From assembly GCA_945878865.1 (NCBI GenBank), contig CAMCUD010000026.1:1-55712 (forward strand): a stretch of DNA of 55,712 nt, in the 5' to 3' direction. This document shows positions 1-55,712 of this stretch, in pieces (the stretch's first letter is position 1; every line of letters starts with the position of its first letter). The notes under the pieces were generated by a model. That model was not told where the DNA came from and did not search any database. It saw nothing but the letters and a program-made list of their open reading frames with translations. The position numbers and the translations under genes were made by a program. The stretch comes from Bifidobacterium breve. GTDB taxonomy: Bacteria; Actinomycetota; Thermoleophilia; Solirubrobacterales; Solirubrobacteraceae.

Positions 1-1785
1 CGTCGCCGACAGGCGCAGCAGGCCCCACGCCAGCAGGCTCAACAGCGTCAGCGTGATCGCCAGGACGACGAGCCCGGCAACCGTCCACAGCCAGCCCGGG
101 ACGTCGGTCTTGGCCTCGCGCTGCAGGACGACCTTGTCGGCGAGGAAGGCCCGGGTGAAGGAGGCGGTCGCCGGCACCTCAGGGGCCGGGATCGCCGTGT
201 CCTCAGGCAGGTGGATCGGCATCGCCAGCAGCGAATTGCCCTGGTGCAGGCGGACCATCGACTTCCAGTCGCCGGAGACCGGCAGCGGCTGCGTGGTCTC
301 GAACGTCCCGGGCCCGACCTGCTTGAGGTGGTCGATGTCGAAGCCGCCGCCCTGCCACGCGGTGACCGTGAGCCAGCGGGCGTCCTGCGCGGCGGACGCG
401 GGGGCGATCCGGATCGTTGCGGCCACCGTCCTGTCCGGCGCCGGGGTGATCTCGCGCAGCGTGACCGTCCCGGTCACGCCGCCCTGCGCGCCGGTGTTCA
501 GCAGGACGCCGAAGAGGGCGATGAGGGTGACGGTCGCGGCCGGCGCGAGGACTCGGCCGGGGCGCATCGTCGACAGCCCGACCTGCGCGTTCAGGCAGCC
601 GCCCATGAACGCGCCGATCACGCCGCCGGCCACGCCGGCGATCGTCCCGACGACGAGCGCATCGACGAGCATCGTCGAAGGCCACGGGATCGGCATCCAG
701 ACCTGCGACCAGCCGTACTCGGCGAGCGTGCCGAGCGTGCCGACCGCCAGGCCGGCGACGGCGCCCATCACGTAGGGCCGCGACCGGAGCGCCTGGCCGG
801 CGGCCAGGAACGCGAGCTCCACGAGAAGCGCCGACGGGAGGTAGAGCGCGAAGTGCGGCGTCGTCTGCCCGATCGCCGGGCCGATCGTCAGCGCGAGCAG
901 GCCGCGCAGGACGAGGAAGACGAGCGTGGCGCCGATCGCCCCGCCCGGGCCGAGGAACATCCGCGCGCAGACCAGGCCGATCGCCGCCGACGCGGCCAGC
1001 AGGACAGGCTCGAGCAGGAGGTTGAACTGCGGGACGCCCCAGTCGAACTCCGCCTGGAAGGTCGCCAGGCCGACCATGAGGCCGCCCATGAGACCAAAGG
1101 TCCGCGACCGCTGCGCGACGACCTCGGCGAGCGTGCGCCCGGAGAGGTCGCCCATCCGCATGCCCTCCGAGACGAGGACGCACAGACCGACGAGCCCCAT
1201 GACGGCGCCGCCGATGAGCATGAGGTGCGTGGGCCCCCAGAGGGTGACGTCCTGCCCGAAGATGCGGTGCCAGACGTCGTCGAGCGGGAAGCCGAGCAGC
1301 GCGTAGCTGCCGCAGGCGACCATGAGGACGCCGCCGAGCGGGGCGTGCCAGGTGCGCGTGATCTTCACCGCGGCGGGGCTGGGGCGGTCCTCGTCGGCCA
1401 TGACGATCGCCAGGACGCCGGCGGCCAGCAGGCCGTAGAGGCCGGCGAGGATGAAGTAGTGCGCCGGGTTGGCGAGCGGGCCCGCGTCGCGCCCCTGGTC
1501 GATGTGGATGGAGATGTCCCAGTACATCCCGAACAGCGCGACGAGCAGCGCGCCGCCGCCGAGCCCCGCCGAGACGCCGGCCCACGACGGCATGCCGGAG
1601 ACGCGCTCGGAGAACCGGCCGATCGCGCGCAGCCAGCCGACCCCGCCGGCGCGATAGCGCATGCCGATCCACAGCAGGACCACGGTGAGGATGGACGCGG
1701 AGATCGTCGCGATCGCGACCTGATCGATCGCGGCGCCCCCGGCGGGGGCGTCGGCAGCGGCGAGCGGAAGCGGGAAGTACGCCAT
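1..1785 (-). CDS. Polytopic membrane protein with C-terminal extracytoplasmic beta domain (partial)
   Basis: The gene starts at ATG 1785 and runs off the left edge without a stop, giving 595 residues. I count about 12 hydrophobic segments, then a polar beta-type stretch around residues 435-560 that resembles YtkA/FixH-like or CopC-like domains, then a last membrane helix at the edge. Conserved-looking polar residues sit inside or beside the membrane: a YWD...H...D cluster near residue 75, NPAHY, TWH, and WH...WGPTH near residue 150. These suggest metal or heme ligands, but I do not recognise the family and assign no reaction. A TAACAT element at 1792-1797 lies six bases before ATG and inside a palindrome shared with the divergent MerR gene, so that regulator probably controls it. 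The frame is convincing because of its hydrophobic pattern; the opposite-strand open frame is Arg-rich and not protein-like. Confidence 0.8.
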   Translation of the reverse strand, partial: MAYFPLPLAAADAPAGGAAIDQVAIATISASILTVVLLWIGMRYRAGGVGWLRAIGRFSERVSGMPSWAGVSAGLGGGALLVALFGMYWDISIHIDQGRDAGPLANPAHYFILAGLYGLLAAGVLAIVMADEDRPSPAAVKITRTWHAPLGGVLMVACGSYALLGFPLDDVWHRIFGQDVTLWGPTHLMLIGGAVMGLVGLCVLVSEGMRMGDLSGRTLAEVVAQRSRTFGLMGGLMVGLATFQAEFDWGVPQFNLLLEPVLLAASAAIGLVCARMFLGPGGAIGATLVFLVLRGLLALTIGPAIGQTTPHFALYLPSALLVELAFLAAGQALRSRPYVMGAVAGLAVGTLGTLAEYGWSQVWMPIPWPSTMLVDALVVGTIAGVAGGVIGAFMGGCLNAQVGLSTMRPGRVLAPAATVTLIALFGVLLNTGAQGGVTGTVTLREITPAPDRTVAATIRIAPASAAQDARWLTVTAWQGGGFDIDHLKQVGPGTFETTQPLPVSGDWKSMVRLHQGNSLLAMPIHLPEDTAIPAPEVPATASFTRAFLADKVVLQREAKTDVPGWLWTVAGLVVLAITLTLLSLLAWGLLRLSAT

Positions 1786-1791
1786 GGGGCT

Positions 1792-1815
1792 ATGTTACAT
1801 CGATCGATGGAACAT
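1792..1815. promoter_or_regulatory. 24-bp palindromic operator between membrane protein and MerR gene
   Basis: The left arm ATGTTACATCGA and the right arm TCGATGGAACAT pair at 11 of 12 positions, so 22 of the 24 bases are symmetric. The left end contains TAACAT read on the minus strand, a -10-like element six bases from the start of the membrane protein gene. An operator placed on a -10 element between a regulator and its divergent neighbour suggests binding by the adjacent MerR-type protein. That link is inferred. Confidence 0.6.
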
Positions 1816-1848
1816 CGTGTGCGGGTAGTCTCACACCCGGTTCTCCCC

Positions 1849-2634
1849 ATGTCGACGGTCGAACATGACATGACGATCGAACAGCTGGCCATGGCCAGCG
1901 GGCAGAGCGTGCGCAACATCCGCGCGCACCAGTCCCGTGGCCTGCTGCCGCCGCCCGAGGTCCGCGGACGCACCGGGTTCTACGGCGCCGTCCACGTCGA
2001 GCGGCTGCGCCTCATCCGCGAGCTGCAGGCCGAGGGCTTCAACCTCACCGCGATCAGCCGGCTGCTCGAGAACGAGCGCTTCGGCGAGGAGGCGATCAAC
2101 CTCCGCCAGGTCCTGCTCGCGGGCTTCGAGACCGAGAAGGCCGAGATCCTCGACGTCGAAGAGCTCCACGCCCGCTTCGGCGGCGAGGCCAGCCCCGAGC
2201 GGATCAAGCGCTCCACGAAGCTCGGTCTGCTGCGCCCCGTCGGCGACGGCCGCTTCGAGGTCACGAGCCCGCGCCTGCTGCGCGCAGGGGACACGCTCAA
2301 CGAGCTCGGCGTCGACCCTGATCTCGCCCTCGACCTCATCGAGCAGCTCCAGCGCCACGCCGAAGCGGCCGCCCGGTCGTTCGTCAAGCTCTTCCTCGAG
2401 GGCGTCTGGAAGCCGTTCGAGGCGGCGGGCATGCCCGATGAGCGCTGGGCCGACGTGCGCACCGCCCTGGAGCGCTTGCGCCCGCTGGCCTCCGAGGCCT
2501 ACCTCGCCGTGTTCGAGCCGATCATGAGCCAAGCGGCCGAGGACGCGTTCGGCCGCGAGCTCGAGCGGCTGCGCCGCAGCGGGAAGTCCAGCGGGTCGGA
2601 CGGCCGCCGCTCGCGCTCGCGCCGACACCGCTGA
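1849..2634 (+). CDS. MerR family transcriptional regulator with two HTH-like regions
   Basis: This is a 261-residue DNA-binding regulator. Residues 8-75 form a typical MerR winged helix (MTIEQLA...RNIRAHQSRGLLPPP...Y...HVERLRLI). Residues 95-165 contain a second, weaker MerR-like region (LDVEELHARFGG...ERIKRSTKLGLLRPVGDG), and the rest is helical and may dimerise or sense a ligand. There is no Cys cluster, so it is not an obvious metal sensor. ATG 1849 is preferred; ATG 1807 lies inside the operator and ATG 1870 is also possible. It is divergent from the membrane protein gene and probably regulates it and itself. The C-terminus is a Ser/Arg-rich basic tail. Confidence 0.85.
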   Translation: MSTVEHDMTIEQLAMASGQSVRNIRAHQSRGLLPPPEVRGRTGFYGAVHVERLRLIRELQAEGFNLTAISRLLENERFGEEAINLRQVLLAGFETEKAEILDVEELHARFGGEASPERIKRSTKLGLLRPVGDGRFEVTSPRLLRAGDTLNELGVDPDLALDLIEQLQRHAEAAARSFVKLFLEGVWKPFEAAGMPDERWADVRTALERLRPLASEAYLAVFEPIMSQAAEDAFGRELERLRRSGKSSGSDGRRSRSRRHR

Positions 2635-2643
2635 TCGGGGCGA

Positions 2644-2666
2644 CTGACGCCCCGGTCAGGTACGTT
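2644..2666 (+). promoter_or_regulatory. TetR autoregulatory operator and leaderless promoter
   Basis: An inverted repeat CTGAC (2644-2648), six bases, GTCAG (2655-2659) lies directly upstream of TACGTT (2661-2666), which ends six bases before the GTG start at 2673. This fits a leaderless promoter with a repressor site just above the -10, probably for the TetR protein it precedes. Confidence 0.5.
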
Positions 2667-2672
2667 GGACAC

Positions 2673-3335
2673 GTGGCCAGCACGCCCCGTGAATCCGTCC
2701 CGCGCGCGCGAGCGCAGCATCTCGGGCCCGAGCGCCGGCGCCCGCTCGTCCTCGACGCCGCGCTGCAGGTCTACCTGCGTACCGGCTTCGACGGCGCCTC
2801 GATGGACGCGATCGCGTCGGAGGCGGGCGTCACGAAGCCCGTGCTCTACGACTGCTACCCGAACAAGCGCGAGCTGTTCGCCGCGCTCCTGCGCCGCGAG
2901 GCCGAGCGCCTGCTCGAGGCGACCACCGCCTCGATGCCGCAGGAAGTCGACCTCGAGCACCCCGCCTCCACCCTGCGCGGCGGCCTGACGGGATTCTTCC
3001 GCGCGGTCGCGTCGCTGCCCGACAGCTTCCGCGCCACGGTGATGGCCGTCCACGACGGCCTCGACCCGCAGATCGCCGCCGGCGTCGAGCAGCACCGCAC
3101 GAGCCAGGTGGTCCTCATGACGGGGATGATCGGTGCCTACCTGCGCAGCGCCGGCGTCGAGGACGCCGATCACAAGGCCGAGATCAGCGCGAACGCCGTC
3201 GCGGGCATCAGCGACGCGTTCGCCCGCCTCATCGTCGAGGACCCGGTCACCTACCCGCCCGACGACATGGCGGACAAAGCCGCGACGATCCTGCTCAAGG
3301 GCTTCGAGGGCGTCGCCGGCATCAAGATCCCGTAA
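2673..3335 (+). CDS. TetR/AcrR family transcriptional regulator
   Basis: This 220-residue protein has the TetR N-terminal HTH at about residues 27-75 (LDAALQVYLRTGFDGASMDAIASEAGV...VLYDCYPNKRELF), followed by an all-helical ligand-binding region without family-specific features. GTG at 2673 is chosen because a TACGTT element ends six bases upstream and no ribosome binding site is present, which suggests a leaderless mRNA. An inverted repeat immediately above that element suggests autorepression. Its target beyond itself is not evident; the following genes have their own start signals. A related CTGAC/GTCAG half-site pair occurs at the DUF2236 oxygenase promoter (13287-13306) with wider spacing. 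Confidence 0.88.
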   Translation: MASTPRESVPRARAQHLGPERRRPLVLDAALQVYLRTGFDGASMDAIASEAGVTKPVLYDCYPNKRELFAALLRREAERLLEATTASMPQEVDLEHPASTLRGGLTGFFRAVASLPDSFRATVMAVHDGLDPQIAAGVEQHRTSQVVLMTGMIGAYLRSAGVEDADHKAEISANAVAGISDAFARLIVEDPVTYPPDDMADKAATILLKGFEGVAGIKIP

Positions 3336-3358
3336 GACGCGCGCCGGTTGCGCGTTGA

Positions 3359-3408
3359 GCCTCCAGACACGGGCGCATAAGGTCGCCGAACCACGAGCCT
3401 CTGGAGGC
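3359..3408 (+). promoter_or_regulatory. Inverted repeat that can mask a ribosome binding site
   Basis: GCCTCCAGA at 3359-3367 is the exact reverse complement of TCTGGAGGC at 3400-3408. The right arm contains the whole GGAGG ribosome binding site (3403-3407), six bases before ATG 3414. If transcribed together, the arms would pair over a 32-base loop and close the site, so translational control is possible. Confidence 0.45.
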
Positions 3409-3413
3409 ACGCG

Positions 3414-3809
3414 ATGGGACTGTTCAAGAACATGAAGGGCGCCATGGCCAGCGCGCAGGACATGGCCGCGCAGGCGCAGCAGCAGGCCGGTATCTCCGGC
3501 ACCGACCTCGCCGGCGGCATCGCCGCGCGTGATGCCGTCCAGAGCGCCGGCAACGACATGGTGCGGATCATGCAGACCGGCTCGCCCGGGACCGCCATCA
3601 TCAAGGCCGCGCGCGACACCGGGCAGCGCACCGCCGGCAACGCGACGTGTGAGTTCGACCTGACGGTCACCCCGCAGGGCGGGGCGCCGTACGAGACGAC
3701 GCTCGTCACGATGATCGCCGGCACCGACATGAGCCCCTACGAGCTCGGCAAGACATGGAACGTGAAGATCGATCCCCAGGACGGCTCGAAGGTCGTCTTC
3801 AGCCAGTAG
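3414..3809 (+). CDS. Small cytoplasmic protein of unknown function
   Basis: This is a 131-residue protein without signal peptide or membrane helix. Residues 1-45 are helical and Ala/Gln/Met-rich (MKGAMASAQDMAAQAQQQ). The second half looks like a small beta domain (CEFDLTVTPQGGAPYETTLVT...WNVKIDPQDGSKVVFSQ), as in short actinobacterial hypothetical proteins. A strong GGAGG ribosome binding site six bases before ATG supports the start, but it lies in one arm of a nine-base inverted repeat. I do not recognise a function. A second reading frame continues protein-like for about 55 codons beyond its stop. Confidence 0.75.
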   Translation: MGLFKNMKGAMASAQDMAAQAQQQAGISGTDLAGGIAARDAVQSAGNDMVRIMQTGSPGTAIIKAARDTGQRTAGNATCEFDLTVTPQGGAPYETTLVTMIAGTDMSPYELGKTWNVKIDPQDGSKVVFSQ

Positions 3810-3976
3810 GCCTCGGCGCCTCGCTCCAGGCGGCGCTCGACGACGTCGCCTGGGCGGTCGGCGGGCTCGGTGACGAGCTCGACGCGATGATCGCGCGCCG
3901 CGAGGCGCGGTTCGAGCCCACGGATCCCGCCATGCAGGTGGCCGCCGCAGCCGCGTCGCTGCCCCGACGCCGCTGA
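3755..3976 (+). CDS. Possible small overlapping ORF
   Basis: This 73-residue frame starts inside the previous gene and overlaps it by 55 bases. Its first 20 residues are an out-of-frame reading of that gene, but from about 3812 onward the frame is protein-like and helical (LQAALDDVAWAVGGLGDELDAMIARREARFE). Either it is a real small gene using this or a non-ATG start, or it is a broken or frameshifted C-terminal extension of the 3414 gene. No ribosome binding site is evident. I see no known domain. Confidence 0.3.
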   Translation: MEREDRSPGRLEGRLQPVGLGASLQAALDDVAWAVGGLGDELDAMIARREARFEPTDPAMQVAAAAASLPRRR

Positions 3977-4004
3977 GCGCGCTCCGCGCGTTACTGTGGT
4001 CGGC

Positions 4005-5102
4005 ATGGCCGACACGATCTCCTTCGCCCGCGGGGCGCCGTCCCTGGACATCGTCGACGTGGAGGGCCTGAGCGCCGCCGCCCAGCGCGCCTTCGCCAAC
4101 GACCCGGCGGGCCTGACGGCCTACGGCACGGCCATCGGGTACGTGCCGCTCCGGAAGTGGATCGCCGAGAAGCACGGCGTCGACCCGGCGCGCGTGCTCG
4201 TGACGAACGGCTCGATGCAGGCCGACGCGTTTCTCTTCCAGACGCTCGTCGCCTCCGGGAGCGACGTCGTCGTCGAGAAGCCGACCTACGACCGCACGCT
4301 GCTGAACCTCAAGTCGCTCGGCGCGAACGTCCACATGGTCGAGCTCGAGAACGACGGCATCTCCACCGACGAGCTGCGCCGTCTGCTCGAGTCGGGCGTC
4401 ACGCCGTCGCTCGCGCACATCATCCCCAACTTCCAGAACCCGGCCGGCTACACGCTGTCGCTGGAGAAGCGCGGCGCGCTCCTCGACCTCGCCGCGGAGT
4501 TCGGCTTCCCGATCTTCGAAGACGACCCGTACATCGACATCCGCTTCGCCGGGGAGACGCTCCCGACCATGCTGTCGATGGACGACGCGGGCGAGCACGT
4601 CGTCTACGCGTCGTCGTTCTCCAAGACGGTGTGCCCGGGCGTGCGCGTCGGCTACCTCGTCGGCCCCGAGCAGCTCATCGACGACATCCGCAAGCTCGCG
4701 ACGAACACCTACATCGCGCCGAACATGGTCGCGCAGGGCATCGTCTACGAGTTCTGCGCGTCGGGCGGGATCGACGGCGCGATCGCCACGGTGAAGGCCG
4801 CGCTCGCCGAGCGGGTCGACCTCCTGTGCGACGCGCTCGAGAAGCACCTCCCCGAGGCGACGTTCCAGAAGCCCGAGGGCGGCTACTTCATGTGGGTCGC
4901 GCTGCCGGAGGGCTCGGACATCGACGCGATCTTCGCGGCGGCCGCCGAGCGCGGCGTGGCCATCGTCAAGGGCACGGACTTCCTGCTCGAGGGCGGGGAG
5001 AACACGATGCGCCTGGCGTACTCGGGCGTGACGGCGGACCAGATCGAGGAAGGCGTCAAGCGCCTGGCCGAGGCTGTGCACGCCGTTCCGGTCGCGGGCT
5101 GA
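4005..5102 (+). CDS. PLP-dependent aminotransferase, class I/II
   Basis: This 365-residue protein is a fold-type I aminotransferase of the MocR/2-aminoadipate aminotransferase type without an HTH domain. Visible landmarks are the start-domain motif FARGAPSLD, Y40 in GLTAYGT, NFQNPAGYT (N145), FEDDPY (172-176, the Asp that contacts the pyridine nitrogen) and the Schiff-base Lys207 in SSFSKTVCPG followed by RVGY. It would transfer an amino group from an amino acid to a 2-oxoacid in the cytoplasm; the substrate cannot be read from sequence. ATG 4005 is chosen because TACTGT at 3992-3997 lies seven bases upstream, giving a leaderless start; GTG 3996 would overlap that element. Its 3' end overlaps the convergent TetR gene by 47 bases. 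Confidence 0.9.
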   Translation: MADTISFARGAPSLDIVDVEGLSAAAQRAFANDPAGLTAYGTAIGYVPLRKWIAEKHGVDPARVLVTNGSMQADAFLFQTLVASGSDVVVEKPTYDRTLLNLKSLGANVHMVELENDGISTDELRRLLESGVTPSLAHIIPNFQNPAGYTLSLEKRGALLDLAAEFGFPIFEDDPYIDIRFAGETLPTMLSMDDAGEHVVYASSFSKTVCPGVRVGYLVGPEQLIDDIRKLATNTYIAPNMVAQGIVYEFCASGGIDGAIATVKAALAERVDLLCDALEKHLPEATFQKPEGGYFMWVALPEGSDIDAIFAAAAERGVAIVKGTDFLLEGGENTMRLAYSGVTADQIEEGVKRLAEAVHAVPVAG

Positions 5103-5592
5103 ACGCCGCCACGAACGCCGCCCACGCCGCGTCGAGATCGGCGTCGGGCGGGAACCGGTCTGCGAGCTCGAGGCTGACGAGGCCGTGCGCCGCCGCCCAG
5201 GCCGCGCGCGCCCGGTCCTCGTCGCCCTCGAACGCAGCGAGCAACGGCGCCGCGGCCTGGTCCTCGACGCCGGCCGGGAGCCGGTCACGCGGGATCGGCT
5301 GCGCCGTAGCCAGGGTGTACAGGTGCGGATGGCCGATCGCCCACGACCGGTACGCGGCCGCGAGGTCGGCCAGCTCCGGGCCCGCGTCGCGCAGTGCGTG
5401 CCCCAGCTCGGTCAGCGCCGCAGCGATGAGATGCGCCTCGAGCGCCGCCTTGTCGGGGACGTGCTTGTACAGCGACGGTGCGCGGATCCCCATCCGGGCG
5501 GCGATCGCGCGCATGCTCACGGCATCGGGTCCGTCGGCCTCGAGCAGCTCGCGCGCGACGCCGACGGCCTGCGTGACGCGGTCCTCAGCCAC
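5056..5592 (-). CDS. TetR family transcriptional regulator with TetR_C-like domain
   Basis: This 178-residue regulator has an HTH at residues 5-50 (VGVARELLEADGPDAVSMRAIAARMGI...LYKHVPDKAAL) and a C-terminal domain resembling TetR_C (RSWAIGHPHLYTLATAQ). GTG 5592 is chosen because its GTGGCTGA sequence overlaps the stop of the upstream DUF4260 gene by eight bases, a typical translational coupling. The two genes form a short operon behind a pair of operator palindromes at 5979-6004, so autoregulation is likely. The 3' end overlaps the convergent aminotransferase gene. Confidence 0.85.
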   Translation of the reverse strand: MAEDRVTQAVGVARELLEADGPDAVSMRAIAARMGIRAPSLYKHVPDKAALEAHLIAAALTELGHALRDAGPELADLAAAYRSWAIGHPHLYTLATAQPIPRDRLPAGVEDQAAAPLLAAFEGDEDRARAAWAAAHGLVSLELADRFPPDADLDAAWAAFVAAFSPRPERRAQPRPGA

Positions 5593-5953
5593 GCTGGTAG
5601 CCGTCCTTCGTGCGCAGGCCGTAGCCCACCGCACGGTCCGTGGCGATGTGGGAGAGCCAGACGAGCGCGAGGGCGGCGGCGAACGGGCTGGCGAGGATCA
5701 CCGCGACGGCGCCGAGCAGCAGCGGCCCGGGCAGGCTGTGCAGCGCGTTGTAGAGCGGGACGGCGCGCGGCGCGAGCCGCCCATCCGCGGCGAACTCCTT
5801 CGACATCCCGGCCAGCAACGCGACGTCGGGCACGAGCCAGAGCGCGAGCGCGACGGGCCCGATGAGCGCGATCGCCCCGGCGATCGACGCGAGGGCGACG
5901 GCGCCGAGGACGAGACGGCGTGGCGCGGTGAATGTGGTGGTGGCGGCGGTCAT
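5585..5953 (-). CDS. DUF4260 family membrane protein
   Basis: This 122-residue protein has four predicted membrane helices and ends with the DUF4260 hallmark HIATDRAVGYGLR. Members are small membrane proteins of unknown function often encoded next to TetR-type regulators, as here. It starts at ATG 5953 with a GGAG ribosome binding site about seven bases upstream. It shares an operon with the downstream TetR gene, whose start overlaps its stop, so the regulator probably controls this gene in response to an unknown ligand. Confidence 0.85.
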   Translation of the reverse strand: MTAATTTFTAPRRLVLGAVALASIAGAIALIGPVALALWLVPDVALLAGMSKEFAADGRLAPRAVPLYNALHSLPGPLLLGAVAVILASPFAAALALVWLSHIATDRAVGYGLRTKDGYQRG

Positions 5954-5978
5954 GGCGTGCTCCGTTGGCTAACAGTGA

Positions 5979-6004
5979 TAGCTACGGTAGCTAACACCGT
6001 TAGC
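5979..6004 (-). promoter_or_regulatory. Overlapping palindromes upstream of the DUF4260-tetR operon
   Basis: Two palindromes overlap: TAGCTA, CGG, TAGCTA (5979-5993) and GCTAAC, ACC, GTTAGC (5990-6004). A third GCTAAC half site lies at 5968-5973. They stand 26-50 bases before the ATG of the DUF4260 gene and are good candidates for the binding site of the TetR protein in that operon. The secreted-protein gene on the other side (start 6086) may also be affected. Confidence 0.6.
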
Positions 6005-6085
6005 GGATGCAAGCAGGCCTCGAACATCAGCGCATGCCTCGTCGCCGGACGTCCGGCCGTCCGCGCCCTGGGCCGATGGTCCCGC

Positions 6086-6556
6086 ATGCTCTGGAGAGGT
6101 CTCATCACCGTCCTGGCCTCCGGCACCCTGCTGGGCGCAGCGGGGCCCGTCCCTGCGCAGGCCACACCGGATCCGCCACAGACGCCGGAGGAGCAACTCA
6201 TCCAGGAGGGGATCGAGCTCCCCCGCATCCTCGTGCTTGAGCCGCCACGACAGGCGCCCAGCCAGGCTGGGCGGCAAGCCGTGCAGCAGGACCTTCAGCG
6301 GGTCGAGCAGGACGCGTCGCAGAACGCCGGCCAGGCGATCGACGGCGACGAGGAAGACGCGACCCAGGCAATCACCAACGGGGCGCAGACGCTGGGCACG
6401 CTGGCGCGGGAGGCCTCTGAGGGCACACTCTGGCCGCAGGAGGCGGCATCTCTCCCCATCCCGCAGATGTCCGAGAAGCAGATGCTCATCGAGGAGATCA
6501 AGGAGGAGTCGGGGTTCGGCCGAGGCCTGTACCCGGAATCCCCCGCGGCCAGCTAG
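6086..6556 (+). CDS. Small secreted protein, unknown function
   Basis: This is a 156-residue protein with a clear Sec signal peptide (MLWRGLITVLASGTLLGAAGPVPAQA, likely cut after AQA near residue 26). The mature part is hydrophilic and rich in Glu and Gln (EEQLIQEG, QQDLQRVEQDASQNAGQAIDGDEED) with possible short coiled-coil segments and no known domain. ATG 6086 is chosen because the signal peptide begins there; there is no convincing ribosome binding site. Its TAG stop shares the sequence CTAG with the stop of the convergent DtxR-like gene. Confidence 0.7.
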   Translation: MLWRGLITVLASGTLLGAAGPVPAQATPDPPQTPEEQLIQEGIELPRILVLEPPRQAPSQAGRQAVQQDLQRVEQDASQNAGQAIDGDEEDATQAITNGAQTLGTLAREASEGTLWPQEAASLPIPQMSEKQMLIEEIKEESGFGRGLYPESPAAS

Positions 6557-7266
6557 CGCCCGTAGCGCTCCTTGGCCAGCACCAGCTGGCCCGGCAGCGC
6601 GACGCGCTCCGGAGGCGACGGGTCGGCCTTCACCGAGACCGTCTCGGCCACCGAGATGCTGAGCTCGTGCTCGCCGTCGGCCGACGACACCGTGATCGAC
6701 TCGTCGTCCTTCGCGACGACCGTGCCGTCCATGCCGGGCTCGATGCCGTGGTCCTTGAGGTAGTGCAGGATGTCCTCGGCCTCGTTCTCGAAGCGCAGGA
6801 TCGTCACGTTCGCGTCGACCTCCACGTCGGCGAGCGGCACGCCGCCGATGCGCTGCCCGACGTTGATCGGGTGGCCGTGCGGGCACGTCGCCGCGTCGCC
6901 GATTGCGGCGAGCATCCGCTCCTCGAGCACCGGGCTCATCGCGTGCTCCAAGCGCTCGGCCTCCTCGTGGACCTCGTCCCACGGAATGCCGAGGACGTCG
7001 GTGAGGAAGCGCTCGATGAGCCGGTGGCGGCGCACGATCTGCTCCGCGTGCTCGACACCCGAGTCGGTGAAGCTGATGCTCTTGTCCGAGCCCCGGGTGA
7101 TGTACCCGTCGCGCTCGAGCCGGCCGATCATCTCGTGCACGGTCGGCGCGGAGAGCTGCATCGCGCGCGCGACGTTGGCGCCCGTCATGGGCAGGCCCGC
7201 CTCGTAGAGCCAGAACAGGGTCTGGAGGTACTCCTCCTCCGCGACGGTGACGTGATCGCTCGACAT
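6553..7266 (-). CDS. DtxR/MntR family metal-dependent transcriptional regulator
   Basis: This 237-residue protein has the three-part DtxR layout: an N-terminal winged helix (residues 8-65, VAEEEYLQTLFWLYEAGLPMTGANVARAMQLSAPTV), a dimerisation and metal-binding region (EQIVRRHRLIERFL, EEAERLEHAMSPVLEERM, CPHGHPI) and a C-terminal FeoA-like SH3 domain (about 160-230). It should bind DNA when loaded with Fe(II) or Mn(II) and repress metal-uptake genes. ATG 7266 is preferred over an upstream in-frame ATG at 7293 because a TAGGCT element (7275-7280) ends eight bases before it. It faces an SDR gene. It could read metal status for the heme locus, but no direct link is visible. Confidence 0.9.
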   Translation of the reverse strand: MSSDHVTVAEEEYLQTLFWLYEAGLPMTGANVARAMQLSAPTVHEMIGRLERDGYITRGSDKSISFTDSGVEHAEQIVRRHRLIERFLTDVLGIPWDEVHEEAERLEHAMSPVLEERMLAAIGDAATCPHGHPINVGQRIGGVPLADVEVDANVTILRFENEAEDILHYLKDHGIEPGMDGTVVAKDDESITVSSADGEHELSISVAETVSVKADPSPPERVALPGQLVLAKERYGR

Positions 7267-7274
7267 GCGCCGAA

Positions 7275-7300
7275 AGCCTAGGGCACCTGTCACGTACCGT
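7275..7300. promoter_or_regulatory. Divergent leaderless promoters
   Basis: TAGGCT read on the minus strand (7280-7275) ends eight bases before the DtxR-like start, and TACCGT on the plus strand (7295-7300) ends seven bases before the SDR start at 7308. Neither gene has a ribosome binding site. The 41-base gap therefore appears to hold two back-to-back -10 elements. Confidence 0.5.
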
Positions 7301-7307
7301 ACGCGCC

Positions 7308-8102
7308 ATGCAGATCTCTCCGGGCACGCGGGCGCTGGTCACCGGTGCATCGAGCGGAATCGGGCGTGCGCTGGCCGAGGCGCTGGCGGCGCGCGGGGCG
7401 CAGGTCGGCCTCGTCGCGAGGTCGCTGCCCGAGCTCGAGGCGCTGGCCGAAGCGCTTCCCGGACGGCACGCCGTGCTCCCGTGCGACGTCGGCGACGCGA
7501 GTGCCGTCCAGGCCGCCGTCGACCGGTTCGCCGCCGAGGCCGGCGGGCTCGATCTCGTCGTCGCCAACGCCGGGCTCACGCACTACCGCCCGGTCGCCGA
7601 GCAGCCGCTGGGCGAGGTCGAGCAGATGACCCGCGTGAACTGGCTCGGCACCGTCTACACGATCCACGCGGCGCTCCCCCACCTGCTGGGCGGCCGGCGC
7701 GGCCACATCGTCGTGGTCTCGAGCGGCGCGGGGCTGCGCTCGTTCCCCGGCGCCGCGGCGTACGGCGCGACGAAGGCGGCCCAGCGCGGGTACAGCACCG
7801 CGCTGCGTCACGAGCTCGCCGGCACCGGGGTCTCCGTGACGACGGTCTACCCGGGGGAGATCGCCACCGCCCTCCACGACCACGAGCGCGAGCGCATGCC
7901 CGGCTGGTATCGCGCCGACGACGCCAAGCCCGCGACGACGCTCGCCGCGAAGGTCCTGACCGCCGTCGAGGGCGACCGCCGCGAGGTCTACTACCCCGCG
8001 CTCGTCCGGCTGCTCGGCGTCGTCAACGGCGTGTCGCCACGGCTGGCCGACCGTATGCTGCACCGCATGCGCGGCGCCTCGGCGGCACCGCGCCTCGACT
8101 GA
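7308..8102 (+). CDS. Short-chain dehydrogenase/reductase (SDR)
   Basis: This 264-residue classical SDR has the nucleotide-binding motif TGASSGIG (12-19), the NAG motif (VVANAGLTHY), the catalytic Ser in VVVSSGAG and the YGATK catalytic Tyr/Lys pair. It should reduce or oxidise a carbonyl/alcohol using NAD(P)(H). The hydrophobic and basic C-terminal part (YYPALVRLLGVVNGVSPRLADRML) resembles SDRs that act on lipids such as DHRS7/SDR-34 types, so a membrane-associated substrate is plausible. It probably shares a transcript with the DNA ligase gene, which starts two bases after its stop. Confidence 0.88.
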   Translation: MQISPGTRALVTGASSGIGRALAEALAARGAQVGLVARSLPELEALAEALPGRHAVLPCDVGDASAVQAAVDRFAAEAGGLDLVVANAGLTHYRPVAEQPLGEVEQMTRVNWLGTVYTIHAALPHLLGGRRGHIVVVSSGAGLRSFPGAAAYGATKAAQRGYSTALRHELAGTGVSVTTVYPGEIATALHDHERERMPGWYRADDAKPATTLAAKVLTAVEGDRREVYYPALVRLLGVVNGVSPRLADRMLHRMRGASAAPRLD

Positions 8103-8104
8103 CC

Positions 8105-9052
8105 GTGGCCCTTCCGCTCACCCCACCCGTCGCCCCCCAGCTGGCCCGCCCGCGCAAGGGGCTGCCCGACGAGGCCGACGGCTGGATCTACGAGCCCAAG
8201 TGGGACGGCTTCCGCGCGATCGCCTTCGTCGACGGTGACGACCTCGAGCTGAAATCGCGCAACGGCAAGGACCTCAAGCGGTACTTCCCCGAGCTGCGAT
8301 TCATGCCCGGCCGCTACGTCCTCGACGGCGAGATCGTCATCGAGTCGTCCGACGGCGAAGGCGAGGAGTTCAACCTGCTCGGCCAGCGCATCCATCCCGC
8401 CCAGTCACGCGTGCAGATGCTCGCCGAGCAGACGCCCGCGACGTTCATGGCGTTCGACCTGCTCGCCCAGGACGACGAGGTCCTGCTCGACCTCCCGTGG
8501 GAGGAGCGGCGCGCCCGGCTCGAAGCACTCGTGGCGGCACCCGTGAAGCTCACGCCGTACGTGCAGACCGCCGCCGACGCCGAGCACTGGCTCCACAGCG
8601 CCGAGGGCGTCATCGCCAAGGAACGCGCGGCGCCGTACCGCCCGGGTGAGCGCACGGGGATGGTGAAGATCAAGCGCGTCCGCACGATGGACGCGGTCGT
8701 CATGGGCTGGCGCCCGGGCAAGGCCGAAGGGACGGTCGGGGCGATCATCCTCGGCCTCTACACCCCCGAAGGCCGCCTGCGCGAGGTCGGGCACTCCTCG
8801 GGCTTCACCGCCAAGCAGAAGCGCGAGCTCGTCGAGACGCTCGAGCCGTACGAGACCGGCAACCGCGGGAGCGGCGAGCCGTCACGCTGGACGCAGGGCC
8901 GCGACCTCGAGTGGGTCGAGCTGCGGCCCGAGCTCGTCGTCGAGGTGACCTACGACCACGCCAGCGACGGGCGGATCCGGCACGGGGCGAAGGTGCAGCG
9001 CTGGCGGGACGACAAGGACCCCGCCGACTGCACGATCGATCAGCTCGGCTAG
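8105..9052 (+). CDS. ATP-dependent DNA ligase (LigC-like)
   Basis: This 315-residue protein carries the nucleotidyltransferase motifs of ATP-dependent DNA ligases: motif I KWDGFR with the AMP-accepting Lys32, motif III DGEIVI, motif IIIa FMAFDLL, motif IV EGVIAKER and motif V VKIKR, followed by an OB-fold domain (about 205-315). It has no primase or nuclease domain, so it is a stand-alone repair ligase of the LigC type found with non-homologous end joining in actinobacteria; no ku gene is in the window. GTG 8105 starts two bases after the SDR stop. Its TAG stop lies in a CTAG shared with the convergent DHH gene. Confidence 0.92.
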   Translation: MALPLTPPVAPQLARPRKGLPDEADGWIYEPKWDGFRAIAFVDGDDLELKSRNGKDLKRYFPELRFMPGRYVLDGEIVIESSDGEGEEFNLLGQRIHPAQSRVQMLAEQTPATFMAFDLLAQDDEVLLDLPWEERRARLEALVAAPVKLTPYVQTAADAEHWLHSAEGVIAKERAAPYRPGERTGMVKIKRVRTMDAVVMGWRPGKAEGTVGAIILGLYTPEGRLREVGHSSGFTAKQKRELVETLEPYETGNRGSGEPSRWTQGRDLEWVELRPELVVEVTYDHASDGRIRHGAKVQRWRDDKDPADCTIDQLG

Positions 9053-9996
9053 CCGTCCGCGTTGATCTTCGCGGTCAGCTCGGCGAGCACGCGCACCGCG
9101 TCCTCGTTCTCGACCTGACAGGTGCCCGCGGCCTCGTGGCCGCCGCCGCCGTAGGAGAGCATGAGCTCGCCGACGTTCGTCTTCGACGAGCGGTTGACGA
9201 TCGACTTGCCCGTCGCGAACACGGTGTTCATCTGCCGCAGACCCCAGAGCACATGGATCGAGATGTTCGTGTCCGGGAACAGCGCGTAGATCATGAAGCG
9301 GTTCGTCGGGTGGATGACCTCCTCGTCGCGGAGGTCGAGCACGACGAGGTTGCCGCGGACGTCGGCGCAGCGGCGCAGCTGCTCGAGCGCCGCCTCGTGG
9401 TGGTCGAGGTAGAGCGTGACGCGCTCGGCGACGTCGGGGGTCTCGAGGATCTCCTCGACGCTCATCTCCGTGCACGCGTCGATGAGCTGCATCATGAGCT
9501 GGTAGTTGGAGATCCGGAAGTCGCGGAAGCGGCCGAGGCCCGTCCGCGGGTCCATGAGGAAGCTCAGCAGGATCCAGCCGTCGGGCTGCAGGATCTCCTC
9601 GAGGGAGAACTGCGCCGCGTCGGCCTTGTCGACCGCGTCCATCATCACGTCGGTGATGCGGTCGGGATCGAACGCGTCGCGGCCGCCGAAGTGGTCGAAG
9701 ACGACCCGGGCGGCGGACATCGCGCCGGCGACGATCACGTGGTTGTCGGGCGAGTCGGCGACCCGCTCGAGCTCGGAGTCGTGATGGTCGAACGCGAGGT
9801 GGACCCCGGGCACGTACGGCAGGTTCGTCGTGATGTCCCGGTCGGTGATCTCGACCTTGCCGTCCTGCATGTCCTTGGGGTGGACGAACAGGATGTCGTC
9901 GAGGATGTCGAGCTCCTTCAGGAGCGCGGCGCAGACGAGGCCGTCGAAGTCACTGCGGGTCACCAGGCGGAAACGCTGGGCCGTCTCGGTTGCCAT
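9049..9996 (-). CDS. DHH/DHHA1 family phosphoesterase
   Basis: This 315-residue protein has an N-terminal DHH domain (SDFDGLVCAALL near residue 12, then FDHHDS), a second DHH-like element (LYLDHHEAAL) and a C-terminal DHHA1 signature (SYGGGGHEAAGTC). The family includes nanoRNases and cyclic dinucleotide phosphodiesterases that use Mn(II); which substrate this member cleaves is unclear. ATG 9996 follows an AGGAG sequence 11 bases upstream, and a longer frame upstream lacks family similarity. Three GGDEF proteins are in the window, so action on a signalling dinucleotide is conceivable but unproven. Confidence 0.85.
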   Translation of the reverse strand: MATETAQRFRLVTRSDFDGLVCAALLKELDILDDILFVHPKDMQDGKVEITDRDITTNLPYVPGVHLAFDHHDSELERVADSPDNHVIVAGAMSAARVVFDHFGGRDAFDPDRITDVMMDAVDKADAAQFSLEEILQPDGWILLSFLMDPRTGLGRFRDFRISNYQLMMQLIDACTEMSVEEILETPDVAERVTLYLDHHEAALEQLRRCADVRGNLVVLDLRDEEVIHPTNRFMIYALFPDTNISIHVLWGLRQMNTVFATGKSIVNRSSKTNVGELMLSYGGGGHEAAGTCQVENEDAVRVLAELTAKINADG

Positions 9997-10105
9997 CGGG
10001 AAGGGAACTCCTGGGCGTCGGGGTCCTTCCCCTTTTCGGCAGATCCGGGACGTTCCTGAAACCGCGACTGGTCCGGAAGGCGCCGGGTTTCTCAAGGCTG
10101 AGCGT

Positions 10106-11203
10106 GTGGACGCCGAGCCTGACGATGTGGGGCCGTCCGCCTACATCTCCCGCTTCATCTGCCGTGACGAGGAGGAGCGCGCCTGGATCATGGACATGCA
10201 CCGGCGCATCGAGCCGGCCATGATCCGCTCGATGATCCCCGTGCTGGGGCTCATGGCGCTGTGCCTGCCGTGGTTCCAGCCGATCGCGTTCGTCCCCATG
10301 GCGCTGGCGGCCGTCGCGTTCTACGCGGGGTCGCGACTCGTGGCGCGACAGCGGCGGCTCGATCCGCTTGTCTACGCGTGGTGGTTCGGCACGACGATGA
10401 TCGCGGTGGCGACGGCGATCAACTCGGTGCCGTACGGCGATCTCGCCCCGCAGACCTACGTCATCGGGTCCACCGTGCTGATCTGGCCCCTGCTCGGTGC
10501 CTGCGGCGCCGCGCCGGAGCGGCTGACCGCGCTGGCGACGTACTGGTGCTGCGTGCTGCTCGTCGTGCCCTCGCTCATCCTCTTCCCCGAGGCCGTCATC
10601 GATGAGCCCGCCATGCTCATGGTGCCCCTCGCGATGTACATCGCGGTGCCGATCATCTCCTCGGCCGTGCGCAGCGCGAGCATGGAGCATCGCAGCGCCG
10701 CGGTCGTCGACCAGCTCACCGGCATGCTCAACCGGGCGGCGCTGACCGCGCGCGCGAACGAGCTGGCCCACCAGTCGCAGCTGACCGGCGAGCGGGTCGG
10801 CGTCATCGTCCTCGACCTCGACCACTTCAAGGCGATCAACGACCAGCACGGCCACGCCGTCGGCGACCGCGTCCTGCAGGAGGTCGCCTACCGGATGCGC
10901 ACCCAGTTGCGCGCCTTCGACCTCGCCTACCGCCTCGGCGGCGAGGAGTTCGTCGTCCTGCTCCCGGGCGCTGACGAGGCCGACGCGCGGCGTCTCGCCG
11001 ATGAGCTGTGGAGCGCCATCCGCTGCACGCCGGTCTCCGGGCTGTCCGTGACCGCGTCGCTCGGCGTCGCGGTGTCCGCGCCGGGCGAGGTGTTCCGGTT
11101 CGAGACGACGTTCCGCATCGCCGACGATGCGCTCTACGCCGCGAAGGCCGCCGGGCGCGACCGGGTCGCCGACGCAGCGCCGAAGATCGCGGCCGCCGCC
11201 TAA
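10106..11203 (+). CDS. Membrane-bound diguanylate cyclase (GGDEF)
   Basis: This 365-residue protein has about five or six membrane helices (residues 40-190) followed by a GGDEF domain (about 200-360). The active-site motif is GGEEF (278-282), and the inhibitory site RxxD (RAFD) lies five residues before it, so both c-di-GMP synthesis and product inhibition look intact. The metal-binding DLDHFKAIND motif is present. GTG 10106 is the best start; an AAGG lies about nine bases upstream. It is divergent from the DHH phosphoesterase gene. Its TAA stop overlaps the stop of the convergent GFA gene by four bases (CTAA). Confidence 0.9.
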   Translation: MDAEPDDVGPSAYISRFICRDEEERAWIMDMHRRIEPAMIRSMIPVLGLMALCLPWFQPIAFVPMALAAVAFYAGSRLVARQRRLDPLVYAWWFGTTMIAVATAINSVPYGDLAPQTYVIGSTVLIWPLLGACGAAPERLTALATYWCCVLLVVPSLILFPEAVIDEPAMLMVPLAMYIAVPIISSAVRSASMEHRSAAVVDQLTGMLNRAALTARANELAHQSQLTGERVGVIVLDLDHFKAINDQHGHAVGDRVLQEVAYRMRTQLRAFDLAYRLGGEEFVVLLPGADEADARRLADELWSAIRCTPVSGLSVTASLGVAVSAPGEVFRFETTFRIADDALYAAKAAGRDRVADAAPKIAAAA

Positions 11204-11622
11204 CGGGGACGGGGCGCCCGTGTCTCGTGGCGCGGCAGCCCGTCGTCGGGCAGGACCTCCCACGGCGCCTTCGAGCCGACGAACGTGTGGAACTGCGGCG
11301 CGATCCCGGGATCACCGTCGAACGCGCCGAGGCGGATGGACACCTCTGGCCCGTCGGGCCAGGTCCCGCCGAACAGCGACGAGCCGCAGCGCCGGCAGAA
11401 CGCTTTGACCATCCCGCCCTCCGGCGGCCGGTAGACCACGACGAGCTCCTCGCCGGCCAGCAGCCGGAACGCGTCGCGCGGGACGCGCGCCTGCGGTGAC
11501 GCTGCTGCGCCGCTGTGCTTGCGGCAGCGCGAGCAGTGGCACCAGTTCGCACGCAGGAACGGCGGGGTCGCCTCGAAGCGCACTCCGCCGCACAGACATC
11601 CGCCGGCCACCGACTCGGCCAT
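11200..11622 (-). CDS. GFA/CENP-V fold zinc protein
   Basis: This 140-residue protein belongs to the family named after glutathione-dependent formaldehyde-activating enzyme. It shows the zinc ligands CLC (residues 9-11), CHCSRC (28-33) and CRRC near residue 76-79. Most members are not true Gfa enzymes and their reactions are unknown, so only the fold is assigned. A TAGTGT element (minus strand, 11634-11629) ends six bases before the ATG, suggesting a leaderless message. Confidence 0.88.
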   Translation of the reverse strand: MAESVAGGCLCGGVRFEATPPFLRANWCHCSRCRKHSGAAASPQARVPRDAFRLLAGEELVVVYRPPEGGMVKAFCRRCGSSLFGGTWPDGPEVSIRLGAFDGDPGIAPQFHTFVGSKAPWEVLPDDGLPRHETRAPRPR

Positions 11623-11759
11623 GGGCGCACACTACCCAGGTCCGGGGAGGTGACGCTCGGGCCAGCACGCGCAGCCGATTCTCCACCCGATGGTCCGTTG
11701 GTCGGCCGCGCGGCCGAGCGCAGACTTCCGGCGGTCACGATCGCGTGAAGGAGACACGG

Positions 11760-13265
11760 ATGGCCGACCCGACGCCGACCACGGCGGACACCGCCCTGCT
11801 GGAGGGCGAGAAGCAGAAGCTCCACAAGTCGCTCAGCCGGCTCGACATGATCGGGTTCACGGTCTGCGCCTTCGTCGGCCTGGACACCCTCGGTCTCGTC
11901 GCCGGGGCCGGCGCGCAGGGATTCACCTGGCTCGTGGTGCTCGCGGTGCTCTTCGTGCTGCCCTATGCACTGGTCATGTCCGAGGTCGGGTCGGCGTTCA
12001 CCGAGGAGGGTGGCCCGTACGAGTGGGTGAAGATGGCCTTCGGCCGTGGGCACGCCGCGATCGCGGCGCTCATGTACTGGGTGACCAACCCGTTCTGGGT
12101 GGGCGGGTCGCTCGCGTTCATCGCGACGGAGGCGTGGGACGCCAACATCTTCGGCATCCCTTCGGGCTCGGTCGGCGACTACGTCTTCAAGCTGCTCTTC
12201 ATCTGGTTCTCCATCGGGGTCGCGATCGCGTCGCTGCAGAAGGGCAAGTGGATCCCGAACGTCGGCGCGCTGCTCCGCGTCGTCGTCCTCGGCGGCTTCA
12301 CCATCACGCTCGTCGTCTACGCGATCAAGAACGGCGTCCACGGCTTCCCCGTGGGAGACCTGTCACCGACGATGGCAGTGTTCCTCGGCCTCGTGCCGGT
12401 GCTGCTCTTCAACTACGTCGGCTTCGAGTTGCAGAACGGCGCCGCCGAGGAGATGCAGGACCCGCAGAAGGACGTCCCGCTCGCGGTGCTGCGCAGCGGG
12501 GCGCTCGGCGTGGGCCTCTACGCGATCCCGGTCTTCGGGATCATGCTCGTGCTGCCGCCCGAGGCGATCACCGGCGTATCGGGCTTCATGGATGCGGTCG
12601 CGACCACGTTCACGGTGTACGGCGGCGCGGCGGACGTCCTGCTCGGCATCGTGACGCTGTGCTTCGTGGGGACGCTGCTGACCTCGGGCGCGGTGTGGAT
12701 GATCGGCTCGGACCGCATCCAAGCGGTCGCGGCAGCCGACGGTGCGTTCTTCCCGTTCTTCGCGAAGTTCCACGACACGCTCGGCACGCCCGTGCGAGTC
12801 AACGTGCTCTCCGGCGTGGTCTCGTCGCTGTTCATGATCGCGGCGCTCGCGATCTTCCAAGACAGCTCCGCGTTCGAGGTCGTGCTGACGATCGCGATCA
12901 GCACGACGCTGATCTCCTACCTCTGGATCTTCACCGCCGTGCTGCGGCTTCGCACCGTCAGGCCGGAGACGCCGCGCCCGTACCGCGTACCCGGCGGGCC
13001 GTGGGGCATCCGGGTCGCGGTGGGGCTCATCACGTTCTGGGTGGCGCTCGGTTCGTGGGTCGCGGTGTTCCCCGGGACGCTCGAGAAGGTGGTCGGGCTC
13101 GACTACGACTTCGAGGACGCCTGGGGTGTGAGCTTCGCGAAGTTCGAGCTGCTGACGTGGGGCACGCTGGCCTGCGTGGTGCTCCTGGCGCTCGTGGGCT
13201 ACCTCGCGGGCCGGCGGGTCCGGACGGGCACGGCGCCGGTGCCGCTGGCCGCCGAGGCCGGCTGA
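11760..13265 (+). CDS. APC superfamily amino acid permease
   Basis: This 501-residue protein has about 12 membrane helices and APC-family features: an early GLDTLGLVAGAGAQG helix-1 break, EEGGPYEW in helix 3 and the FNYVGFELQNGAAEEMQDPQKDVP loop. It would import or exchange an amino acid or amine across the cytoplasmic membrane; the substrate is unknown. ATG 11760 has an AAGGAG ribosome binding site six bases upstream. It stands alone between the divergent GFA gene and the DUF2236 gene, which has its own promoter. Confidence 0.9.
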   Translation: MADPTPTTADTALLEGEKQKLHKSLSRLDMIGFTVCAFVGLDTLGLVAGAGAQGFTWLVVLAVLFVLPYALVMSEVGSAFTEEGGPYEWVKMAFGRGHAAIAALMYWVTNPFWVGGSLAFIATEAWDANIFGIPSGSVGDYVFKLLFIWFSIGVAIASLQKGKWIPNVGALLRVVVLGGFTITLVVYAIKNGVHGFPVGDLSPTMAVFLGLVPVLLFNYVGFELQNGAAEEMQDPQKDVPLAVLRSGALGVGLYAIPVFGIMLVLPPEAITGVSGFMDAVATTFTVYGGAADVLLGIVTLCFVGTLLTSGAVWMIGSDRIQAVAAADGAFFPFFAKFHDTLGTPVRVNVLSGVVSSLFMIAALAIFQDSSAFEVVLTIAISTTLISYLWIFTAVLRLRTVRPETPRPYRVPGGPWGIRVAVGLITFWVALGSWVAVFPGTLEKVVGLDYDFEDAWGVSFAKFELLTWGTLACVVLLALVGYLAGRRVRTGTAPVPLAAEAG

Positions 13266-13283
13266 GTCCGCGCGCGGCGGGCA

Positions 13284-13313
13284 TTGCTGACAGTCCCCAT
13301 TGTCAGATATAAC
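13284..13313 (+). promoter_or_regulatory. Promoter with embedded operator for the DUF2236 oxygenase gene
   Basis: A TTGCTG -35-like element (13284-13289) and a TATAAC -10-like element (13308-13313) are 18 bases apart, and the -10 ends six bases before ATG 13320. The spacer holds a perfect inverted repeat CTGACA (13287-13292) and TGTCAG (13301-13306), so a repressor bound there would block RNA polymerase. Confidence 0.65.
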
Positions 13314-13319
13314 TGCGGC

Positions 13320-14519
13320 ATGCCCGCCGTCGCGCACCCCTCCCGCTTCGGGGACCTCGACGAGGTCCGCCGCCGCTACGACCCGGCCACCGTCGACATG
13401 ATCACGCGGAGCGTGTTCGAGTCCGACACGGCCGCTGACCGGCTGGTGGAGCGGTTCGCCGAGCTCCCGGGCGGTGCGGGCTGGCGCATGCTCGACGTCG
13501 CGCTGCGCGACGGGATCGACGCGGTCACCGAACCGCCGGCGGAGCTCGCCGCGTTCGTGCAGGACGCGATCACGCCGCCCGACTGGGTGGACCTCGAGCT
13601 CGTCGACCGCGGCGCCGTCGCCTGGTGGCGGGCAGGTGGTCCACTGCAGCTGCTGGCGCTGACGGCAGGCTCCCTGGCCTACGGCTACAGCACGAGCTTC
13701 GCCCGCCCGCTGCTCATCACCGGACGGCTGAAGGAGCGCGCCGGCCGCCGGCTCGGCGAGACGGCGAACTGGGTGCTGCTGGCGACGCGCCCCGGCCAGC
13801 TGCATCCCGGCGCGGAGGGGCTGCGCGAAACCGTGCGCATCCGCCTCGTGCACGCGCTGATCCGCCGGCACCTGCGCCGCTCCGGCGAGTGGGACACCGC
13901 GAACTGGGGCGAGCCGATCAGCGTCGGCGACACGCTGGCCACCGGCATCATCGGGTTCTGCGCGTACCCCATCACGGGCCTGCAGCGCCTGGGCGTCGAG
14001 TACTCCGCCGAGGAGCTCGAGGCGATGGTCCATCTGTGGTCGTGGATCAGCCACCTCCAGGGCGTCCCGCACGAGTACCTCCCGAAGACCTGGGACGAGG
14101 CCGTCGCGCTGTGGCACACCGCGCAGGAGGTCGAAGAGGTGCGCATCGAGGGCGCGGACCAGCTCGTTCACGCGCTGCTCTTCCATGGCCTCGGCATCGA
14201 CGCCGTCTTCCCCCGGCCGCTCGGCGGCCCGCTGAGCCGGGCAGCCGGCTACGGCATGGCGGCCGTCGCCCGGGACTGGATGGGCGACGAGCGCGCGGAC
14301 ATCCTGCACGTGCCGCACTCGCGCCTGGCGGCCGGGATCCCGGTCCTGCGCGCGCTCATCCGGCTGCGCGAGCGGCTCCGCCGCGCGGGCCTGGCGCCGA
14401 GCGACGAACGGCTCGTACGCTTCGAGCTGTTCGCCGCCAACCACGTCATGGCGCTCATGCGGTCCAAGCCGCCGATGACGCCGGGCGCCACCGCGGAGAA
14501 GCCCGCGCTCGCGACCTGA
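13320..14519 (+). CDS. DUF2236 (MpaB/Lcp-like) heme oxygenase family protein
   Basis: This 399-residue protein matches the DUF2236 family, which includes fungal MpaB and bacterial latex-clearing protein Lcp, heme b enzymes that cleave C=C bonds. Expected features are visible: a conserved Arg/His element (RETVRIRLVHALIRRH, His as candidate heme ligand), the entry region WWRAGGPLQLLALTAGSLAYGYS and the later LWSWISHLQGVPHEYLP. No signal peptide is seen, so it is probably cytoplasmic. The promoter contains a strong inverted repeat, suggesting tight repression by a TetR-type protein. The start is the leaderless ATG. Substrate unknown. Confidence 0.82.
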   Translation: MPAVAHPSRFGDLDEVRRRYDPATVDMITRSVFESDTAADRLVERFAELPGGAGWRMLDVALRDGIDAVTEPPAELAAFVQDAITPPDWVDLELVDRGAVAWWRAGGPLQLLALTAGSLAYGYSTSFARPLLITGRLKERAGRRLGETANWVLLATRPGQLHPGAEGLRETVRIRLVHALIRRHLRRSGEWDTANWGEPISVGDTLATGIIGFCAYPITGLQRLGVEYSAEELEAMVHLWSWISHLQGVPHEYLPKTWDEAVALWHTAQEVEEVRIEGADQLVHALLFHGLGIDAVFPRPLGGPLSRAAGYGMAAVARDWMGDERADILHVPHSRLAAGIPVLRALIRLRERLRRAGLAPSDERLVRFELFAANHVMALMRSKPPMTPGATAEKPALAT

Positions 14520-14539
14520 CCGCGCGGCCGTCCGTCAGG

Positions 14540-15538
14540 ATGGCCGCCGTGGATCTCGCCGCCCGCCCCGTCCTCGTCGCGCCCGATGCGTTCAAGGGGA
14601 CGCTGACCGCCGCGCAGGTCGCCGGCGCGATCGGCCGCGGGCTGGAGCGCGGAGGCGTGCCCGCGGATCTTTGCCCGGTCGCCGACGGCGGCGAGGGCAC
14701 GCTCGCCGTCCTGCTCACCGCCCTGGGCGGCGAGACGGCGGGGACCACCGCGCGCGATCCGCTCGGCCGCGAGATCGCCGCCGGGTTCGCCCTTGTGGAG
14801 GACGGCGGCACGGCCATCGTGGAGGTGGCCGAGGCGAGCGGGCTGCCTCGCGTGGCCGAAGCCGAGCGCGACGTCATCGCGGCGAGCACGTACGGCACCG
14901 GCCAGCTCATCGCCGCGGCGGTCGACGCCGGCGCGGCGGTGGTCCTCGTCGCCGCGGGCGGGTCGGCGACCGTGGACGGCGGCGCGGGCGCGATCGAGGC
15001 GATCGAGGACGCGGGCGGCCTGCGCGGCGCCCGACTCGTCGTCCTCTGCGACGTCCGCACGCCCTGGGAGGAGGCGCCGGCGCGGTTCGGGCCGCAGAAG
15101 GGCGCCTCGCCCGCCGACGTCCGCGCGCTCGAAGGGCGGCTGCGGGCACTCGCCGCGACCCTGCCGAAGGACCCGGCGGGCGAACCGATGACCGGCGCCG
15201 CCGGCGGGCTGGCCGGCGGGCTGTGGGCGCGCTACGGCGCGGCGCTCGAGCCCGGCGCGGCCTTCGTGCTCGGCACGCTGGAGACCGATGCCCGAATGCG
15301 CGCGGCGCGGGCGATCGTCGTCGGCGAGGGCCGGCTGGACCGCACGTCGCTGCAGGGCAAGGTCACCGGCGAGCTCGCCACGCGGGCCCGGCAGGCCGGG
15401 GTGCCGTGCCACGCGGTGGTCGGCCAGCACGCGCTCGACGCGTTCGACGCCCGCATCCTCGACCTCCAGGAGATCCTCGAAGCGGGCACGCCCGACGCCC
15501 TGGAGGCGGCCGGGGAACGGCTGGCTGCCATCCTGTAG
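14540..15538 (+). CDS. Glycerate kinase
   Basis: This 332-residue protein is a bacterial glycerate kinase of the GlxK/GarK family (PF02595), phosphorylating D-glycerate with ATP to give 2- or 3-phosphoglycerate. Family motifs seen are APDAFKGTLTA at the N-terminus, PVADGGEGT, AAGGSATVDGG, the PQKGAS segment and GEGRLDRTSLQGK. It is slightly shorter than the usual 370-380 residues. It begins 20 bases after the DUF2236 stop and may be co-transcribed with it and the following peptidase gene. ATG 14540 is used; GTG 14549 is possible. Confidence 0.92.
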   Translation: MAAVDLAARPVLVAPDAFKGTLTAAQVAGAIGRGLERGGVPADLCPVADGGEGTLAVLLTALGGETAGTTARDPLGREIAAGFALVEDGGTAIVEVAEASGLPRVAEAERDVIAASTYGTGQLIAAAVDAGAAVVLVAAGGSATVDGGAGAIEAIEDAGGLRGARLVVLCDVRTPWEEAPARFGPQKGASPADVRALEGRLRALAATLPKDPAGEPMTGAAGGLAGGLWARYGAALEPGAAFVLGTLETDARMRAARAIVVGEGRLDRTSLQGKVTGELATRARQAGVPCHAVVGQHALDAFDARILDLQEILEAGTPDALEAAGERLAAIL

Positions 15539-15541
15539 CGC

Positions 15542-17008
15542 GTGCCCGGTCGAGCCCTGCTGACCATCCTGGCGGCCGCTGCGCTCCTCGCTCCCGCCGC
15601 CGCTCGCGCAGACGACGTGCCGCGCCCCGGCAGCGCGGGGCTCGGCGACCTCGCTCAGCCGATGCTCGGAAACGGCGGCTACGACGTCACGCACTGGGAT
15701 CTCGACCTGCGCTTCACCGACGACCTGTCGGCCTACGGCGCGACGACCCAGGTCAGCGCCCGGGCGACCCAGGCGCTCTCGCGCTTCGACCTCGCCCTCG
15801 TGGGAGGCGGCGTCGACGCCGTCACCGTCGACGGCCTCACCGCCACGTGGACGCGGACGGCGACCGAGCTGCAGATCACGCCACCCCGCGCGATCCAGGC
15901 GGGCACGCCCTTCCGGGTGGCGGTGACGGTGCACAAGCCCGTCGTCACCGTCGCGTCGGTGTGGACGTCACGCTCGGTCACGCCCACCATCGCGCGCCAG
16001 GATGACTGGGTCGAGACGTCGTTTCAGCCGTCCGGCGCCCGCCGGCTCGCCGCGTTCGCCGACCATCCCGCCCAGAAGGCGCCAGCGGCGATCACCCTGA
16101 CTGCCCCGTCGCGGTTCAACGCGATCGCCAACGGCGAGCTTGTCGGCAGCCGCCGCAACACGACCACGACGACGCGGACGTTCCGCTCGGCTGAGCCGCT
16201 CGCGCCCGAGCTCCTGCAGGTCATCGTGGGGAGGTTCGGCGTCCTGCGGTCGGCCGGCCCCGGCGGCGTGCGGCTGCGCCACGTCGTCCCGCGCGGCCGC
16301 GCGCGGGCGGTCGCGCCGGGGCTGCGGATCGTCAGCCGCGGCCTGGCGTTCCTGCAGGCGCGGCTCGGCCCGCTGCCGCTGCGCCAGTACGGGGTCGTCG
16401 CGGCGCCCGTCATCGCCGGAGGTGAGCTGGAGAGCCAGGGCCTGACGCTGCTGTGGGGGCGCGGGCTCACCGGCCAAGGGCTGAGCTGGGGCTACGACGG
16501 CACGATCGTCCACGAGACCGCGCACGAGTGGTTCGGTAACAGCGTGTCGCCCCGGCGCTGGACCGACCTGTGGCTCAACGAGGGCCACGCGACGTACTAC
16601 GAGCTGCTGTGGGGCGACGCGCAGGGCGAGCTGGGGCTCGACCGCACCATGCGCCAGATCTACGAGCGGCGCGCCGGGTCGCTGCTCGCGCGCTACGGCC
16701 CGCTCGCCGCACCGCACGGATCGCCGTGGGGCCCGGGCCTCAGCCCGTTCAGCAACCTCGTCTACGAGGTCGGGGCGCTCGCCCTCTACGCCCTGCGGCT
16801 CGAGGTCGGCGACGACACGTTCACGCGGATCGAGCGGACCTGGGTGGCGCGACACCGCCACGGTGTTGCGGGAACGGACGATTTCATCGCGCTGGCAGGC
16901 GAGGTGGCAGGCCGCGACCTCGGGCCGTTCCTGCGGCCGTGGCTCGAGGGGCGGACGGTGCCGCCGATGCCCGGGCGCCCCGACTGGAAGCCGGCTGCAC
17001 GCGCCTGA
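15542..17008 (+). CDS. Secreted M1 family metallopeptidase
   Basis: This 488-residue protein has a signal peptide (cut near residue 23, ARA-DD) and a gluzincin core HETAH (324-328) with the third zinc ligand Glu347 exactly 19 residues later in LWLNEGHA. The M1 exopeptidase motif GxMEN is replaced by GGELES (293-298), so the Glu is kept but the Asn is not. The N-terminal beta saddle is recognisable (HWDLDLRFTD). The C-terminal helical domain of large aminopeptidases is short here. It probably acts outside the membrane on peptides. GTG 15542 lies three bases after the glycerate kinase stop. Confidence 0.88.
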   Translation: MPGRALLTILAAAALLAPAAARADDVPRPGSAGLGDLAQPMLGNGGYDVTHWDLDLRFTDDLSAYGATTQVSARATQALSRFDLALVGGGVDAVTVDGLTATWTRTATELQITPPRAIQAGTPFRVAVTVHKPVVTVASVWTSRSVTPTIARQDDWVETSFQPSGARRLAAFADHPAQKAPAAITLTAPSRFNAIANGELVGSRRNTTTTTRTFRSAEPLAPELLQVIVGRFGVLRSAGPGGVRLRHVVPRGRARAVAPGLRIVSRGLAFLQARLGPLPLRQYGVVAAPVIAGGELESQGLTLLWGRGLTGQGLSWGYDGTIVHETAHEWFGNSVSPRRWTDLWLNEGHATYYELLWGDAQGELGLDRTMRQIYERRAGSLLARYGPLAAPHGSPWGPGLSPFSNLVYEVGALALYALRLEVGDDTFTRIERTWVARHRHGVAGTDDFIALAGEVAGRDLGPFLRPWLEGRTVPPMPGRPDWKPAARA

Positions 17009-17033
17009 CCGCGGCCGAGACGCACGCGCTGCG

Positions 17034-18146
17034 ATGCTGTGGGGCCCCGTCGTGCCCGCCCCCACCCGCAATCTTCAGCTGCCGCCCCAGCTCTCGCGCC
17101 GCGCCGTCGTGGTGGGCGCGGGCTCCTTCGGCACCGCCGTCGCGGTGCTGCTCGCCCGCGGCGGCCTGCGCACGACGCTGCAGACGCGCACACCCGAGCA
17201 GGCAGCGCAGCTGATCGCCACGCACGTCAACGAGACGTACCTGCCCAACGTCGAGCTGCCGCAGACGCTGCGGATCGAGTCGCTCGACGCCGGTCTGGCC
17301 CGCGCCGACTACGTCTTCCTCGGCGTCCCGTCGGTCGGGCTGCGCGAACTCATCGCCGCGCTGCCGGAGCGCGGCCTGCGGCCCAAGACGCCGATCATCT
17401 CGCTGGCGAAGGGGCTCGTCGGGCCCGAAGGCTCGCCGCCCACCCTCGTCCTCAACGAGCAGTTCGGCGCCAAGCGCGTCGCGTGTGTCGGCGGTCCGTC
17501 ACACGCGCAGGAGATGGTCACCGCGGGCGCGGGGCTGGTCGCGGCGTCGGCGAACGAGGACCTCGCGCAGACGATCGCCGGCGTGTTCATCCGCGCGGGC
17601 GTCGTATGCGAGGAATCCAACGACCCCGTGGGCGTCGAGCTGTCCGGCGCCGCGAAGAACGCCGCCGCGCTCGCCGCGGGCGCCACGCAGGCGCAGGGGC
17701 TGAACGCCGCCGGCGCGGCGGCCGGCCACATCTTCGCTGAGGTCTGGCGGTTCGCCGCCCAGCTCGGCGCACGGCCGGAGTCGATGGTCGGCCTGGCGGG
17801 CACCGGCGACCTGGTCGCCACCGTGCTCGCACCGGGCAGTCGCAACCGGCGCGCCGGTGAGCTCCTGGCCGCCGGGGTCCGGGGCGAGGACATCCCCGCG
17901 CGCGTGGGGCAGGCCGTCGAATCGCTCGAGACCGTGCCGCTGCTCGCCCGCGCGCTGCAGCGTGCGCAGGTCGAGGCGCCTGTGACGACCGGCCTGTCCC
18001 GGCTCATCAGCGGCGACCTGCCCCTCGACGACTGGGTCGCCCTGGTGCGCACGACCGTGCCGCCGCGGGCGCGCTGGCGCGAGCGCCGCGCGGGCGTCTG
18101 GGATCGCATGCGCGACCGGGTCACCCGCCGGGATCACGACGCATGA
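17034..18146 (+). CDS. GpsA-like NAD(P)-dependent dehydrogenase
   Basis: This 370-residue protein has the architecture of NAD(P)-glycerol-3-phosphate dehydrogenase: Rossmann motif GAGSFGTA (28-35), SLAKGLV, GGPSHAQE, the catalytic Lys in AAKNAAALAAG, GLAGTGDLVAT and SRNRR. The ARTALITRG segment of typical GpsA is replaced by AAGAAAGHI, so two usual Arg residues are missing. It may still make glycerol-3-phosphate, or be a divergent paralog with another phospho-substrate. It has a short N-terminal extension of about 20 residues. Its stop overlaps the next SDR start in ATGA, so the two are coupled. Confidence 0.82.
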   Translation: MLWGPVVPAPTRNLQLPPQLSRRAVVVGAGSFGTAVAVLLARGGLRTTLQTRTPEQAAQLIATHVNETYLPNVELPQTLRIESLDAGLARADYVFLGVPSVGLRELIAALPERGLRPKTPIISLAKGLVGPEGSPPTLVLNEQFGAKRVACVGGPSHAQEMVTAGAGLVAASANEDLAQTIAGVFIRAGVVCEESNDPVGVELSGAAKNAAALAAGATQAQGLNAAGAAAGHIFAEVWRFAAQLGARPESMVGLAGTGDLVATVLAPGSRNRRAGELLAAGVRGEDIPARVGQAVESLETVPLLARALQRAQVEAPVTTGLSRLISGDLPLDDWVALVRTTVPPRARWRERRAGVWDRMRDRVTRRDHDA

Positions 18147-18844
18147 GCGACCGGCCCGTCGCCGTCGTCACCGGCGGCAACCGCGGCATCGGGCGGGAGG
18201 TGTGCCGGCAGCTCGCCGCGGCGGGATACGCCGTGCGGCTCGGCGCACGCGACGCGGCCAGAGGTGAGGCCACGGCGGCGGAGCTAGGCCCGGACGTGCG
18301 CGCGCTCGCGTTGGACGTCGCCGATCACGACAGCGTGGCGGCGGCCGCCGAGCGGGTCGCCGCAGAGGACGGCCGCTGCGACGCGCTCGTCAACAACGCG
18401 GCGATCCACTACGACTGGGACGCCTTCGCCGCGAGCGCGGACCTCGGGATCGTGCACGAGGCGATGGAGACCAACCTGTTCGGCGCCTGGGACGTAACGC
18501 TCGCGTTCCTGCCGCTGCTGCGGGCCGCGCCGAGCGCGCGGATCGTCAACGTCTCGAGCCAGGCCGGCTCGCTGGCGACAATGGGCGGCGGCACGCCGGC
18601 CTACCACGTCAGCAAGGCCGCGCTGAACGCCTTCACCCTGACGCTCGCCGACGAGCTGCACGGCTCGGGCGTGCTCGTCAACGCGGTCTGCCCCGGCTGG
18701 ACGTACTCCGGCGAGGGCGGCATGGGCGCGCCCGGCGGGCGGCCGATCGAGGACGGCGCGGCGAGCGTCGTCTGGGGCGTGCTGCTCGCCGACGGCGGGC
18801 CGACCGGGGGCTTCTTCCGGGACGGCCGGCCGCTTCCCTGGTGA
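18143..18844 (+). CDS. Short-chain dehydrogenase/reductase (SDR)
   Basis: This 233-residue SDR has TGGNRGIG for NADP(H) binding (10-17), LVNNAA, the catalytic Ser in VNVSS and YHVSK, followed by PGWTYS...G. It resembles carbonyl-reductase-like SDRs (human CBR1 type). The gene starts in the ATGA overlap with the GpsA-like gene and ends a run of closely spaced genes that begins at 13320. Substrate unknown. Confidence 0.88.
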   Translation: MSDRPVAVVTGGNRGIGREVCRQLAAAGYAVRLGARDAARGEATAAELGPDVRALALDVADHDSVAAAAERVAAEDGRCDALVNNAAIHYDWDAFAASADLGIVHEAMETNLFGAWDVTLAFLPLLRAAPSARIVNVSSQAGSLATMGGGTPAYHVSKAALNAFTLTLADELHGSGVLVNAVCPGWTYSGEGGMGAPGGRPIEDGAASVVWGVLLADGGPTGGFFRDGRPLPW

Positions 18845-18868
18845 GGGAGACCACACGGGAATGCAGTA

Positions 18869-18882
18869 TTTGGGTACCCTAA
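18869..18882 (+). promoter_or_regulatory. Candidate iron/heme operator upstream of first htaA-like gene
   Basis: The sequence is TTTGG, GTAC, CCTAA, a near-perfect 14-bp palindrome 43 bases before ATG 18926. It matches the boxes at 27397-27410 and 39776-39789 in half sites and spacing. Two bases before it TAT extends the left side, as at the second htaA gene, so it may overlap a -10 element (TATTTG). Confidence 0.6.
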
Positions 18883-18925
18883 CTCCTACCCGCAGGGTCG
18901 GATACCCCGACGGGGCAGGAACCCA

Positions 18926-20230
18926 ATGCACCGGATCCCCATCATTCTTCTCGCGGCGGCAGCTGCGCTGGGTAGCGCGGACAGTGGCCTCGCCGCGTCA
19001 CCCGAGCCGCTGAAGATCGCGCTCGCGTCTCCCGCCAAGGGGGGCGCACCCGCTGCCTTCGCCGGAACCCGCCTCACCGTCGGCACCCCCGCGACGTCGA
19101 CCCGCACGACGCTGAGCCTGCCTGCGGGCACCGCGACCCTGGGCGCCACCTCGCGCGTCGCGCTCGAGGGCTCGCTGACCTTCACGGCGGGCGCGCGGCG
19201 GGCGACGGTCACGCGGCTCACGCTCGTCGCGACGGCGAAGGGCCTGACCGTCAGCGGGCGCACGGGCGGCCGCACGATCACCGTGCTCACCAGCCGGACG
19301 GGCACCGCGGCCAAGGCCGGCGCCGCCGAGCTGAAGCTCCGCCGTGCCGCGCTGAAGCTCGCGCCCGCAGGCGCCACGCGGCTCGGCCGTCAGCTGCGCC
19401 GCACGCTGCGCCCCGGCACCACGCTCGGCGTCGTGAGCGGCACGCTGCGGACCGCCGCGGCGGCCGAGACCCCGGCGGCCAGCGGCACGCCGACCACGCC
19501 CGGCGCGGGGCCGTCCGCCACCGCGCCGGCGCCCGCCCCGCCGACGACCACCACCCCCGCCTCGACGACGCCGACCACCACGACGCCGACGACGCCCACG
19601 CCTCCGCCCTTCACCGGCCCGTTCGCCGAGGCGTGCCTGAGCCAGCAGACCTTCGGCGCGCTCACCCCCGAGAGCGTGGGCGTGCCGACGCTGCCCGGCA
19701 GCAGCGCGGCCACCAGCGCGACCCTGACCTGGGACCTGCGCCCGTCGTTCGTCGACTACGTCGGCATGGGCGGGCGGGTCGCGACGTGGAACGGCGCGAC
19801 GTACACCGCGGGCAGCGGCTTCACGTTCACGTTCGAGTCGGCGACCGTCGACGGCACGCGCACCGTCGCGCAGTTCCGCGGGCGGATCGACTTCTGCTAC
19901 CCGGACCACTACTTCCGGATCGCGCTCGCCGACCCGATCGTGGTGATCGACGGCGGCCAGCCGCGCATCATCATGACCGGCGACTCGTACCAGGGCGTCC
20001 CGCCGACGCCGGCGACGCAGATCCAGGCGCGCCGCGTCGTCTTCGCCACGTTCACCGACCCCGGCTCGACGCTCTCGGCGACGACGCGCACATGGACGGT
20101 GCCCGCCAGCCCCGGCACGAAGCTGACGACCGAGGGCGCGGACATCGCCAACGCGACGAGCAGCCCCGGCTCCGGCCTCTGGGGCAAGGACCTGCCGTTC
20201 GGCGGCTTCACGCTGCGCGTCACGTCCTGA
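18926..20230 (+). CDS. Secreted HtaA-domain heme-binding protein
   Basis: This 434-residue protein has a signal peptide (cut near residue 24, LAA-SPE). Residues 25-175 form a beta-rich region of Thr/Arg-rich repeats seen in other secreted proteins here, followed by a Pro/Thr linker (about 180-235) and an HtaA domain (about 265-434: TLTWDLRPSFVDYV...FRGRIDFCYPDHYFRIALADPIVVIDG). In Corynebacterium, HtaA domains bind heme through a conserved Tyr and His; candidates here are Tyr in SFVDYV and the His in PDHYF. It has no C-terminal membrane helix. An AGGAA lies eight bases before ATG, and the candidate iron/heme box is upstream. It heads the plus-strand half of the heme locus. Confidence 0.85.
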   Translation: MHRIPIILLAAAAALGSADSGLAASPEPLKIALASPAKGGAPAAFAGTRLTVGTPATSTRTTLSLPAGTATLGATSRVALEGSLTFTAGARRATVTRLTLVATAKGLTVSGRTGGRTITVLTSRTGTAAKAGAAELKLRRAALKLAPAGATRLGRQLRRTLRPGTTLGVVSGTLRTAAAAETPAASGTPTTPGAGPSATAPAPAPPTTTTPASTTPTTTTPTTPTPPPFTGPFAEACLSQQTFGALTPESVGVPTLPGSSAATSATLTWDLRPSFVDYVGMGGRVATWNGATYTAGSGFTFTFESATVDGTRTVAQFRGRIDFCYPDHYFRIALADPIVVIDGGQPRIIMTGDSYQGVPPTPATQIQARRVVFATFTDPGSTLSATTRTWTVPASPGTKLTTEGADIANATSSPGSGLWGKDLPFGGFTLRVTS

Positions 20231-20271
20231 CCCACCACGACTTCCCACGCCCGAAAGGACACCCCGAACCC

Positions 20272-21360
20272 ATGACCACGAAGACGCGTCGGATCGCCGG
20301 CGGCCTCGCGGCCGCGGCGGCCGCCACCGCCCTGACCCCGGCCGCAGCGCACGCGACGGTCGACGTCACCGCGGCGAGCCTGGCGTGGAGCCAGGTCAAC
20401 GTCTACGACACGACGCAGCCGGCCGGCACGTACCGCACGTTCCTCGGCTACGCGACGAACACCGTCGGCGGCGCCGGCGCGTCGAACGGCACGGCCACGG
20501 TCAGCGACGGTGCCACCTTGACCGGCCCGGCCGGCTGGGCGCCGCCCACCGCGCCGAAGACCGTCATCGACGGCACCTCCCCGCGCGGGATCGACAAGAC
20601 GTACACGATCACCTACCCGGACGCCGCGACGCCGGGCACGTACGACATCGCGTCGGCGAAGCTCAGCCTGTCGTTCACGGGCGCGTTCACGTTCCGCGTC
20701 CATCCGTCGTTCTTCCCGCCGGCGGGCGCGCCGATCTCGATCGAGAACCCGAAGGTCGAGATCAACGGCACGACGGGCACGCTCATCGCCTCCGGCCAGG
20801 GCGGCTCGACGCTCGGCGCCACCTCGCCGTACACGGACACGACAGTGTTCAACCTCGACCTGTCAAACGCGTGGATCGTCGACCACGTCGACGGCAGCTC
20901 GACGATCGGCAACATCGTCCCGTCGATCGCGACGACCACGGTGTTCAGCTCGTCGTATCCGGTCGGCTCCGGCCCGAACCGCGACCCCGCGACCTTCGGC
21001 GCGTTCGCGATCCGCGTCGCGGCGCCGGCAGAGCCCGCGATCCCGGCCACGCCGGTGCAGGGCCCGAAGGGCGACACCGGTCCGCAGGGCGCGCCTGGCC
21101 CGCAGGGCCCCAAGGGCGACACCGGAACGGCGGGTGCAAGCAGCCAGCCCACGATCCGCGTGTACACGCTCGCCAAGGCGCCGTTCGGCAGCAAGTCCGT
21201 GCACGTCACGGTCCTCGGCCGCAAGAACCGCCCGTTGACCGTCGGCACGGTCAAGGGCAAGACCCTGAAGGTCAAGCTCTCGCTCACCAAGGGCACCTAC
21301 AAGCTCCAGCGGACCAACCGGTTCGTCAAGCAGCGGACCGCCCGCATCTCGGTCGGCTGA
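20272..21360 (+). CDS. Secreted HtaA-like protein with collagen-like segment
   Basis: This 362-residue protein has a signal peptide (cut near residue 25, AHA-TVD). Residues 28-245 resemble a divergent HtaA domain: ASLAWSQVNVYD at the start and FTFRVHPSFF...ISIENPKVEINGTTGTLIAS later. Then come about nine Gly-X-Y triplets (GPKGDTGPQGAPG...), a collagen-like stalk, and a basic C-terminal domain (about 297-362) of unknown type. It starts 41 bases after the first htaA-like gene with a GAAAGGA ribosome binding site, so they are probably one transcript. It could display the heme-binding domain away from the surface. A strong hairpin follows the stop. Confidence 0.75.
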   Translation: MTTKTRRIAGGLAAAAAATALTPAAAHATVDVTAASLAWSQVNVYDTTQPAGTYRTFLGYATNTVGGAGASNGTATVSDGATLTGPAGWAPPTAPKTVIDGTSPRGIDKTYTITYPDAATPGTYDIASAKLSLSFTGAFTFRVHPSFFPPAGAPISIENPKVEINGTTGTLIASGQGGSTLGATSPYTDTTVFNLDLSNAWIVDHVDGSSTIGNIVPSIATTTVFSSSYPVGSGPNRDPATFGAFAIRVAAPAEPAIPATPVQGPKGDTGPQGAPGPQGPKGDTGTAGASSQPTIRVYTLAKAPFGSKSVHVTVLGRKNRPLTVGTVKGKTLKVKLSLTKGTYKLQRTNRFVKQRTARISVG

Positions 21361-21365
21361 TGCAC

Positions 21366-21399
21366 GGCGGGGCTGCGGTGGGATGGCCGCAGCCCCGCC
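21366..21399 (+). terminator. Strong stem-loop after the htaA-like pair
   Basis: Thirteen bases GGCGGGGCTGCGG (21366-21378) pair perfectly with CCGCAGCCCCGCC (21387-21399) around an eight-base loop, six bases after the stop of the collagen-bearing protein. There is no long T run, only TCCTACGCTTT, as is common in high-GC genomes. Confidence 0.75.
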
Positions 21400-21410
21400 T
21401 CCTACGCTTT

Positions 21411-21452
21411 GCGACACCCGTCGCGACGTTTATCGACACCTGTCGCTAACAT
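21411..21452 (+). promoter_or_regulatory. Tandem operators and leaderless promoter of the hugZ-like gene
   Basis: Two 14-base near-copies, GCGACACCCGTCGC (21411-21424) and TCGACACCTGTCGC (21433-21446), each form an inverted repeat and are spaced 22 bases apart, about two helical turns. TAACAT (21447-21452) follows directly and ends seven bases before ATG 21460. A regulator bound here would cover the -35 and touch the -10. Confidence 0.55.
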
Positions 21453-21459
21453 TCGGTCC

Positions 21460-22299
21460 ATGACCGTCGACGTCGTCACCGTGCCGACCGATCACGACGC
21501 TCCCTCCGAGCTGTTCGAGGTCCCCGGCCCGCTCACCACCCCCGCCGGCGTCGCAGAGCGCCGCCGCACCCCAGCCGAGCACGCCCGCTCGCTCGTGCAG
21601 AACTCCATCCTCGGCACGCTGTCGACGCTCACGCGCGACGGCGACCCGTGGGGCTCGCTCGTCTCCTACGGCGTCCTGGAGGACGGCTCGCCCGTCTTCC
21701 TCGTCTCGCGCCTGGCCGAGCACACCCGCAACCTCGAAGGCGACCCGCGCGCGAGCCTCGTCGTCGCCGAGCAGGCCCGGGAAGGCGATCCCCTGGACCA
21801 CGGCCGCGTGACGCTCGCCGGCCGCGTCGTGCGCCCCGAGGGCGAGCGCCTAGCCGCTGCGCGTGCGGCGCATCTCGCCGCCGTCCCCTCCGCGCAGATC
21901 TACATCGACTTCGGCGACTTCTCGCTGTTCGTGCTCGAGGTCGAGCGCGTCCGCTGGGTCGGCGGCTTCGGCCGGATGGACTCGACGAACGCCGAGCAGT
22001 ACCGCGACGCCGAGCCCGACCCGGTCACGCCCCACGCCGCGTACGCGATCAGCCACCTCAACGAGGACCACGCCGACGCGCTCCTCGAGATGGCGCGCCA
22101 GTTGGCCGGCTACACAGACGCGACGGAGGCGACGTGTGTGCGCGCCGACCGCTACGGCCTCGACCTCAAGCTCCGCACGCCGCGCGGTGTCGCGCACGAC
22201 GTGCGGGTGACGTTCACCGAGCCGTGCACGGAGCCGAACGGGCTTCGGGCCGCGACCGTGGACCTGGCCAAGAGGGCGCGCGCCGCGGCAGCGGCATAG
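21460..22299 (+). CDS. HugZ-like heme-degrading protein (PNPOx-like fold plus DUF2470)
   Basis: This 279-residue protein has an N-terminal split-barrel FMN-binding-like domain (residues 35-180: HARSLVQNSILGTLSTLTRDGDPWGSLVSYG, SRLAEHTRNLEGDPRASLVV, FGDFSLFVLEVERVRWVGGFG) and a C-terminal DUF2470 domain with HLNEDHADALLEMA. This pairing is typical of HugZ/HutZ heme oxygenases, which bind heme and open the ring to release iron. It lies inside the heme locus, which supports that role. The start is the leaderless ATG after TAACAT. Tandem operator repeats suggest control separate from the TTWGG boxes of the htaA genes. Confidence 0.82.
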   Translation: MTVDVVTVPTDHDAPSELFEVPGPLTTPAGVAERRRTPAEHARSLVQNSILGTLSTLTRDGDPWGSLVSYGVLEDGSPVFLVSRLAEHTRNLEGDPRASLVVAEQAREGDPLDHGRVTLAGRVVRPEGERLAAARAAHLAAVPSAQIYIDFGDFSLFVLEVERVRWVGGFGRMDSTNAEQYRDAEPDPVTPHAAYAISHLNEDHADALLEMARQLAGYTDATEATCVRADRYGLDLKLRTPRGVAHDVRVTFTEPCTEPNGLRAATVDLAKRARAAAAA

Positions 22300-22305
22300 C
22301 CCTCG

Positions 22306-22797
22306 TCAGGGCGCCGGCGTCGTCGCGAAGGTCAACCGCACCGCGCGGGCGACCTGGCTCGGCACGCGGCACGCGCGGCGCGTACGCCACCCGGTGCGGC
22401 GCCGCTTGCCGTTGACCATCCGGTACTTCGCGGTGCGGATCGTGCCGCAGTACTTCCCCGGCCCGAACGTGCCGTCCTGACCCCACGGGGAGAAGAACGG
22501 CGACGCCGCCGGCTCGTCGCTGACGGTGATCAGCGCCCCGAGCGTGAGCCCGGCCGCGGTGGCGAGCTGCTGGGCGCGCACGCGGCCGTCGGCGATCGCC
22601 TTCGGCAGCGCCTTATCCCGGGCCGCGGCGACCGCCGCCGCGATCGAGTCCTGGCTCCTGCGGTTCCTGGGCGCGGGCTTGACCGAGCCCGTGCCGACGG
22701 CCTGCACGGTGGGCTGCGCGGCGTCCTGCGCGCGAGCCGCGCCCGGCAGGACGAGGGAGCACGCGCAGGCGAGCAGGACGACACGGGTTCCGGACAT
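22306..22797 (-). CDS. Secreted SIMPL (DUF541) family protein, short
   Basis: This 163-residue protein has a signal peptide (cut near residue 24, ARA-QD) and a region like the C-terminal half of SIMPL/DUF541 domains (AVAAARDKALPKAIADGRVRAQQLATAAGLTLGALITVSDEP). Typical members are about 230 residues, so this one lacks part of the N-terminal subdomain. The last 50 residues are basic with two Cys (KYCGTIRTAKY...RRACRVP) that may form a disulfide. ATG 22797 has AAAGG seven bases upstream. Function unknown. It ends six bases from the convergent hugZ-like gene. Confidence 0.7.
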   Translation of the reverse strand: MSGTRVVLLACACSLVLPGAARAQDAAQPTVQAVGTGSVKPAPRNRRSQDSIAAAVAAARDKALPKAIADGRVRAQQLATAAGLTLGALITVSDEPAASPFFSPWGQDGTFGPGKYCGTIRTAKYRMVNGKRRRTGWRTRRACRVPSQVARAVRLTFATTPAP

Positions 22798-22810
22798 GGA
22801 AGGGCCTTTC

Positions 22811-22828
22811 AGTGGGGACATGTCCACT
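22811..22828. promoter_or_regulatory. Palindrome between SIMPL gene and tetR gene
   Basis: GGACATGTCC at 22816-22825 is a perfect ten-base palindrome; the flanks AGTGG and ACTG extend it imperfectly. It lies 19 bases before the SIMPL start and about 40 bases after the end of the neighbouring tetR gene, so it is a candidate operator. Confidence 0.4.
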
Positions 22829-22864
22829 GATCATTGCAAGCCGACCATTTCGGCCCGCGCGAGT

Positions 22865-23443
22865 TCAGACGGCGGCCACGAGCCGCGCGCTGCGCGTGGT
22901 CTCGTCGATGACCGTCTGAAGGTCCAGCTCGCGGCGGTGGAGCATCCGCACCCCGGTGTTCACGAGCCCCTGGACGTGCTGCGCGGTCATCTCCGGGCGG
23001 GGATGCCCCAGCTCGCGCAAGCGCTCCTCGAGGACCTCGGCGGGCTTGTAGGCGATCGCGCCGATGCGGGAGCGGGCCTCGGGGCCGAGCGGCGCGTCGC
23101 CGAGCGCCTCGGCCAGGCGGTGATGGCCGGTGGCGACCAGGCGCAGCTGCCCGCCGACGAACGCGGTGACCGTGTCGTCGACGTTCGTCGCGACGGCCAT
23201 CGCGTCGCGCAGCTCCTGCAGCCAGTACGGCAGATCGCGCTCGCAGACCTGCGCGACGATGTCGTCGCGCGAGGAGAAGTACCGGTACACCGAATTGCGG
23301 GCCAGGCCGGTCTTCTCACCCAATGCGCGGAAGGTCAGCGCCTCGAACCCGTCATCGAGGAGGATCTTCTCGGCGGCGTCGAGCAGCGCGACGTGCTGCT
23401 GCTCGCGGTGCTCCGCGACGGTGTCGGCATCGATCCGAGGCAC
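22865..23443 (-). CDS. TetR family transcriptional regulator in the heme locus
   Basis: This 192-residue protein has an HTH at residues 15-65 (VALLDAAEKILLDDGFEALTFRALGEKTGLARNSVYRYFSSRDDI) and a helical C-terminal domain. GTG 23443 is chosen because TACACT (minus strand, 23455-23450) ends six bases upstream, giving a leaderless start 25 bases after the HmuV-like ATPase gene. It therefore has its own promoter although it follows the transporter operon. It may control the neighbouring SIMPL or hugZ-like genes, which have palindromic upstream sites; that is inferred from position. Confidence 0.85.
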   Translation of the reverse strand: MPRIDADTVAEHREQQHVALLDAAEKILLDDGFEALTFRALGEKTGLARNSVYRYFSSRDDIVAQVCERDLPYWLQELRDAMAVATNVDDTVTAFVGGQLRLVATGHHRLAEALGDAPLGPEARSRIGAIAYKPAEVLEERLRELGHPRPEMTAQHVQGLVNTGVRMLHRRELDLQTVIDETTRSARLVAAV

Positions 23444-23468
23444 CCCGGGAGTGTACGGGGCACGCGCG

Positions 23469-24260
23469 TCACAGCGTGGACGGCGCGAGCCAGTCCACGT
23501 GCAGCGCGGTCCGCGATCCATCGCCTTCCAGCGCCGCGTCGACCTGCCAGACGTCGCGCAGGCACTCGCGCGTGAGCACGTCCGCGGGAGGCCCTGCGGA
23601 GACGGTCCGGCCGCGCGAGACGACGACCACCCGGTCCGCCACCGCGGCCGCCAGCGCGAGGTCGTGGACCACAAGGACGACGGCGATGCCGTGGTGCTCG
23701 ACGAGGTCACGCAGCAGCCGCGCGAGGCCGGCCGTCGCGCCGAGGTCCAGCGCGCTCGTCGGCTCGTCGGCGAGCAGCACGGGCGTCTCCTGCGCGAGGC
23801 CGATCGCGATCTGCACGCGCTGGAGCTCGCCGCCCGACAGCGTGGAGAGCATGCGGTCGGCGAAGCCCGCCACGCCGGCGCGTTCCATCGCGCGTTCCAC
23901 CGCCTCATGGTCGGCCGTCACGAGTCGGCGCAGCGGCGGAACGTGCGGCGACCGGCCGATCCGGACCGCCTCGATGACGCTCACGCCATCCGGCACGCGG
24001 GCACGCTGCGGGACGAACGCGCGGGTCCGGGCGAGGCGCCGGCCGCGCAGGCGGCGCACGTCCTCGCCGTTCCAGGTGATCTCGCCCTCGAACGACTGCA
24101 GGCCGGCGAGCGCCCGGGCGAAGGTCGACTTGCCCGCGCCGTTGGGCCCGACGATCGCGACGAGCTCACCGGCGCCGGCGTGCAGGTCGGCGCCGTGGAC
24201 GATCGGCACCCCGCCGATGGCCACGCGCACGTCGCGGGCTTCGAGAATCCGGTCGGTCAC
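23469..24260 (-). CDS. hmuV: Heme ABC transporter ATP-binding protein (HmuV-like)
   Basis: This 263-residue ATPase has Walker A GPNGAGKST (38-46), Q-loop Gln in FVPQ, signature LSGGE (141-145), Walker B VLLADE (161-166) and the H-loop His in VVHD. It belongs to the FepC/BtuD/HmuV group that powers uptake of heme, siderophores or cobalamin. GTG 24260 overlaps the permease stop in GTGA, so translation is coupled. Heme is the likely cargo because the same operon begins with an HtaA protein. Confidence 0.88.
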   Translation of the reverse strand: MTDRILEARDVRVAIGGVPIVHGADLHAGAGELVAIVGPNGAGKSTFARALAGLQSFEGEITWNGEDVRRLRGRRLARTRAFVPQRARVPDGVSVIEAVRIGRSPHVPPLRRLVTADHEAVERAMERAGVAGFADRMLSTLSGGELQRVQIAIGLAQETPVLLADEPTSALDLGATAGLARLLRDLVEHHGIAVVLVVHDLALAAAVADRVVVVSRGRTVSAGPPADVLTRECLRDVWQVDAALEGDGSRTALHVDWLAPSTL

Positions 24261-25321
24261 GTGGCCTTCCGCAGGAGCCAGAGGAAGAGCGGGACCCCGA
24301 GCACCACCATGAACGGGCCGACCGGCAGCTCCTTCGGCGCCATGAGCACCCGCGCCAGCGTGTCGCCGGCCGTGAGCAGCGCGGCGCCCGCAACCGCGGA
24401 GACCGGGATGACGTAGCCATGACGCGACGTGCCGCCGGCCATCCGCACGAGGTGCGGGATGACCAGGCCGATGAAGGTCACGAGGCCGGCGATCGCCGCC
24501 GCCGAGGCGGCGAGGAACGCGGCGGCCAGCCCGGCCACGAGCCGGATCACCGCGGGGCGCGAGCCGAGCGACGCCGCGACATCGTCGCCCAGCGCCAGAC
24601 GGTCCAGCGGCCGGGGCAGCAGCACCGCGAGCGCGAAGCCGGCGAGGAAGTACGGCCACACCGCGCTCATGTCCTCCCAGCCGGTCGACGAGATCCCGCC
24701 GGCCATCCAGAAGATCGCCGACTGCACGCGGTCGGGGTACGCGGTCATGAGCGTCATCGTCCCCGCGCTGAACAGCGCGCTGATCGCGATGCCCGCGAGG
24801 ATCAGCCGGCTGATGCTGCCGCGGTTGACTCCCGCCCATGCGATCGCGAAGACGATGCCCGCCGCGAGGAGCCCGAAGGCCAGGGCGCCGACCGGGAGCA
24901 GCGCCATCGAGCCGGGGAAGGCCAGCAGGACGAGCATCGCGCCGAACGCGGCGCCGCCCGTCACGCCGATGACGTCCGGCGAGGCGAGCGGGTTCGCCAG
25001 CGCGCCCTGCAGCAGGGCGCCGGCGACACCGAGCGCCGCGCCGACGCAGATGGCGCTCACCGTCCGCGGCAGCCGGAGCTGGAGGACGATCTCCTTCAGC
25101 GGCCCGTCGTCGGCCGTGCCGCGCAGCGCGTCGACCACCGTGCCCAGCGGGACGTGCACGGCCCCGAGCATGAGCGACGCCGCGACCGACCCGGCGAGCA
25201 GCACCACGGCGACGACGGCCACGGCCGTCTGGCGCACCGTCCCGCGGGCGCGGCGCTCCGGGAGCGGAGCGCCGGTCTCCTCTGCGACGGCGGGCGGGGC
25301 GGCGGGGGTGGCCACAGCCAT
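24257..25321 (-). CDS. hmuU: Heme ABC transporter permease (HmuU-like, FecCD family)
   Basis: This 354-residue protein has about nine or ten membrane helices and FecCD landmarks: LRLPRTVSAICVGAALGVAGALLQGALANPLASPDVIGVTGGAAFG, the GLVTFIGLVIPHLVR coupling loop that contacts the ATPase, and the C-terminal GVPLFLWLLRK. Two copies would form the channel with two HmuV-like subunits. It starts four bases after the substrate-binding protein stop and ends in GTGA with the ATPase start. Confidence 0.9.
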   Translation of the reverse strand: MAVATPAAPPAVAEETGAPLPERRARGTVRQTAVAVVAVVLLAGSVAASLMLGAVHVPLGTVVDALRGTADDGPLKEIVLQLRLPRTVSAICVGAALGVAGALLQGALANPLASPDVIGVTGGAAFGAMLVLLAFPGSMALLPVGALAFGLLAAGIVFAIAWAGVNRGSISRLILAGIAISALFSAGTMTLMTAYPDRVQSAIFWMAGGISSTGWEDMSAVWPYFLAGFALAVLLPRPLDRLALGDDVAASLGSRPAVIRLVAGLAAAFLAASAAAIAGLVTFIGLVIPHLVRMAGGTSRHGYVIPVSAVAGAALLTAGDTLARVLMAPKELPVGPFMVVLGVPLFLWLLRKAT

Positions 25322-25325
25322 GGTC

Positions 25326-26183
25326 CTACCGGTTCTTCAGGAACTTCGTCTGGACGTCGGCGATGATCTTGTGCACGTCGGTCCACGCCTGGAGCAGCGA
25401 ATTGCCCGTCGAGACGTAGACGCGGCCGGTCCTCATGGCCTTCGTGGTGCGCCACGCGGGGTTCGTCTTCATGTACCGCGCGACGGCCTGGATGTCCTTC
25501 GACTCGCTGTGCGGCACGGCGATGATCACGTCCGGGTTGCGCTTGACGACGAGCTCGTTGCTGATCCGCGCGAAGCCGCCGCTGCCGGTCAGCCCGCCGG
25601 TGAGCAGCCGGCCGCCGGCGCGGCGCACGATGTCGCCGCCCCAGCTGTTGGCCAGGAACGCGTACGGCGTGCGGCCGACGCCGAGGATCACGAGCACCGT
25701 CGGGCGGCGCTTGGCTTTGCGCATGACGAAGTTGATGCGCTTGACCTGGCGGTTGGCCAGCGTGCGCGCCTGACGCTCGCGGCCGACGAGCTTGCCGATC
25801 CGCACGTACTGCGTCGGGACCTGCGCGACGTTCGTCGGCTCCGCCTCGACGACCTTCATCCCGAGCCGGCGCAGCGCGGGCTCGCCGCGGCGGAACGTCG
25901 GCGTGGTCAGCACGAGCTTGGGGTTCAGTGCGGCGACCTGCTCGAGGTTCGGCCCGTTGGGGTGCGACAGCTTGAGGATCTTCACGCCGTTGAGCAGCGG
26001 GTTGACGCGGTCGCGGCCGCCAAGGACCTCGCCGCGCGCGACGGGCTTGATGCCCAGCTCGGCGAGGACGTTGGCCTGGAACGGGGTGACGGCGACGACG
26101 CGCTTCGTCGTCGCGGCGCTCGCGGCACCGGGTGCGGCGAGCGCCGCAACGAGGACCGCGAGGAGGGGACGGAGTCGGGACAT
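25326..26183 (-). CDS. hmuT: Heme ABC transporter substrate-binding protein (HmuT-like)
   Basis: This 285-residue protein has a signal peptide (cut near residue 23, ASA-ATT) and a class III periplasmic-binding fold of the FepB/BtuF type (VVAVTPFQANVLAELGIKP, LEQVAALNPKLVLTT, LVVKRNPDVIIAVPHSES, SLLQAWTDVHKI). No lipobox Cys is present near the start, so unlike many Gram-positive HmuT proteins it is apparently not lipid anchored. It lies one base after the stop of the upstream htaA-like gene. It should receive heme from HtaA and deliver it to the HmuU-like permease. A cobalamin or siderophore role is less likely given its neighbours. Confidence 0.82.
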   Translation of the reverse strand: MSRLRPLLAVLVAALAAPGAASAATTKRVVAVTPFQANVLAELGIKPVARGEVLGGRDRVNPLLNGVKILKLSHPNGPNLEQVAALNPKLVLTTPTFRRGEPALRRLGMKVVEAEPTNVAQVPTQYVRIGKLVGRERQARTLANRQVKRINFVMRKAKRRPTVLVILGVGRTPYAFLANSWGGDIVRRAGGRLLTGGLTGSGGFARISNELVVKRNPDVIIAVPHSESKDIQAVARYMKTNPAWRTTKAMRTGRVYVSTGNSLLQAWTDVHKIIADVQTKFLKNR

Positions 26184-26184
26184 G

Positions 26185-27381
26185 TCAGGTGGTCGTGTAG
26201 GTGATGGACACCGAGCCGAACGGCGCGCCGGCGAGATAGAAGCCGGCGAACACCGAGTCGACGGCGCCCGCGGGGATGAAGGCCGGGATCCGGTCGTAGG
26301 TGACGGTCTTGCCGTCGGGACTGACCGTCCGCGACGCGGCGGCGCCCGGCCGCAACTCGACGAGCACGGCGCGCTTGCCGGAGAACGACGTGCCGTCGCT
26401 GCCGCTCAGCCGGAACGTCGCCCGTGACGCCGCGCCGTTGAGCTCGATCTCCGGGTCGGAGGTCGTGAAGTCGATGGTGTGGGCGCTGTAGCGGAAGCGC
26501 ACCCCTCCCGTGGACGCGACCGCGGCGCTGCCGCTCGGGTCCGCCCAGCCCGCCCGGAACGGGAAGCGGAACTGGTAGACGAGCGGCGTGCCCGCCTCGG
26601 GCAGGTTCTCGGCCGGATCGGCGATGGCGCCGTCACGCACGGTCGTCCCCTCGCCGCTGTTGACGTAGCGGATGAACGACTCGCGGACGCGCCAGACGAC
26701 GGTGGCGCTCACGACGTCGACGGCGGTCGCCGGCCGGCCGAGCGACGTCGTCTCGGTCGTGGGGCCCGTGACCGACGGGGTGCCGCTCCCGGGGGTGGTG
26801 GTCGTGCCGCCGGAGCCCTTCGTCCCCGGTGCCGTGATCCCGGCGGTGGCGGTCATCGGGCCGAACGTCCCGGCGGGAACCGCACCGAGCCGGAGCCTCG
26901 TCCGCACGGTCCGTGCGGCGACCGCGCCCAGCCGTCCGGTCGTCGGGCGCACGATGAGCGTCTTGGCCGCAGGGTCGAGACGCACGCCGAGCCTCACCGG
27001 CACGCCCTGGAGCAGGGTGACGCGCGCGCCGCCGCCGACGCGGCCCGTGAGCCGCACGGACGACGTGCCGGCGTCGAGCCGCAGCGACGTGAAGCGCACG
27101 GCCCGCCCGCGGCGGGTGAACCGCAGCGTGCCGGCCAGCGGCAGGGTCGCCTTCGCGGACCCGACGGCGCGCGAGGTCGCGGTGAACGTCAGGCGCGTGC
27201 TGCCGTCCACCAGCGACACCGACTTGGGCGCGCCGACCTGCACGCCCGCGCGGCGCAGCTCCTTCGCGGCGGCTCCCGACGCGGTGACCGTGACGGTCCC
27301 GGCGGAGCTCGCGGCGGAGGCGGCGGGCGCCGCGGCGAGGAGGCCGGCGGCGAGGGCGATGACGACGAGACGGCTGCGCAT
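26185..27381 (-). CDS. htaA: Secreted HtaA-domain heme-binding protein
   Basis: This 398-residue protein has a signal peptide (cut near residue 23, ASA-ASS). Residues 25-175 hold the same Thr/Arg-rich beta module as the protein at 18926, then a Gly/Thr linker (about 175-205) and an HtaA domain (about 212-398: ATVVWRVRESFIRYVNSGEGTT...GVRFRYSAHTIDFTTSDPEIELNG). Candidate heme ligands are the Tyr in SFIRYV and the His in SAHTIDF. It heads the htaA-hmuT-hmuU-hmuV operon. There is no ribosome binding site; a candidate iron/heme box lies 15 bases upstream. Confidence 0.85.
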   Translation of the reverse strand: MRSRLVVIALAAGLLAAAPAASAASSAGTVTVTASGAAAKELRRAGVQVGAPKSVSLVDGSTRLTFTATSRAVGSAKATLPLAGTLRFTRRGRAVRFTSLRLDAGTSSVRLTGRVGGGARVTLLQGVPVRLGVRLDPAAKTLIVRPTTGRLGAVAARTVRTRLRLGAVPAGTFGPMTATAGITAPGTKGSGGTTTTPGSGTPSVTGPTTETTSLGRPATAVDVVSATVVWRVRESFIRYVNSGEGTTVRDGAIADPAENLPEAGTPLVYQFRFPFRAGWADPSGSAAVASTGGVRFRYSAHTIDFTTSDPEIELNGAASRATFRLSGSDGTSFSGKRAVLVELRPGAAASRTVSPDGKTVTYDRIPAFIPAGAVDSVFAGFYLAGAPFGSVSITYTTT

Positions 27382-27396
27382 GACGGACGCACCACG

Positions 27397-27410
27397 TTAG
27401 GTGCGCCTAA
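27397..27410 (-). promoter_or_regulatory. Candidate iron/heme operator of the htaA-hmuTUV operon
   Basis: Read on the minus strand the site is TTAGG, CGCA, CCTAA, a 14-bp palindrome 15 bases before ATG 27381. Two further bases upstream make TATTAG, which could be the -10 element, so a bound repressor would cover the promoter. It matches the boxes at 18869 and 39776. Confidence 0.65.
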
Positions 27411-27453
27411 TAATCCTACAAAGGAGGCAGGAATTGCGCGGGCACGCCGGTCA

Positions 27454-30264
27454 TCACCCGCCGTCGGAGAGCGCTTCCGGCAGCTGCGTCCGCGTCTTGA
27501 TCCCGAGCTTGCCGTACGCGTGGCCGAGGTGCAGCTCGACGGTCTTGCGGGTGACGAACAGCGTCTCGGCGATCTCCCGGTTGCTCAGCCCGCGCGCCGC
27601 GAGATCGGCGACCCGGCGCTCGCTTGGCGTCAGCGACGCCGGGCCGGTGAGCGCGCGGCGGCGCGGCCGGGCGCCCGCGGCGGCGAGCTCCTCGCGCAGC
27701 AGGCGGGCGACGCGCTCGGCCTCGATGCGGTCGGCGAGGTCGAGGCCCTCGCGCAGGGGCTCACGTGCGTCGGTGCGATGGCCGGCGCGGCGCAGCGCGG
27801 CGCCGAGGTCCAGGAGCGCGTAGGCGGTGTCGAGCAGCAGCGGGGTCGCGCGTAGCACGGCGACGGCCTCGCGGGCGATCTCGATCCCCTCGTCGCCGCC
27901 GACGATCAGGCCGCGCGTGCGCAGCGCCACGCCCTCGGCGCCGCGCATGCCCGCGTCGCGAGCGATCGCGACGTCGCCGTCCACCAGCGCCAGTGCTTCC
28001 TCGGTCTCACCGCGCGCCCCCAGCGACGCGGCGAGCCGCAGCGCGGCCCGCGTGGCCAGCGGCGCCCGCCAGCCGCGCTTCTCCAGCAGCTCGATCGTCA
28101 GGCGCCAGTCCGCCTCGGCGTCCGCGCGACGGTCCTGCGCCAGCCGAACGAGGCCGCGGGCGGAGATCGCGAAGGGCCCGGCGATCGTCCCGGACGCCGC
28201 CGCGGCGTCGAGCGGCGCGACCACCTCCACCGCCTCCTCGAGCCGGTCGGCGTGGAAGAGCAGCTCGGCGGTGATCGCGGTGAAGGCGTCACCGGGGATG
28301 AAGAAGTCCGCCTCGGTCGCGACCCGCAGCCCGCCCTGCGCCGACGCGATACCCGCCGCGACCGAGCCGAACAGCAGCTCCCGGTACGCCCGGGTGTGAT
28401 CGAGGAACATCGCGGACCGAGGGGACCCCTCCCGCCGCGCGACGACGTCGCCCTCGTCGATGAGGCGGCCCATGATGTCGGGCCGCTCGCCGTAGCGGAT
28501 GGCGTGCAGCAGGAGGTTGTACGTGTTCGTCCCCGGGCCGATCGCGTCAAGCAGCCGGCCGCCGGCGACCGCGCGCTCGGTGAGGTCGACGATCTCGTCG
28601 ACCGGCCACGGCACCGCGCCCGCGTGCTGGGCGAGGTGCGCGAGCATCACCGGCGACGGGTCGGGGTCTTCGCGGGCGGCGAGCATGAGCTCGGTGCGCC
28701 GCTCGGCCAGACTCGTGAGGAGCACCGAGCCCTCGAGGAGGTTGGCCTCCAGGCGCATCGCCATCGCCGGGTCCTGCGCGTGGGCCATCCCGCGCTCGAG
28801 GTCGTCCAGCGCCGCCATCGGGTCGGCGAGGATGAGATGCGCGCCGAGCGCCGCGTACGCGCGCGCCAGGTCGTCGGGCGGCAGGCCGAGCTCGATCGCC
28901 TCGCGGGCGAAGTCGGTAGTCCGCGTGTCGTTGACGCGCAGCGCGAGCTCGGCGAGCTCGAGGAGCAGGGTCGCGCGGTCGTCGGCCGGCGGCGGCTCGC
29001 GCAGCGCGCGCTCGAGCAGCGCGACCGCGGTCTCCGGGGCACCTTCGCCGCCCGCCCGTCGTGCGGCCACGCGAAGGAGCTCAACGACCTCGGGATCACC
29101 GGCGGGCTCGGTGGAGAGCAGGTGGACGGCGATCTCATCGGCCCGGGCGCCCTGGGCGCGCAGCCGGGCCGCGGCGCGGCGATGCAGCTCCGCCCGGGTG
29201 GACGCCGGCGTGCTCGCCGCGACGGCCTCGCGCATGAGCGGGTGGACGAACACCCAGCCGTTGGCGTCGAGGAGATCGGCCGCGACAAGCTGGTCGGCCG
29301 CCGCGCGCGCCTCGAGATCCGGCAGGTCGGCGACGGCGGCGAGGTCGTCGAGCGTGCGGCGGTCGCCCAGCACGGCGGCTGCGCGCGCGAGCCGGCCCGC
29401 GTCGGAGCCGAGCCCGCCGAGCCGGCGCTCGACCACCACGCGGAGCCCGGCGGCGCCCAGGTCGGCGAGGTCACGCGCCTCGGCGGCCCGGCCCTGCATC
29501 CCGCGCTCGGCCGCCTCGCGCGCCACCGCGCGCAACAGGAGCGGGTTGCCGCCGGTGGCCGTCGCGCAGGCGCTGACGAACCCCGGCTCGGGCTCACGGT
29601 CGAGCCCGGACGCGAGGAGCTGCGCGGCCGCGCCCTCGCTCAGCGGCGCGGGCTGCAGCACGTGCGCGGCGGGGCCGGCGGCCAGCGCGGCGAGCAGATC
29701 CATCTCCGCCCCCGGCTCGGCCGGGCGCAGCGTCCCGACGACCACGACCGGGACGCCGTCCAGCCGGCGGCCGAGGAACTCCAGCAGGCGCAGGGACGCG
29801 CGGTCGGCCCAGTGCAGGTCGTCGACGAGGAGCACGACGGCCGACTCCTCGGCGAGGTTGACCAGCAGCCAGTAGAGCCCGTGAAGGAGCGCGTAGCCCG
29901 GGTCCTCACCGTCGCCCTCGGGCCGCGGCGCGAACACGGCCTCGGCGCGCGCCGCGGCGCCGGCCAGGAGCCGCGCGCGCCGCGCGTCGTCCGCGCTGGC
30001 GACCACGGGGTCGAGCAGCTGATGGACCAGCCCGAACGGGAACTCGCGGTCGAGCTCCGAGCCGATCGCCCGCAGCACGGTGACCCCGCCACTGCCCCTG
30101 CGCGACTCGGCGCGCGCGCCGGCTTCACGCAGCACCGCCGTCTTGCCGATGCCCGGCGGCCCCTCGATGAGCACCACCGCGCCGTCGCCGCCGGTGACGA
30201 CCTCGTCGAGGAGGTCGTCGATCCGGCCGAGCTCGGCGTCGCGTTCGAGGATGCCCGCGGTCAT
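27454..30264 (-). CDS. Large ATP-binding LuxR family regulator (LAL type)
   Basis: This 936-residue protein has an N-terminal AAA/STAND ATPase (Walker A GPPGIGKT at 35-42; Walker B VVLLVDDLHWAD near 160), a long helical TPR-like middle (about 380-860) and a C-terminal LuxR HTH (about 875-930: SLTPSERRVADLAARGLSNREIAETLFVTRKTVELHLGHAYGKL). Such proteins activate transcription after ligand or protein binding drives ATP-dependent assembly. Its start overlaps the stop of the HAD gene in ATGA, so the two are translated together. Targets are unknown. Confidence 0.9.
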   Translation of the reverse strand: MTAGILERDAELGRIDDLLDEVVTGGDGAVVLIEGPPGIGKTAVLREAGARAESRRGSGGVTVLRAIGSELDREFPFGLVHQLLDPVVASADDARRARLLAGAAARAEAVFAPRPEGDGEDPGYALLHGLYWLLVNLAEESAVVLLVDDLHWADRASLRLLEFLGRRLDGVPVVVVGTLRPAEPGAEMDLLAALAAGPAAHVLQPAPLSEGAAAQLLASGLDREPEPGFVSACATATGGNPLLLRAVAREAAERGMQGRAAEARDLADLGAAGLRVVVERRLGGLGSDAGRLARAAAVLGDRRTLDDLAAVADLPDLEARAAADQLVAADLLDANGWVFVHPLMREAVAASTPASTRAELHRRAAARLRAQGARADEIAVHLLSTEPAGDPEVVELLRVAARRAGGEGAPETAVALLERALREPPPADDRATLLLELAELALRVNDTRTTDFAREAIELGLPPDDLARAYAALGAHLILADPMAALDDLERGMAHAQDPAMAMRLEANLLEGSVLLTSLAERRTELMLAAREDPDPSPVMLAHLAQHAGAVPWPVDEIVDLTERAVAGGRLLDAIGPGTNTYNLLLHAIRYGERPDIMGRLIDEGDVVARREGSPRSAMFLDHTRAYRELLFGSVAAGIASAQGGLRVATEADFFIPGDAFTAITAELLFHADRLEEAVEVVAPLDAAAASGTIAGPFAISARGLVRLAQDRRADAEADWRLTIELLEKRGWRAPLATRAALRLAASLGARGETEEALALVDGDVAIARDAGMRGAEGVALRTRGLIVGGDEGIEIAREAVAVLRATPLLLDTAYALLDLGAALRRAGHRTDAREPLREGLDLADRIEAERVARLLREELAAAGARPRRRALTGPASLTPSERRVADLAARGLSNREIAETLFVTRKTVELHLGHAYGKLGIKTRTQLPEALSDGG

Positions 30265-31070
30265 CCGCGCTGCGCGAGCGTGGAGACGACGGCTTCGTAG
30301 ACGCCTGCGCCGTTGCGCTCCTCGGCGACCTTCACGTTCGCGGGCGCCCCCGCGGTGATCTCGGGATCGTGGGCCAGCGCGTTGGCGACGAGCCAGAAGG
30401 TGCCGACCGCCGGCGCGACGGCGAGGTCCTCCCGGGAGTCCCCGACCGCGATGCACCGCGCAGGGTCGTACCCGCGGGCGCGCTGGTGGCGCGCGACGGC
30501 CCGCGCCTTGCTGACGCCGCGCGGGACGAGGTGGTAGGCGCGCAGCGCGTCATCGGGGACGTCGAGGCCGTGGCGCGGGACGGCAATCGCGCCGTTGTCG
30601 ACGAGCCGGAGGGTCTCGTGCCCGGCCTCGGTGAGGACGGCGTCGGCCTCGGCGGCATCGACCGCGCCGCGGAAGAGATGCGAGACCTCGCGCCCCTCAT
30701 GCCAGGGGGCGTGGTACTCGAGCCGGCCGGCGAACCGCTCGAGCAGCAGCTCGGGTGCGCCGTCGACGGCGACCTGCTCGGCGATCGTCAGCTCGCCCGG
30801 CTCCAAGCCGTCACACAGCCAGAACGTCTCGCCGTCGAGCACCATCCCGGCGCCGGCCTCGAAGATGTACGACGGCTGGCCGAGCAGCCGCGCGGGCTCG
30901 CGCACCGTGACCTGGCGGCGGCCGCTCATGAGGACGACCTCCGCGTCGACGCGCAGGCACGCCTCGACCGCGCGCAGCGCCAGCAGCGACGGGTTCCCGT
31001 CGGCGTCGTGGACGAGCGACCCGCCCTTGCCCAGCAGCGTGCCGTCCAGGTCGACGTAGAGCGCGTGCAC
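30261..31070 (-). CDS. HAD superfamily hydrolase (Cof/sugar-phosphatase type)
   Basis: This 269-residue protein has HAD motif I DLDGT (Asp7 nucleophile, Asp9), motif II Ser in LMSGR, Lys in GVSKARAV and motif IV GDSREDLAVA. The layout with a cap inserted between motifs II and III matches Cof/mannosyl-3-phosphoglycerate or sucrose-phosphate phosphatases. The substrate is unknown. GTG 31070 is chosen because TAGCGT (minus strand, 31083-31078) ends seven bases upstream; GTG 31073 and GTG 31079 are also in frame. A repeated GAAC-GAT-GTTC element lies just upstream. It is coupled by ATGA to the LuxR-type gene. Confidence 0.82.
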   Translation of the reverse strand: MHALYVDLDGTLLGKGGSLVHDADGNPSLLALRAVEACLRVDAEVVLMSGRRQVTVREPARLLGQPSYIFEAGAGMVLDGETFWLCDGLEPGELTIAEQVAVDGAPELLLERFAGRLEYHAPWHEGREVSHLFRGAVDAAEADAVLTEAGHETLRLVDNGAIAVPRHGLDVPDDALRAYHLVPRGVSKARAVARHQRARGYDPARCIAVGDSREDLAVAPAVGTFWLVANALAHDPEITAGAPANVKVAEERNGAGVYEAVVSTLAQRG

Positions 31071-31085
31071 CACTCCCACGCTAGA

Positions 31086-31102
31086 TGAACGATGTTCCGG
31101 CG
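31086..31102. repeat. 17-bp direct repeat, copy 1, containing GAAC-GAT-GTTC
   Basis: TGAACGATGTTCCGGCG occurs here and, identically, at 32631-32647, 1545 bases downstream. Each copy carries the inverted repeat GAAC, GAT, GTTC. This copy lies between the divergent HAD and YWTD-propeller genes, three bases above the HAD -10 element. Confidence 0.75.
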
Positions 31103-31169
31103 CGTCGAACGCCTTCCCCCGCAAGGCGCGCGGGCGTACGCTCGTGCGCACACACGACTGGAGGGCCGC

Positions 31170-32633
31170 ATGCTCGCCCGCATCGCCGTACTCGCCGTCG
31201 TCTGCTCCGGCGCCGTTCTCACAGCGGCACCGGCAGCTCCCGCCTACATCTGGTGGACGCACGACGCCACCCGGCTCGGAGTCGGCCGCGCCGCGCTCGA
31301 CGGGAGCGGAGCCCAGGACACGTTCATCCCCTCGGTCGCGGGCACCTGGGCCTACGCCCGGGGCGTCGCGTCCGACGGGACGCACGTCTACTGGACGAAC
31401 CACATGCCCAACACGAGCCCGTCGGTGCCGTTCGCGCCGCCGATCATCGCCCGCGCGAACGTCGACGGCAGCGACGTCAACCAGGCGTTCACCGCGTCCA
31501 TCGGGCAGTCGACGAGCGGCATGGCGGTGAGCCCGACGCACATCTACTGGAGCCTGAACAACCAGGACAACAGCGGCGTCGGCCGCACGCCGATCATCGG
31601 CGGGCAGCAGTACCAGGCGTTCGAGTCGCAGGTCGGCCAGCCGAACCCCAGGACCTGCGGTGTCGCCGTGCACGGCGACTTCGTCTACTTCGCGAACACC
31701 TCGACGTACAGCATCGGTCGCGCCAAGCTCGACGGGTACGCGACGGCCGGCCAGGAGATCGACGGGGAGTTCATCAAGCTGCCGGTCGGCTCGGCGCCGT
31801 GCGGCGTGGCGACCGACGGCACCCACCTGTACTGGGGGATCCGGGAGGTGGCGGGGTCGACGAGCGGCGGCACCTCGATCGGGCGCGCGAACCTCGATGG
31901 CAGCGGCCAGGTCAACACGTTCTGGACGGGCAACCCGCGGATCACCGGTGTGGCGGTGGACGGCGACTTCGTCTACTGGACGAGCGCCGGCAACGGCACG
32001 CCGGGCGCCGGATCGATCGGCCGGGGCTCGATCTCCACCGGCGGGTCGATCACGACGTTCATCGGCGGCCTGACCGCGCCGTTCGGCATCGCCGCCGACG
32101 GCGCGGGGCCGAAGCCCCCGCCGCCCACGCCCCCCGCTCCGCCGTCCGGGGTCCCACAGGACTTGCTCGCCGTGGGCGTCAGCGGCCCGGCAGGCGGTGG
32201 CGGTGGCAGCGGAGGCTCGGGCACGACGTCCGCCGCCGTTCCGTGCTTCGTCCCCGACGGCTGCCAGGGCCCGCGGCCGGACTTCAGCCGCGTCTGGATG
32301 ACGCGCACGACCTTCGCCCCCGCGACCTGGAACACGCCGATCGCGGTCGGCGTCACGAAGGCGAGCACGGCAGCCGCGCGCGGCACCACCCTGAACTACG
32401 TCGTCGACCGGCCGTCCACGGTGCGCATCGTCATCCAGCGCCGGGCCGGGAAGCGCTGGAAGACCATCGTGACGCTCACACGGGTCGCGCGGCGCGCGCG
32501 CAACGCCGTGCCGTTCAGCGGCCGCTTCCGCAACCGCCCGCTGCGGCCGGGCCGCTACCGGGCGCTGTTCCGCGCGACGAGCGCGGCCCAGACGAGCGCG
32601 CCGGAGTCCGTCGCGTTCACCGTCGTGAGGTGA
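31170..32633 (+). CDS. Secreted YWTD-type beta-propeller protein
   Basis: This 487-residue protein has a signal peptide (cut near residue 24, APA-YIW) and repeated propeller blades of about 45 residues, each with a Y-W/F element and a LDG/VDG turn: HVYWTN, HIYWSL, FVYFAN, HLYWGI, FVYWTS and ARANVDGSD, AKLDG, ANLDGSG. This resembles LDL-receptor class B or DUF5050 propellers. Residues 320-350 are a Pro-rich linker, and the C-terminal 100 residues form a basic beta-sandwich (VRIVIQRRAGKRWKTIV...LRPGRYRALFRA). It likely binds a ligand at the surface. ATG 31170 has a GGAGGG ribosome binding site five bases upstream. Confidence 0.75.
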   Translation: MLARIAVLAVVCSGAVLTAAPAAPAYIWWTHDATRLGVGRAALDGSGAQDTFIPSVAGTWAYARGVASDGTHVYWTNHMPNTSPSVPFAPPIIARANVDGSDVNQAFTASIGQSTSGMAVSPTHIYWSLNNQDNSGVGRTPIIGGQQYQAFESQVGQPNPRTCGVAVHGDFVYFANTSTYSIGRAKLDGYATAGQEIDGEFIKLPVGSAPCGVATDGTHLYWGIREVAGSTSGGTSIGRANLDGSGQVNTFWTGNPRITGVAVDGDFVYWTSAGNGTPGAGSIGRGSISTGGSITTFIGGLTAPFGIAADGAGPKPPPPTPPAPPSGVPQDLLAVGVSGPAGGGGGSGGSGTTSAAVPCFVPDGCQGPRPDFSRVWMTRTTFAPATWNTPIAVGVTKASTAAARGTTLNYVVDRPSTVRIVIQRRAGKRWKTIVTLTRVARRARNAVPFSGRFRNRPLRPGRYRALFRATSAAQTSAPESVAFTVVR

Positions 32634-32647
32634 ACGATGTTCCGGCG
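32631..32647. repeat. 17-bp direct repeat, copy 2, upstream of the C25 protease gene
   Basis: This is the exact second copy of TGAACGATGTTCCGGCG. It begins at the TGA stop of the propeller gene and lies 48 bases before the protease start. Copy 1 stands before the propeller and HAD genes, so all three could answer to one regulator. Confidence 0.75.
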
Positions 32648-32694
32648 GTCCTCACGCCGGGGGTTTGACCATCCCTGAACCGAGGACCGCCCCC

Positions 32695-35529
32695 ATGCCC
32701 CGCCGGATACCCCACCTTCTCCTCCTGGGCGCCGTCGCGTGCGCGCTGCTGGCCGTGCCGGCCGCCGCGCCCGCCGCCGTCCCGAAGCCGGTCTCGAAGG
32801 CCGTCAGCGCCCTGCGCACCGAAGCGTCCTCGCTGCCGGCGTCCGTCTCCCCGCGCGTGCGCCGCCGCGCGCGCATCGCCGTCACCGCGATCGGCGCCGA
32901 CGTGCGCGCGAACCGGTGGTGCCGCGCCAAGGGCCGGCTGTCCGCGCTGCGCCGCACGCTGCGCGGCCGCCCCGGCCGCGCGGTGCCGGTGCAGCGGCGC
33001 GCCGCGCTGTCGAGCCGGGCGCTGCGCGTCCAGGCGCTCCTGCTGGCCGACGTGCGGACGAAGCGCTGCGGCGGGCGCAAGACCGCGCGCTTCGGCGGGT
33101 CCTCCGGCGCCAGCGTCGTGCGCAGCACGCCCGAGGGGATCACCGTGCGCGTGAACCTGCCCGACCCGCAGCTCATTCCCAAGACGGGCGGCGGTCAGGC
33201 GTGGGAGCAGTTGGTCATGCCCGGGCTCGACACCTCAGGCGCCCCCGGCCAGCCCGGGGTCCCGGCCACCGCCGAGACGTTCGCCGTCCCCGAGGGCGCG
33301 AAGGTGGAGGTCACCGCGAAGCAGGCGTCGGGCTACACGCTCGACGGCGTGAACCTCTACCCGGCGCAGCCCGAGCCGCTCGACGGCCTCGCCGACGAGC
33401 CGAGGTTCGCCGACAAGCCGTTCACCCGCAGCCCCGGGGCCTACGCGAGCGACCGCGCGTTCCCCAAGACGCCCGCCGCCGCGCAGGACGTCGGCGAGCT
33501 GCGTGACCTCGACGTCGGCCAGCTCGCGCTCGCGGGCGCCCAGTACCAGCCGAAGTCCAAGAAGCTCAAGGTGTTCACGAGCATCGACGTCACGGTGAAG
33601 TTCACCGGTGGCGCCGGCACGTTCGGCAAGCCTGGCATCGACGACCCGTGGGAGCGGTCGTACCGCCAGCTCTACGGCCAGCTGCTCGTCAACCGCGACA
33701 CGGTCTTCGAGCACCTCACTCCCGGCAGCATCGTCGCGCGCCCGTGCGGCGAGGAGCTGCTCGTCATCACGTCGCCCGCGCTGCGCTCGTCCGCCGACAC
33801 GTTCGCCGCCGCGCGCAACGCCCGCGGCATCCTCACGCGCGTCGTCGAGACGGGCAGCGGGAGCGGCAGGGCCGGGACGACCGCCGACCAGATCCGCACG
33901 TTCGTGCAGGGCCGTGTCGCGCAGTCGGGCTGCGTGCGGCCGAGTTACCTCGTGCTGTTCGGCAACACCGCGAACGTCCCGACGTTCACCGGCGACCCGG
34001 GCATCCCCGACATCCCGAGCGACCTCGACTACGCGCTGAAGTTCCGCGAGCTGTACCTGCCGAACCTCGCGGTCGGCCGCATCCCGGCCGACAGCGTCGC
34101 GACCGCCGACACGATGGTCGCGAAGATCACCGGGTACGAGAACAGCGCGCCGTTCTCCACCGGGTTCTACGGCAGCGCGACGGTAACCGGGTTCTTCCAG
34201 GGCACCGGGACGCAGGACGAGCGCGGCTTCGTGCGCACCGCTGAGAAGGTCCGCAACGCGCTCATCGCCAACGGCAAGACGGTGAGCCGCGTCTACACGA
34301 CGGCCGCCTCGAACCCGTTGACCTACGACACCGGCGACGCGCTGCCCGCCGCGTTGAAGAAGCCCGGCTTCGCGTGGAACGGCACCGGCAACGACGTCCG
34401 CGACCAGATCAACGATGGCCGCTTCTTCGTCATGCACCGCGACCACGGCGCCCCGACGTTCGTCGGCGATCCGGACATCTCGATGTCGCAGATCAGCGGG
34501 ATGACCAACGGCGCGCTGCTGCCGGTGTTCTTCTCCATCAACTGCTCGAGCGGCCACTACGACGACCCCGGCACGCCGAGCTTTGCCGAGCAGCTCATCC
34601 GCCGGGCGGGTGGTGGCGCAGTCGGCGTCGTCGCCGCGTCGCGTGACAGCCCGAGCGAGCTGAACAATCGGTTCGCCGTCGGCCTCGTCGACGCGATCTG
34701 GCCGACCACGCTCCCCGACGTCGGATCGAGCACGGCGCTCCGCCGCATGGGCGACGTGCTCAACAGCGGCAAGCTCCACGTCATCCTGCAGTCCGCGACG
34801 ATCCAGTCGTTCTACGACGACCGCAGCTGGGGCTCGGCGACGAGCGACATCCGCCGCGAGAACCGCCTGTACCAGTACTTCGGCGATCCGACGATGGAGA
34901 TCCGCGCGACGCGCCCGGCGTTCGTCCTGAGCCCGTCGGTGAAGCTGACGAGCGTCGTGTCCGCCGCGCTCGGCCGCGAGGCGGGTGGGGCCGCGGCGAC
35001 GCTCCTGCGCGACGGGATCCCGGTGGGCCGCGCGATCGTGGCCGGTGACGGCTCGGTCGTCGTCAACCCGCTCGAGGACATCGCCACGGGCAAGCTCGAC
35101 CTCGTCGTCGACCAGGACGGGCTGGAGAAGACGCCGATCCCCGTGCGAGACGCGCCGGCCACGCCGCCGTCGTCCGACGCGCCGGTGCCCGCGCCCCCGA
35201 CGACGACCGTCACGGTGACCCGCAAGCCCGACCTCGTGGTCACGGGCATCCGGACGGTGACGACGGCGCCCCGGCGCACGGTCGTCACGGTGAAGAACCA
35301 GGGCACCGCCGACGCGGGGCCGTTCACCACGGCGTTCCTGCACCTCGGCGATCCGTCGTCGGCCCAGGACGTCGCGTCCCCCGGTCTGGCGGCCGGGCAG
35401 AGCGCCGAGCTCGACATCAAGGGGCTCTACGACACGAAGGTCCGCGCGACGGTTGACAGCAAGAACACCGTCGACGAGTCGAACGAGGCGAACAACGTCC
35501 TCGAGGTCGACAACCCGTTCGCGCCGTGA
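32695..35529 (+). CDS. Secreted gingipain-like C25 cysteine protease with CARDB domain
   Basis: This 944-residue protein has a signal peptide (cut near residue 27), a long N-terminal propeptide-like region rich in Arg and Ala, and a peptidase C25 domain (about 335-730). The catalytic pair is visible as His584 in HRDHG and Cys617 in NCSSGHYDD, 33 residues apart as in gingipain R. A Pro/Thr linker near 825-840 is followed by a CARDB-type domain (about 845-940: KPDLVVTGIRTVT...VTVKNQGTADAG...VDESNEANN). It probably processes extracellular or surface proteins. ATG 32695 has GAGGA eight bases upstream. No sorting tail is seen. Confidence 0.87.
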   Translation: MPRRIPHLLLLGAVACALLAVPAAAPAAVPKPVSKAVSALRTEASSLPASVSPRVRRRARIAVTAIGADVRANRWCRAKGRLSALRRTLRGRPGRAVPVQRRAALSSRALRVQALLLADVRTKRCGGRKTARFGGSSGASVVRSTPEGITVRVNLPDPQLIPKTGGGQAWEQLVMPGLDTSGAPGQPGVPATAETFAVPEGAKVEVTAKQASGYTLDGVNLYPAQPEPLDGLADEPRFADKPFTRSPGAYASDRAFPKTPAAAQDVGELRDLDVGQLALAGAQYQPKSKKLKVFTSIDVTVKFTGGAGTFGKPGIDDPWERSYRQLYGQLLVNRDTVFEHLTPGSIVARPCGEELLVITSPALRSSADTFAAARNARGILTRVVETGSGSGRAGTTADQIRTFVQGRVAQSGCVRPSYLVLFGNTANVPTFTGDPGIPDIPSDLDYALKFRELYLPNLAVGRIPADSVATADTMVAKITGYENSAPFSTGFYGSATVTGFFQGTGTQDERGFVRTAEKVRNALIANGKTVSRVYTTAASNPLTYDTGDALPAALKKPGFAWNGTGNDVRDQINDGRFFVMHRDHGAPTFVGDPDISMSQISGMTNGALLPVFFSINCSSGHYDDPGTPSFAEQLIRRAGGGAVGVVAASRDSPSELNNRFAVGLVDAIWPTTLPDVGSSTALRRMGDVLNSGKLHVILQSATIQSFYDDRSWGSATSDIRRENRLYQYFGDPTMEIRATRPAFVLSPSVKLTSVVSAALGREAGGAAATLLRDGIPVGRAIVAGDGSVVVNPLEDIATGKLDLVVDQDGLEKTPIPVRDAPATPPSSDAPVPAPPTTTVTVTRKPDLVVTGIRTVTTAPRRTVVTVKNQGTADAGPFTTAFLHLGDPSSAQDVASPGLAAGQSAELDIKGLYDTKVRATVDSKNTVDESNEANNVLEVDNPFAP

Positions 35530-35535
35530 TCGGCT

Positions 35536-35565
35536 GCGGGGCGCCGGCGCGTGCCGGCGCCCCGC
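35536..35565. terminator. Bidirectional stem-loop between protease and ferritin-like genes
   Basis: GCGGGGCGCCGGC (35536-35548) pairs perfectly with GCCGGCGCCCCGC (35553-35565) around a four-base loop. It fills the 43-base gap between the ends of two convergent genes and can serve both. Confidence 0.8.
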
Positions 35566-35572
35566 GGCCCGG

Positions 35573-36070
35573 TCACTCGAACTCGCGCAGGTAGCGCTCG
35601 AAGGTCCGCATGTGGTTCTCCTCGTCGCGGAGGATCGCGATGACCATGTCCTGCGTGGCCCAGTCGACGCCGTCGGTCGCCTCGATGATGCGGGTGTAGT
35701 GCTCGATCGCGCCGGCCTCGGCCTCGATCACGCCCTTGATCACCGAGGGGACGTCAGTCGCGTCCTCGGGCGGCTGGAGGTACGACTGGTCGGGCGTGAA
35801 GTCCAGGGAACCGGGCGGCGTCCCGTAGAGGTCCTTGATCCGCTCGGCGAACAGCTTGGCGTGGCCGAGCTCCTCGGTGACGTCCTGCCCGAGCGCGGCC
35901 GCGACCTCCTCGGCGCGGATGCCGTCGAGGTGCTGGGAGAGCGAGAGGTAGTTGATGACCGTCTCCATCTCCATCCAGTACGCGCGGGTGAGGAGGTCGA
36001 GGATCTCTTCGCGCTTCTCGGTGTTGGCGTCGGAGAGGATCCCGGCGCCGGCGTGGTGCGTGGTGGGCAC
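35573..36070 (-). CDS. Ferritin-like diiron protein
   Basis: This 165-residue helical protein has two ExxH-type diiron half sites: E in EMETVINYLS with ELGHAKLF, and E in EAEAGAIEHYTRIIE with DEENHMRTFE. The pattern fits bacterioferritin/ferritin-like domain proteins that oxidise and store iron or protect against peroxide. It lacks the Met heme ligand pattern I would need to call bacterioferritin. GTG 36070 has AAGGAG nine bases upstream. It is convergent with the C25 protease gene and lies 8 kb from the heme locus, so a role in storing heme-derived iron is possible but not shown. Confidence 0.82.
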   Translation of the reverse strand: MPTTHHAGAGILSDANTEKREEILDLLTRAYWMEMETVINYLSLSQHLDGIRAEEVAAALGQDVTEELGHAKLFAERIKDLYGTPPGSLDFTPDQSYLQPPEDATDVPSVIKGVIEAEAGAIEHYTRIIEATDGVDWATQDMVIAILRDEENHMRTFERYLREFE

Positions 36071-36186
36071 GAGTGGCAGCTCCTTCGTGATCTTGGGGTC
36101 GCTGGGGATCGATGCCCACGCGCGCGGCGAGGGAAACCCCCGACGCCGTAGACGCGCCCTCCAGATCGGACTAGGGTTCGGGAGGC

Positions 36187-39100
36187 GTGGCGCGCCGCCT
36201 GCTCACCTCGGCCCTCGTCGTGCTCGCCGGCGCCGCCGCGGCCGGCCCGGTGCCCGGTGCGCTGGCCGCCGTACCCGCCGATCGCGCGACGCTCTCCCTG
36301 CCGTTCACCGGGGTGCCCGCGCACGTCACCGCCAAGAAGCGGCCGGGCGCCCTGCGCACCCCGGGCTACAAGGGCATCGCGACCGTCCCCGCGACGAAGC
36401 CGGCCGCGCCGCCCACGCCCGTCTCGATCGGCGCCGGGGAGAAGCCGGACCTCCTCGTCGACGCGGCCGGGACGTCGCACATCGTCTGGAACGAGGACCA
36501 GATCGGCGAGACGCCGGACATCACGCACTACTGCCGCCTGCCCCGCGGCGCCTCGGCCTGCGACAACCCGAACCCCACGCCGATGCCGATCCCGGTGCCG
36601 TACGCCTCGGATGACGCGGGGCCGAAGATCCTGCAGATCGGCAACCAGCTCGTCGTGCTGAGCCACCGCTACCCCCCGGTCGTGCGCCAGCCCGACGGCA
36701 AGGACCGCGACCGCACGACCTACGCGTGGACCTCGTCCGACGGCGGGACGACCTGGACCGGTCCCGGGATGGTCGGGACCATCATCCCGTCGGGTGACGC
36801 CGAACTCTCCGGCGGTGTGAACCCCCGTATCGGCGTCATCACGGACACGTTCACGGGCGGCACGTACTTCCAGCTCCTGGACGCCGGCAGCTTCACCTCG
36901 GCGAGCACCCTGCTGGGCGGGGACGCCGACGCCTACGAAGGCAGCCTCGCCGCTGAGGGCGACGGCTTCGTCGCGGCGTTCGCCAACCGCGGCGGTGGGA
37001 TCACGGTGCGGCGGTCGGGCGCGGACCCGGCGGACGGTGGCTCGTGGTCGAGCACCCCGCTCCCAGGCGAACTGCCGAAGCTCGCGGGCGGCCCGCGCGG
37101 CACGTTCCTCCTGTCTCGCGAGGGCGCGTGGACCGTCCGCAACGTCACCGGCGGCAACGCCGGGCCGCCCGCGACGATCAGCCCCGGCGACGTCAACCAG
37201 GCGCGAGCGTTCACCCAGGACCCCGGCGGCGTGCTGCACGCCGCGTACTCCACGGGTGCCTCGCCGCAGGAGGTGACGCTGCGCGAAAGCGACGACGGCA
37301 CGACGTGGCGCGGCGGCTTCGTCGCGGCGTCGGCGAACGCCATCGACCAGATGACGCTCGGGGCCGCCGGCGACGGCGGCGGCGTGCTCGTCCATCGGCG
37401 TGACCCGACGGGGACGTTCAACGGGACGATCGCCGCCACCGCGTTCGGGACGCTGTCGCCGACCGGAAAGGCCGGCGCGGGCGGCCTCGCGGGCACGGGC
37501 ATCCCAGGCGGCTTCGCGGGCTGCACCACGGCCGGATTCGCCGCCGTGAAGCTCACCCCCGCCGCGGGCTGCCTGCTGGAGAGCACCGACCCGAAGTTCC
37601 CGGGCGCCGTCGTCTCGACCTCCGAGGTCGACCTCAACGGGCTGATCCTGCGCCCGGTGGGCAGCACGAAGATCATCTTCGACCCGCGCCGGCGCGAGCT
37701 CAGCACGACGGGCAAGGTCCAGGTCATCCTGCGCGGCCCGGGGATCGGCGAGATCGTGCTGGGGACCGTCGAGATCGACGCGAAGCTCGGGTCGAACGCC
37801 GGCCAGTCGCTGTTCAGCGGCATCACGTTCCCGGCGGGGCCGAAGATCAAGGGCTTCCCCGTCGACGCGGACTTCGACGTGAAGATCAGCGGCTCGGGCC
37901 TGGACATCCCGATCTCGCTGAAGCTCCCACCGGCGCTCGGCGGGATCAGCGCGAGCGCGACGCTGCGCACCGAGACCGGCCGGGGCGCGGTCCTGCAGTC
38001 GTTCCGCTTCAGCGTGGGGCGCATTCCGCTCGGCCCGCTCGAGCTCGAGGGGCTGTCTGTCGCCTACGACGGAGCCGGCGACACGTGGACGGGCGCCGCC
38101 GGCCTCAAGCTGCCGCTCGGCGCGCTGAAGGTCTCGCTGACGTTCCGCGGCGGCGCGTTTGCGAGCGGCACCGTCGACCTGCGGTTCCCCCGGCCCGGGA
38201 TCCTCGTGTTCCCGAAGGTGTACTTCCTCGGCGTGACCGGCTCGTTCGCGCCCGACCCGCTGACCGTCCGCGTCGGTGCGTCGTTCGGCGCGATCTACAC
38301 CCCACCGCCTGCTGACGTGTTCGCGGCCGAGCTGGACGGCGGGCTGACGCTGGCGGTCCGCAACGGCGGCGCGGAGTTCACGTTCGACGGGACGGAGCGG
38401 ATGTTCGGCGTTCAGGTCGGGACGGGCACCGCGCTGGCCACAACCGACGGCTTCGCGTCGATCAAGGGCTCGTTCGGCATCGATCTCGACGTCGTCGCGG
38501 TGAGCGGCGCGGGGAAGTTCTTCGTCGACGGGCCGAGCGGCACGTTCTCCGGGACCTTCAGCGGCGACACCGAGGTCTTCGGGCTCGCGCTCAGCGGCTT
38601 CAGCGGCACGGTGTCGAACAAGGGCGTCGCGGGCTGCGTGCGTGTCCCCGTGCCCCGGCCGCCCGACACGTTCACCTCCGGCTACGCCGGTGTCGGCTAC
38701 CAGTGGGGCGGCTCGGGCCGGCTCATCTTCGGCGACACCTGCGCGATGTCCGACTACACCGTCCCGGCCCCGGCCGGTCGAGCGGCGCAGGCCGGTGCCG
38801 GCCGCGCGGTGACGCTGCCGGGCGGCCTCGACCTCGCGAACATCGAGGTGCGCGGAGAAGGCGAGGCGCCGGCGGTGGACGTCATCGCGCCCGACGGGCG
38901 GCGCATCACCCCGCAGGGGTGGGGCGCGCCGGGCGGCGACAAGACCGTCTCGGCCGTGACGCTCGGACGCGCCGGCGCGACGGTCGTCGTCCTGCGCGAC
39001 CCGCCTGCCGGCACGTGGCAGATCGTCCCGCGCGACGGCTCGCCAGCGATCACCGAGCTCGCGATCTCGCGGAGCGTCACCCCGACGAAGGTCACCGGCA

Positions 39101-39609
39101 AGGTCGAGCGGACGGGCTCGGGCCGGCTGCTGCGCTACCGCGTCACCGGGCCGAGCGGGACCCGCGTGCGGATCACCGAGCGCTCGTCGGCGGGTGAGCG
39201 GCCGCTGGGCGTCGTGCGGCGCGGCCGCGGCGTCCTGCGCTTCGCCTCGCCTCCCGGCCCGGCCGGGACGCGCACCATCGTCGCGACGCCGGTCGGCGAG
39301 CCGAGCCCCGCCAACGCGCCGCAGACCGTGGCGCGGTACCGCACGGCCGCGACCTGGCGGCCCTCCGCGCCGCGCCGGGCGACCGTCCGCGGAACGCGGG
39401 TCTCGTGGTCGCCGGTGGTGGGCGCGGCGCGCTACGTCGTCCGGGCCACCCTCGCCAACGGGCGCACCGTCGCGCGCACGACCCGGGCCAAGACGCTGAA
39501 GGTGCCGGGGGCCTCCAAGCGCATCGCGGTCCGCTCCGCGCAGGTCGTGACCGTCGGCCGGACGGGCCGGGTCAGCGTGAGCCGGCGCGCGACGGTCCCG
39601 AAGCGCTGA
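36187..39609 (+). CDS. Large secreted multidomain protein (1140 residues), unknown function
   Basis: This protein has a signal peptide (cut near residue 27, ALA-AVP). Residues 70-420 look like a sialidase-type propeller with Asp-box-like turns (TSSDGGTTWTGPG, ESDDGTTWRGG). Residues 470-830 are a long run of beta strands with Gly turns, possibly a beta-solenoid. The C-terminal 270 residues appear to be three beta-sandwich domains, the last like fibronectin type III (VRGTRVSWSPVVGAARYVVRATLANG). It is probably a surface adhesin or binding protein; no catalytic residues are identified. GTG 36187 is chosen from the signal peptide, with TAGGGT at 36172-36177 nine bases upstream. Its end overlaps a 65-residue ORF on the other strand. 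Confidence 0.75.
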   Translation: MARRLLTSALVVLAGAAAAGPVPGALAAVPADRATLSLPFTGVPAHVTAKKRPGALRTPGYKGIATVPATKPAAPPTPVSIGAGEKPDLLVDAAGTSHIVWNEDQIGETPDITHYCRLPRGASACDNPNPTPMPIPVPYASDDAGPKILQIGNQLVVLSHRYPPVVRQPDGKDRDRTTYAWTSSDGGTTWTGPGMVGTIIPSGDAELSGGVNPRIGVITDTFTGGTYFQLLDAGSFTSASTLLGGDADAYEGSLAAEGDGFVAAFANRGGGITVRRSGADPADGGSWSSTPLPGELPKLAGGPRGTFLLSREGAWTVRNVTGGNAGPPATISPGDVNQARAFTQDPGGVLHAAYSTGASPQEVTLRESDDGTTWRGGFVAASANAIDQMTLGAAGDGGGVLVHRRDPTGTFNGTIAATAFGTLSPTGKAGAGGLAGTGIPGGFAGCTTAGFAAVKLTPAAGCLLESTDPKFPGAVVSTSEVDLNGLILRPVGSTKIIFDPRRRELSTTGKVQVILRGPGIGEIVLGTVEIDAKLGSNAGQSLFSGITFPAGPKIKGFPVDADFDVKISGSGLDIPISLKLPPALGGISASATLRTETGRGAVLQSFRFSVGRIPLGPLELEGLSVAYDGAGDTWTGAAGLKLPLGALKVSLTFRGGAFASGTVDLRFPRPGILVFPKVYFLGVTGSFAPDPLTVRVGASFGAIYTPPPADVFAAELDGGLTLAVRNGGAEFTFDGTERMFGVQVGTGTALATTDGFASIKGSFGIDLDVVAVSGAGKFFVDGPSGTFSGTFSGDTEVFGLALSGFSGTVSNKGVAGCVRVPVPRPPDTFTSGYAGVGYQWGGSGRLIFGDTCAMSDYTVPAPAGRAAQAGAGRAVTLPGGLDLANIEVRGEGEAPAVDVIAPDGRRITPQGWGAPGGDKTVSAVTLGRAGATVVVLRDPPAGTWQIVPRDGSPAITELAISRSVTPTKVTGKVERTGSGRLLRYRVTGPSGTRVRITERSSAGERPLGVVRRGRGVLRFASPPGPAGTRTIVATPVGEPSPANAPQTVARYRTAATWRPSAPRRATVRGTRVSWSPVVGAARYVVRATLANGRTVARTTRAKTLKVPGASKRIAVRSAQVVTVGRTGRVSVSRRATVPKR

Positions 39610-39769
39610 CGTCCTGCGCGGCGCGCCAGGCGGCGAAGCGCCCGTCGTTGGTCGCCAGCCAGCTGTGGAGGTCACGCTCGAAGCGGTACCAGCGGCGGGC
39701 CCGCACCCCGGTGCGCGGGAAATCCGCCTCTTCGGCCTGCGGGTACGGTGCGGGCGTCGCGGAGCTCAT
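39572..39769 (-). CDS. 65-residue protein behind an iron/heme-type box
   Basis: This small ORF has an acidic N-terminus and a central segment that looks like a folded or helical domain rich in aromatic and basic residues (GVRARRWYRFERDLHSWLATNDGRFAAWRAAQD). It contains one His, no Cys, no signal peptide and no membrane helix. ATG 39769 lies six bases after a TTAGG-N4-CCTAA box identical in design to those of the two htaA promoters, which is the main reason to believe the gene. The last 12 codons overlap the end of the convergent secreted-protein gene and look non-conserved. I do not recognise a family; a role in iron or heme stress is inferred. Confidence 0.5.
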   Translation of the reverse strand: MSSATPAPYPQAEEADFPRTGVRARRWYRFERDLHSWLATNDGRFAAWRAAQDVSASGPSRAGSR

Positions 39770-39775
39770 CAGGAC

Positions 39776-39789
39776 TTAGGGCAACCTAA
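39776..39789 (-). promoter_or_regulatory. Candidate iron/heme operator upstream of the 65-residue ORF
   Basis: Read on the minus strand the site is TTAGG, TTGC, CCTAA, six bases before ATG 39769. Preceding bases give TGTTAG, in the position of TATTAG and TATTTG at the other two boxes. The PAS-GGDEF gene starting at 39870 on the other side could also be affected. Confidence 0.6.
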
Positions 39790-39869
39790 CACATACCGTC
39801 GCGGTCGGGAATGCCGCGGCCCATGCGTCAAGTCTGGGTGTCTCGGGTACCGCCGCTCGAAGGAAGCGG

Positions 39870-40772
39870 ATGCCTCGGAACTCCACAGTCACCGACCCGC
39901 GGTTCGAGCACGCGCTACTCGAGGCCCTCGATGCCGCGGCCCCGGTCGGCCTGGCCGTGCTCGACGCCGAGCTGCGCCACGCCCGGATCAACGACGCGCT
40001 CTGCCGGATGATGCAGCTGACGTCCGAGGAGATCCTCGGACGGACCCCGGCGGAGCTGCACGGGCCCGCCGCCGAGGAAGCCGAGCAGATGTATCGCCAC
40101 CTCCTGGCCACCGGGGAACGGGCGACGATCGAGATCACCGCGGCCGTCGGCGCGAATCCCGACGAGCCCCGGCACTGGCGGCTAAACATGTTCCCCGTCC
40201 GCGTCGACGACGCGCCGCCGGCCCTGTGCATCCTCGTCGAGGACATCACCGACCGCCGCTCGCTCGAGGAGCGCCTGGCGCACCTCGCTTACCACGACCA
40301 GCTCACCGGCCTGCCGAACCGCACGCTCGTCGCCGAGCACCTCGGCCGGCTGCTGTCACGCCGCCCACCCGCGCCGCGCCTCGGCGTGCTCTTCGTCGAC
40401 GTCGACCGCTTCAAGGAGATCAACGACGTCTACGGCCACGCCGCGGGCGACGCCGTGCTCAAGGCGATCGCCTCGCGCCTGCCGCAGGTCATCCGCCCCT
40501 CGGACGTCGCGGGTCGCTGGGGTGGGGACGAGTTCATCCTGCTCGTCGACGACGTCGACGGCGCGGCGCTCGACGCGCTCTCCCAGCGCGTGCGCCGCGA
40601 GGTCGCCGCGCCGATCGGCCTGGGCGGCACGACGATCGCGACGACGCTCTCGGTCGGCGTCACGCTGGCCCGGCCGGGCGAGGCGGCCTCCCTCGTGCTC
40701 GAACGCGCCGACGCGGCGATGTACGCGCGAAAGCAGGGACGAGCAGGTGCGGGGCCGGCGGGGAAGCGGTAG
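39870..40772 (+). CDS. PAS-GGDEF diguanylate cyclase, copy 1
   Basis: This 300-residue cytoplasmic protein has an N-terminal PAS domain (about 12-128, ending in the VEDITDRRSLEERL linker) and a GGDEF domain (about 140-290). The active site GGDEF is at 218-222, with the inhibitory site RPSD five residues earlier, and the metal-binding VDVDRFKEIND motif is intact, so it should make c-di-GMP from two GTP and be product-inhibited. The PAS domain may sense a small ligand. GAAGGAAG lies just before ATG. A close paralog follows 33 bases after its stop. Confidence 0.93.
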   Translation: MPRNSTVTDPRFEHALLEALDAAAPVGLAVLDAELRHARINDALCRMMQLTSEEILGRTPAELHGPAAEEAEQMYRHLLATGERATIEITAAVGANPDEPRHWRLNMFPVRVDDAPPALCILVEDITDRRSLEERLAHLAYHDQLTGLPNRTLVAEHLGRLLSRRPPAPRLGVLFVDVDRFKEINDVYGHAAGDAVLKAIASRLPQVIRPSDVAGRWGGDEFILLVDDVDGAALDALSQRVRREVAAPIGLGGTTIATTLSVGVTLARPGEAASLVLERADAAMYARKQGRAGAGPAGKR

Positions 40773-40805
40773 CGTTGCGAGACAGGCTGTCCACTCCACC
40801 GCGCG

Positions 40806-41699
40806 ATGCCTCCGGAGCAACACCACGGCGAGGGCAACTTCGAGCACGCCCTGCTCGAAGCGCTGTTCGATGACGCCCCCGTCGGCCTCGGGGTGTTCGA
40901 CCTCGAGCTGCGCCATGTGCGCGCGAACGCGACCCTCGCGGAGATGAACGGCGCTCCGGCCGATGAGCTCATCGGCCGCACGCCGACCGAGCTGCACGGC
41001 GAGCTCGGCGCGGAGGCCGAGGCGCTCTACCGCAGCGTCATCGAGTCGGGCGTCCCGCTCACGGGCGTCGAGATCTCCGGGGCGACCGGCCCGGTTCCGG
41101 ATGTCCAACGGCACTGGAGCCTGCACTTCTTCCCGATCAAGGAGGCCGGCACGACGACCGGGCTGTGCGTGCTGGTGATGGACATCACCGAGCGCCGCCG
41201 GCTCGAGGCGCAGCTCACCCGGCGCGCGTTCCATGACGATCTCACCGGCCTGCCGAACCGGACGTGCCTGAACGAGCAGCTCGAGCGGCTGCTCTCGCGC
41301 CGGCATCCGGCGCCGGACCTCGGCGTGATGTTCGTCGACGTCGACAACTTCAAGCAGATCAACGACGACCTGGGCCACAGCGCGGGCGACGCGGTCCTGG
41401 AAGAGGTCGCCGCACGCCTGCGGCGGGTCGTCCGCCCCGCGGACCTCACGGGTCGCTGGGGCGGCGACGAGTTCCTCCTCGTGCTCGACGATGTCGACGA
41501 TCACGCGCTGCTCGCCTTGGGCGCGCGGGTCGATCACGAGATGGCCGCCGGGCTGCGGGTGGGCGACGCGATGGTCTTGCCCCGCGTGTCGGTGGGCACC
41601 ACGATCGCGTCCCCGGGGGAGGACGTGACGGCGGTGCTCGAGCGCGCGGACACCGCGATGTACGCGCACAAGCGCCGGGGAAGGGCCGAAGCCGGTTAG
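40806..41699 (+). CDS. PAS-GGDEF diguanylate cyclase, copy 2
   Basis: This 297-residue protein is a paralog of the preceding gene with the same order: PAS (about 12-128) and GGDEF (about 140-290), sharing FEHALLEAL near the start and the AGDAVL and GRWGGDEF segments. GGDEF is at 219-223 and the inhibitory RPAD five residues before. The tandem arrangement indicates local duplication, with divergence greatest in the PAS domain, so the two probably answer to different signals. A GACAG-G-CTGTC inverted repeat (40781-40791) lies 15 bases before ATG. No ribosome binding site is obvious. Confidence 0.92.
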   Translation: MPPEQHHGEGNFEHALLEALFDDAPVGLGVFDLELRHVRANATLAEMNGAPADELIGRTPTELHGELGAEAEALYRSVIESGVPLTGVEISGATGPVPDVQRHWSLHFFPIKEAGTTTGLCVLVMDITERRRLEAQLTRRAFHDDLTGLPNRTCLNEQLERLLSRRHPAPDLGVMFVDVDNFKQINDDLGHSAGDAVLEEVAARLRRVVRPADLTGRWGGDEFLLVLDDVDDHALLALGARVDHEMAAGLRVGDAMVLPRVSVGTTIASPGEDVTAVLERADTAMYAHKRRGRAEAG

Positions 41700-41711
41700 C
41701 CTCGGTCCTTC

Positions 41712-43991
41712 GTGGCCGTCAGCGCACGCAAGGATCCGTGGCAGCAGCTCCTCGACGCCGGGGAGGCCGACGGCCGCCTCGTGCGCCGCGCCTACGAGGG
41801 CGCGCGCGCCGCGGTCACCGCGCCGATCCCGGCCGACCTGCACCCCGACGTGCGCGCCGCGCTCGACCGCGCGGGCGTCGACGCGCTGTACGTGCACCAG
41901 GCCGACGCGCTGGAGGCGGCGTTCGGGGGGCCGACGATCATCACGACGGGCACCGCGTCAGGGAAATCGCTGTGCTTCAACCTGCCGACGCTCGACGTGC
42001 TGTGCGGCGACCCGCACGCCCGCGCGCTCTACCTCTACCCCACGAAGGCCCTCGCGCAGGACCAGGCCCGCGCGCTGCACGCGCTCGGGCTGCACCGCCA
42101 GATCCGCCCCGCGATCTACGACGGCGACACGCCGCGCGAGCAGCGCACCGCGATCCGCCGCAAGAGCAACCTCATCCTCACGAACCCCGACATGCTCCAT
42201 GTCGGGATCCTGCCCAACCACCGCGCCTGGGGCGACGTCTTCGCCAACCTCGCCGTGGTCGTCGTCGACGAGGCCCACGTCTACCGCGGCGTGTTCGGCT
42301 CGCACGTCGCCAATGTGCTGCGCCGCCTGCGCCGGGTCGCCTCGGCGTACGGGACCGAGCCGCGCTTCCTGCTGGCCAGCGCGACGATCGGCAACCCGGC
42401 CGAGCTGGCCGAGCGCCTGACGGGCATCGACGACTTCGCCCTCGTCGACCAGGACGGCAGCGCGCACGCCGCGCGGCACATCGCGATGTGGAACCCGCCA
42501 CTGGAGGACGAGGCGCTGGGGCTGCGTCGCAGCGCGCTGGCCGAGACGGCCGACCTCCTGTGCGAGCTCGTGGCCGGTGGGTCCCGGACCATCTGCTTCA
42601 TCAAGTCGCGCAAGGCCGTGGAGCTGACCGCGCGGCTCGTGTCGATGAAGCTCGCCGACACGCACCCGCACCTCGCCGACAAGGTCGCGCCGTACCGCGC
42701 GGGGTTCACCCCGCAGCAGCGCCGTGAGCTCGAGGCCAAGCTCGTCAACGGCGAGCTGCGGGCCGTCATCACGACCGACGCGCTCGAACTCGGCATCGAC
42801 ATCGGCGCCCTCGACGCGGCGGTCGTCACGACGTTCCCCGGAACCGTCGCGTCGCTGCGCCAGATGTGGGGACGCGCGGGCCGGCGGACGACCGGCCTCG
42901 CAGTCTACGTCGCGGGCGAAGACGCACTCGACCAGTTCTTCTGCCGCCATCCCGACGAGTTCCTCGACCGGGCGGTGGAGTCGGCGATCCTTGACTACGA
43001 GAACGAGCAGATCCACCTCGGGCATCTGCTGTGCGCCGCCCATGAGGGCCCGCTCGAGCCCGCGGACGCCGAGACGCTCGGGCCGCGCTGGGAGGCGCAC
43101 GCGCAGACGCTCGTCGCATCGGGCGACCTCGTCGCGCGGCGCGGCACGTACGTCCTGCGCCGGCCCGAGGACTACCCGGCGGCGCGCGTGTCGCTGCGCA
43201 GCGCGTCGCCGGACTCGTTCGCGGTGATCGACGTCGCCAGCGGCGAGGTGCTCGGGTCGGTCGAGGCGGCGCGCGCCTTCAACACCACGCACCCCGGCGC
43301 GGTGTACCTGCACCTCGGCCGCCAATACGTCGTCCGGGAGCTCGACCTCGAGACGCGGCGCGCGCTCGTCGAGCCGTTCGACGGCGACTGGTACACCCAG
43401 CCCAAGCGCGAGACGCTCACGTGGATCGACAAGCTGCTCGACCAGCGCAAGGTGCTCGGGGTGACGCTGAGCTTCGGCCTGGTGTCGGTGACCGAGACCG
43501 TCATCGCCTACCAGCGCAAGCGCCTGTCTGACCACAGCGTCCTCGACCTCCAGGCGCTCGACCTGCCCGAGACGACCTACCAGACGCAGGCGCTCTGGTA
43601 CGAGCCCGACGAGGACCTGCTCGCCGAGGACTTCCCGCTCGAGGTGCTGCTCGGCGCCCTGCACGCCACCGAGCACACGCAGATCGCGGTGCTGCCGCTG
43701 CTCGCCATGTGCGACCGCTGGGACATCGGCGGGCTCTCGACGAACGCCCACCCGCAGACGGGGCGGCCGACGATCTTCATCTACGACGGGCACCCCGGCG
43801 GCGTGGGCATCACGCGCGTGGGGTTCCAGGTCTTCGAGACGCTCGTCGCCGACGCGCACCGCCTCATCGCCGACTGCCCGTGCGAGGCGGGCTGCCCGTC
43901 CTGCGTGCAGTCGCCGAAGTGCGGCAACCTCAACGAGCCGCTGCACAAGGCGGGCGCGCTCGAGGTGATGGCGCGGATGCTGCAGCGGTAG
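41712..43991 (+). CDS. mrfA: DEAH-box helicase of the MrfA/YprA family with C-terminal Cys cluster
   Basis: This 759-residue SF2 helicase has Walker A TGTASGKS (79-86), Walker B DEAH (186-189), motif III SAT, motif IV FIKSRKAVE, motif V TDALELGIDIG and motif VI QMWGRAGRR. The C-terminal part is the DUF1998/MZB region with CxCxxxCxxC...C at residues 722-737, the zinc-site pattern of MrfA. In Bacillus subtilis MrfA works with the nuclease MrfB in repair of mitomycin damage; no MrfB-like gene is nearby. GTG 41712 follows TAGCCT (41697-41702) by nine bases, the TAG being the stop of the preceding cyclase gene. Confidence 0.88.
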   Translation: MAVSARKDPWQQLLDAGEADGRLVRRAYEGARAAVTAPIPADLHPDVRAALDRAGVDALYVHQADALEAAFGGPTIITTGTASGKSLCFNLPTLDVLCGDPHARALYLYPTKALAQDQARALHALGLHRQIRPAIYDGDTPREQRTAIRRKSNLILTNPDMLHVGILPNHRAWGDVFANLAVVVVDEAHVYRGVFGSHVANVLRRLRRVASAYGTEPRFLLASATIGNPAELAERLTGIDDFALVDQDGSAHAARHIAMWNPPLEDEALGLRRSALAETADLLCELVAGGSRTICFIKSRKAVELTARLVSMKLADTHPHLADKVAPYRAGFTPQQRRELEAKLVNGELRAVITTDALELGIDIGALDAAVVTTFPGTVASLRQMWGRAGRRTTGLAVYVAGEDALDQFFCRHPDEFLDRAVESAILDYENEQIHLGHLLCAAHEGPLEPADAETLGPRWEAHAQTLVASGDLVARRGTYVLRRPEDYPAARVSLRSASPDSFAVIDVASGEVLGSVEAARAFNTTHPGAVYLHLGRQYVVRELDLETRRALVEPFDGDWYTQPKRETLTWIDKLLDQRKVLGVTLSFGLVSVTETVIAYQRKRLSDHSVLDLQALDLPETTYQTQALWYEPDEDLLAEDFPLEVLLGALHATEHTQIAVLPLLAMCDRWDIGGLSTNAHPQTGRPTIFIYDGHPGGVGITRVGFQVFETLVADAHRLIADCPCEAGCPSCVQSPKCGNLNEPLHKAGALEVMARMLQR

Positions 43992-44002
43992 CGTTGAGGG
44001 CG

Positions 44003-44323
44003 ATGGATCGCCCGCTGCCCACCTGGCCGATCGCCGCCGGCTCGCTCGCGCTCGGGTTCGGCGTCGCGGTCGCCACCGGCATCCGCCCGCTCGGCGGGCT
44101 CATCCTGCTCGCCGCCCTGCTCTGGTGCGTGCCGCGGTGGCACCGTGCGGCGGGCATCGCGGGAGCGGCCGGCCTGACCTTCGCCTACGCCGCCGCGTTC
44201 GTCGGTTCGCACGGGCTCGGCCACGTCATCGGCGCGTGGCCTTCGGTGGCGCTGGTGAGTGTCGCGATGGGCGGCGCGGCCTGGGCGGTCGCCGACGCAC
44301 GCGACGGCGCTGCGGTCGCCTGA
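44003..44323 (+). CDS. Small membrane protein, unknown function
   Basis: This 106-residue protein has three or four hydrophobic helices (residues 8-28, 30-45, 50-70, 80-97) and an acidic end. No family is recognised. ATG 44003 lies eight bases after TAGCGT (43989-43994), a leaderless arrangement that overlaps the end of the helicase gene. After its stop, GGGCC and GGCCC around 44339-44365 could form a weak hairpin before the M23 gene. Confidence 0.7.
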   Translation: MDRPLPTWPIAAGSLALGFGVAVATGIRPLGGLILLAALLWCVPRWHRAAGIAGAAGLTFAYAAAFVGSHGLGHVIGAWPSVALVSVAMGGAAWAVADARDGAAVA

Positions 44324-44430
44324 GCAGCGGCCGCGAACGGGCCATCTTCTTCCCGGCCCAGGGCCCTCCTGCCGTTGCAAGGTTTTTCCCGCGCCTTGAT
44401 CGGCGGGGCTCGTGTTCGACTCTCTTGACC

Positions 44431-45402
44431 ATGAGGGTCGTCCCGCGCCTGTCAGTGGTGCTGTGCGCGCTGCTCGCCGTCCTGACGTACGACGTCAGCG
44501 CGGGCGCGGCGACCGGCGGCGCGCGGACGCCGGCCCGCGGCGGCGGCGCCGCGTACGGCACCGCGGTGCGACCCGCTCCGCCCGAGGTCAAGCTGCTGCG
44601 GATCAGCCCGACGCGGATCGTCGAGGGCCGCCGGCCGAGCGTCCGGGTGCGGATCGACCAGCCGCGGGGCACCCGGCTGCGCGGCGTGCGCGTCGTCGTC
44701 CTGAAGCTCCCGTCGATGCGACCGGTCGCCCGGGTCACGCTGCGTGCGCGGCCTGGCCGGCAGGTCCGCGTGCGCTGGCCGGAGGGCTTCACGTTGAGGC
44801 CCGGCCGGTACGTCGTGCGGGTGCACGCCCGCGACGCGATCGGACAGGTGCTACGCCGCACCGCCCGGTACTCCGGCCGCGCGCGGCTCGTCGTGAAGGC
44901 CAAGCCGAAGCCCAAGCCCAAGCCGACGCCTGATCCGGTGCCTGCGCCGACGCCGTCCCCCACACCGGCGCCCTCGGCCGGCGGCGTCTTCCCGGTGGCT
45001 GGGCCCTACACGTTCGGCGGCGAGGACGCCCGCTTCGGCGCAGGCCGCCCCGGCCACATCCACCAGGGGCAGGACGTCGTGGCGGCCGAGGGTCTGCCCG
45101 TCGTCGCACCCTTCGGCGGGACGATCGTCACCACCGACTACCAGGCCGGCGGCGCCGGCTACTACGTCGTGCTCGACGGCAGCGACGGGCGTTCGTACTT
45201 CTTCGCCCACTGCAAGCAGGGCTCGACGGCGGTGGCGGCGGGCGCCGTCGTGGTCGCCGGCGCGCAGCTCTGCCAGGTGGGCCAGACCGGCCGCGCGACC
45301 GGTCCGCACCTGCACTTCGAGATCTGGGTCGGCGGCTGGCGGCGCGACGCGAACTCCCGACCGATCGACCCGCTGCCCGACCTCAGGGCCTGGGCCGGCT
45401 AG
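44431..45402 (+). CDS. Secreted M23 family peptidase (LytM-like)
   Basis: This 323-residue protein has a signal peptide (cut near residue 25), a beta-sandwich domain (about 50-150) ending in GRARLVVKAK, a Lys/Pro and Pro/Thr linker (about 155-185) and a C-terminal M23 domain. Zinc ligands are His211 and Asp215 (HQGQD) and His295 in HLHFE, with His293 as the catalytic partner. It likely cuts peptidoglycan cross-links. ATG 44431 is supported by the signal peptide; I see no ribosome binding site. Its TAG stop is shared as CTAG with the convergent lipoprotein gene. Confidence 0.88.
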   Translation: MRVVPRLSVVLCALLAVLTYDVSAGAATGGARTPARGGGAAYGTAVRPAPPEVKLLRISPTRIVEGRRPSVRVRIDQPRGTRLRGVRVVVLKLPSMRPVARVTLRARPGRQVRVRWPEGFTLRPGRYVVRVHARDAIGQVLRRTARYSGRARLVVKAKPKPKPKPTPDPVPAPTPSPTPAPSAGGVFPVAGPYTFGGEDARFGAGRPGHIHQGQDVVAAEGLPVVAPFGGTIVTTDYQAGGAGYYVVLDGSDGRSYFFAHCKQGSTAVAAGAVVVAGAQLCQVGQTGRATGPHLHFEIWVGGWRRDANSRPIDPLPDLRAWAG

Positions 45403-46886
45403 CGCACGTCGAGCCGCAGCACCGCCGTCGTGCCCGCGGGCTCGGAGCGGACGACGAGCGTGCCGTCACCAATGCCGTCGAGCGCGAATCCGGCGCGCTC
45501 GGGGAGGCCGACGGCCTTCGCCGCGGTCGCCCGCAGCCGCCGGCTCTGCATCCGCACGACGAACGCGCCCTCGGCCCCCGGCTCACGCGTGCGCGGTGCG
45601 CGCTCGACCCGCGCGAGATCCGGGTCCTTCGTGGTGACGACGAACTGCCCGTTGACGACCGCCAGCCGGGCGACGACCAGCGCGTTGACCGACACCTGCG
45701 TCGCCCCGTCCGGCGCGACGGTGAACTGGAGTCCCGGCACGCCGAGCGTCGCGAGCAGCGGCCCGAGGAGGAAGCGTGACCGCGTGAGCGCGTCGGCGAA
45801 GCCCTCCGGGTCGCGGAGCCCGATCCGCAACTTGCTGTCCTGCAGATCGGTCGAGAGCGTCGCGGGCCCGACGAGCTCATCGAGGAGGTCGAGCTGCGGG
45901 TCGACCCCCGCCTGCTGGATGGGCCCCTGCGCCGCCTCGAAGATCCGGTAGCCGCCGGGGTTCAGCGCTTTCCACACCTCTTGGGCGAAGAGGAGCGTGT
46001 CGCCGGGGGCGAGCAGGCCGGCGCGCAACGCGCCGAACCGGGGGATCGCGGGCGCGCCCGTCCCACCGGCGACGGGCAGGTCCCCGACGATGAGATCGCT
46101 CTCCGACGTGTCGAACCGCGCCACCGCGGTGATGCGCTGCTCATCGGCGCCGACGGCGAGCGTGGCGCGCTCCAGGGCCGCGACCCACGGGATCTTCCGC
46201 AGCTCGGCGAACCGCGGGCCCGCCAGCGCGACGGGCGCGCTGACGCTGAAACGGACGGGCGCCGTCGCCGGCGTGCCTTGCAGCCGGTCGGCCAGCTCGC
46301 GCTGGGTCAGACCGCGCTTCTGCGCGTGGCGGTCGATCGCCAGCCGCAGGGTGTCGGCGTCCTTGGCCAGCAGCAGGATGCCGCCGGCCAGCGCGAAAGC
46401 GGGCGCGCCGTCCTGTGCGCGGAACAAGGCCACGCCGCGGTGCGTCCCGGCCGGATCGACGCGCTTGCGGTCCACCGCGCCGTCCAGGCTCTCCTGCAGG
46501 GACCCCGCATCGCGAACCGCCCACGCGACCAGGGGGATGCGGTCCCCCGTGACGTCGATGAGATCCGGGACCGCGATGGCGACCGGATTGCCCGCTTGCG
46601 CGCGGAGATCGTCGAGGCTCAGGCCGGCCTCGCTGGCGAGATTCGACGCGTCGCCGAGCAGCAGCTGCGTGGCGGGGATCCGCGCGAGGCGCTGGGCGAG
46701 CTGCCCGCCCTGGCCATTCTCCAGTTGCGTCGAGACGGTGCCGACCGCGAGGGCCTGGGCGGGAAGGTACGCGAGCGCGTCGCCGAGCGGGTCGGGAGCT
46801 GCCGGCGGCTTCGAGCCACCGCCACCGCCGCAGCCGCTGAGCGCGACGGCGAGGGTCGCGAGGTAGACACCGAGGCGGCGACTCAT
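45399..46886 (-). CDS. DUF3352 family lipoprotein
   Basis: This 495-residue protein has a lipoprotein signal (LSGC lipobox, Cys19) followed by a Gly-rich spacer and the DUF3352 region: DALAYLPAQALAVGTV near the start, repeated mixed alpha/beta units and GLRDPEGFADALTRSRFLLGP. DUF3352 proteins are secreted or anchored proteins without known function. ATG 46886 is chosen because TACCTT (minus strand, 46899-46894) ends seven bases upstream. It is convergent with the M23 peptidase gene, so a cell-envelope theme is plausible. Confidence 0.82.
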   Translation of the reverse strand: MSRRLGVYLATLAVALSGCGGGGGSKPPAAPDPLGDALAYLPAQALAVGTVSTQLENGQGGQLAQRLARIPATQLLLGDASNLASEAGLSLDDLRAQAGNPVAIAVPDLIDVTGDRIPLVAWAVRDAGSLQESLDGAVDRKRVDPAGTHRGVALFRAQDGAPAFALAGGILLLAKDADTLRLAIDRHAQKRGLTQRELADRLQGTPATAPVRFSVSAPVALAGPRFAELRKIPWVAALERATLAVGADEQRITAVARFDTSESDLIVGDLPVAGGTGAPAIPRFGALRAGLLAPGDTLLFAQEVWKALNPGGYRIFEAAQGPIQQAGVDPQLDLLDELVGPATLSTDLQDSKLRIGLRDPEGFADALTRSRFLLGPLLATLGVPGLQFTVAPDGATQVSVNALVVARLAVVNGQFVVTTKDPDLARVERAPRTREPGAEGAFVVRMQSRRLRATAAKAVGLPERAGFALDGIGDGTLVVRSEPAGTTAVLRLDVR

Positions 46887-46946
46887 GCGCGGCAAGGTAC
46901 CCGCCGGACGCCGAGGTGTGGCGGGACGCTACGATCAACCGTCCTC

Positions 46947-47019
46947 GGCGAGATAGCTCAGTTGGTAGAGCACACGACTGAAAATCGTGGTGTCCCCGGT
47001 TCGAGTCCGGGTCTCGCCA
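46947..47019 (+). tRNA. tRNA-Phe (GAA)
   Basis: All four arms are present in 73 bases: acceptor GGCGAGA with TCTCGCC, D arm GCTC/GAGC, anticodon arm CACGA/TCGTG with loop CTGAAAA (anticodon GAA) and T arm CCCGG/CCGGG with TTCGAGT. The discriminator base is A and the CCA end is not encoded. Confidence 0.97.
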
Positions 47020-47038
47020 TATATGGGGTGGCGCCCCT

Positions 47039-47056
47039 GCCCGGCCGACGCCGGGC
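47039..47056. terminator. Stem-loop between tRNA-Phe and the convergent epimerase gene
   Basis: GCCCGGC (47039-47045) pairs with GCCGGGC (47050-47056) around the loop CGAC, twenty bases after the tRNA and three bases from the stop of the opposite gene. It can end transcripts from both sides. Confidence 0.6.
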
Positions 47057-47058
47057 GC

Positions 47059-47874
47059 CTAGAGGAGCCCATCCCGGGCCGCGCCGCGCATCGTCGGCAC
47101 GGCCGGCCGGAAGCCCAGTTCGCGGGCGAGCGTCGTGTCCATGCGACCCGCCCACGGGTGTGGCAGCGGCTCGGAGGACCCCTCGATCGGGGCGCCGGCG
47201 ATCTCGGTCATCTCGAGCACGGTCACAGGCGCGTCGTCGGCGATGTTGACCACGCGGCCGTCCATCGCTCCGGTGAGCGCGATGCCGACGGCGGTCATGA
47301 CGTCGCGGTGGTGGGCGACGGAGTACGTGTTGGCGGGGTGCAGGCCGAACCGCTGCGAGAGCGTGGGCATGGCTTCCAGGTGCCCGTCCCCGTCGCCGTA
47401 GACGAACGGGAGGCGCAGGACCACCCACGTCAGGCCGCTCTCGCGCAGGATCGCCTCCGCTGCGATCTTGCTCGCCGGGTACGCGGCCGCGGGGGTGCAG
47501 TCGTCGGTCTCACGGCCCGGCCGCACGGCAGCGGCGTCGTAGACGTTGCTCGTGCTGGCCATGACCACGCGCGCGCTGGGCGCGTGCGCCTTGACCGCTG
47601 CAACGAGGTTGCGGGTGCCGTCCCGGTTGATCGCCCAGATGGCGTCCTCGTCCTCGGTCCGGAACAGCGCCCCGAGATGGACGACGGCGTCGACGCCCTC
47701 GACCGCCAGCCCCAGCGACGCGGGGTCGGTGAGGTCGCCGCGGACGGCGGTCGCGCCCTCGGGCGCCGTGTCGCCGCGGACGAGCGCGCGGCAGTCGAAA
47801 CCGGCGTCGACGAGACGTGGCGCCAGGCGAGATCCGATGAGGCCGGTCGCGCCAGTGAGCAACAGCGTGGGCAT
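47059..47874 (-). CDS. NAD(P)-dependent epimerase/dehydratase (extended SDR)
   Basis: This 271-residue protein has the extended-SDR nucleotide motif TGATGLIG (7-14), a DLTD contact, the catalytic Ser/Thr region MASTSNVYD and YPASK. It resembles NAD-dependent epimerases that act on nucleotide sugars or related carbonyl substrates; the true substrate is unknown. ATG 47874 has AAAGGA eight bases upstream. It is divergent from a MarR gene across a perfect long palindrome, so MarR control is likely. Confidence 0.87.
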   Translation of the reverse strand: MPTLLLTGATGLIGSRLAPRLVDAGFDCRALVRGDTAPEGATAVRGDLTDPASLGLAVEGVDAVVHLGALFRTEDEDAIWAINRDGTRNLVAAVKAHAPSARVVMASTSNVYDAAAVRPGRETDDCTPAAAYPASKIAAEAILRESGLTWVVLRLPFVYGDGDGHLEAMPTLSQRFGLHPANTYSVAHHRDVMTAVGIALTGAMDGRVVNIADDAPVTVLEMTEIAGAPIEGSSEPLPHPWAGRMDTTLARELGFRPAVPTMRGAARDGLL

Positions 47875-47886
47875 ATGCGTCCTTTT

Positions 47887-47915
47887 CCTGATCGTCAGTG
47901 ATACTGACGATCAGG
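47887..47915. promoter_or_regulatory. Perfect 29-bp MarR-type operator
   Basis: The arms CCTGATCGTCAGT (47887-47899) and ACTGACGATCAGG (47903-47915) are exact reverse complements around GAT. The site lies 12 bases before the epimerase start and 19 bases before the MarR start, covering the likely promoters of both. Confidence 0.8.
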
Positions 47916-47934
47916 GTAGCACTAGGCTGACGGG

Positions 47935-48375
47935 ATGCCCACGGAGGAAGATCTCGGGCCCCGACTGAGCGGACGGCTGACGTTCGGGCTCAAGCGGGCG
48001 TTCCTCGAACTCGAGGCGCTCCACCAGGACCGCCTCGCGCCGTACGGCATCGAGGCGCGGGACATGGCGGTCCTCCTGCTCCTCGACTCCCGCGAGCCGG
48101 AGTCCCAGCAGCAGGCGGCGCGACGACTCGCCGTCGACCGCACGACGATGGTCTCGCTCATCGACGGCCTGGAGGCCAAGGGCCTCGTGACCCGGCGCCC
48201 GGACACCGCAGATCGGCGCCGCAACGTCGTCGAACTCACGGACGCCGGCCGCGCCACCCTGACCGAGGCGCTCCGCGCCAGCGACGAGGCAGAAGCCGAG
48301 TTGCTCGCTGCGCTCGACGCCACCGAAGCGGCGCAGTTTCGCGACATGCTCCGGCGCATCGCGTTGCGCCCCTGA
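47935..48375 (+). CDS. MarR family transcriptional regulator
   Basis: This 146-residue regulator has the MarR winged helix (about 40-105: MAVLLLLDSREPESQQQAARRLAVDRTTMVSLIDGLEAKGLVTRRPDTADRRRNVVELTDAG). It probably binds the perfect palindrome between it and the epimerase gene and represses both until a small ligand releases it. ATG 47935 lies six bases after TAGGCT (47923-47928), so the message appears leaderless. Confidence 0.92.
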   Translation: MPTEEDLGPRLSGRLTFGLKRAFLELEALHQDRLAPYGIEARDMAVLLLLDSREPESQQQAARRLAVDRTTMVSLIDGLEAKGLVTRRPDTADRRRNVVELTDAGRATLTEALRASDEAEAELLAALDATEAAQFRDMLRRIALRP

Positions 48376-48436
48376 CGGCAGACTGCCGCTGCGGCACGGT
48401 GATCCTGCGCGCACCGGCCGCCCGTACCGCCCGTCG

Positions 48437-49354
48437 ATGCGCATCGCCGTCATCGGAGCCGGCCTGGCCGGCCTCACCGCCGCCCGCACCCTCCACGACG
48501 ACGGGCACAGCGTGGTCGTATGGGAGAAGGCGCGCGGCCCCGGTGGCCGCACCTCGACGCGCCGCGGCCCGGACGGGATGCGCTTCGATCACGGCGCGCC
48601 GTTCCTCCACGACGGGCCGCTCGCGCTCGAGGGCTTGGAAGCGCTGGGCACCTACGCGGTGAATCTCCCCGGCGGCGCTGTCCGGCGCGAGGTCGTCGGC
48701 ATCCCGTCGGCCAATGCGCCCGCGAAGGCGCTGGCGCACGGGCTCGATGTCCGGCCGCTGGCGCGCGTGGAGACGATCCTGCGCGCCGGCGACGGCTGGC
48801 ATCTCGCCGGCGAGGACGGCGGCGCGCTCGGGTCGTTCGACTCGGTGATCGTCACCGCGCCGGCGCCCCAGGCCGCGCAGCTGCTCGCCGGCGCCGCCCC
48901 CCGGCTGGCCGCGCGCGCCGCGGACGTGGAGTTCGCGCCGTGCTGGTCGGTCATGGCCGCATGGGGGTCGCCACTGGACCTCGGGTTCACCGCGACCGAG
49001 GACATCCCCGGGATCGCGTGCGCGGTCGCCGACGGAGCGAAGCCCGGCCGGACGGCGGGCGAGCGCTGGGTGCTCCAAGCCGACGAGGACCTCTCCACCG
49101 CGTACCTCGACGTCGATGCCGACGAGGTCATCGACCTCCTCCTCGCGCGCTGGTTCGAGCGCGTCGGCCGGCGGGCTGACCCCGTCCACGTCACCGCGCA
49201 TCGGTGGCGGTACGCGCGACCCCGCACGCCGTTGCCCGAGACCTACTTGCGTGAGGACACGCTCCTCGTCGCAGGGGACTGGTGCGGCGGGGCCTCCGCG
49301 GGCGCGGCGGTGCGCAGCGGCGCAGACGCGGCAGCAACGCTCGTCGCCGCCTGA
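48437..49354 (+). CDS. Renalase-like FAD-dependent amine oxidase family protein
   Basis: This 305-residue protein begins with a dinucleotide motif GAGLAG (7-12) and WEKARGPGGRTSTRR, which binds FAD in amine oxidase/renalase-type flavoproteins, and ends with the second FAD contact DTLLVAGDWCGGASAGAAVRSG. Bacterial renalase-like proteins oxidise dihydropyridine isomers of NAD(P)H or related substrates; here the substrate is not established. It is shorter than monoamine oxidases, as expected of this group. ATG 48437 starts at the beta strand preceding the motif; upstream TACCGC is a weak -10. Confidence 0.85.
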   Translation: MRIAVIGAGLAGLTAARTLHDDGHSVVVWEKARGPGGRTSTRRGPDGMRFDHGAPFLHDGPLALEGLEALGTYAVNLPGGAVRREVVGIPSANAPAKALAHGLDVRPLARVETILRAGDGWHLAGEDGGALGSFDSVIVTAPAPQAAQLLAGAAPRLAARAADVEFAPCWSVMAAWGSPLDLGFTATEDIPGIACAVADGAKPGRTAGERWVLQADEDLSTAYLDVDADEVIDLLLARWFERVGRRADPVHVTAHRWRYARPRTPLPETYLREDTLLVAGDWCGGASAGAAVRSGADAAATLVAA

Positions 49355-49475
49355 CCGCGCGGTCCTCGGACCAACCACCCCAGGCGCCGCAGTGTCGTCG
49401 ACCCAACCTCCGCGGCATCGCCGATCCGTAGGCTCGTCCCGACGGTCAAGCGGTGACAGGAGAACGGGAGACACG

Positions 49476-50645
49476 ATGGGCGACGCGTACATCTGCGAGG
49501 CCGTGCGCACGGCCGGCGGCCGCCGCGGCGGGCGACTGAGCGAGTTCCACCCGGCCGACCTCGGCGGGATCGCGATCGATGCGATCGTCGAGCGGACGGG
49601 GATCGCGCCGGAGGCGGTGGACGACGTGATCTTCGGCTGCGTCTCGCAGGTCGGCCCGCAGACGTTCAACGTCGCGCGCACCGCGATCCTCAGCTCACAG
49701 CTGCCGGAATCCGTGCCGGGCGTGACCATCGACCGCCAGTGCGGCTCGTCGCAGCAGGCCGCGCACTTCGCCGCGCAAGCCGTCATGTCCGGGACGCAGG
49801 AGGTGGTCATCGCCGGCGGCGTCGAGGTCATGAGCGCCGTGCCGATCCTGAGCGCGATGACCGCGGGCGTGGACGCTGGCATGGCGAGCCCCTTCGACGG
49901 CACCGAGATCTCCTCGCGGTACCCGGGAGAGGAGTTCAGCCAGTTCGTCGGCGCCGAGCGCGTCGCGGAGAAGTACGGCGTGACCCGTGAGGAGCTCCTC
50001 GACTTCGCGGAGGCCAGCCACGTCAAGGGGATCGCCGCGACGGACGACGGGCGGTTCGACCTCGAGATCATCCCCATCGAGGTCCAGACCGACGAGGGCA
50101 CGATCGTCCACGACCGCGACGAGGGCATGCGACCCCCCAACCGGGCGAAGATGGAAAGCCTCCAGCCGCTCGTGCCGGGCGGCCTGATCAACGCCGCGAT
50201 GGCCAGCCAGATCTGCGACGGCTCGTCGGCCGTGCTCATCGCCAGCGAGCGCGCCGTCGAGCAGCACGGCCTGACGCCGCTCGCGCGCGTCCACGCGATG
50301 GACGTCTGCGGCTCGGACCCGACGATGGTGCTCGAGGGCCCGATCCCCGCGACCCAGCGCGTCCTGGAGAAGGCCGGGATGTCGATCGACGACGTGGACC
50401 TCTACGAGGTCAACGAGGCGTTCGGCTCCGTGCCGCTGGCGTGGACGAAGGCGCTCGGCGCCGACCTGGACAAGCTCAACGTCAACGGCGGCGCGCAGGC
50501 GCTCGGGCATCCGCTCGGCGCGACCGGCACGAAGCTCCTCGGCACGCTCGTGCACGAGCTGCGCCGGCGTGGTGGGCGCTATGGCGCGCTCGCCATCTGC
50601 GAGGGACTCGGAACCGCGAACGCGACGATCGTCGAGGCGCTGTAG
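49476..50645 (+). CDS. Thiolase, acetyl-CoA acetyltransferase family
   Basis: This 389-residue protein has the thiolase triad: Cys89 in RQCGSSQQA, His345 in ALGHPLG and Cys375 in the C-terminal motif, which reads CEGLGTAN rather than the usual CGGGG type. The NEAF motif is present. It would cleave or form 3-ketoacyl-CoA in fatty acid degradation or acetoacetyl-CoA synthesis. ATG 49476 has an AGGAGAACGGGAG ribosome binding region upstream. No other beta-oxidation gene is adjacent. The 121-base upstream gap holds only short inverted repeats such as GGTCC/GGACC. Confidence 0.92.
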   Translation: MGDAYICEAVRTAGGRRGGRLSEFHPADLGGIAIDAIVERTGIAPEAVDDVIFGCVSQVGPQTFNVARTAILSSQLPESVPGVTIDRQCGSSQQAAHFAAQAVMSGTQEVVIAGGVEVMSAVPILSAMTAGVDAGMASPFDGTEISSRYPGEEFSQFVGAERVAEKYGVTREELLDFAEASHVKGIAATDDGRFDLEIIPIEVQTDEGTIVHDRDEGMRPPNRAKMESLQPLVPGGLINAAMASQICDGSSAVLIASERAVEQHGLTPLARVHAMDVCGSDPTMVLEGPIPATQRVLEKAGMSIDDVDLYEVNEAFGSVPLAWTKALGADLDKLNVNGGAQALGHPLGATGTKLLGTLVHELRRRGGRYGALAICEGLGTANATIVEAL

Positions 50646-50660
50646 CCGCGGACCTCCGCG

Positions 50661-51464
50661 TCACACCGCGCCGTCGTTCCACCCGTCGCGCGTGGCGTCG
50701 TCCGACGGGTAGAACGCCTCGACGCGCAGCTCTTGTGCGGTGACGTCGGCCGGGGTGCCGACCGTCGACACCAGCGAGAAGAAGCGCAGCTGCTGCCCAC
50801 CCAGCGCGAAGACGACGTCGAACACGGGAGCGCCGCCGCCCACCGGCGGTGCGTCCAGCAGCGCGGCCAGCTCCGGTCTGGCGCGCAACCGGGCGAGCCG
50901 CTCGGACGTCGCCGCGTCCACGACGCCGCCGACCGCCTCGCGCTGGACCCGTTCGAGCAGGACCGGCGCGACGACCTCCCAGTTGACCACGGCCTCGCGC
51001 ACGGGGCCCGGCTCGAGCATGAGGTCGAGGATGTTCGGGTCGTCAGGCAACGCCGCCGGCGCCACGAGACCGCCGAACAGCCGCTGGGCGCCTGCGTTGG
51101 CGCGCAGCACCGTCCACCCGCGGTCCATCACGACAGCGGGGAACGGCTCGTGCTGCGCGAGCATCGACGCGAGCGCCTGCTCGACGAGCGCAAGCCCGGA
51201 CTCGTCGAGACCCGTGGCGCGGTAGAGGGGCGCGTACCCGGCGGCGAGCAGCAACCCGTTGCGCTCACGCAACGGGACCTCGAGCGCGACCGCCAGGCGC
51301 ACGACCATCTGGCGGCTGGGTTGCGCGCGGCCCGTCTCGACGAAGCTGACGTAGCGCGGCGTCGTTCGCGCGGCAGACGCGAGGTCGAGCTGGCTCAGCC
51401 GGCGGACCCGGCGCCAGTGGCGCAGCAGATCGCCCAGTCCCACGCTGGCATCGGCGACAGCCAT
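50661..51464 (-). CDS. XRE family regulator with MmyB-like ligand-binding domain
   Basis: This 267-residue protein has an N-terminal XRE HTH (about 12-68: LLRHWRRVRRLSQLDLASAARTTPRYVSFVETGRAQPSRQMVVRLA) and an MmyB-like C-terminal domain (about 95-265: PFPAVVMDRGWTVLRANAGAQRLFG, with NILDLMLEPG and FFSLVSTVGTPADVTAQELRVEAFYP) thought to bind a fatty acid or similar ligand. ATG 51464 lies six bases after TAGGAT (minus strand, 51476-51471). It faces the CMD-fold gene, its likely target. Confidence 0.9.
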   Translation of the reverse strand: MAVADASVGLGDLLRHWRRVRRLSQLDLASAARTTPRYVSFVETGRAQPSRQMVVRLAVALEVPLRERNGLLLAAGYAPLYRATGLDESGLALVEQALASMLAQHEPFPAVVMDRGWTVLRANAGAQRLFGGLVAPAALPDDPNILDLMLEPGPVREAVVNWEVVAPVLLERVQREAVGGVVDAATSERLARLRARPELAALLDAPPVGGGAPVFDVVFALGGQQLRFFSLVSTVGTPADVTAQELRVEAFYPSDDATRDGWNDGAV

Positions 51465-51550
51465 GCGCTGATCCTACGCACGACCCGGCCGCCGCCCACC
51501 TCCCCGCGAGGGAATTGGCGGGACGCCCTCTCGGGGCCAGTGTGCGCACC

Positions 51551-52093
51551 ATGCACCTCAGCGTCCTCACCCCACAGACCGCGCCACCTGCGTCCCGTCC
51601 GGTCCTCGAGGCGTTGGCCGCCGATCTCGGCGTCCTCCCCAACATGGCCGCCACAATCGCGGCGTCCCCCGCGCTCTTGCAGGGCTTCGACGGGCTGCGC
51701 CGGGCCATCCTCAGCGGCGACCTCGACCCCGTCGCCCGCGAGGTCGCCGGGCTCGCGGTCGGCGTGGCGATCGACAACCGCTACGGCGTCGCGTTTCACT
51801 CAACAGCGCTGGACCGACTCGGGCTCGACCCCGCCGACGTGCGCGAACTGCGCGCAGGTAGGCCGCCGGCAGATCCCAAGCTCGCCGCCATCCACGACCT
51901 TGCCCGGGCCATCGTGCTCGAGCGTGGCCGGGCGGACACGACCGCCGCCCGGGCAGCTGGCGTGACCGACGGCGAGATGCTCGAGATCCTCGCGGAGTGC
52001 AGCTTTGCGAGTCTCGTGGGGCTGCTCGACGCCTTCCTCGGGCGAGTGGAACTCGACGAGTTCCTCCAGCCGCGGGCGTGGACCGGGCCATAG
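51551..52093 (+). CDS. Carboxymuconolactone decarboxylase (CMD/AhpD) fold protein without the CxxC pair
   Basis: This 180-residue protein has the all-helical CMD fold (LEALAADLGVLPNMAATIAASPALLQGF...AREVAGLAVGVAIDNRYGVAFHSTALDRLG). The His of the AhpD proton relay is kept in AFHST, but the two Cys of the redox CxxC are replaced, so peroxidase or disulfide activity is unlikely. Its role is unclear. The start may be ATG 51551 or the in-frame GTG 51542. It is divergent from the MmyB-type regulator, a common arrangement for such regulators with a single target enzyme. Confidence 0.78.
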   Translation: MHLSVLTPQTAPPASRPVLEALAADLGVLPNMAATIAASPALLQGFDGLRRAILSGDLDPVAREVAGLAVGVAIDNRYGVAFHSTALDRLGLDPADVRELRAGRPPADPKLAAIHDLARAIVLERGRADTTAARAAGVTDGEMLEILAECSFASLVGLLDAFLGRVELDEFLQPRAWTGP

Positions 52094-52103
52094 GCGGCGC
52101 CGG

Positions 52104-52592
52104 TCACCCCGTGGGCCACAGAGCGGTGCGGAGGCGCCGAAGGCCCGCCTCGAGCTCGGCCATATCCCGCTCGCCCATCAGCGCGGCCCACGCATCCCGG
52201 ATCTCGGCGATCGACTCGCGTGCCGCGCGCTCAGCAGCGTGCGCGCGGCGGGTGGGCACCACGAGCTTCGCGCGGCCGTCGGTCGGGTCCGGCCGGCGGG
52301 TGACGTAGCCGAGCCGCTCGAGCTCGTCGACGGCGTGAACGACCGTCGCCTTCGTCAGCAGCGTCCGCTCGGCGAGCTCCGTGATCCGCGTGCCGTCGGC
52401 CCCCACGTGCTGACCGACCGCGAGCAGCGCGGGCCGCAGGTCGCCGAAACCCCGGCGCTCGAGCCCCTCGGCGACGAGCCCCTGCATCACGAGCATGGGG
52501 TCGCGGAACAGGTTGCCGAAGTTGTCGGTGCCGCTCGGCGGCCGTCTCGGCAGAAACGAGACACCTTGACTTTGCTGCGACGAGCTCATCAT
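52104..52592 (-). CDS. MarR family transcriptional regulator
   Basis: This 162-residue protein has a MarR winged helix (about 55-120: DLRPALLAVGQHVGADGTRITELAERTLLTKATVVHAVDELERLGYVTRRPDPTDGRAKLVVPT). It starts at ATG 52592 or ATG 52589 (two Met in a row), beside a perfect palindrome at 52594-52614 that is probably its own operator. It faces the cupin gene, the likely co-regulated target. Confidence 0.9.
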   Translation of the reverse strand: MMSSSQQSQGVSFLPRRPPSGTDNFGNLFRDPMLVMQGLVAEGLERRGFGDLRPALLAVGQHVGADGTRITELAERTLLTKATVVHAVDELERLGYVTRRPDPTDGRAKLVVPTRRAHAAERAARESIAEIRDAWAALMGERDMAELEAGLRRLRTALWPTG

Positions 52593-52593
52593 A

Positions 52594-52614
52594 ATAGTTC
52601 GACGCTCGAACTAT
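52594..52614. promoter_or_regulatory. Perfect 21-bp operator between marR and cupin genes
   Basis: ATAGTTCGA (52594-52602) and TCGAACTAT (52606-52614) are exact reverse complements around CGC. The site abuts the marR start codon and lies 21 bases before the cupin start. It contains AT-rich TATAGT and ACTATA steps that could be -10 elements for both directions. Confidence 0.75.
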
Positions 52615-52635
52615 ATCCCCGTGGAGGGATGCCCC

Positions 52636-53328
52636 ATGAGCACGACCGCCACATCGATCGCCGCCGGCGCGTGGCTCCACAACCCCGTGACCGGCGAGAT
52701 CGCCCGCGTGAATCTCGCGCCCTCCGAAACGGACGGGAGGCGTGTCGGCGTGGATCTCTGGCTCCAGCCCGGCGCGGCGGTCGCGCGCGCTCACCTGCAC
52801 GACCACTTCGCCGAGCACTTCGAGGTCCGCGATGGCGAGGTGGGCTTCCAGCTCGACGGCGACGAACGCGCCGCCCACGCGGGAGACGGCCCCGTCGTCG
52901 TCCCCGCCGGCACGCTGCACGACTGGTGGAACACCGGCGACGGCGTCGCCCACGTCGCCGTCGAGGTCGAGGCGACCCCGACGGCGCCCGGCCAGCCCGC
53001 CATGCGCTTCATCTCGATGATCGAGGCGCTCTGGTCGCTCGCCGCCCTCGGTCGCACGAACGACGCAGGCCTGCCCGACCCGCTCTGGGTGGCGGCCATC
53101 GCCCGCGAGTACGCCGATGCGATCCGGTTGCACCGACCGCCCGCCGCCGTTCAGTCGGCGCTGTTCGGCCCGCTCGCCGCGGTCGCGCGACGGACGGGCC
53201 GCGACCCGCTCGCAGCGGAGCTCCACGGTCCCGGGGCGGCGTGCGCGATCGCCGACCCCGGCGAGGACGGGCTCGCCGACCTGCTCGCACGGCCGGTGGG
53301 CGCACGCGCGGCGCGGCGCGGCGCCTGA
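52636..53328 (+). CDS. Cupin domain protein
   Basis: This 230-residue protein has a cupin barrel (about 30-115) with metal-ligand candidates HLHDHFAEHFEV (motif 1, H-x-H-x-x-x-x-x-E/H) and GTLHDWWN (motif 2), followed by a helical extension (about 125-230) not typical of minimal cupins. Enzyme or binding role is unknown. ATG 52636 has GGAGGG eight bases upstream; GTG 52621 is in frame but less likely. It is divergent from a MarR gene over a perfect palindrome. Confidence 0.85.
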   Translation: MSTTATSIAAGAWLHNPVTGEIARVNLAPSETDGRRVGVDLWLQPGAAVARAHLHDHFAEHFEVRDGEVGFQLDGDERAAHAGDGPVVVPAGTLHDWWNTGDGVAHVAVEVEATPTAPGQPAMRFISMIEALWSLAALGRTNDAGLPDPLWVAAIAREYADAIRLHRPPAAVQSALFGPLAAVARRTGRDPLAAELHGPGAACAIADPGEDGLADLLARPVGARAARRGA

Positions 53329-53333
53329 AGCCG

Positions 53334-53858
53334 CTACTCCGCGGCGGCGTCGCGCTCGAGCGCCTCCATGTCGGCCTTCAGCTCGCGCTGCTCGATCTTG
53401 TTCGCGCGCGCGAGCGCCCGCTCGACCTTCGCGCCCATGTCCGAGACCGCAACGACGACGAGGCCGGCCTGGCCGGCGTCCAGCTGCTCGCCGAGATCCT
53501 TGAGGTCGCCGCGGCTCATGCCGGCGGCCGCGTGACCGGCCAGCGCCCCGAGCAGCGCGCCGCCGCCCGCGGTGGCCGCCAGCAGCCCGCCGCCCACGGC
53601 CGCGAACGGGAACAGCGCGACGACGAGCCCGGTCGCCAGGCCCACCCCGCCGCCCATGACGCCGCCGACCCGGGTCGGGGTCTCATGCTTCTTGACGATC
53701 TTCACCTTGCCGTCCTCGCGGCGCTCGACGATCGCGGCGTCGTACGCGTCGATGAGGTCTGCCTCCGTGTGCAGGTCCTTGACGACCTGGTAGTCGGCCT
53801 CAGCATCCTCGAGGCGGTCGTAGACGGCGGCGTAGGCCATCAGCGTGTCGAACGGCAT
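53334..53858 (-). CDS. DUF1269-like membrane-associated protein
   Basis: This 174-residue protein matches the DUF1269 layout: an N-terminal alpha/beta region (MAYAAVYDRLEDAEADYQVVKDLH...DAAIVERREDGKVKIVKKHE), a Gly/Ala-rich hydrophobic hairpin (about 70-110) and a C-terminal alpha/beta part ending in a charged helix (LGEQLDAGQAGLVVVAVSDMG...ELKADMEALERD). Function unknown; members are often stress-induced. ATG 53858 has AGGAG six bases upstream. Confidence 0.82.
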   Translation of the reverse strand: MPFDTLMAYAAVYDRLEDAEADYQVVKDLHTEADLIDAYDAAIVERREDGKVKIVKKHETPTRVGGVMGGGVGLATGLVVALFPFAAVGGGLLAATAGGGALLGALAGHAAAGMSRGDLKDLGEQLDAGQAGLVVVAVSDMGAKVERALARANKIEQRELKADMEALERDAAAE

Positions 53859-53939
53859 GGCAGCTCCTGACGGGTCGGGGGCGGCGATCGTACCCCGGCG
53901 CCCTTCCGGCCCGTCGCAGCTGCTGCCGATGATCTGACC

Positions 53940-54635
53940 ATGACCACCATCGCGCTCGTCCACGGCGCGTTCCACGGAGGCTGGTGCTGGGACGCGGTGA
54001 TCCCGGCGCTCACGCGCGCCGGGCACCGCGCGGTCGCGCCCGACCTGCCCATCGAAGATCCCGACGCCGGCGCGCTCGCCTACGCGCGGGTCGTGTGCGA
54101 CAGCGTCGGCGACGCCGCTGACGTCGTCGTCGTCGGACACTCCCTCGGCGGACTCGTCGTCCCGGTCGTCGCCGCGCTGCGCCCGGTTCGGCGGATGGTG
54201 TTCGTCGCCGGTCTCGTTCCCCGGCCCGGCTCGCCGTTCGTCGAGGAGATGGCGGCACATAGCGACGCGCTGCAGGGAGGCGCCAGCGCGGCGCCGGACC
54301 CCCGGTCCGTCACACCGCGGCGACCATTCGACGTCGCGCGCGAGCGGTACTACCACGACGTTCCCGTCGCGGTGGCGCGGCGCGCGTGGGAACGCCAGCG
54401 CCCGCAGGCGCAGGCCCCGATGGCCGAGGCCTGCCCGCTCGAGGCCTGGCCGGCGGTCCCATCGAGCAGCATCGTGATGACCGACGACCACGCCGTGTCG
54501 ATCACCTACTCGCACGAGGTCGCCGAAAGCATCCTGCGCACCGCGCCGATCGAGCTTCCCGGCAGCCACTCGCCGTTCCTCTCACGGCCCGCGGAACTCG
54601 CGGAAGTGATCCTTCGCTGCGTCAGTACCGTGTAA
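53940..54635 (+). CDS. Alpha/beta hydrolase (salicylate esterase-like)
   Basis: This 231-residue protein has the oxyanion-region [11 protein letters not shown] (8-18), nucleophile Ser68 in GHSLGG, an acid candidate Asp182 in VMTDDHA and catalytic His210 in PGSHSPF. The pattern is that of plant methyl-salicylate esterase-like and bacterial relatives. It probably hydrolyses small esters in the cytoplasm; no signal peptide is present. The ATG is eight bases after a TGATCT sequence and no ribosome binding site is clear. Confidence 0.87.
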
Positions 54636-54718
54636 CAGACGACCGTCTCCCGAGACTGAGATGTACGCGTCGACACCACCGGCGCGACCGTCTTCAGCCA
54701 CCCACGAAGGAGCACGCC

Positions 54719-55174
54719 TTGGGCGGATACACCAAGAACCCGAACGCGATCGAGCAGCTCACGCCCGAGCAGTTCCGCGTCACCCAGCAGTGCGGCACCG
54801 AGCCCGCGTTCCAGAACGAGTACTGGGACAACAAGGAGCCCGGCCTCTACGTCGACGTCGTCTCGGGCGAGCCGCTGTTCGCGTCCGTCCACAAGTTCGA
54901 CAGCGGCACCGGCTGGCCGAGCTTCACCGTGCCGGTGGACCCGGCGAACGTCGTCGAGAAGCAGGACGTCAGCTACGGCATGATCCGCACCGAGGTGCGG
55001 TCGGCGGGCGGGGACAGCCACCTCGGCCACGTCTTCCCCGACGGCCCGCGTGAGGAGGGCGGCCTGCGGTACTGCATCAACTCCGCGGCGCTGCGCTTCA
55101 TCCCGGTCGGCGAGCTGGAGGACGCCGGCTACGGCGAGTACCGCACCCTGTTCAGCGAGGAGGTGGCGTCGTGA
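54719..55174 (+). CDS. msrB: Peptide-methionine (R)-S-oxide reductase MsrB, zinc-free type
   Basis: This 151-residue enzyme reduces methionine-R-sulfoxide. Family motifs are [21 protein letters not shown] and RYCINS with catalytic Cys119; Cys25 in QQCGTEPAF may resolve the disulfide. The four zinc Cys of many MsrB proteins are absent: the first CxxC position reads VDVVSG and the second SAGGDS. The start is TTG 54719, supported by GAAGGAG six bases upstream and by the family N-terminus. Its stop overlaps the msrA start in GTGA. Confidence 0.92.
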
Positions 55175-55674
55175 CGACCGAGCGCGCGTACCTGGCCGGC
55201 GGATGCTTCTGGGGCGCCCAGGATCTGCTGCGTGACCGCCCGGGGGTCGTCTCGACCCGGGTCGGCTACATGGGCGACGACAGCACGCCAAACGCCACCT
55301 ACCACCGCCACGGCGACCACGCCGAGGCCGTCGAGATCGTCTTCGACCCCGACGTGACGAGCTACCGCGAGCTGCTGGAGTTCTTCTTCGCGCTGCACGA
55401 CCCGACGACGCTGAACCGGCAGGGCAACGACATCGGGCGCAGCTACCGCTCGGCCATCTTCCCGATGACCGACGAGCAGGCCCGCGTGGCCCGCGAGGTC
55501 ATCGCCGAGGTCGACGCCTCCGGGGCCTGGCCCGGCCCGGTCGTGACCACGATCGAGGACGCGAAGGACTTCTGGGAGGCCGAGCCCGAGCACCAGGACT
55601 ACCTCCAGCGCAACCCGGGCGGCTACACCTGCCACTGGGTGCGCCCGGCCTGGAAGCTGCCGGCCAGCGCCTGA
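55171..55674 (+). CDS. msrA: Peptide-methionine (S)-S-oxide reductase MsrA
   Basis: This 167-residue enzyme reduces methionine-S-sulfoxide and pairs with MsrB. The active motif GGCFWG holds catalytic Cys12, followed by the typical RVGYMGD...H...[11 protein letters not shown] and the [14 protein letters not shown] substrate-binding run. A C-terminal Cys in GGYTCHW could act as resolving Cys. GTG 55171 overlaps the msrB stop, so both are made from one message. A hairpin follows. Confidence 0.95.
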
Positions 55675-55684
55675 TCGAACCGGC

Positions 55685-55711
55685 GCGCCGCGGGCATCCG
55701 TCCCGCGGCGC
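55685..55711 (+). terminator. Stem-loop after msrBA
   Basis: GCGCCGCGGG (55685-55694) pairs perfectly with CCCGCGGCGC (55702-55711) around the loop CATCCGT, eleven bases after the msrA stop. Any T run would lie beyond the window edge. Confidence 0.65.
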
Positions 55712-55712
55712 C

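What the first reader, a model, noticed from the sequence alone, without database searches (positions are those of the whole stretch)
39572..39789. Uncharacterised 65-residue protein with an iron/heme-type promoter
The ORF has a protein-like aromatic and basic core (WYRFERDL, SWLATNDGRFAAW), a box six bases before its ATG and no known family. If real, it is a new small member of the iron or heme response, remote from the main locus and beside c-di-GMP cyclases.
Basis: partly seen in the sequence, partly recalled or inferred. Interest (0 to 1): 0.65.

Follow-up and report, generated by a model that had tools for sequence, protein, structure and literature searches.

The report
Iron-starvation small partner of a mini-ferritin
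A tiny, unannotated protein gene is real, is conserved across a deep branch of soil actinobacteria, carries an iron-responsive switch and always sits beside one particular iron-storage (mini-ferritin) gene, so it is probably a factor that acts on stored iron when iron runs short.

Summary
The 65-aa ORF (39572..39769, minus strand) has an exact TTAGGN4CCTAA palindrome (39776..39789) six bases before its ATG. It is a real gene: homologues occur in about 31 Thermoleophilia genomes (five genera of its own family, plus two other families), with core GFRARRWxRFERDLxxWLxTPEGRFAxW and pN/pS 0.36 over independent pairs. The box is kept upstream of the start in every lineage. In this genome the same box stands before siderophore, Efe/Ftr1, SIP and HtaA genes, so it is a DtxR/IdeR-type iron box.

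This holds through inversion, order swap and gene insertions. In the family, the small gene and this ferritin subclass occur in the same 25 of 146 genomes; 35 genomes with only a sister ferritin lack it. AlphaFold gives a two-helix hairpin. No Pfam, NCBIfam or PDB relative was found.

Best reading: an iron-starvation-induced, non-redox small partner of the mini-ferritin, working like Bfd with Bfr but unrelated to it (no conserved cysteine). That it mobilises iron is inferred, not shown.

The parts
39572..39769 (-). Small gene, 65 aa (MSSATPAPYPQAEEADFPRTGVRARRWYRFERDLHSWLATNDGRFAAWRAAQDVSASGPSRAGSR); predicted two-helix hairpin, helices 22-38 and 41-56
39776..39789 (-). Iron box TTAGGTTGCCCTAA (TTAGGN4CCTAA palindrome), 6 nt before the ATG; overlaps a TAGGTT (TANNNT-type) -10 candidate
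35573..36070 (-). DPSL-type mini-ferritin, 165 aa, the conserved neighbour; two conserved ExxH motifs (E67-H70, E150-H153) of the bacterioferritin-type di-iron site
36187..39609 (+). 1140-aa secreted protein (no family) inserted between the two genes in this genus only; its 3' end overlaps the small ORF by 38 nt on the opposite strand
6553..7293 (-). DtxR/IdeR-family iron-dependent regulator (Fe_dep_repr_C, FeoA domain), candidate owner of the box
27397..27410 (.). Second exact iron box of the window, just upstream of the HtaA-domain gene 26185..27381 (-)
18869..18882 (.). One-mismatch iron box upstream of the HtaA-domain gene 18926..20230 (+)

Best explanation
The gene encodes a small cytosolic helical-hairpin protein that is repressed by an iron-loaded DtxR/IdeR-type regulator sitting on the TTAGGN4CCTAA box over its promoter and start, and so is made when iron is short. 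Its product acts on the neighbouring Dps-like (DPSL) mini-ferritin. The likeliest action is to bind the ferritin shell and promote release of its stored iron (or hand the shell to a reductase or protease), much as Bfd serves bacterioferritin, but without a redox centre of its own. Shown by computation: a real gene under protein-level selection, an iron-box promoter of the genome's iron-uptake set, and strict linkage and co-occurrence with one ferritin subclass. Inferred: the sign of regulation (box overlaps promoter/start, as in repressed DtxR targets), physical contact with the ferritin, and iron release as the outcome.
For: Homologues in 25 of 146 family genomes and in other families of the class; purifying selection on the frame. 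Box kept 13-31 nt upstream of the start in nearly all lineages, also where the gene order is swapped (G698, G682), and 10/10 in a genome of another family (G170). The same box precedes FecCD/binding protein, SIP, EfeU, EfeO/EfeU and HtaA genes. DtxR homologues are present. Ferritin neighbour in 30 of 30 loci in at least four arrangements: tandem small-ferritin (gap 42-600 bp), ferritin-small (G698, G682), divergent (L076/G026), and separated by an inserted secreted gene (genus g1) or fur gene (G308, G423). The same 25 genomes hold the small gene and the 70%-plus-identical ferritin; 35 genomes with only the sister ferritin lack the small gene, and neither box nor small ORF was seen before the sister ferritins inspected. 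The ferritin is a DPSL fold with bacterioferritin-type ligands. Literature parallel: bfrB and bfd are adjacent, separately regulated, bfd induced by iron starvation (PMC8945002); DtxR sites within promoters repress while ftn/dps need DtxR (PMC1382209). No stand-alone Bfd in the genome: the three Fer2_BFD matches lie in two long open frames on C11.
Against: No expression, binding or iron-release data. Linkage does not reveal the direction of action: it could aid loading or assembly instead. In Conexibacter the two genes are close enough to be co-transcribed, which would also make ferritin from the iron-box promoter. Patulibacter boxes are weaker (7-8 of 10). Without a metal or redox centre, how iron would be released is unclear. 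The model comes from 18 related sequences and its hairpin is too simple to suggest a function.
Confidence: 0.5

Rival explanations
1. A ferritin loading, assembly or pore-gating partner: the small protein binds the same mini-ferritin but holds it empty, protects it or tunes mineralisation, rather than releasing iron.
For: Same linkage and co-occurrence evidence; very close tandem genes in Conexibacter and Solirubrobacter, overlapping in S. soli, allow co-expression.
Against: The small gene has its own iron-uptake-type operator over its start, while the ferritin in Patulibacter, g9 and f5 genomes has a different AT-rich promoter element and in f5 genomes sits next to a fur gene. A starvation-type promoter is odd for a storage-loading factor.
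Confidence: 0.22
2. An iron-sparing regulator (in the manner of the Bacillus FbpA/B/C small proteins, recalled from general knowledge): the small protein acts on mRNAs, enzymes or a transcription complex, and the ferritin is just one target or a co-regulated neighbour.
For: Small, Arg- and Trp-rich conserved face; iron-box promoter; a related hairpin is fused to a zinc ribbon in other Thermoleophilia without this ferritin nearby.
Against: Presence follows the ferritin subclass genome by genome (25 with, 0 of 35 without) and survives rearrangement, which a general regulator does not need. Net charge varies from -6 to +3, so no conserved nucleic-acid-binding charge.
Confidence: 0.2
3. The ORF is not translated; only the promoter or an overlapping frame is conserved.
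For: Short ORF in a G+C-rich genome, overlapping another gene by 38 nt.
Against: Conserved length, core and start; synonymous excess (94 of 214 synonymous sites differ against 105 of 665 nonsynonymous); the overlapping gene is absent in other genera.
Confidence: 0.02

Closest known systems
Bfd (bacterioferritin-associated ferredoxin) with Bfr
   Same: A protein of roughly this size encoded next to a ferritin, under separate control, with an iron-starvation-type promoter beside a storage gene (PMC8945002).
   Different: No conserved cysteines (mostly 0-2, not aligned), hence no [2Fe-2S] cluster; no Pfam Fer2_BFD match; predicted helical hairpin; partner is a DPSL mini-ferritin rather than a heme bacterioferritin.
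DPSL mini-ferritins (Sulfolobus 2clb, Pyrococcus 7stw, P. aeruginosa PA4880 8w1e)
   Same: The conserved neighbour has this fold (TM about 0.77) and two ExxH motifs.
   Different: 25-30% identity; those systems are not described, to my knowledge, with a dedicated small iron-regulated partner.
DtxR/IdeR iron box and regulon (Corynebacterium glutamicum)
   Same: TTAGG/CCTAA arms of TTAGGTTAG(G/C)CTAACCTAA; operator over the promoter of iron-uptake genes (PMC1382209).
   Different: Here the conserved part is a 14-bp TTAGGN4CCTAA palindrome, often 13-20 nt from the start codon.
Zinc-ribbon small proteins of class-level relatives (alignment A4, unnamed)
   Same: 28 columns of the hairpin (FExxLxxWLxTPxGRFAxWxA), hhalign probability 97.5%.
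   Different: N-terminal CxxC...HxC ribbon, different neighbours, no DPSL ferritin within the fetched DNA.

Membership tests
Bfd / Fer2_BFD | Conserved cysteines for a [2Fe-2S] cluster | tested here: not met
   Alignment A3: no conserved Cys; the window protein has none
Bfd / Fer2_BFD | Match to the family profile | tested here: not met
   hmmscan of 23 members against Pfam gives no Fer2_BFD
Bfd / Fer2_BFD | Gene next to a ferritin, separately and iron-starvation regulated | tested here: inconclusive
   Adjacency met in 30 of 30 loci and own iron box; induction not measurable here
DtxR/IdeR regulon | TTAGG...CCTAA operator shared with iron-uptake genes of the same genome | tested here: met
   9 exact sites; SBP/FecCD, SIP, EfeU, EfeO/EfeU, HtaA and this gene among them
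DtxR/IdeR regulon | DtxR-family regulator in the genome | tested here: met
   Two genes, C26:6865 (in the window) and C35:33570
DtxR/IdeR regulon | Binding of the regulator and iron-dependent transcription | not testable with these tools
   Needs EMSA and RNA-seq
DPSL mini-ferritin (the neighbour) | Ferritin four-helix fold closest to DPSL, bacterioferritin-type ExxH ligands | tested here: met
   Pfam Ferritin 6.6e-22; Foldseek top hits 2clb, 7stw, 2vzb, 8w1e; invariant E67-H70 and E150-H153
DPSL mini-ferritin (the neighbour) | Dodecameric assembly | not testable with these tools
   Single-chain prediction only

The most novel reading that the evidence does not exclude
A previously undescribed family of cysteine-free small proteins that mobilise iron from a bacterial mini-ferritin by a non-redox route (shell opening, reductase docking or handing the shell to a protease), induced by DtxR derepression in Thermoleophilia.
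Probability: 0.3. Interest if true: 0.8.

Novelty: new variant of a known kind. Interest (0 to 1): 0.6.

Why it matters
How bacteria get iron back out of ferritins is well worked out only for Bfd with heme bacterioferritin; for Dps-like mini-ferritins no dedicated release partner is known to me. A small protein that is tied genome by genome to one mini-ferritin subclass and carries a starvation-type iron box makes that question directly testable with two proteins that should be easy to express. It also adds a protein family absent from Pfam and NCBIfam.

Tried and rejected
Pfam, NCBIfam and PHROGs scans of the family gave nothing convincing (phrog_15957 at E 0.006-0.014 only). PDB sequence search: only a uracil-DNA glycosylase at E 1.5. 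Foldseek of the hairpin: one hit at E 3.5 (PorLM), VIA Z 2.1, judged uninformative. The Algoriphagus hit L077 is taken as a chance match: inside a long unrelated frame, no ferritin. Similarity of small-protein RFERDL to ferritin FERYL tested by profile comparison: probability 0.8%, rejected. Plasmid collection: no match. Link to c-di-GMP cyclases rejected: such genes recur only in g1 and Conexibacter loci and at varying distance. Literature searches found no description of the family. Interface prediction with the ferritin was not possible with a single-chain tool.

Full report
Observation. The ORF at 39572..39769 on the minus strand encodes 65 residues. The genome (G000, 4.96 Mb) has nine exact copies of this palindrome, so one within 60 bp of a given start is expected about once in ten thousand.

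Is it a gene? tblastn of the protein finds it in all three genomes of the genus (67-75% identity, E 1e-21 to 1e-22) and in 25 of 146 genomes of the family, in five genera that include Svornostia, Conexibacter, Solirubrobacter and Patulibacter. Profiles reach further families of the class (G170; G308, G423, G682, G688, G698), about 31 genomes in all. Sizes are 55-77 aa and the core FPxxGFRARRWxRFERDLxxWLxTPEGRFAxWxA is strongly kept. Over five independent pairs 94 of 214 synonymous but only 105 of 665 nonsynonymous sites differ (pN/pS 0.36; P 4e-16). The 1140-aa secreted gene that overlaps its 3' end by 38 nt was found only in its own genus, so it cannot explain the conservation.

The box. It is kept upstream of the start in every lineage: exact in g1, Conexibacter, Solirubrobacter and G170; 9 of 10 in g9, G308, G698 and G682; 7-8 of 10 in Patulibacter and G688. 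In G423 the exact box lies about 200 bp upstream, in front of an inserted small Cys-rich ORF that overlaps the start of the small gene. In Solirubrobacter the box runs into the start codon (CCTAATG), so the mRNA must be leaderless or nearly so, and in several loci a TANNNT -10 element lies within or beside the box (sequence shown; inference). In this genome the other exact boxes stand before a siderophore-binding protein and FecCD permease (two), a siderophore-interacting protein, EfeU/Ftr1, EfeO/EfeU, an HtaA heme-uptake protein, a glucose/sorbosone-dehydrogenase-like lipoprotein and a cysteine-free ribosomal protein S4; one-mismatch copies stand before an iron-type ABC transporter, a second HtaA gene and a ferritin. 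The arms match the DtxR consensus TTAGGTTAG(G/C)CTAACCTAA, and DtxR sites inside promoters repress (PMC1382209). A DtxR-family gene with a CPHG motif lies in the window (6553..7293) and another on contig C35. I conclude that the gene belongs to the iron-uptake regulon; that iron represses it is inferred.

The neighbour. Clustering the genes around the homologues gave one gene present at every locus with enough flank: a ferritin-like protein. In the window it is 35573..36070, Pfam Ferritin E 6.6e-22; its model matches Dps-like mini-ferritins 2clb, 7stw, 2vzb and 8w1e best, with two invariant ExxH motifs. In all 30 loci tested the two genes are within about 4 kb (a few rows are the same species from two collections). 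The arrangement varies: tandem with 42-600 bp between, overlapping (S. soli), divergent (L076), ferritin first and small gene second with its own box (G698, G682), or split by a secreted-protein gene (g1) or a fur gene (G308, G423). Linkage surviving such changes speaks for a shared function rather than a frozen operon.

Co-occurrence. In the family search the 25 ferritins with 70% or more identity to the window's are in exactly the 25 genomes with the small gene; 35 other genomes have only a more distant sister ferritin (66% or less) and no small gene. Genera g10 and g24 contain both kinds of genome. Sequence upstream of the sister ferritins shows neither the box nor a hidden small ORF in those where the start could be located. 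Phylogeny makes these counts non-independent, so the Fisher P values overstate the case.

Ferritin control. In Patulibacter, g9 and f5 genomes the ferritin has its own AT-rich promoter element unlike the iron box; in Solirubrobacter and G170 further TTAGG/CCTAA-type half boxes lie between the small gene and the ferritin start. Thus the two genes usually look separately controlled, as bfd and bfrB are in Pseudomonas (PMC8945002); in C. glutamicum, ftn and dps fall in a dtxR mutant while uptake genes rise.

Structure. AlphaFold2 on 18 sequences gives a helical hairpin, helices 22-38 and 41-56, pLDDT 92-97 in the core, with the TPEG turn between. Nothing in PDB matches usefully. The C-terminal 28 columns also occur in a family of zinc-ribbon small proteins in other Thermoleophilia (hhalign 97.5%), with other neighbours and no such ferritin in the fetched DNA: a reusable hairpin module whose function is open.

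Mechanism. A small starvation-controlled protein tied to one ferritin most resembles Bfd, which binds bacterioferritin and reduces its iron core. But the defining feature of Bfd, a cysteine-bound cluster, was tested and is absent, so this is not a Bfd. The genome has no stand-alone Bfd. I favour a ferritin-binding factor that promotes iron release at low iron (about 0.5), over an assembly or loading partner (0.22) or a general iron-sparing regulator (0.2). Confidence by step: real gene 0.98; DtxR-type iron box 0.9; functional partner of the ferritin 0.75; iron release specifically 0.4-0.5.

Noticed in passing
L140 / L049:4393-5067 (G000:C10:121392-121733) and L139 (G000:C5:14700): Two ribosomal S4 paralogues: a four-cysteine form in the rpoA locus and a cysteine-free form directly behind an exact iron box with a 9-codon ORF (MLMATMIED) between; suggests a cysteine-free S4 expressed under iron limitation.
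   Followed up: partly
L054:3790-3981 (-), L079:4814-4992 (+), upstream region of L080: A small CC..RC..CPVVL.RL protein with no Pfam match lies beside ferritins and iron boxes: divergent from a ferritin with a one-mismatch box on C30, and in G423 as the first cistron behind the exact box, overlapping the start of the small gene.
   Followed up: partly
L121-L132 (class-level relatives): Family of about 75-aa proteins with a CxxC...HxC ribbon and the same C-terminal hairpin, near SnoaL-like and CoaX-like genes; no family model.
   Followed up: partly
window 36187..39609 (+): 1140-aa secreted protein without any Pfam match, inserted between the small gene and the ferritin in this genus only.
   Followed up: no
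L078, L079 (G308, G423): A Fur-family gene lies between the small gene and the ferritin, divergent from the ferritin; an AT-rich element ending in TTGTTATAGT or similar before the ferritin may be its operator.
   Followed up: partly
   Followed up: partly
G000:C4:162785 (L048:5660-6784): A glucose/sorbosone-dehydrogenase-like lipoprotein is preceded by an exact iron box; unusual member of an iron regulon.
   Followed up: no
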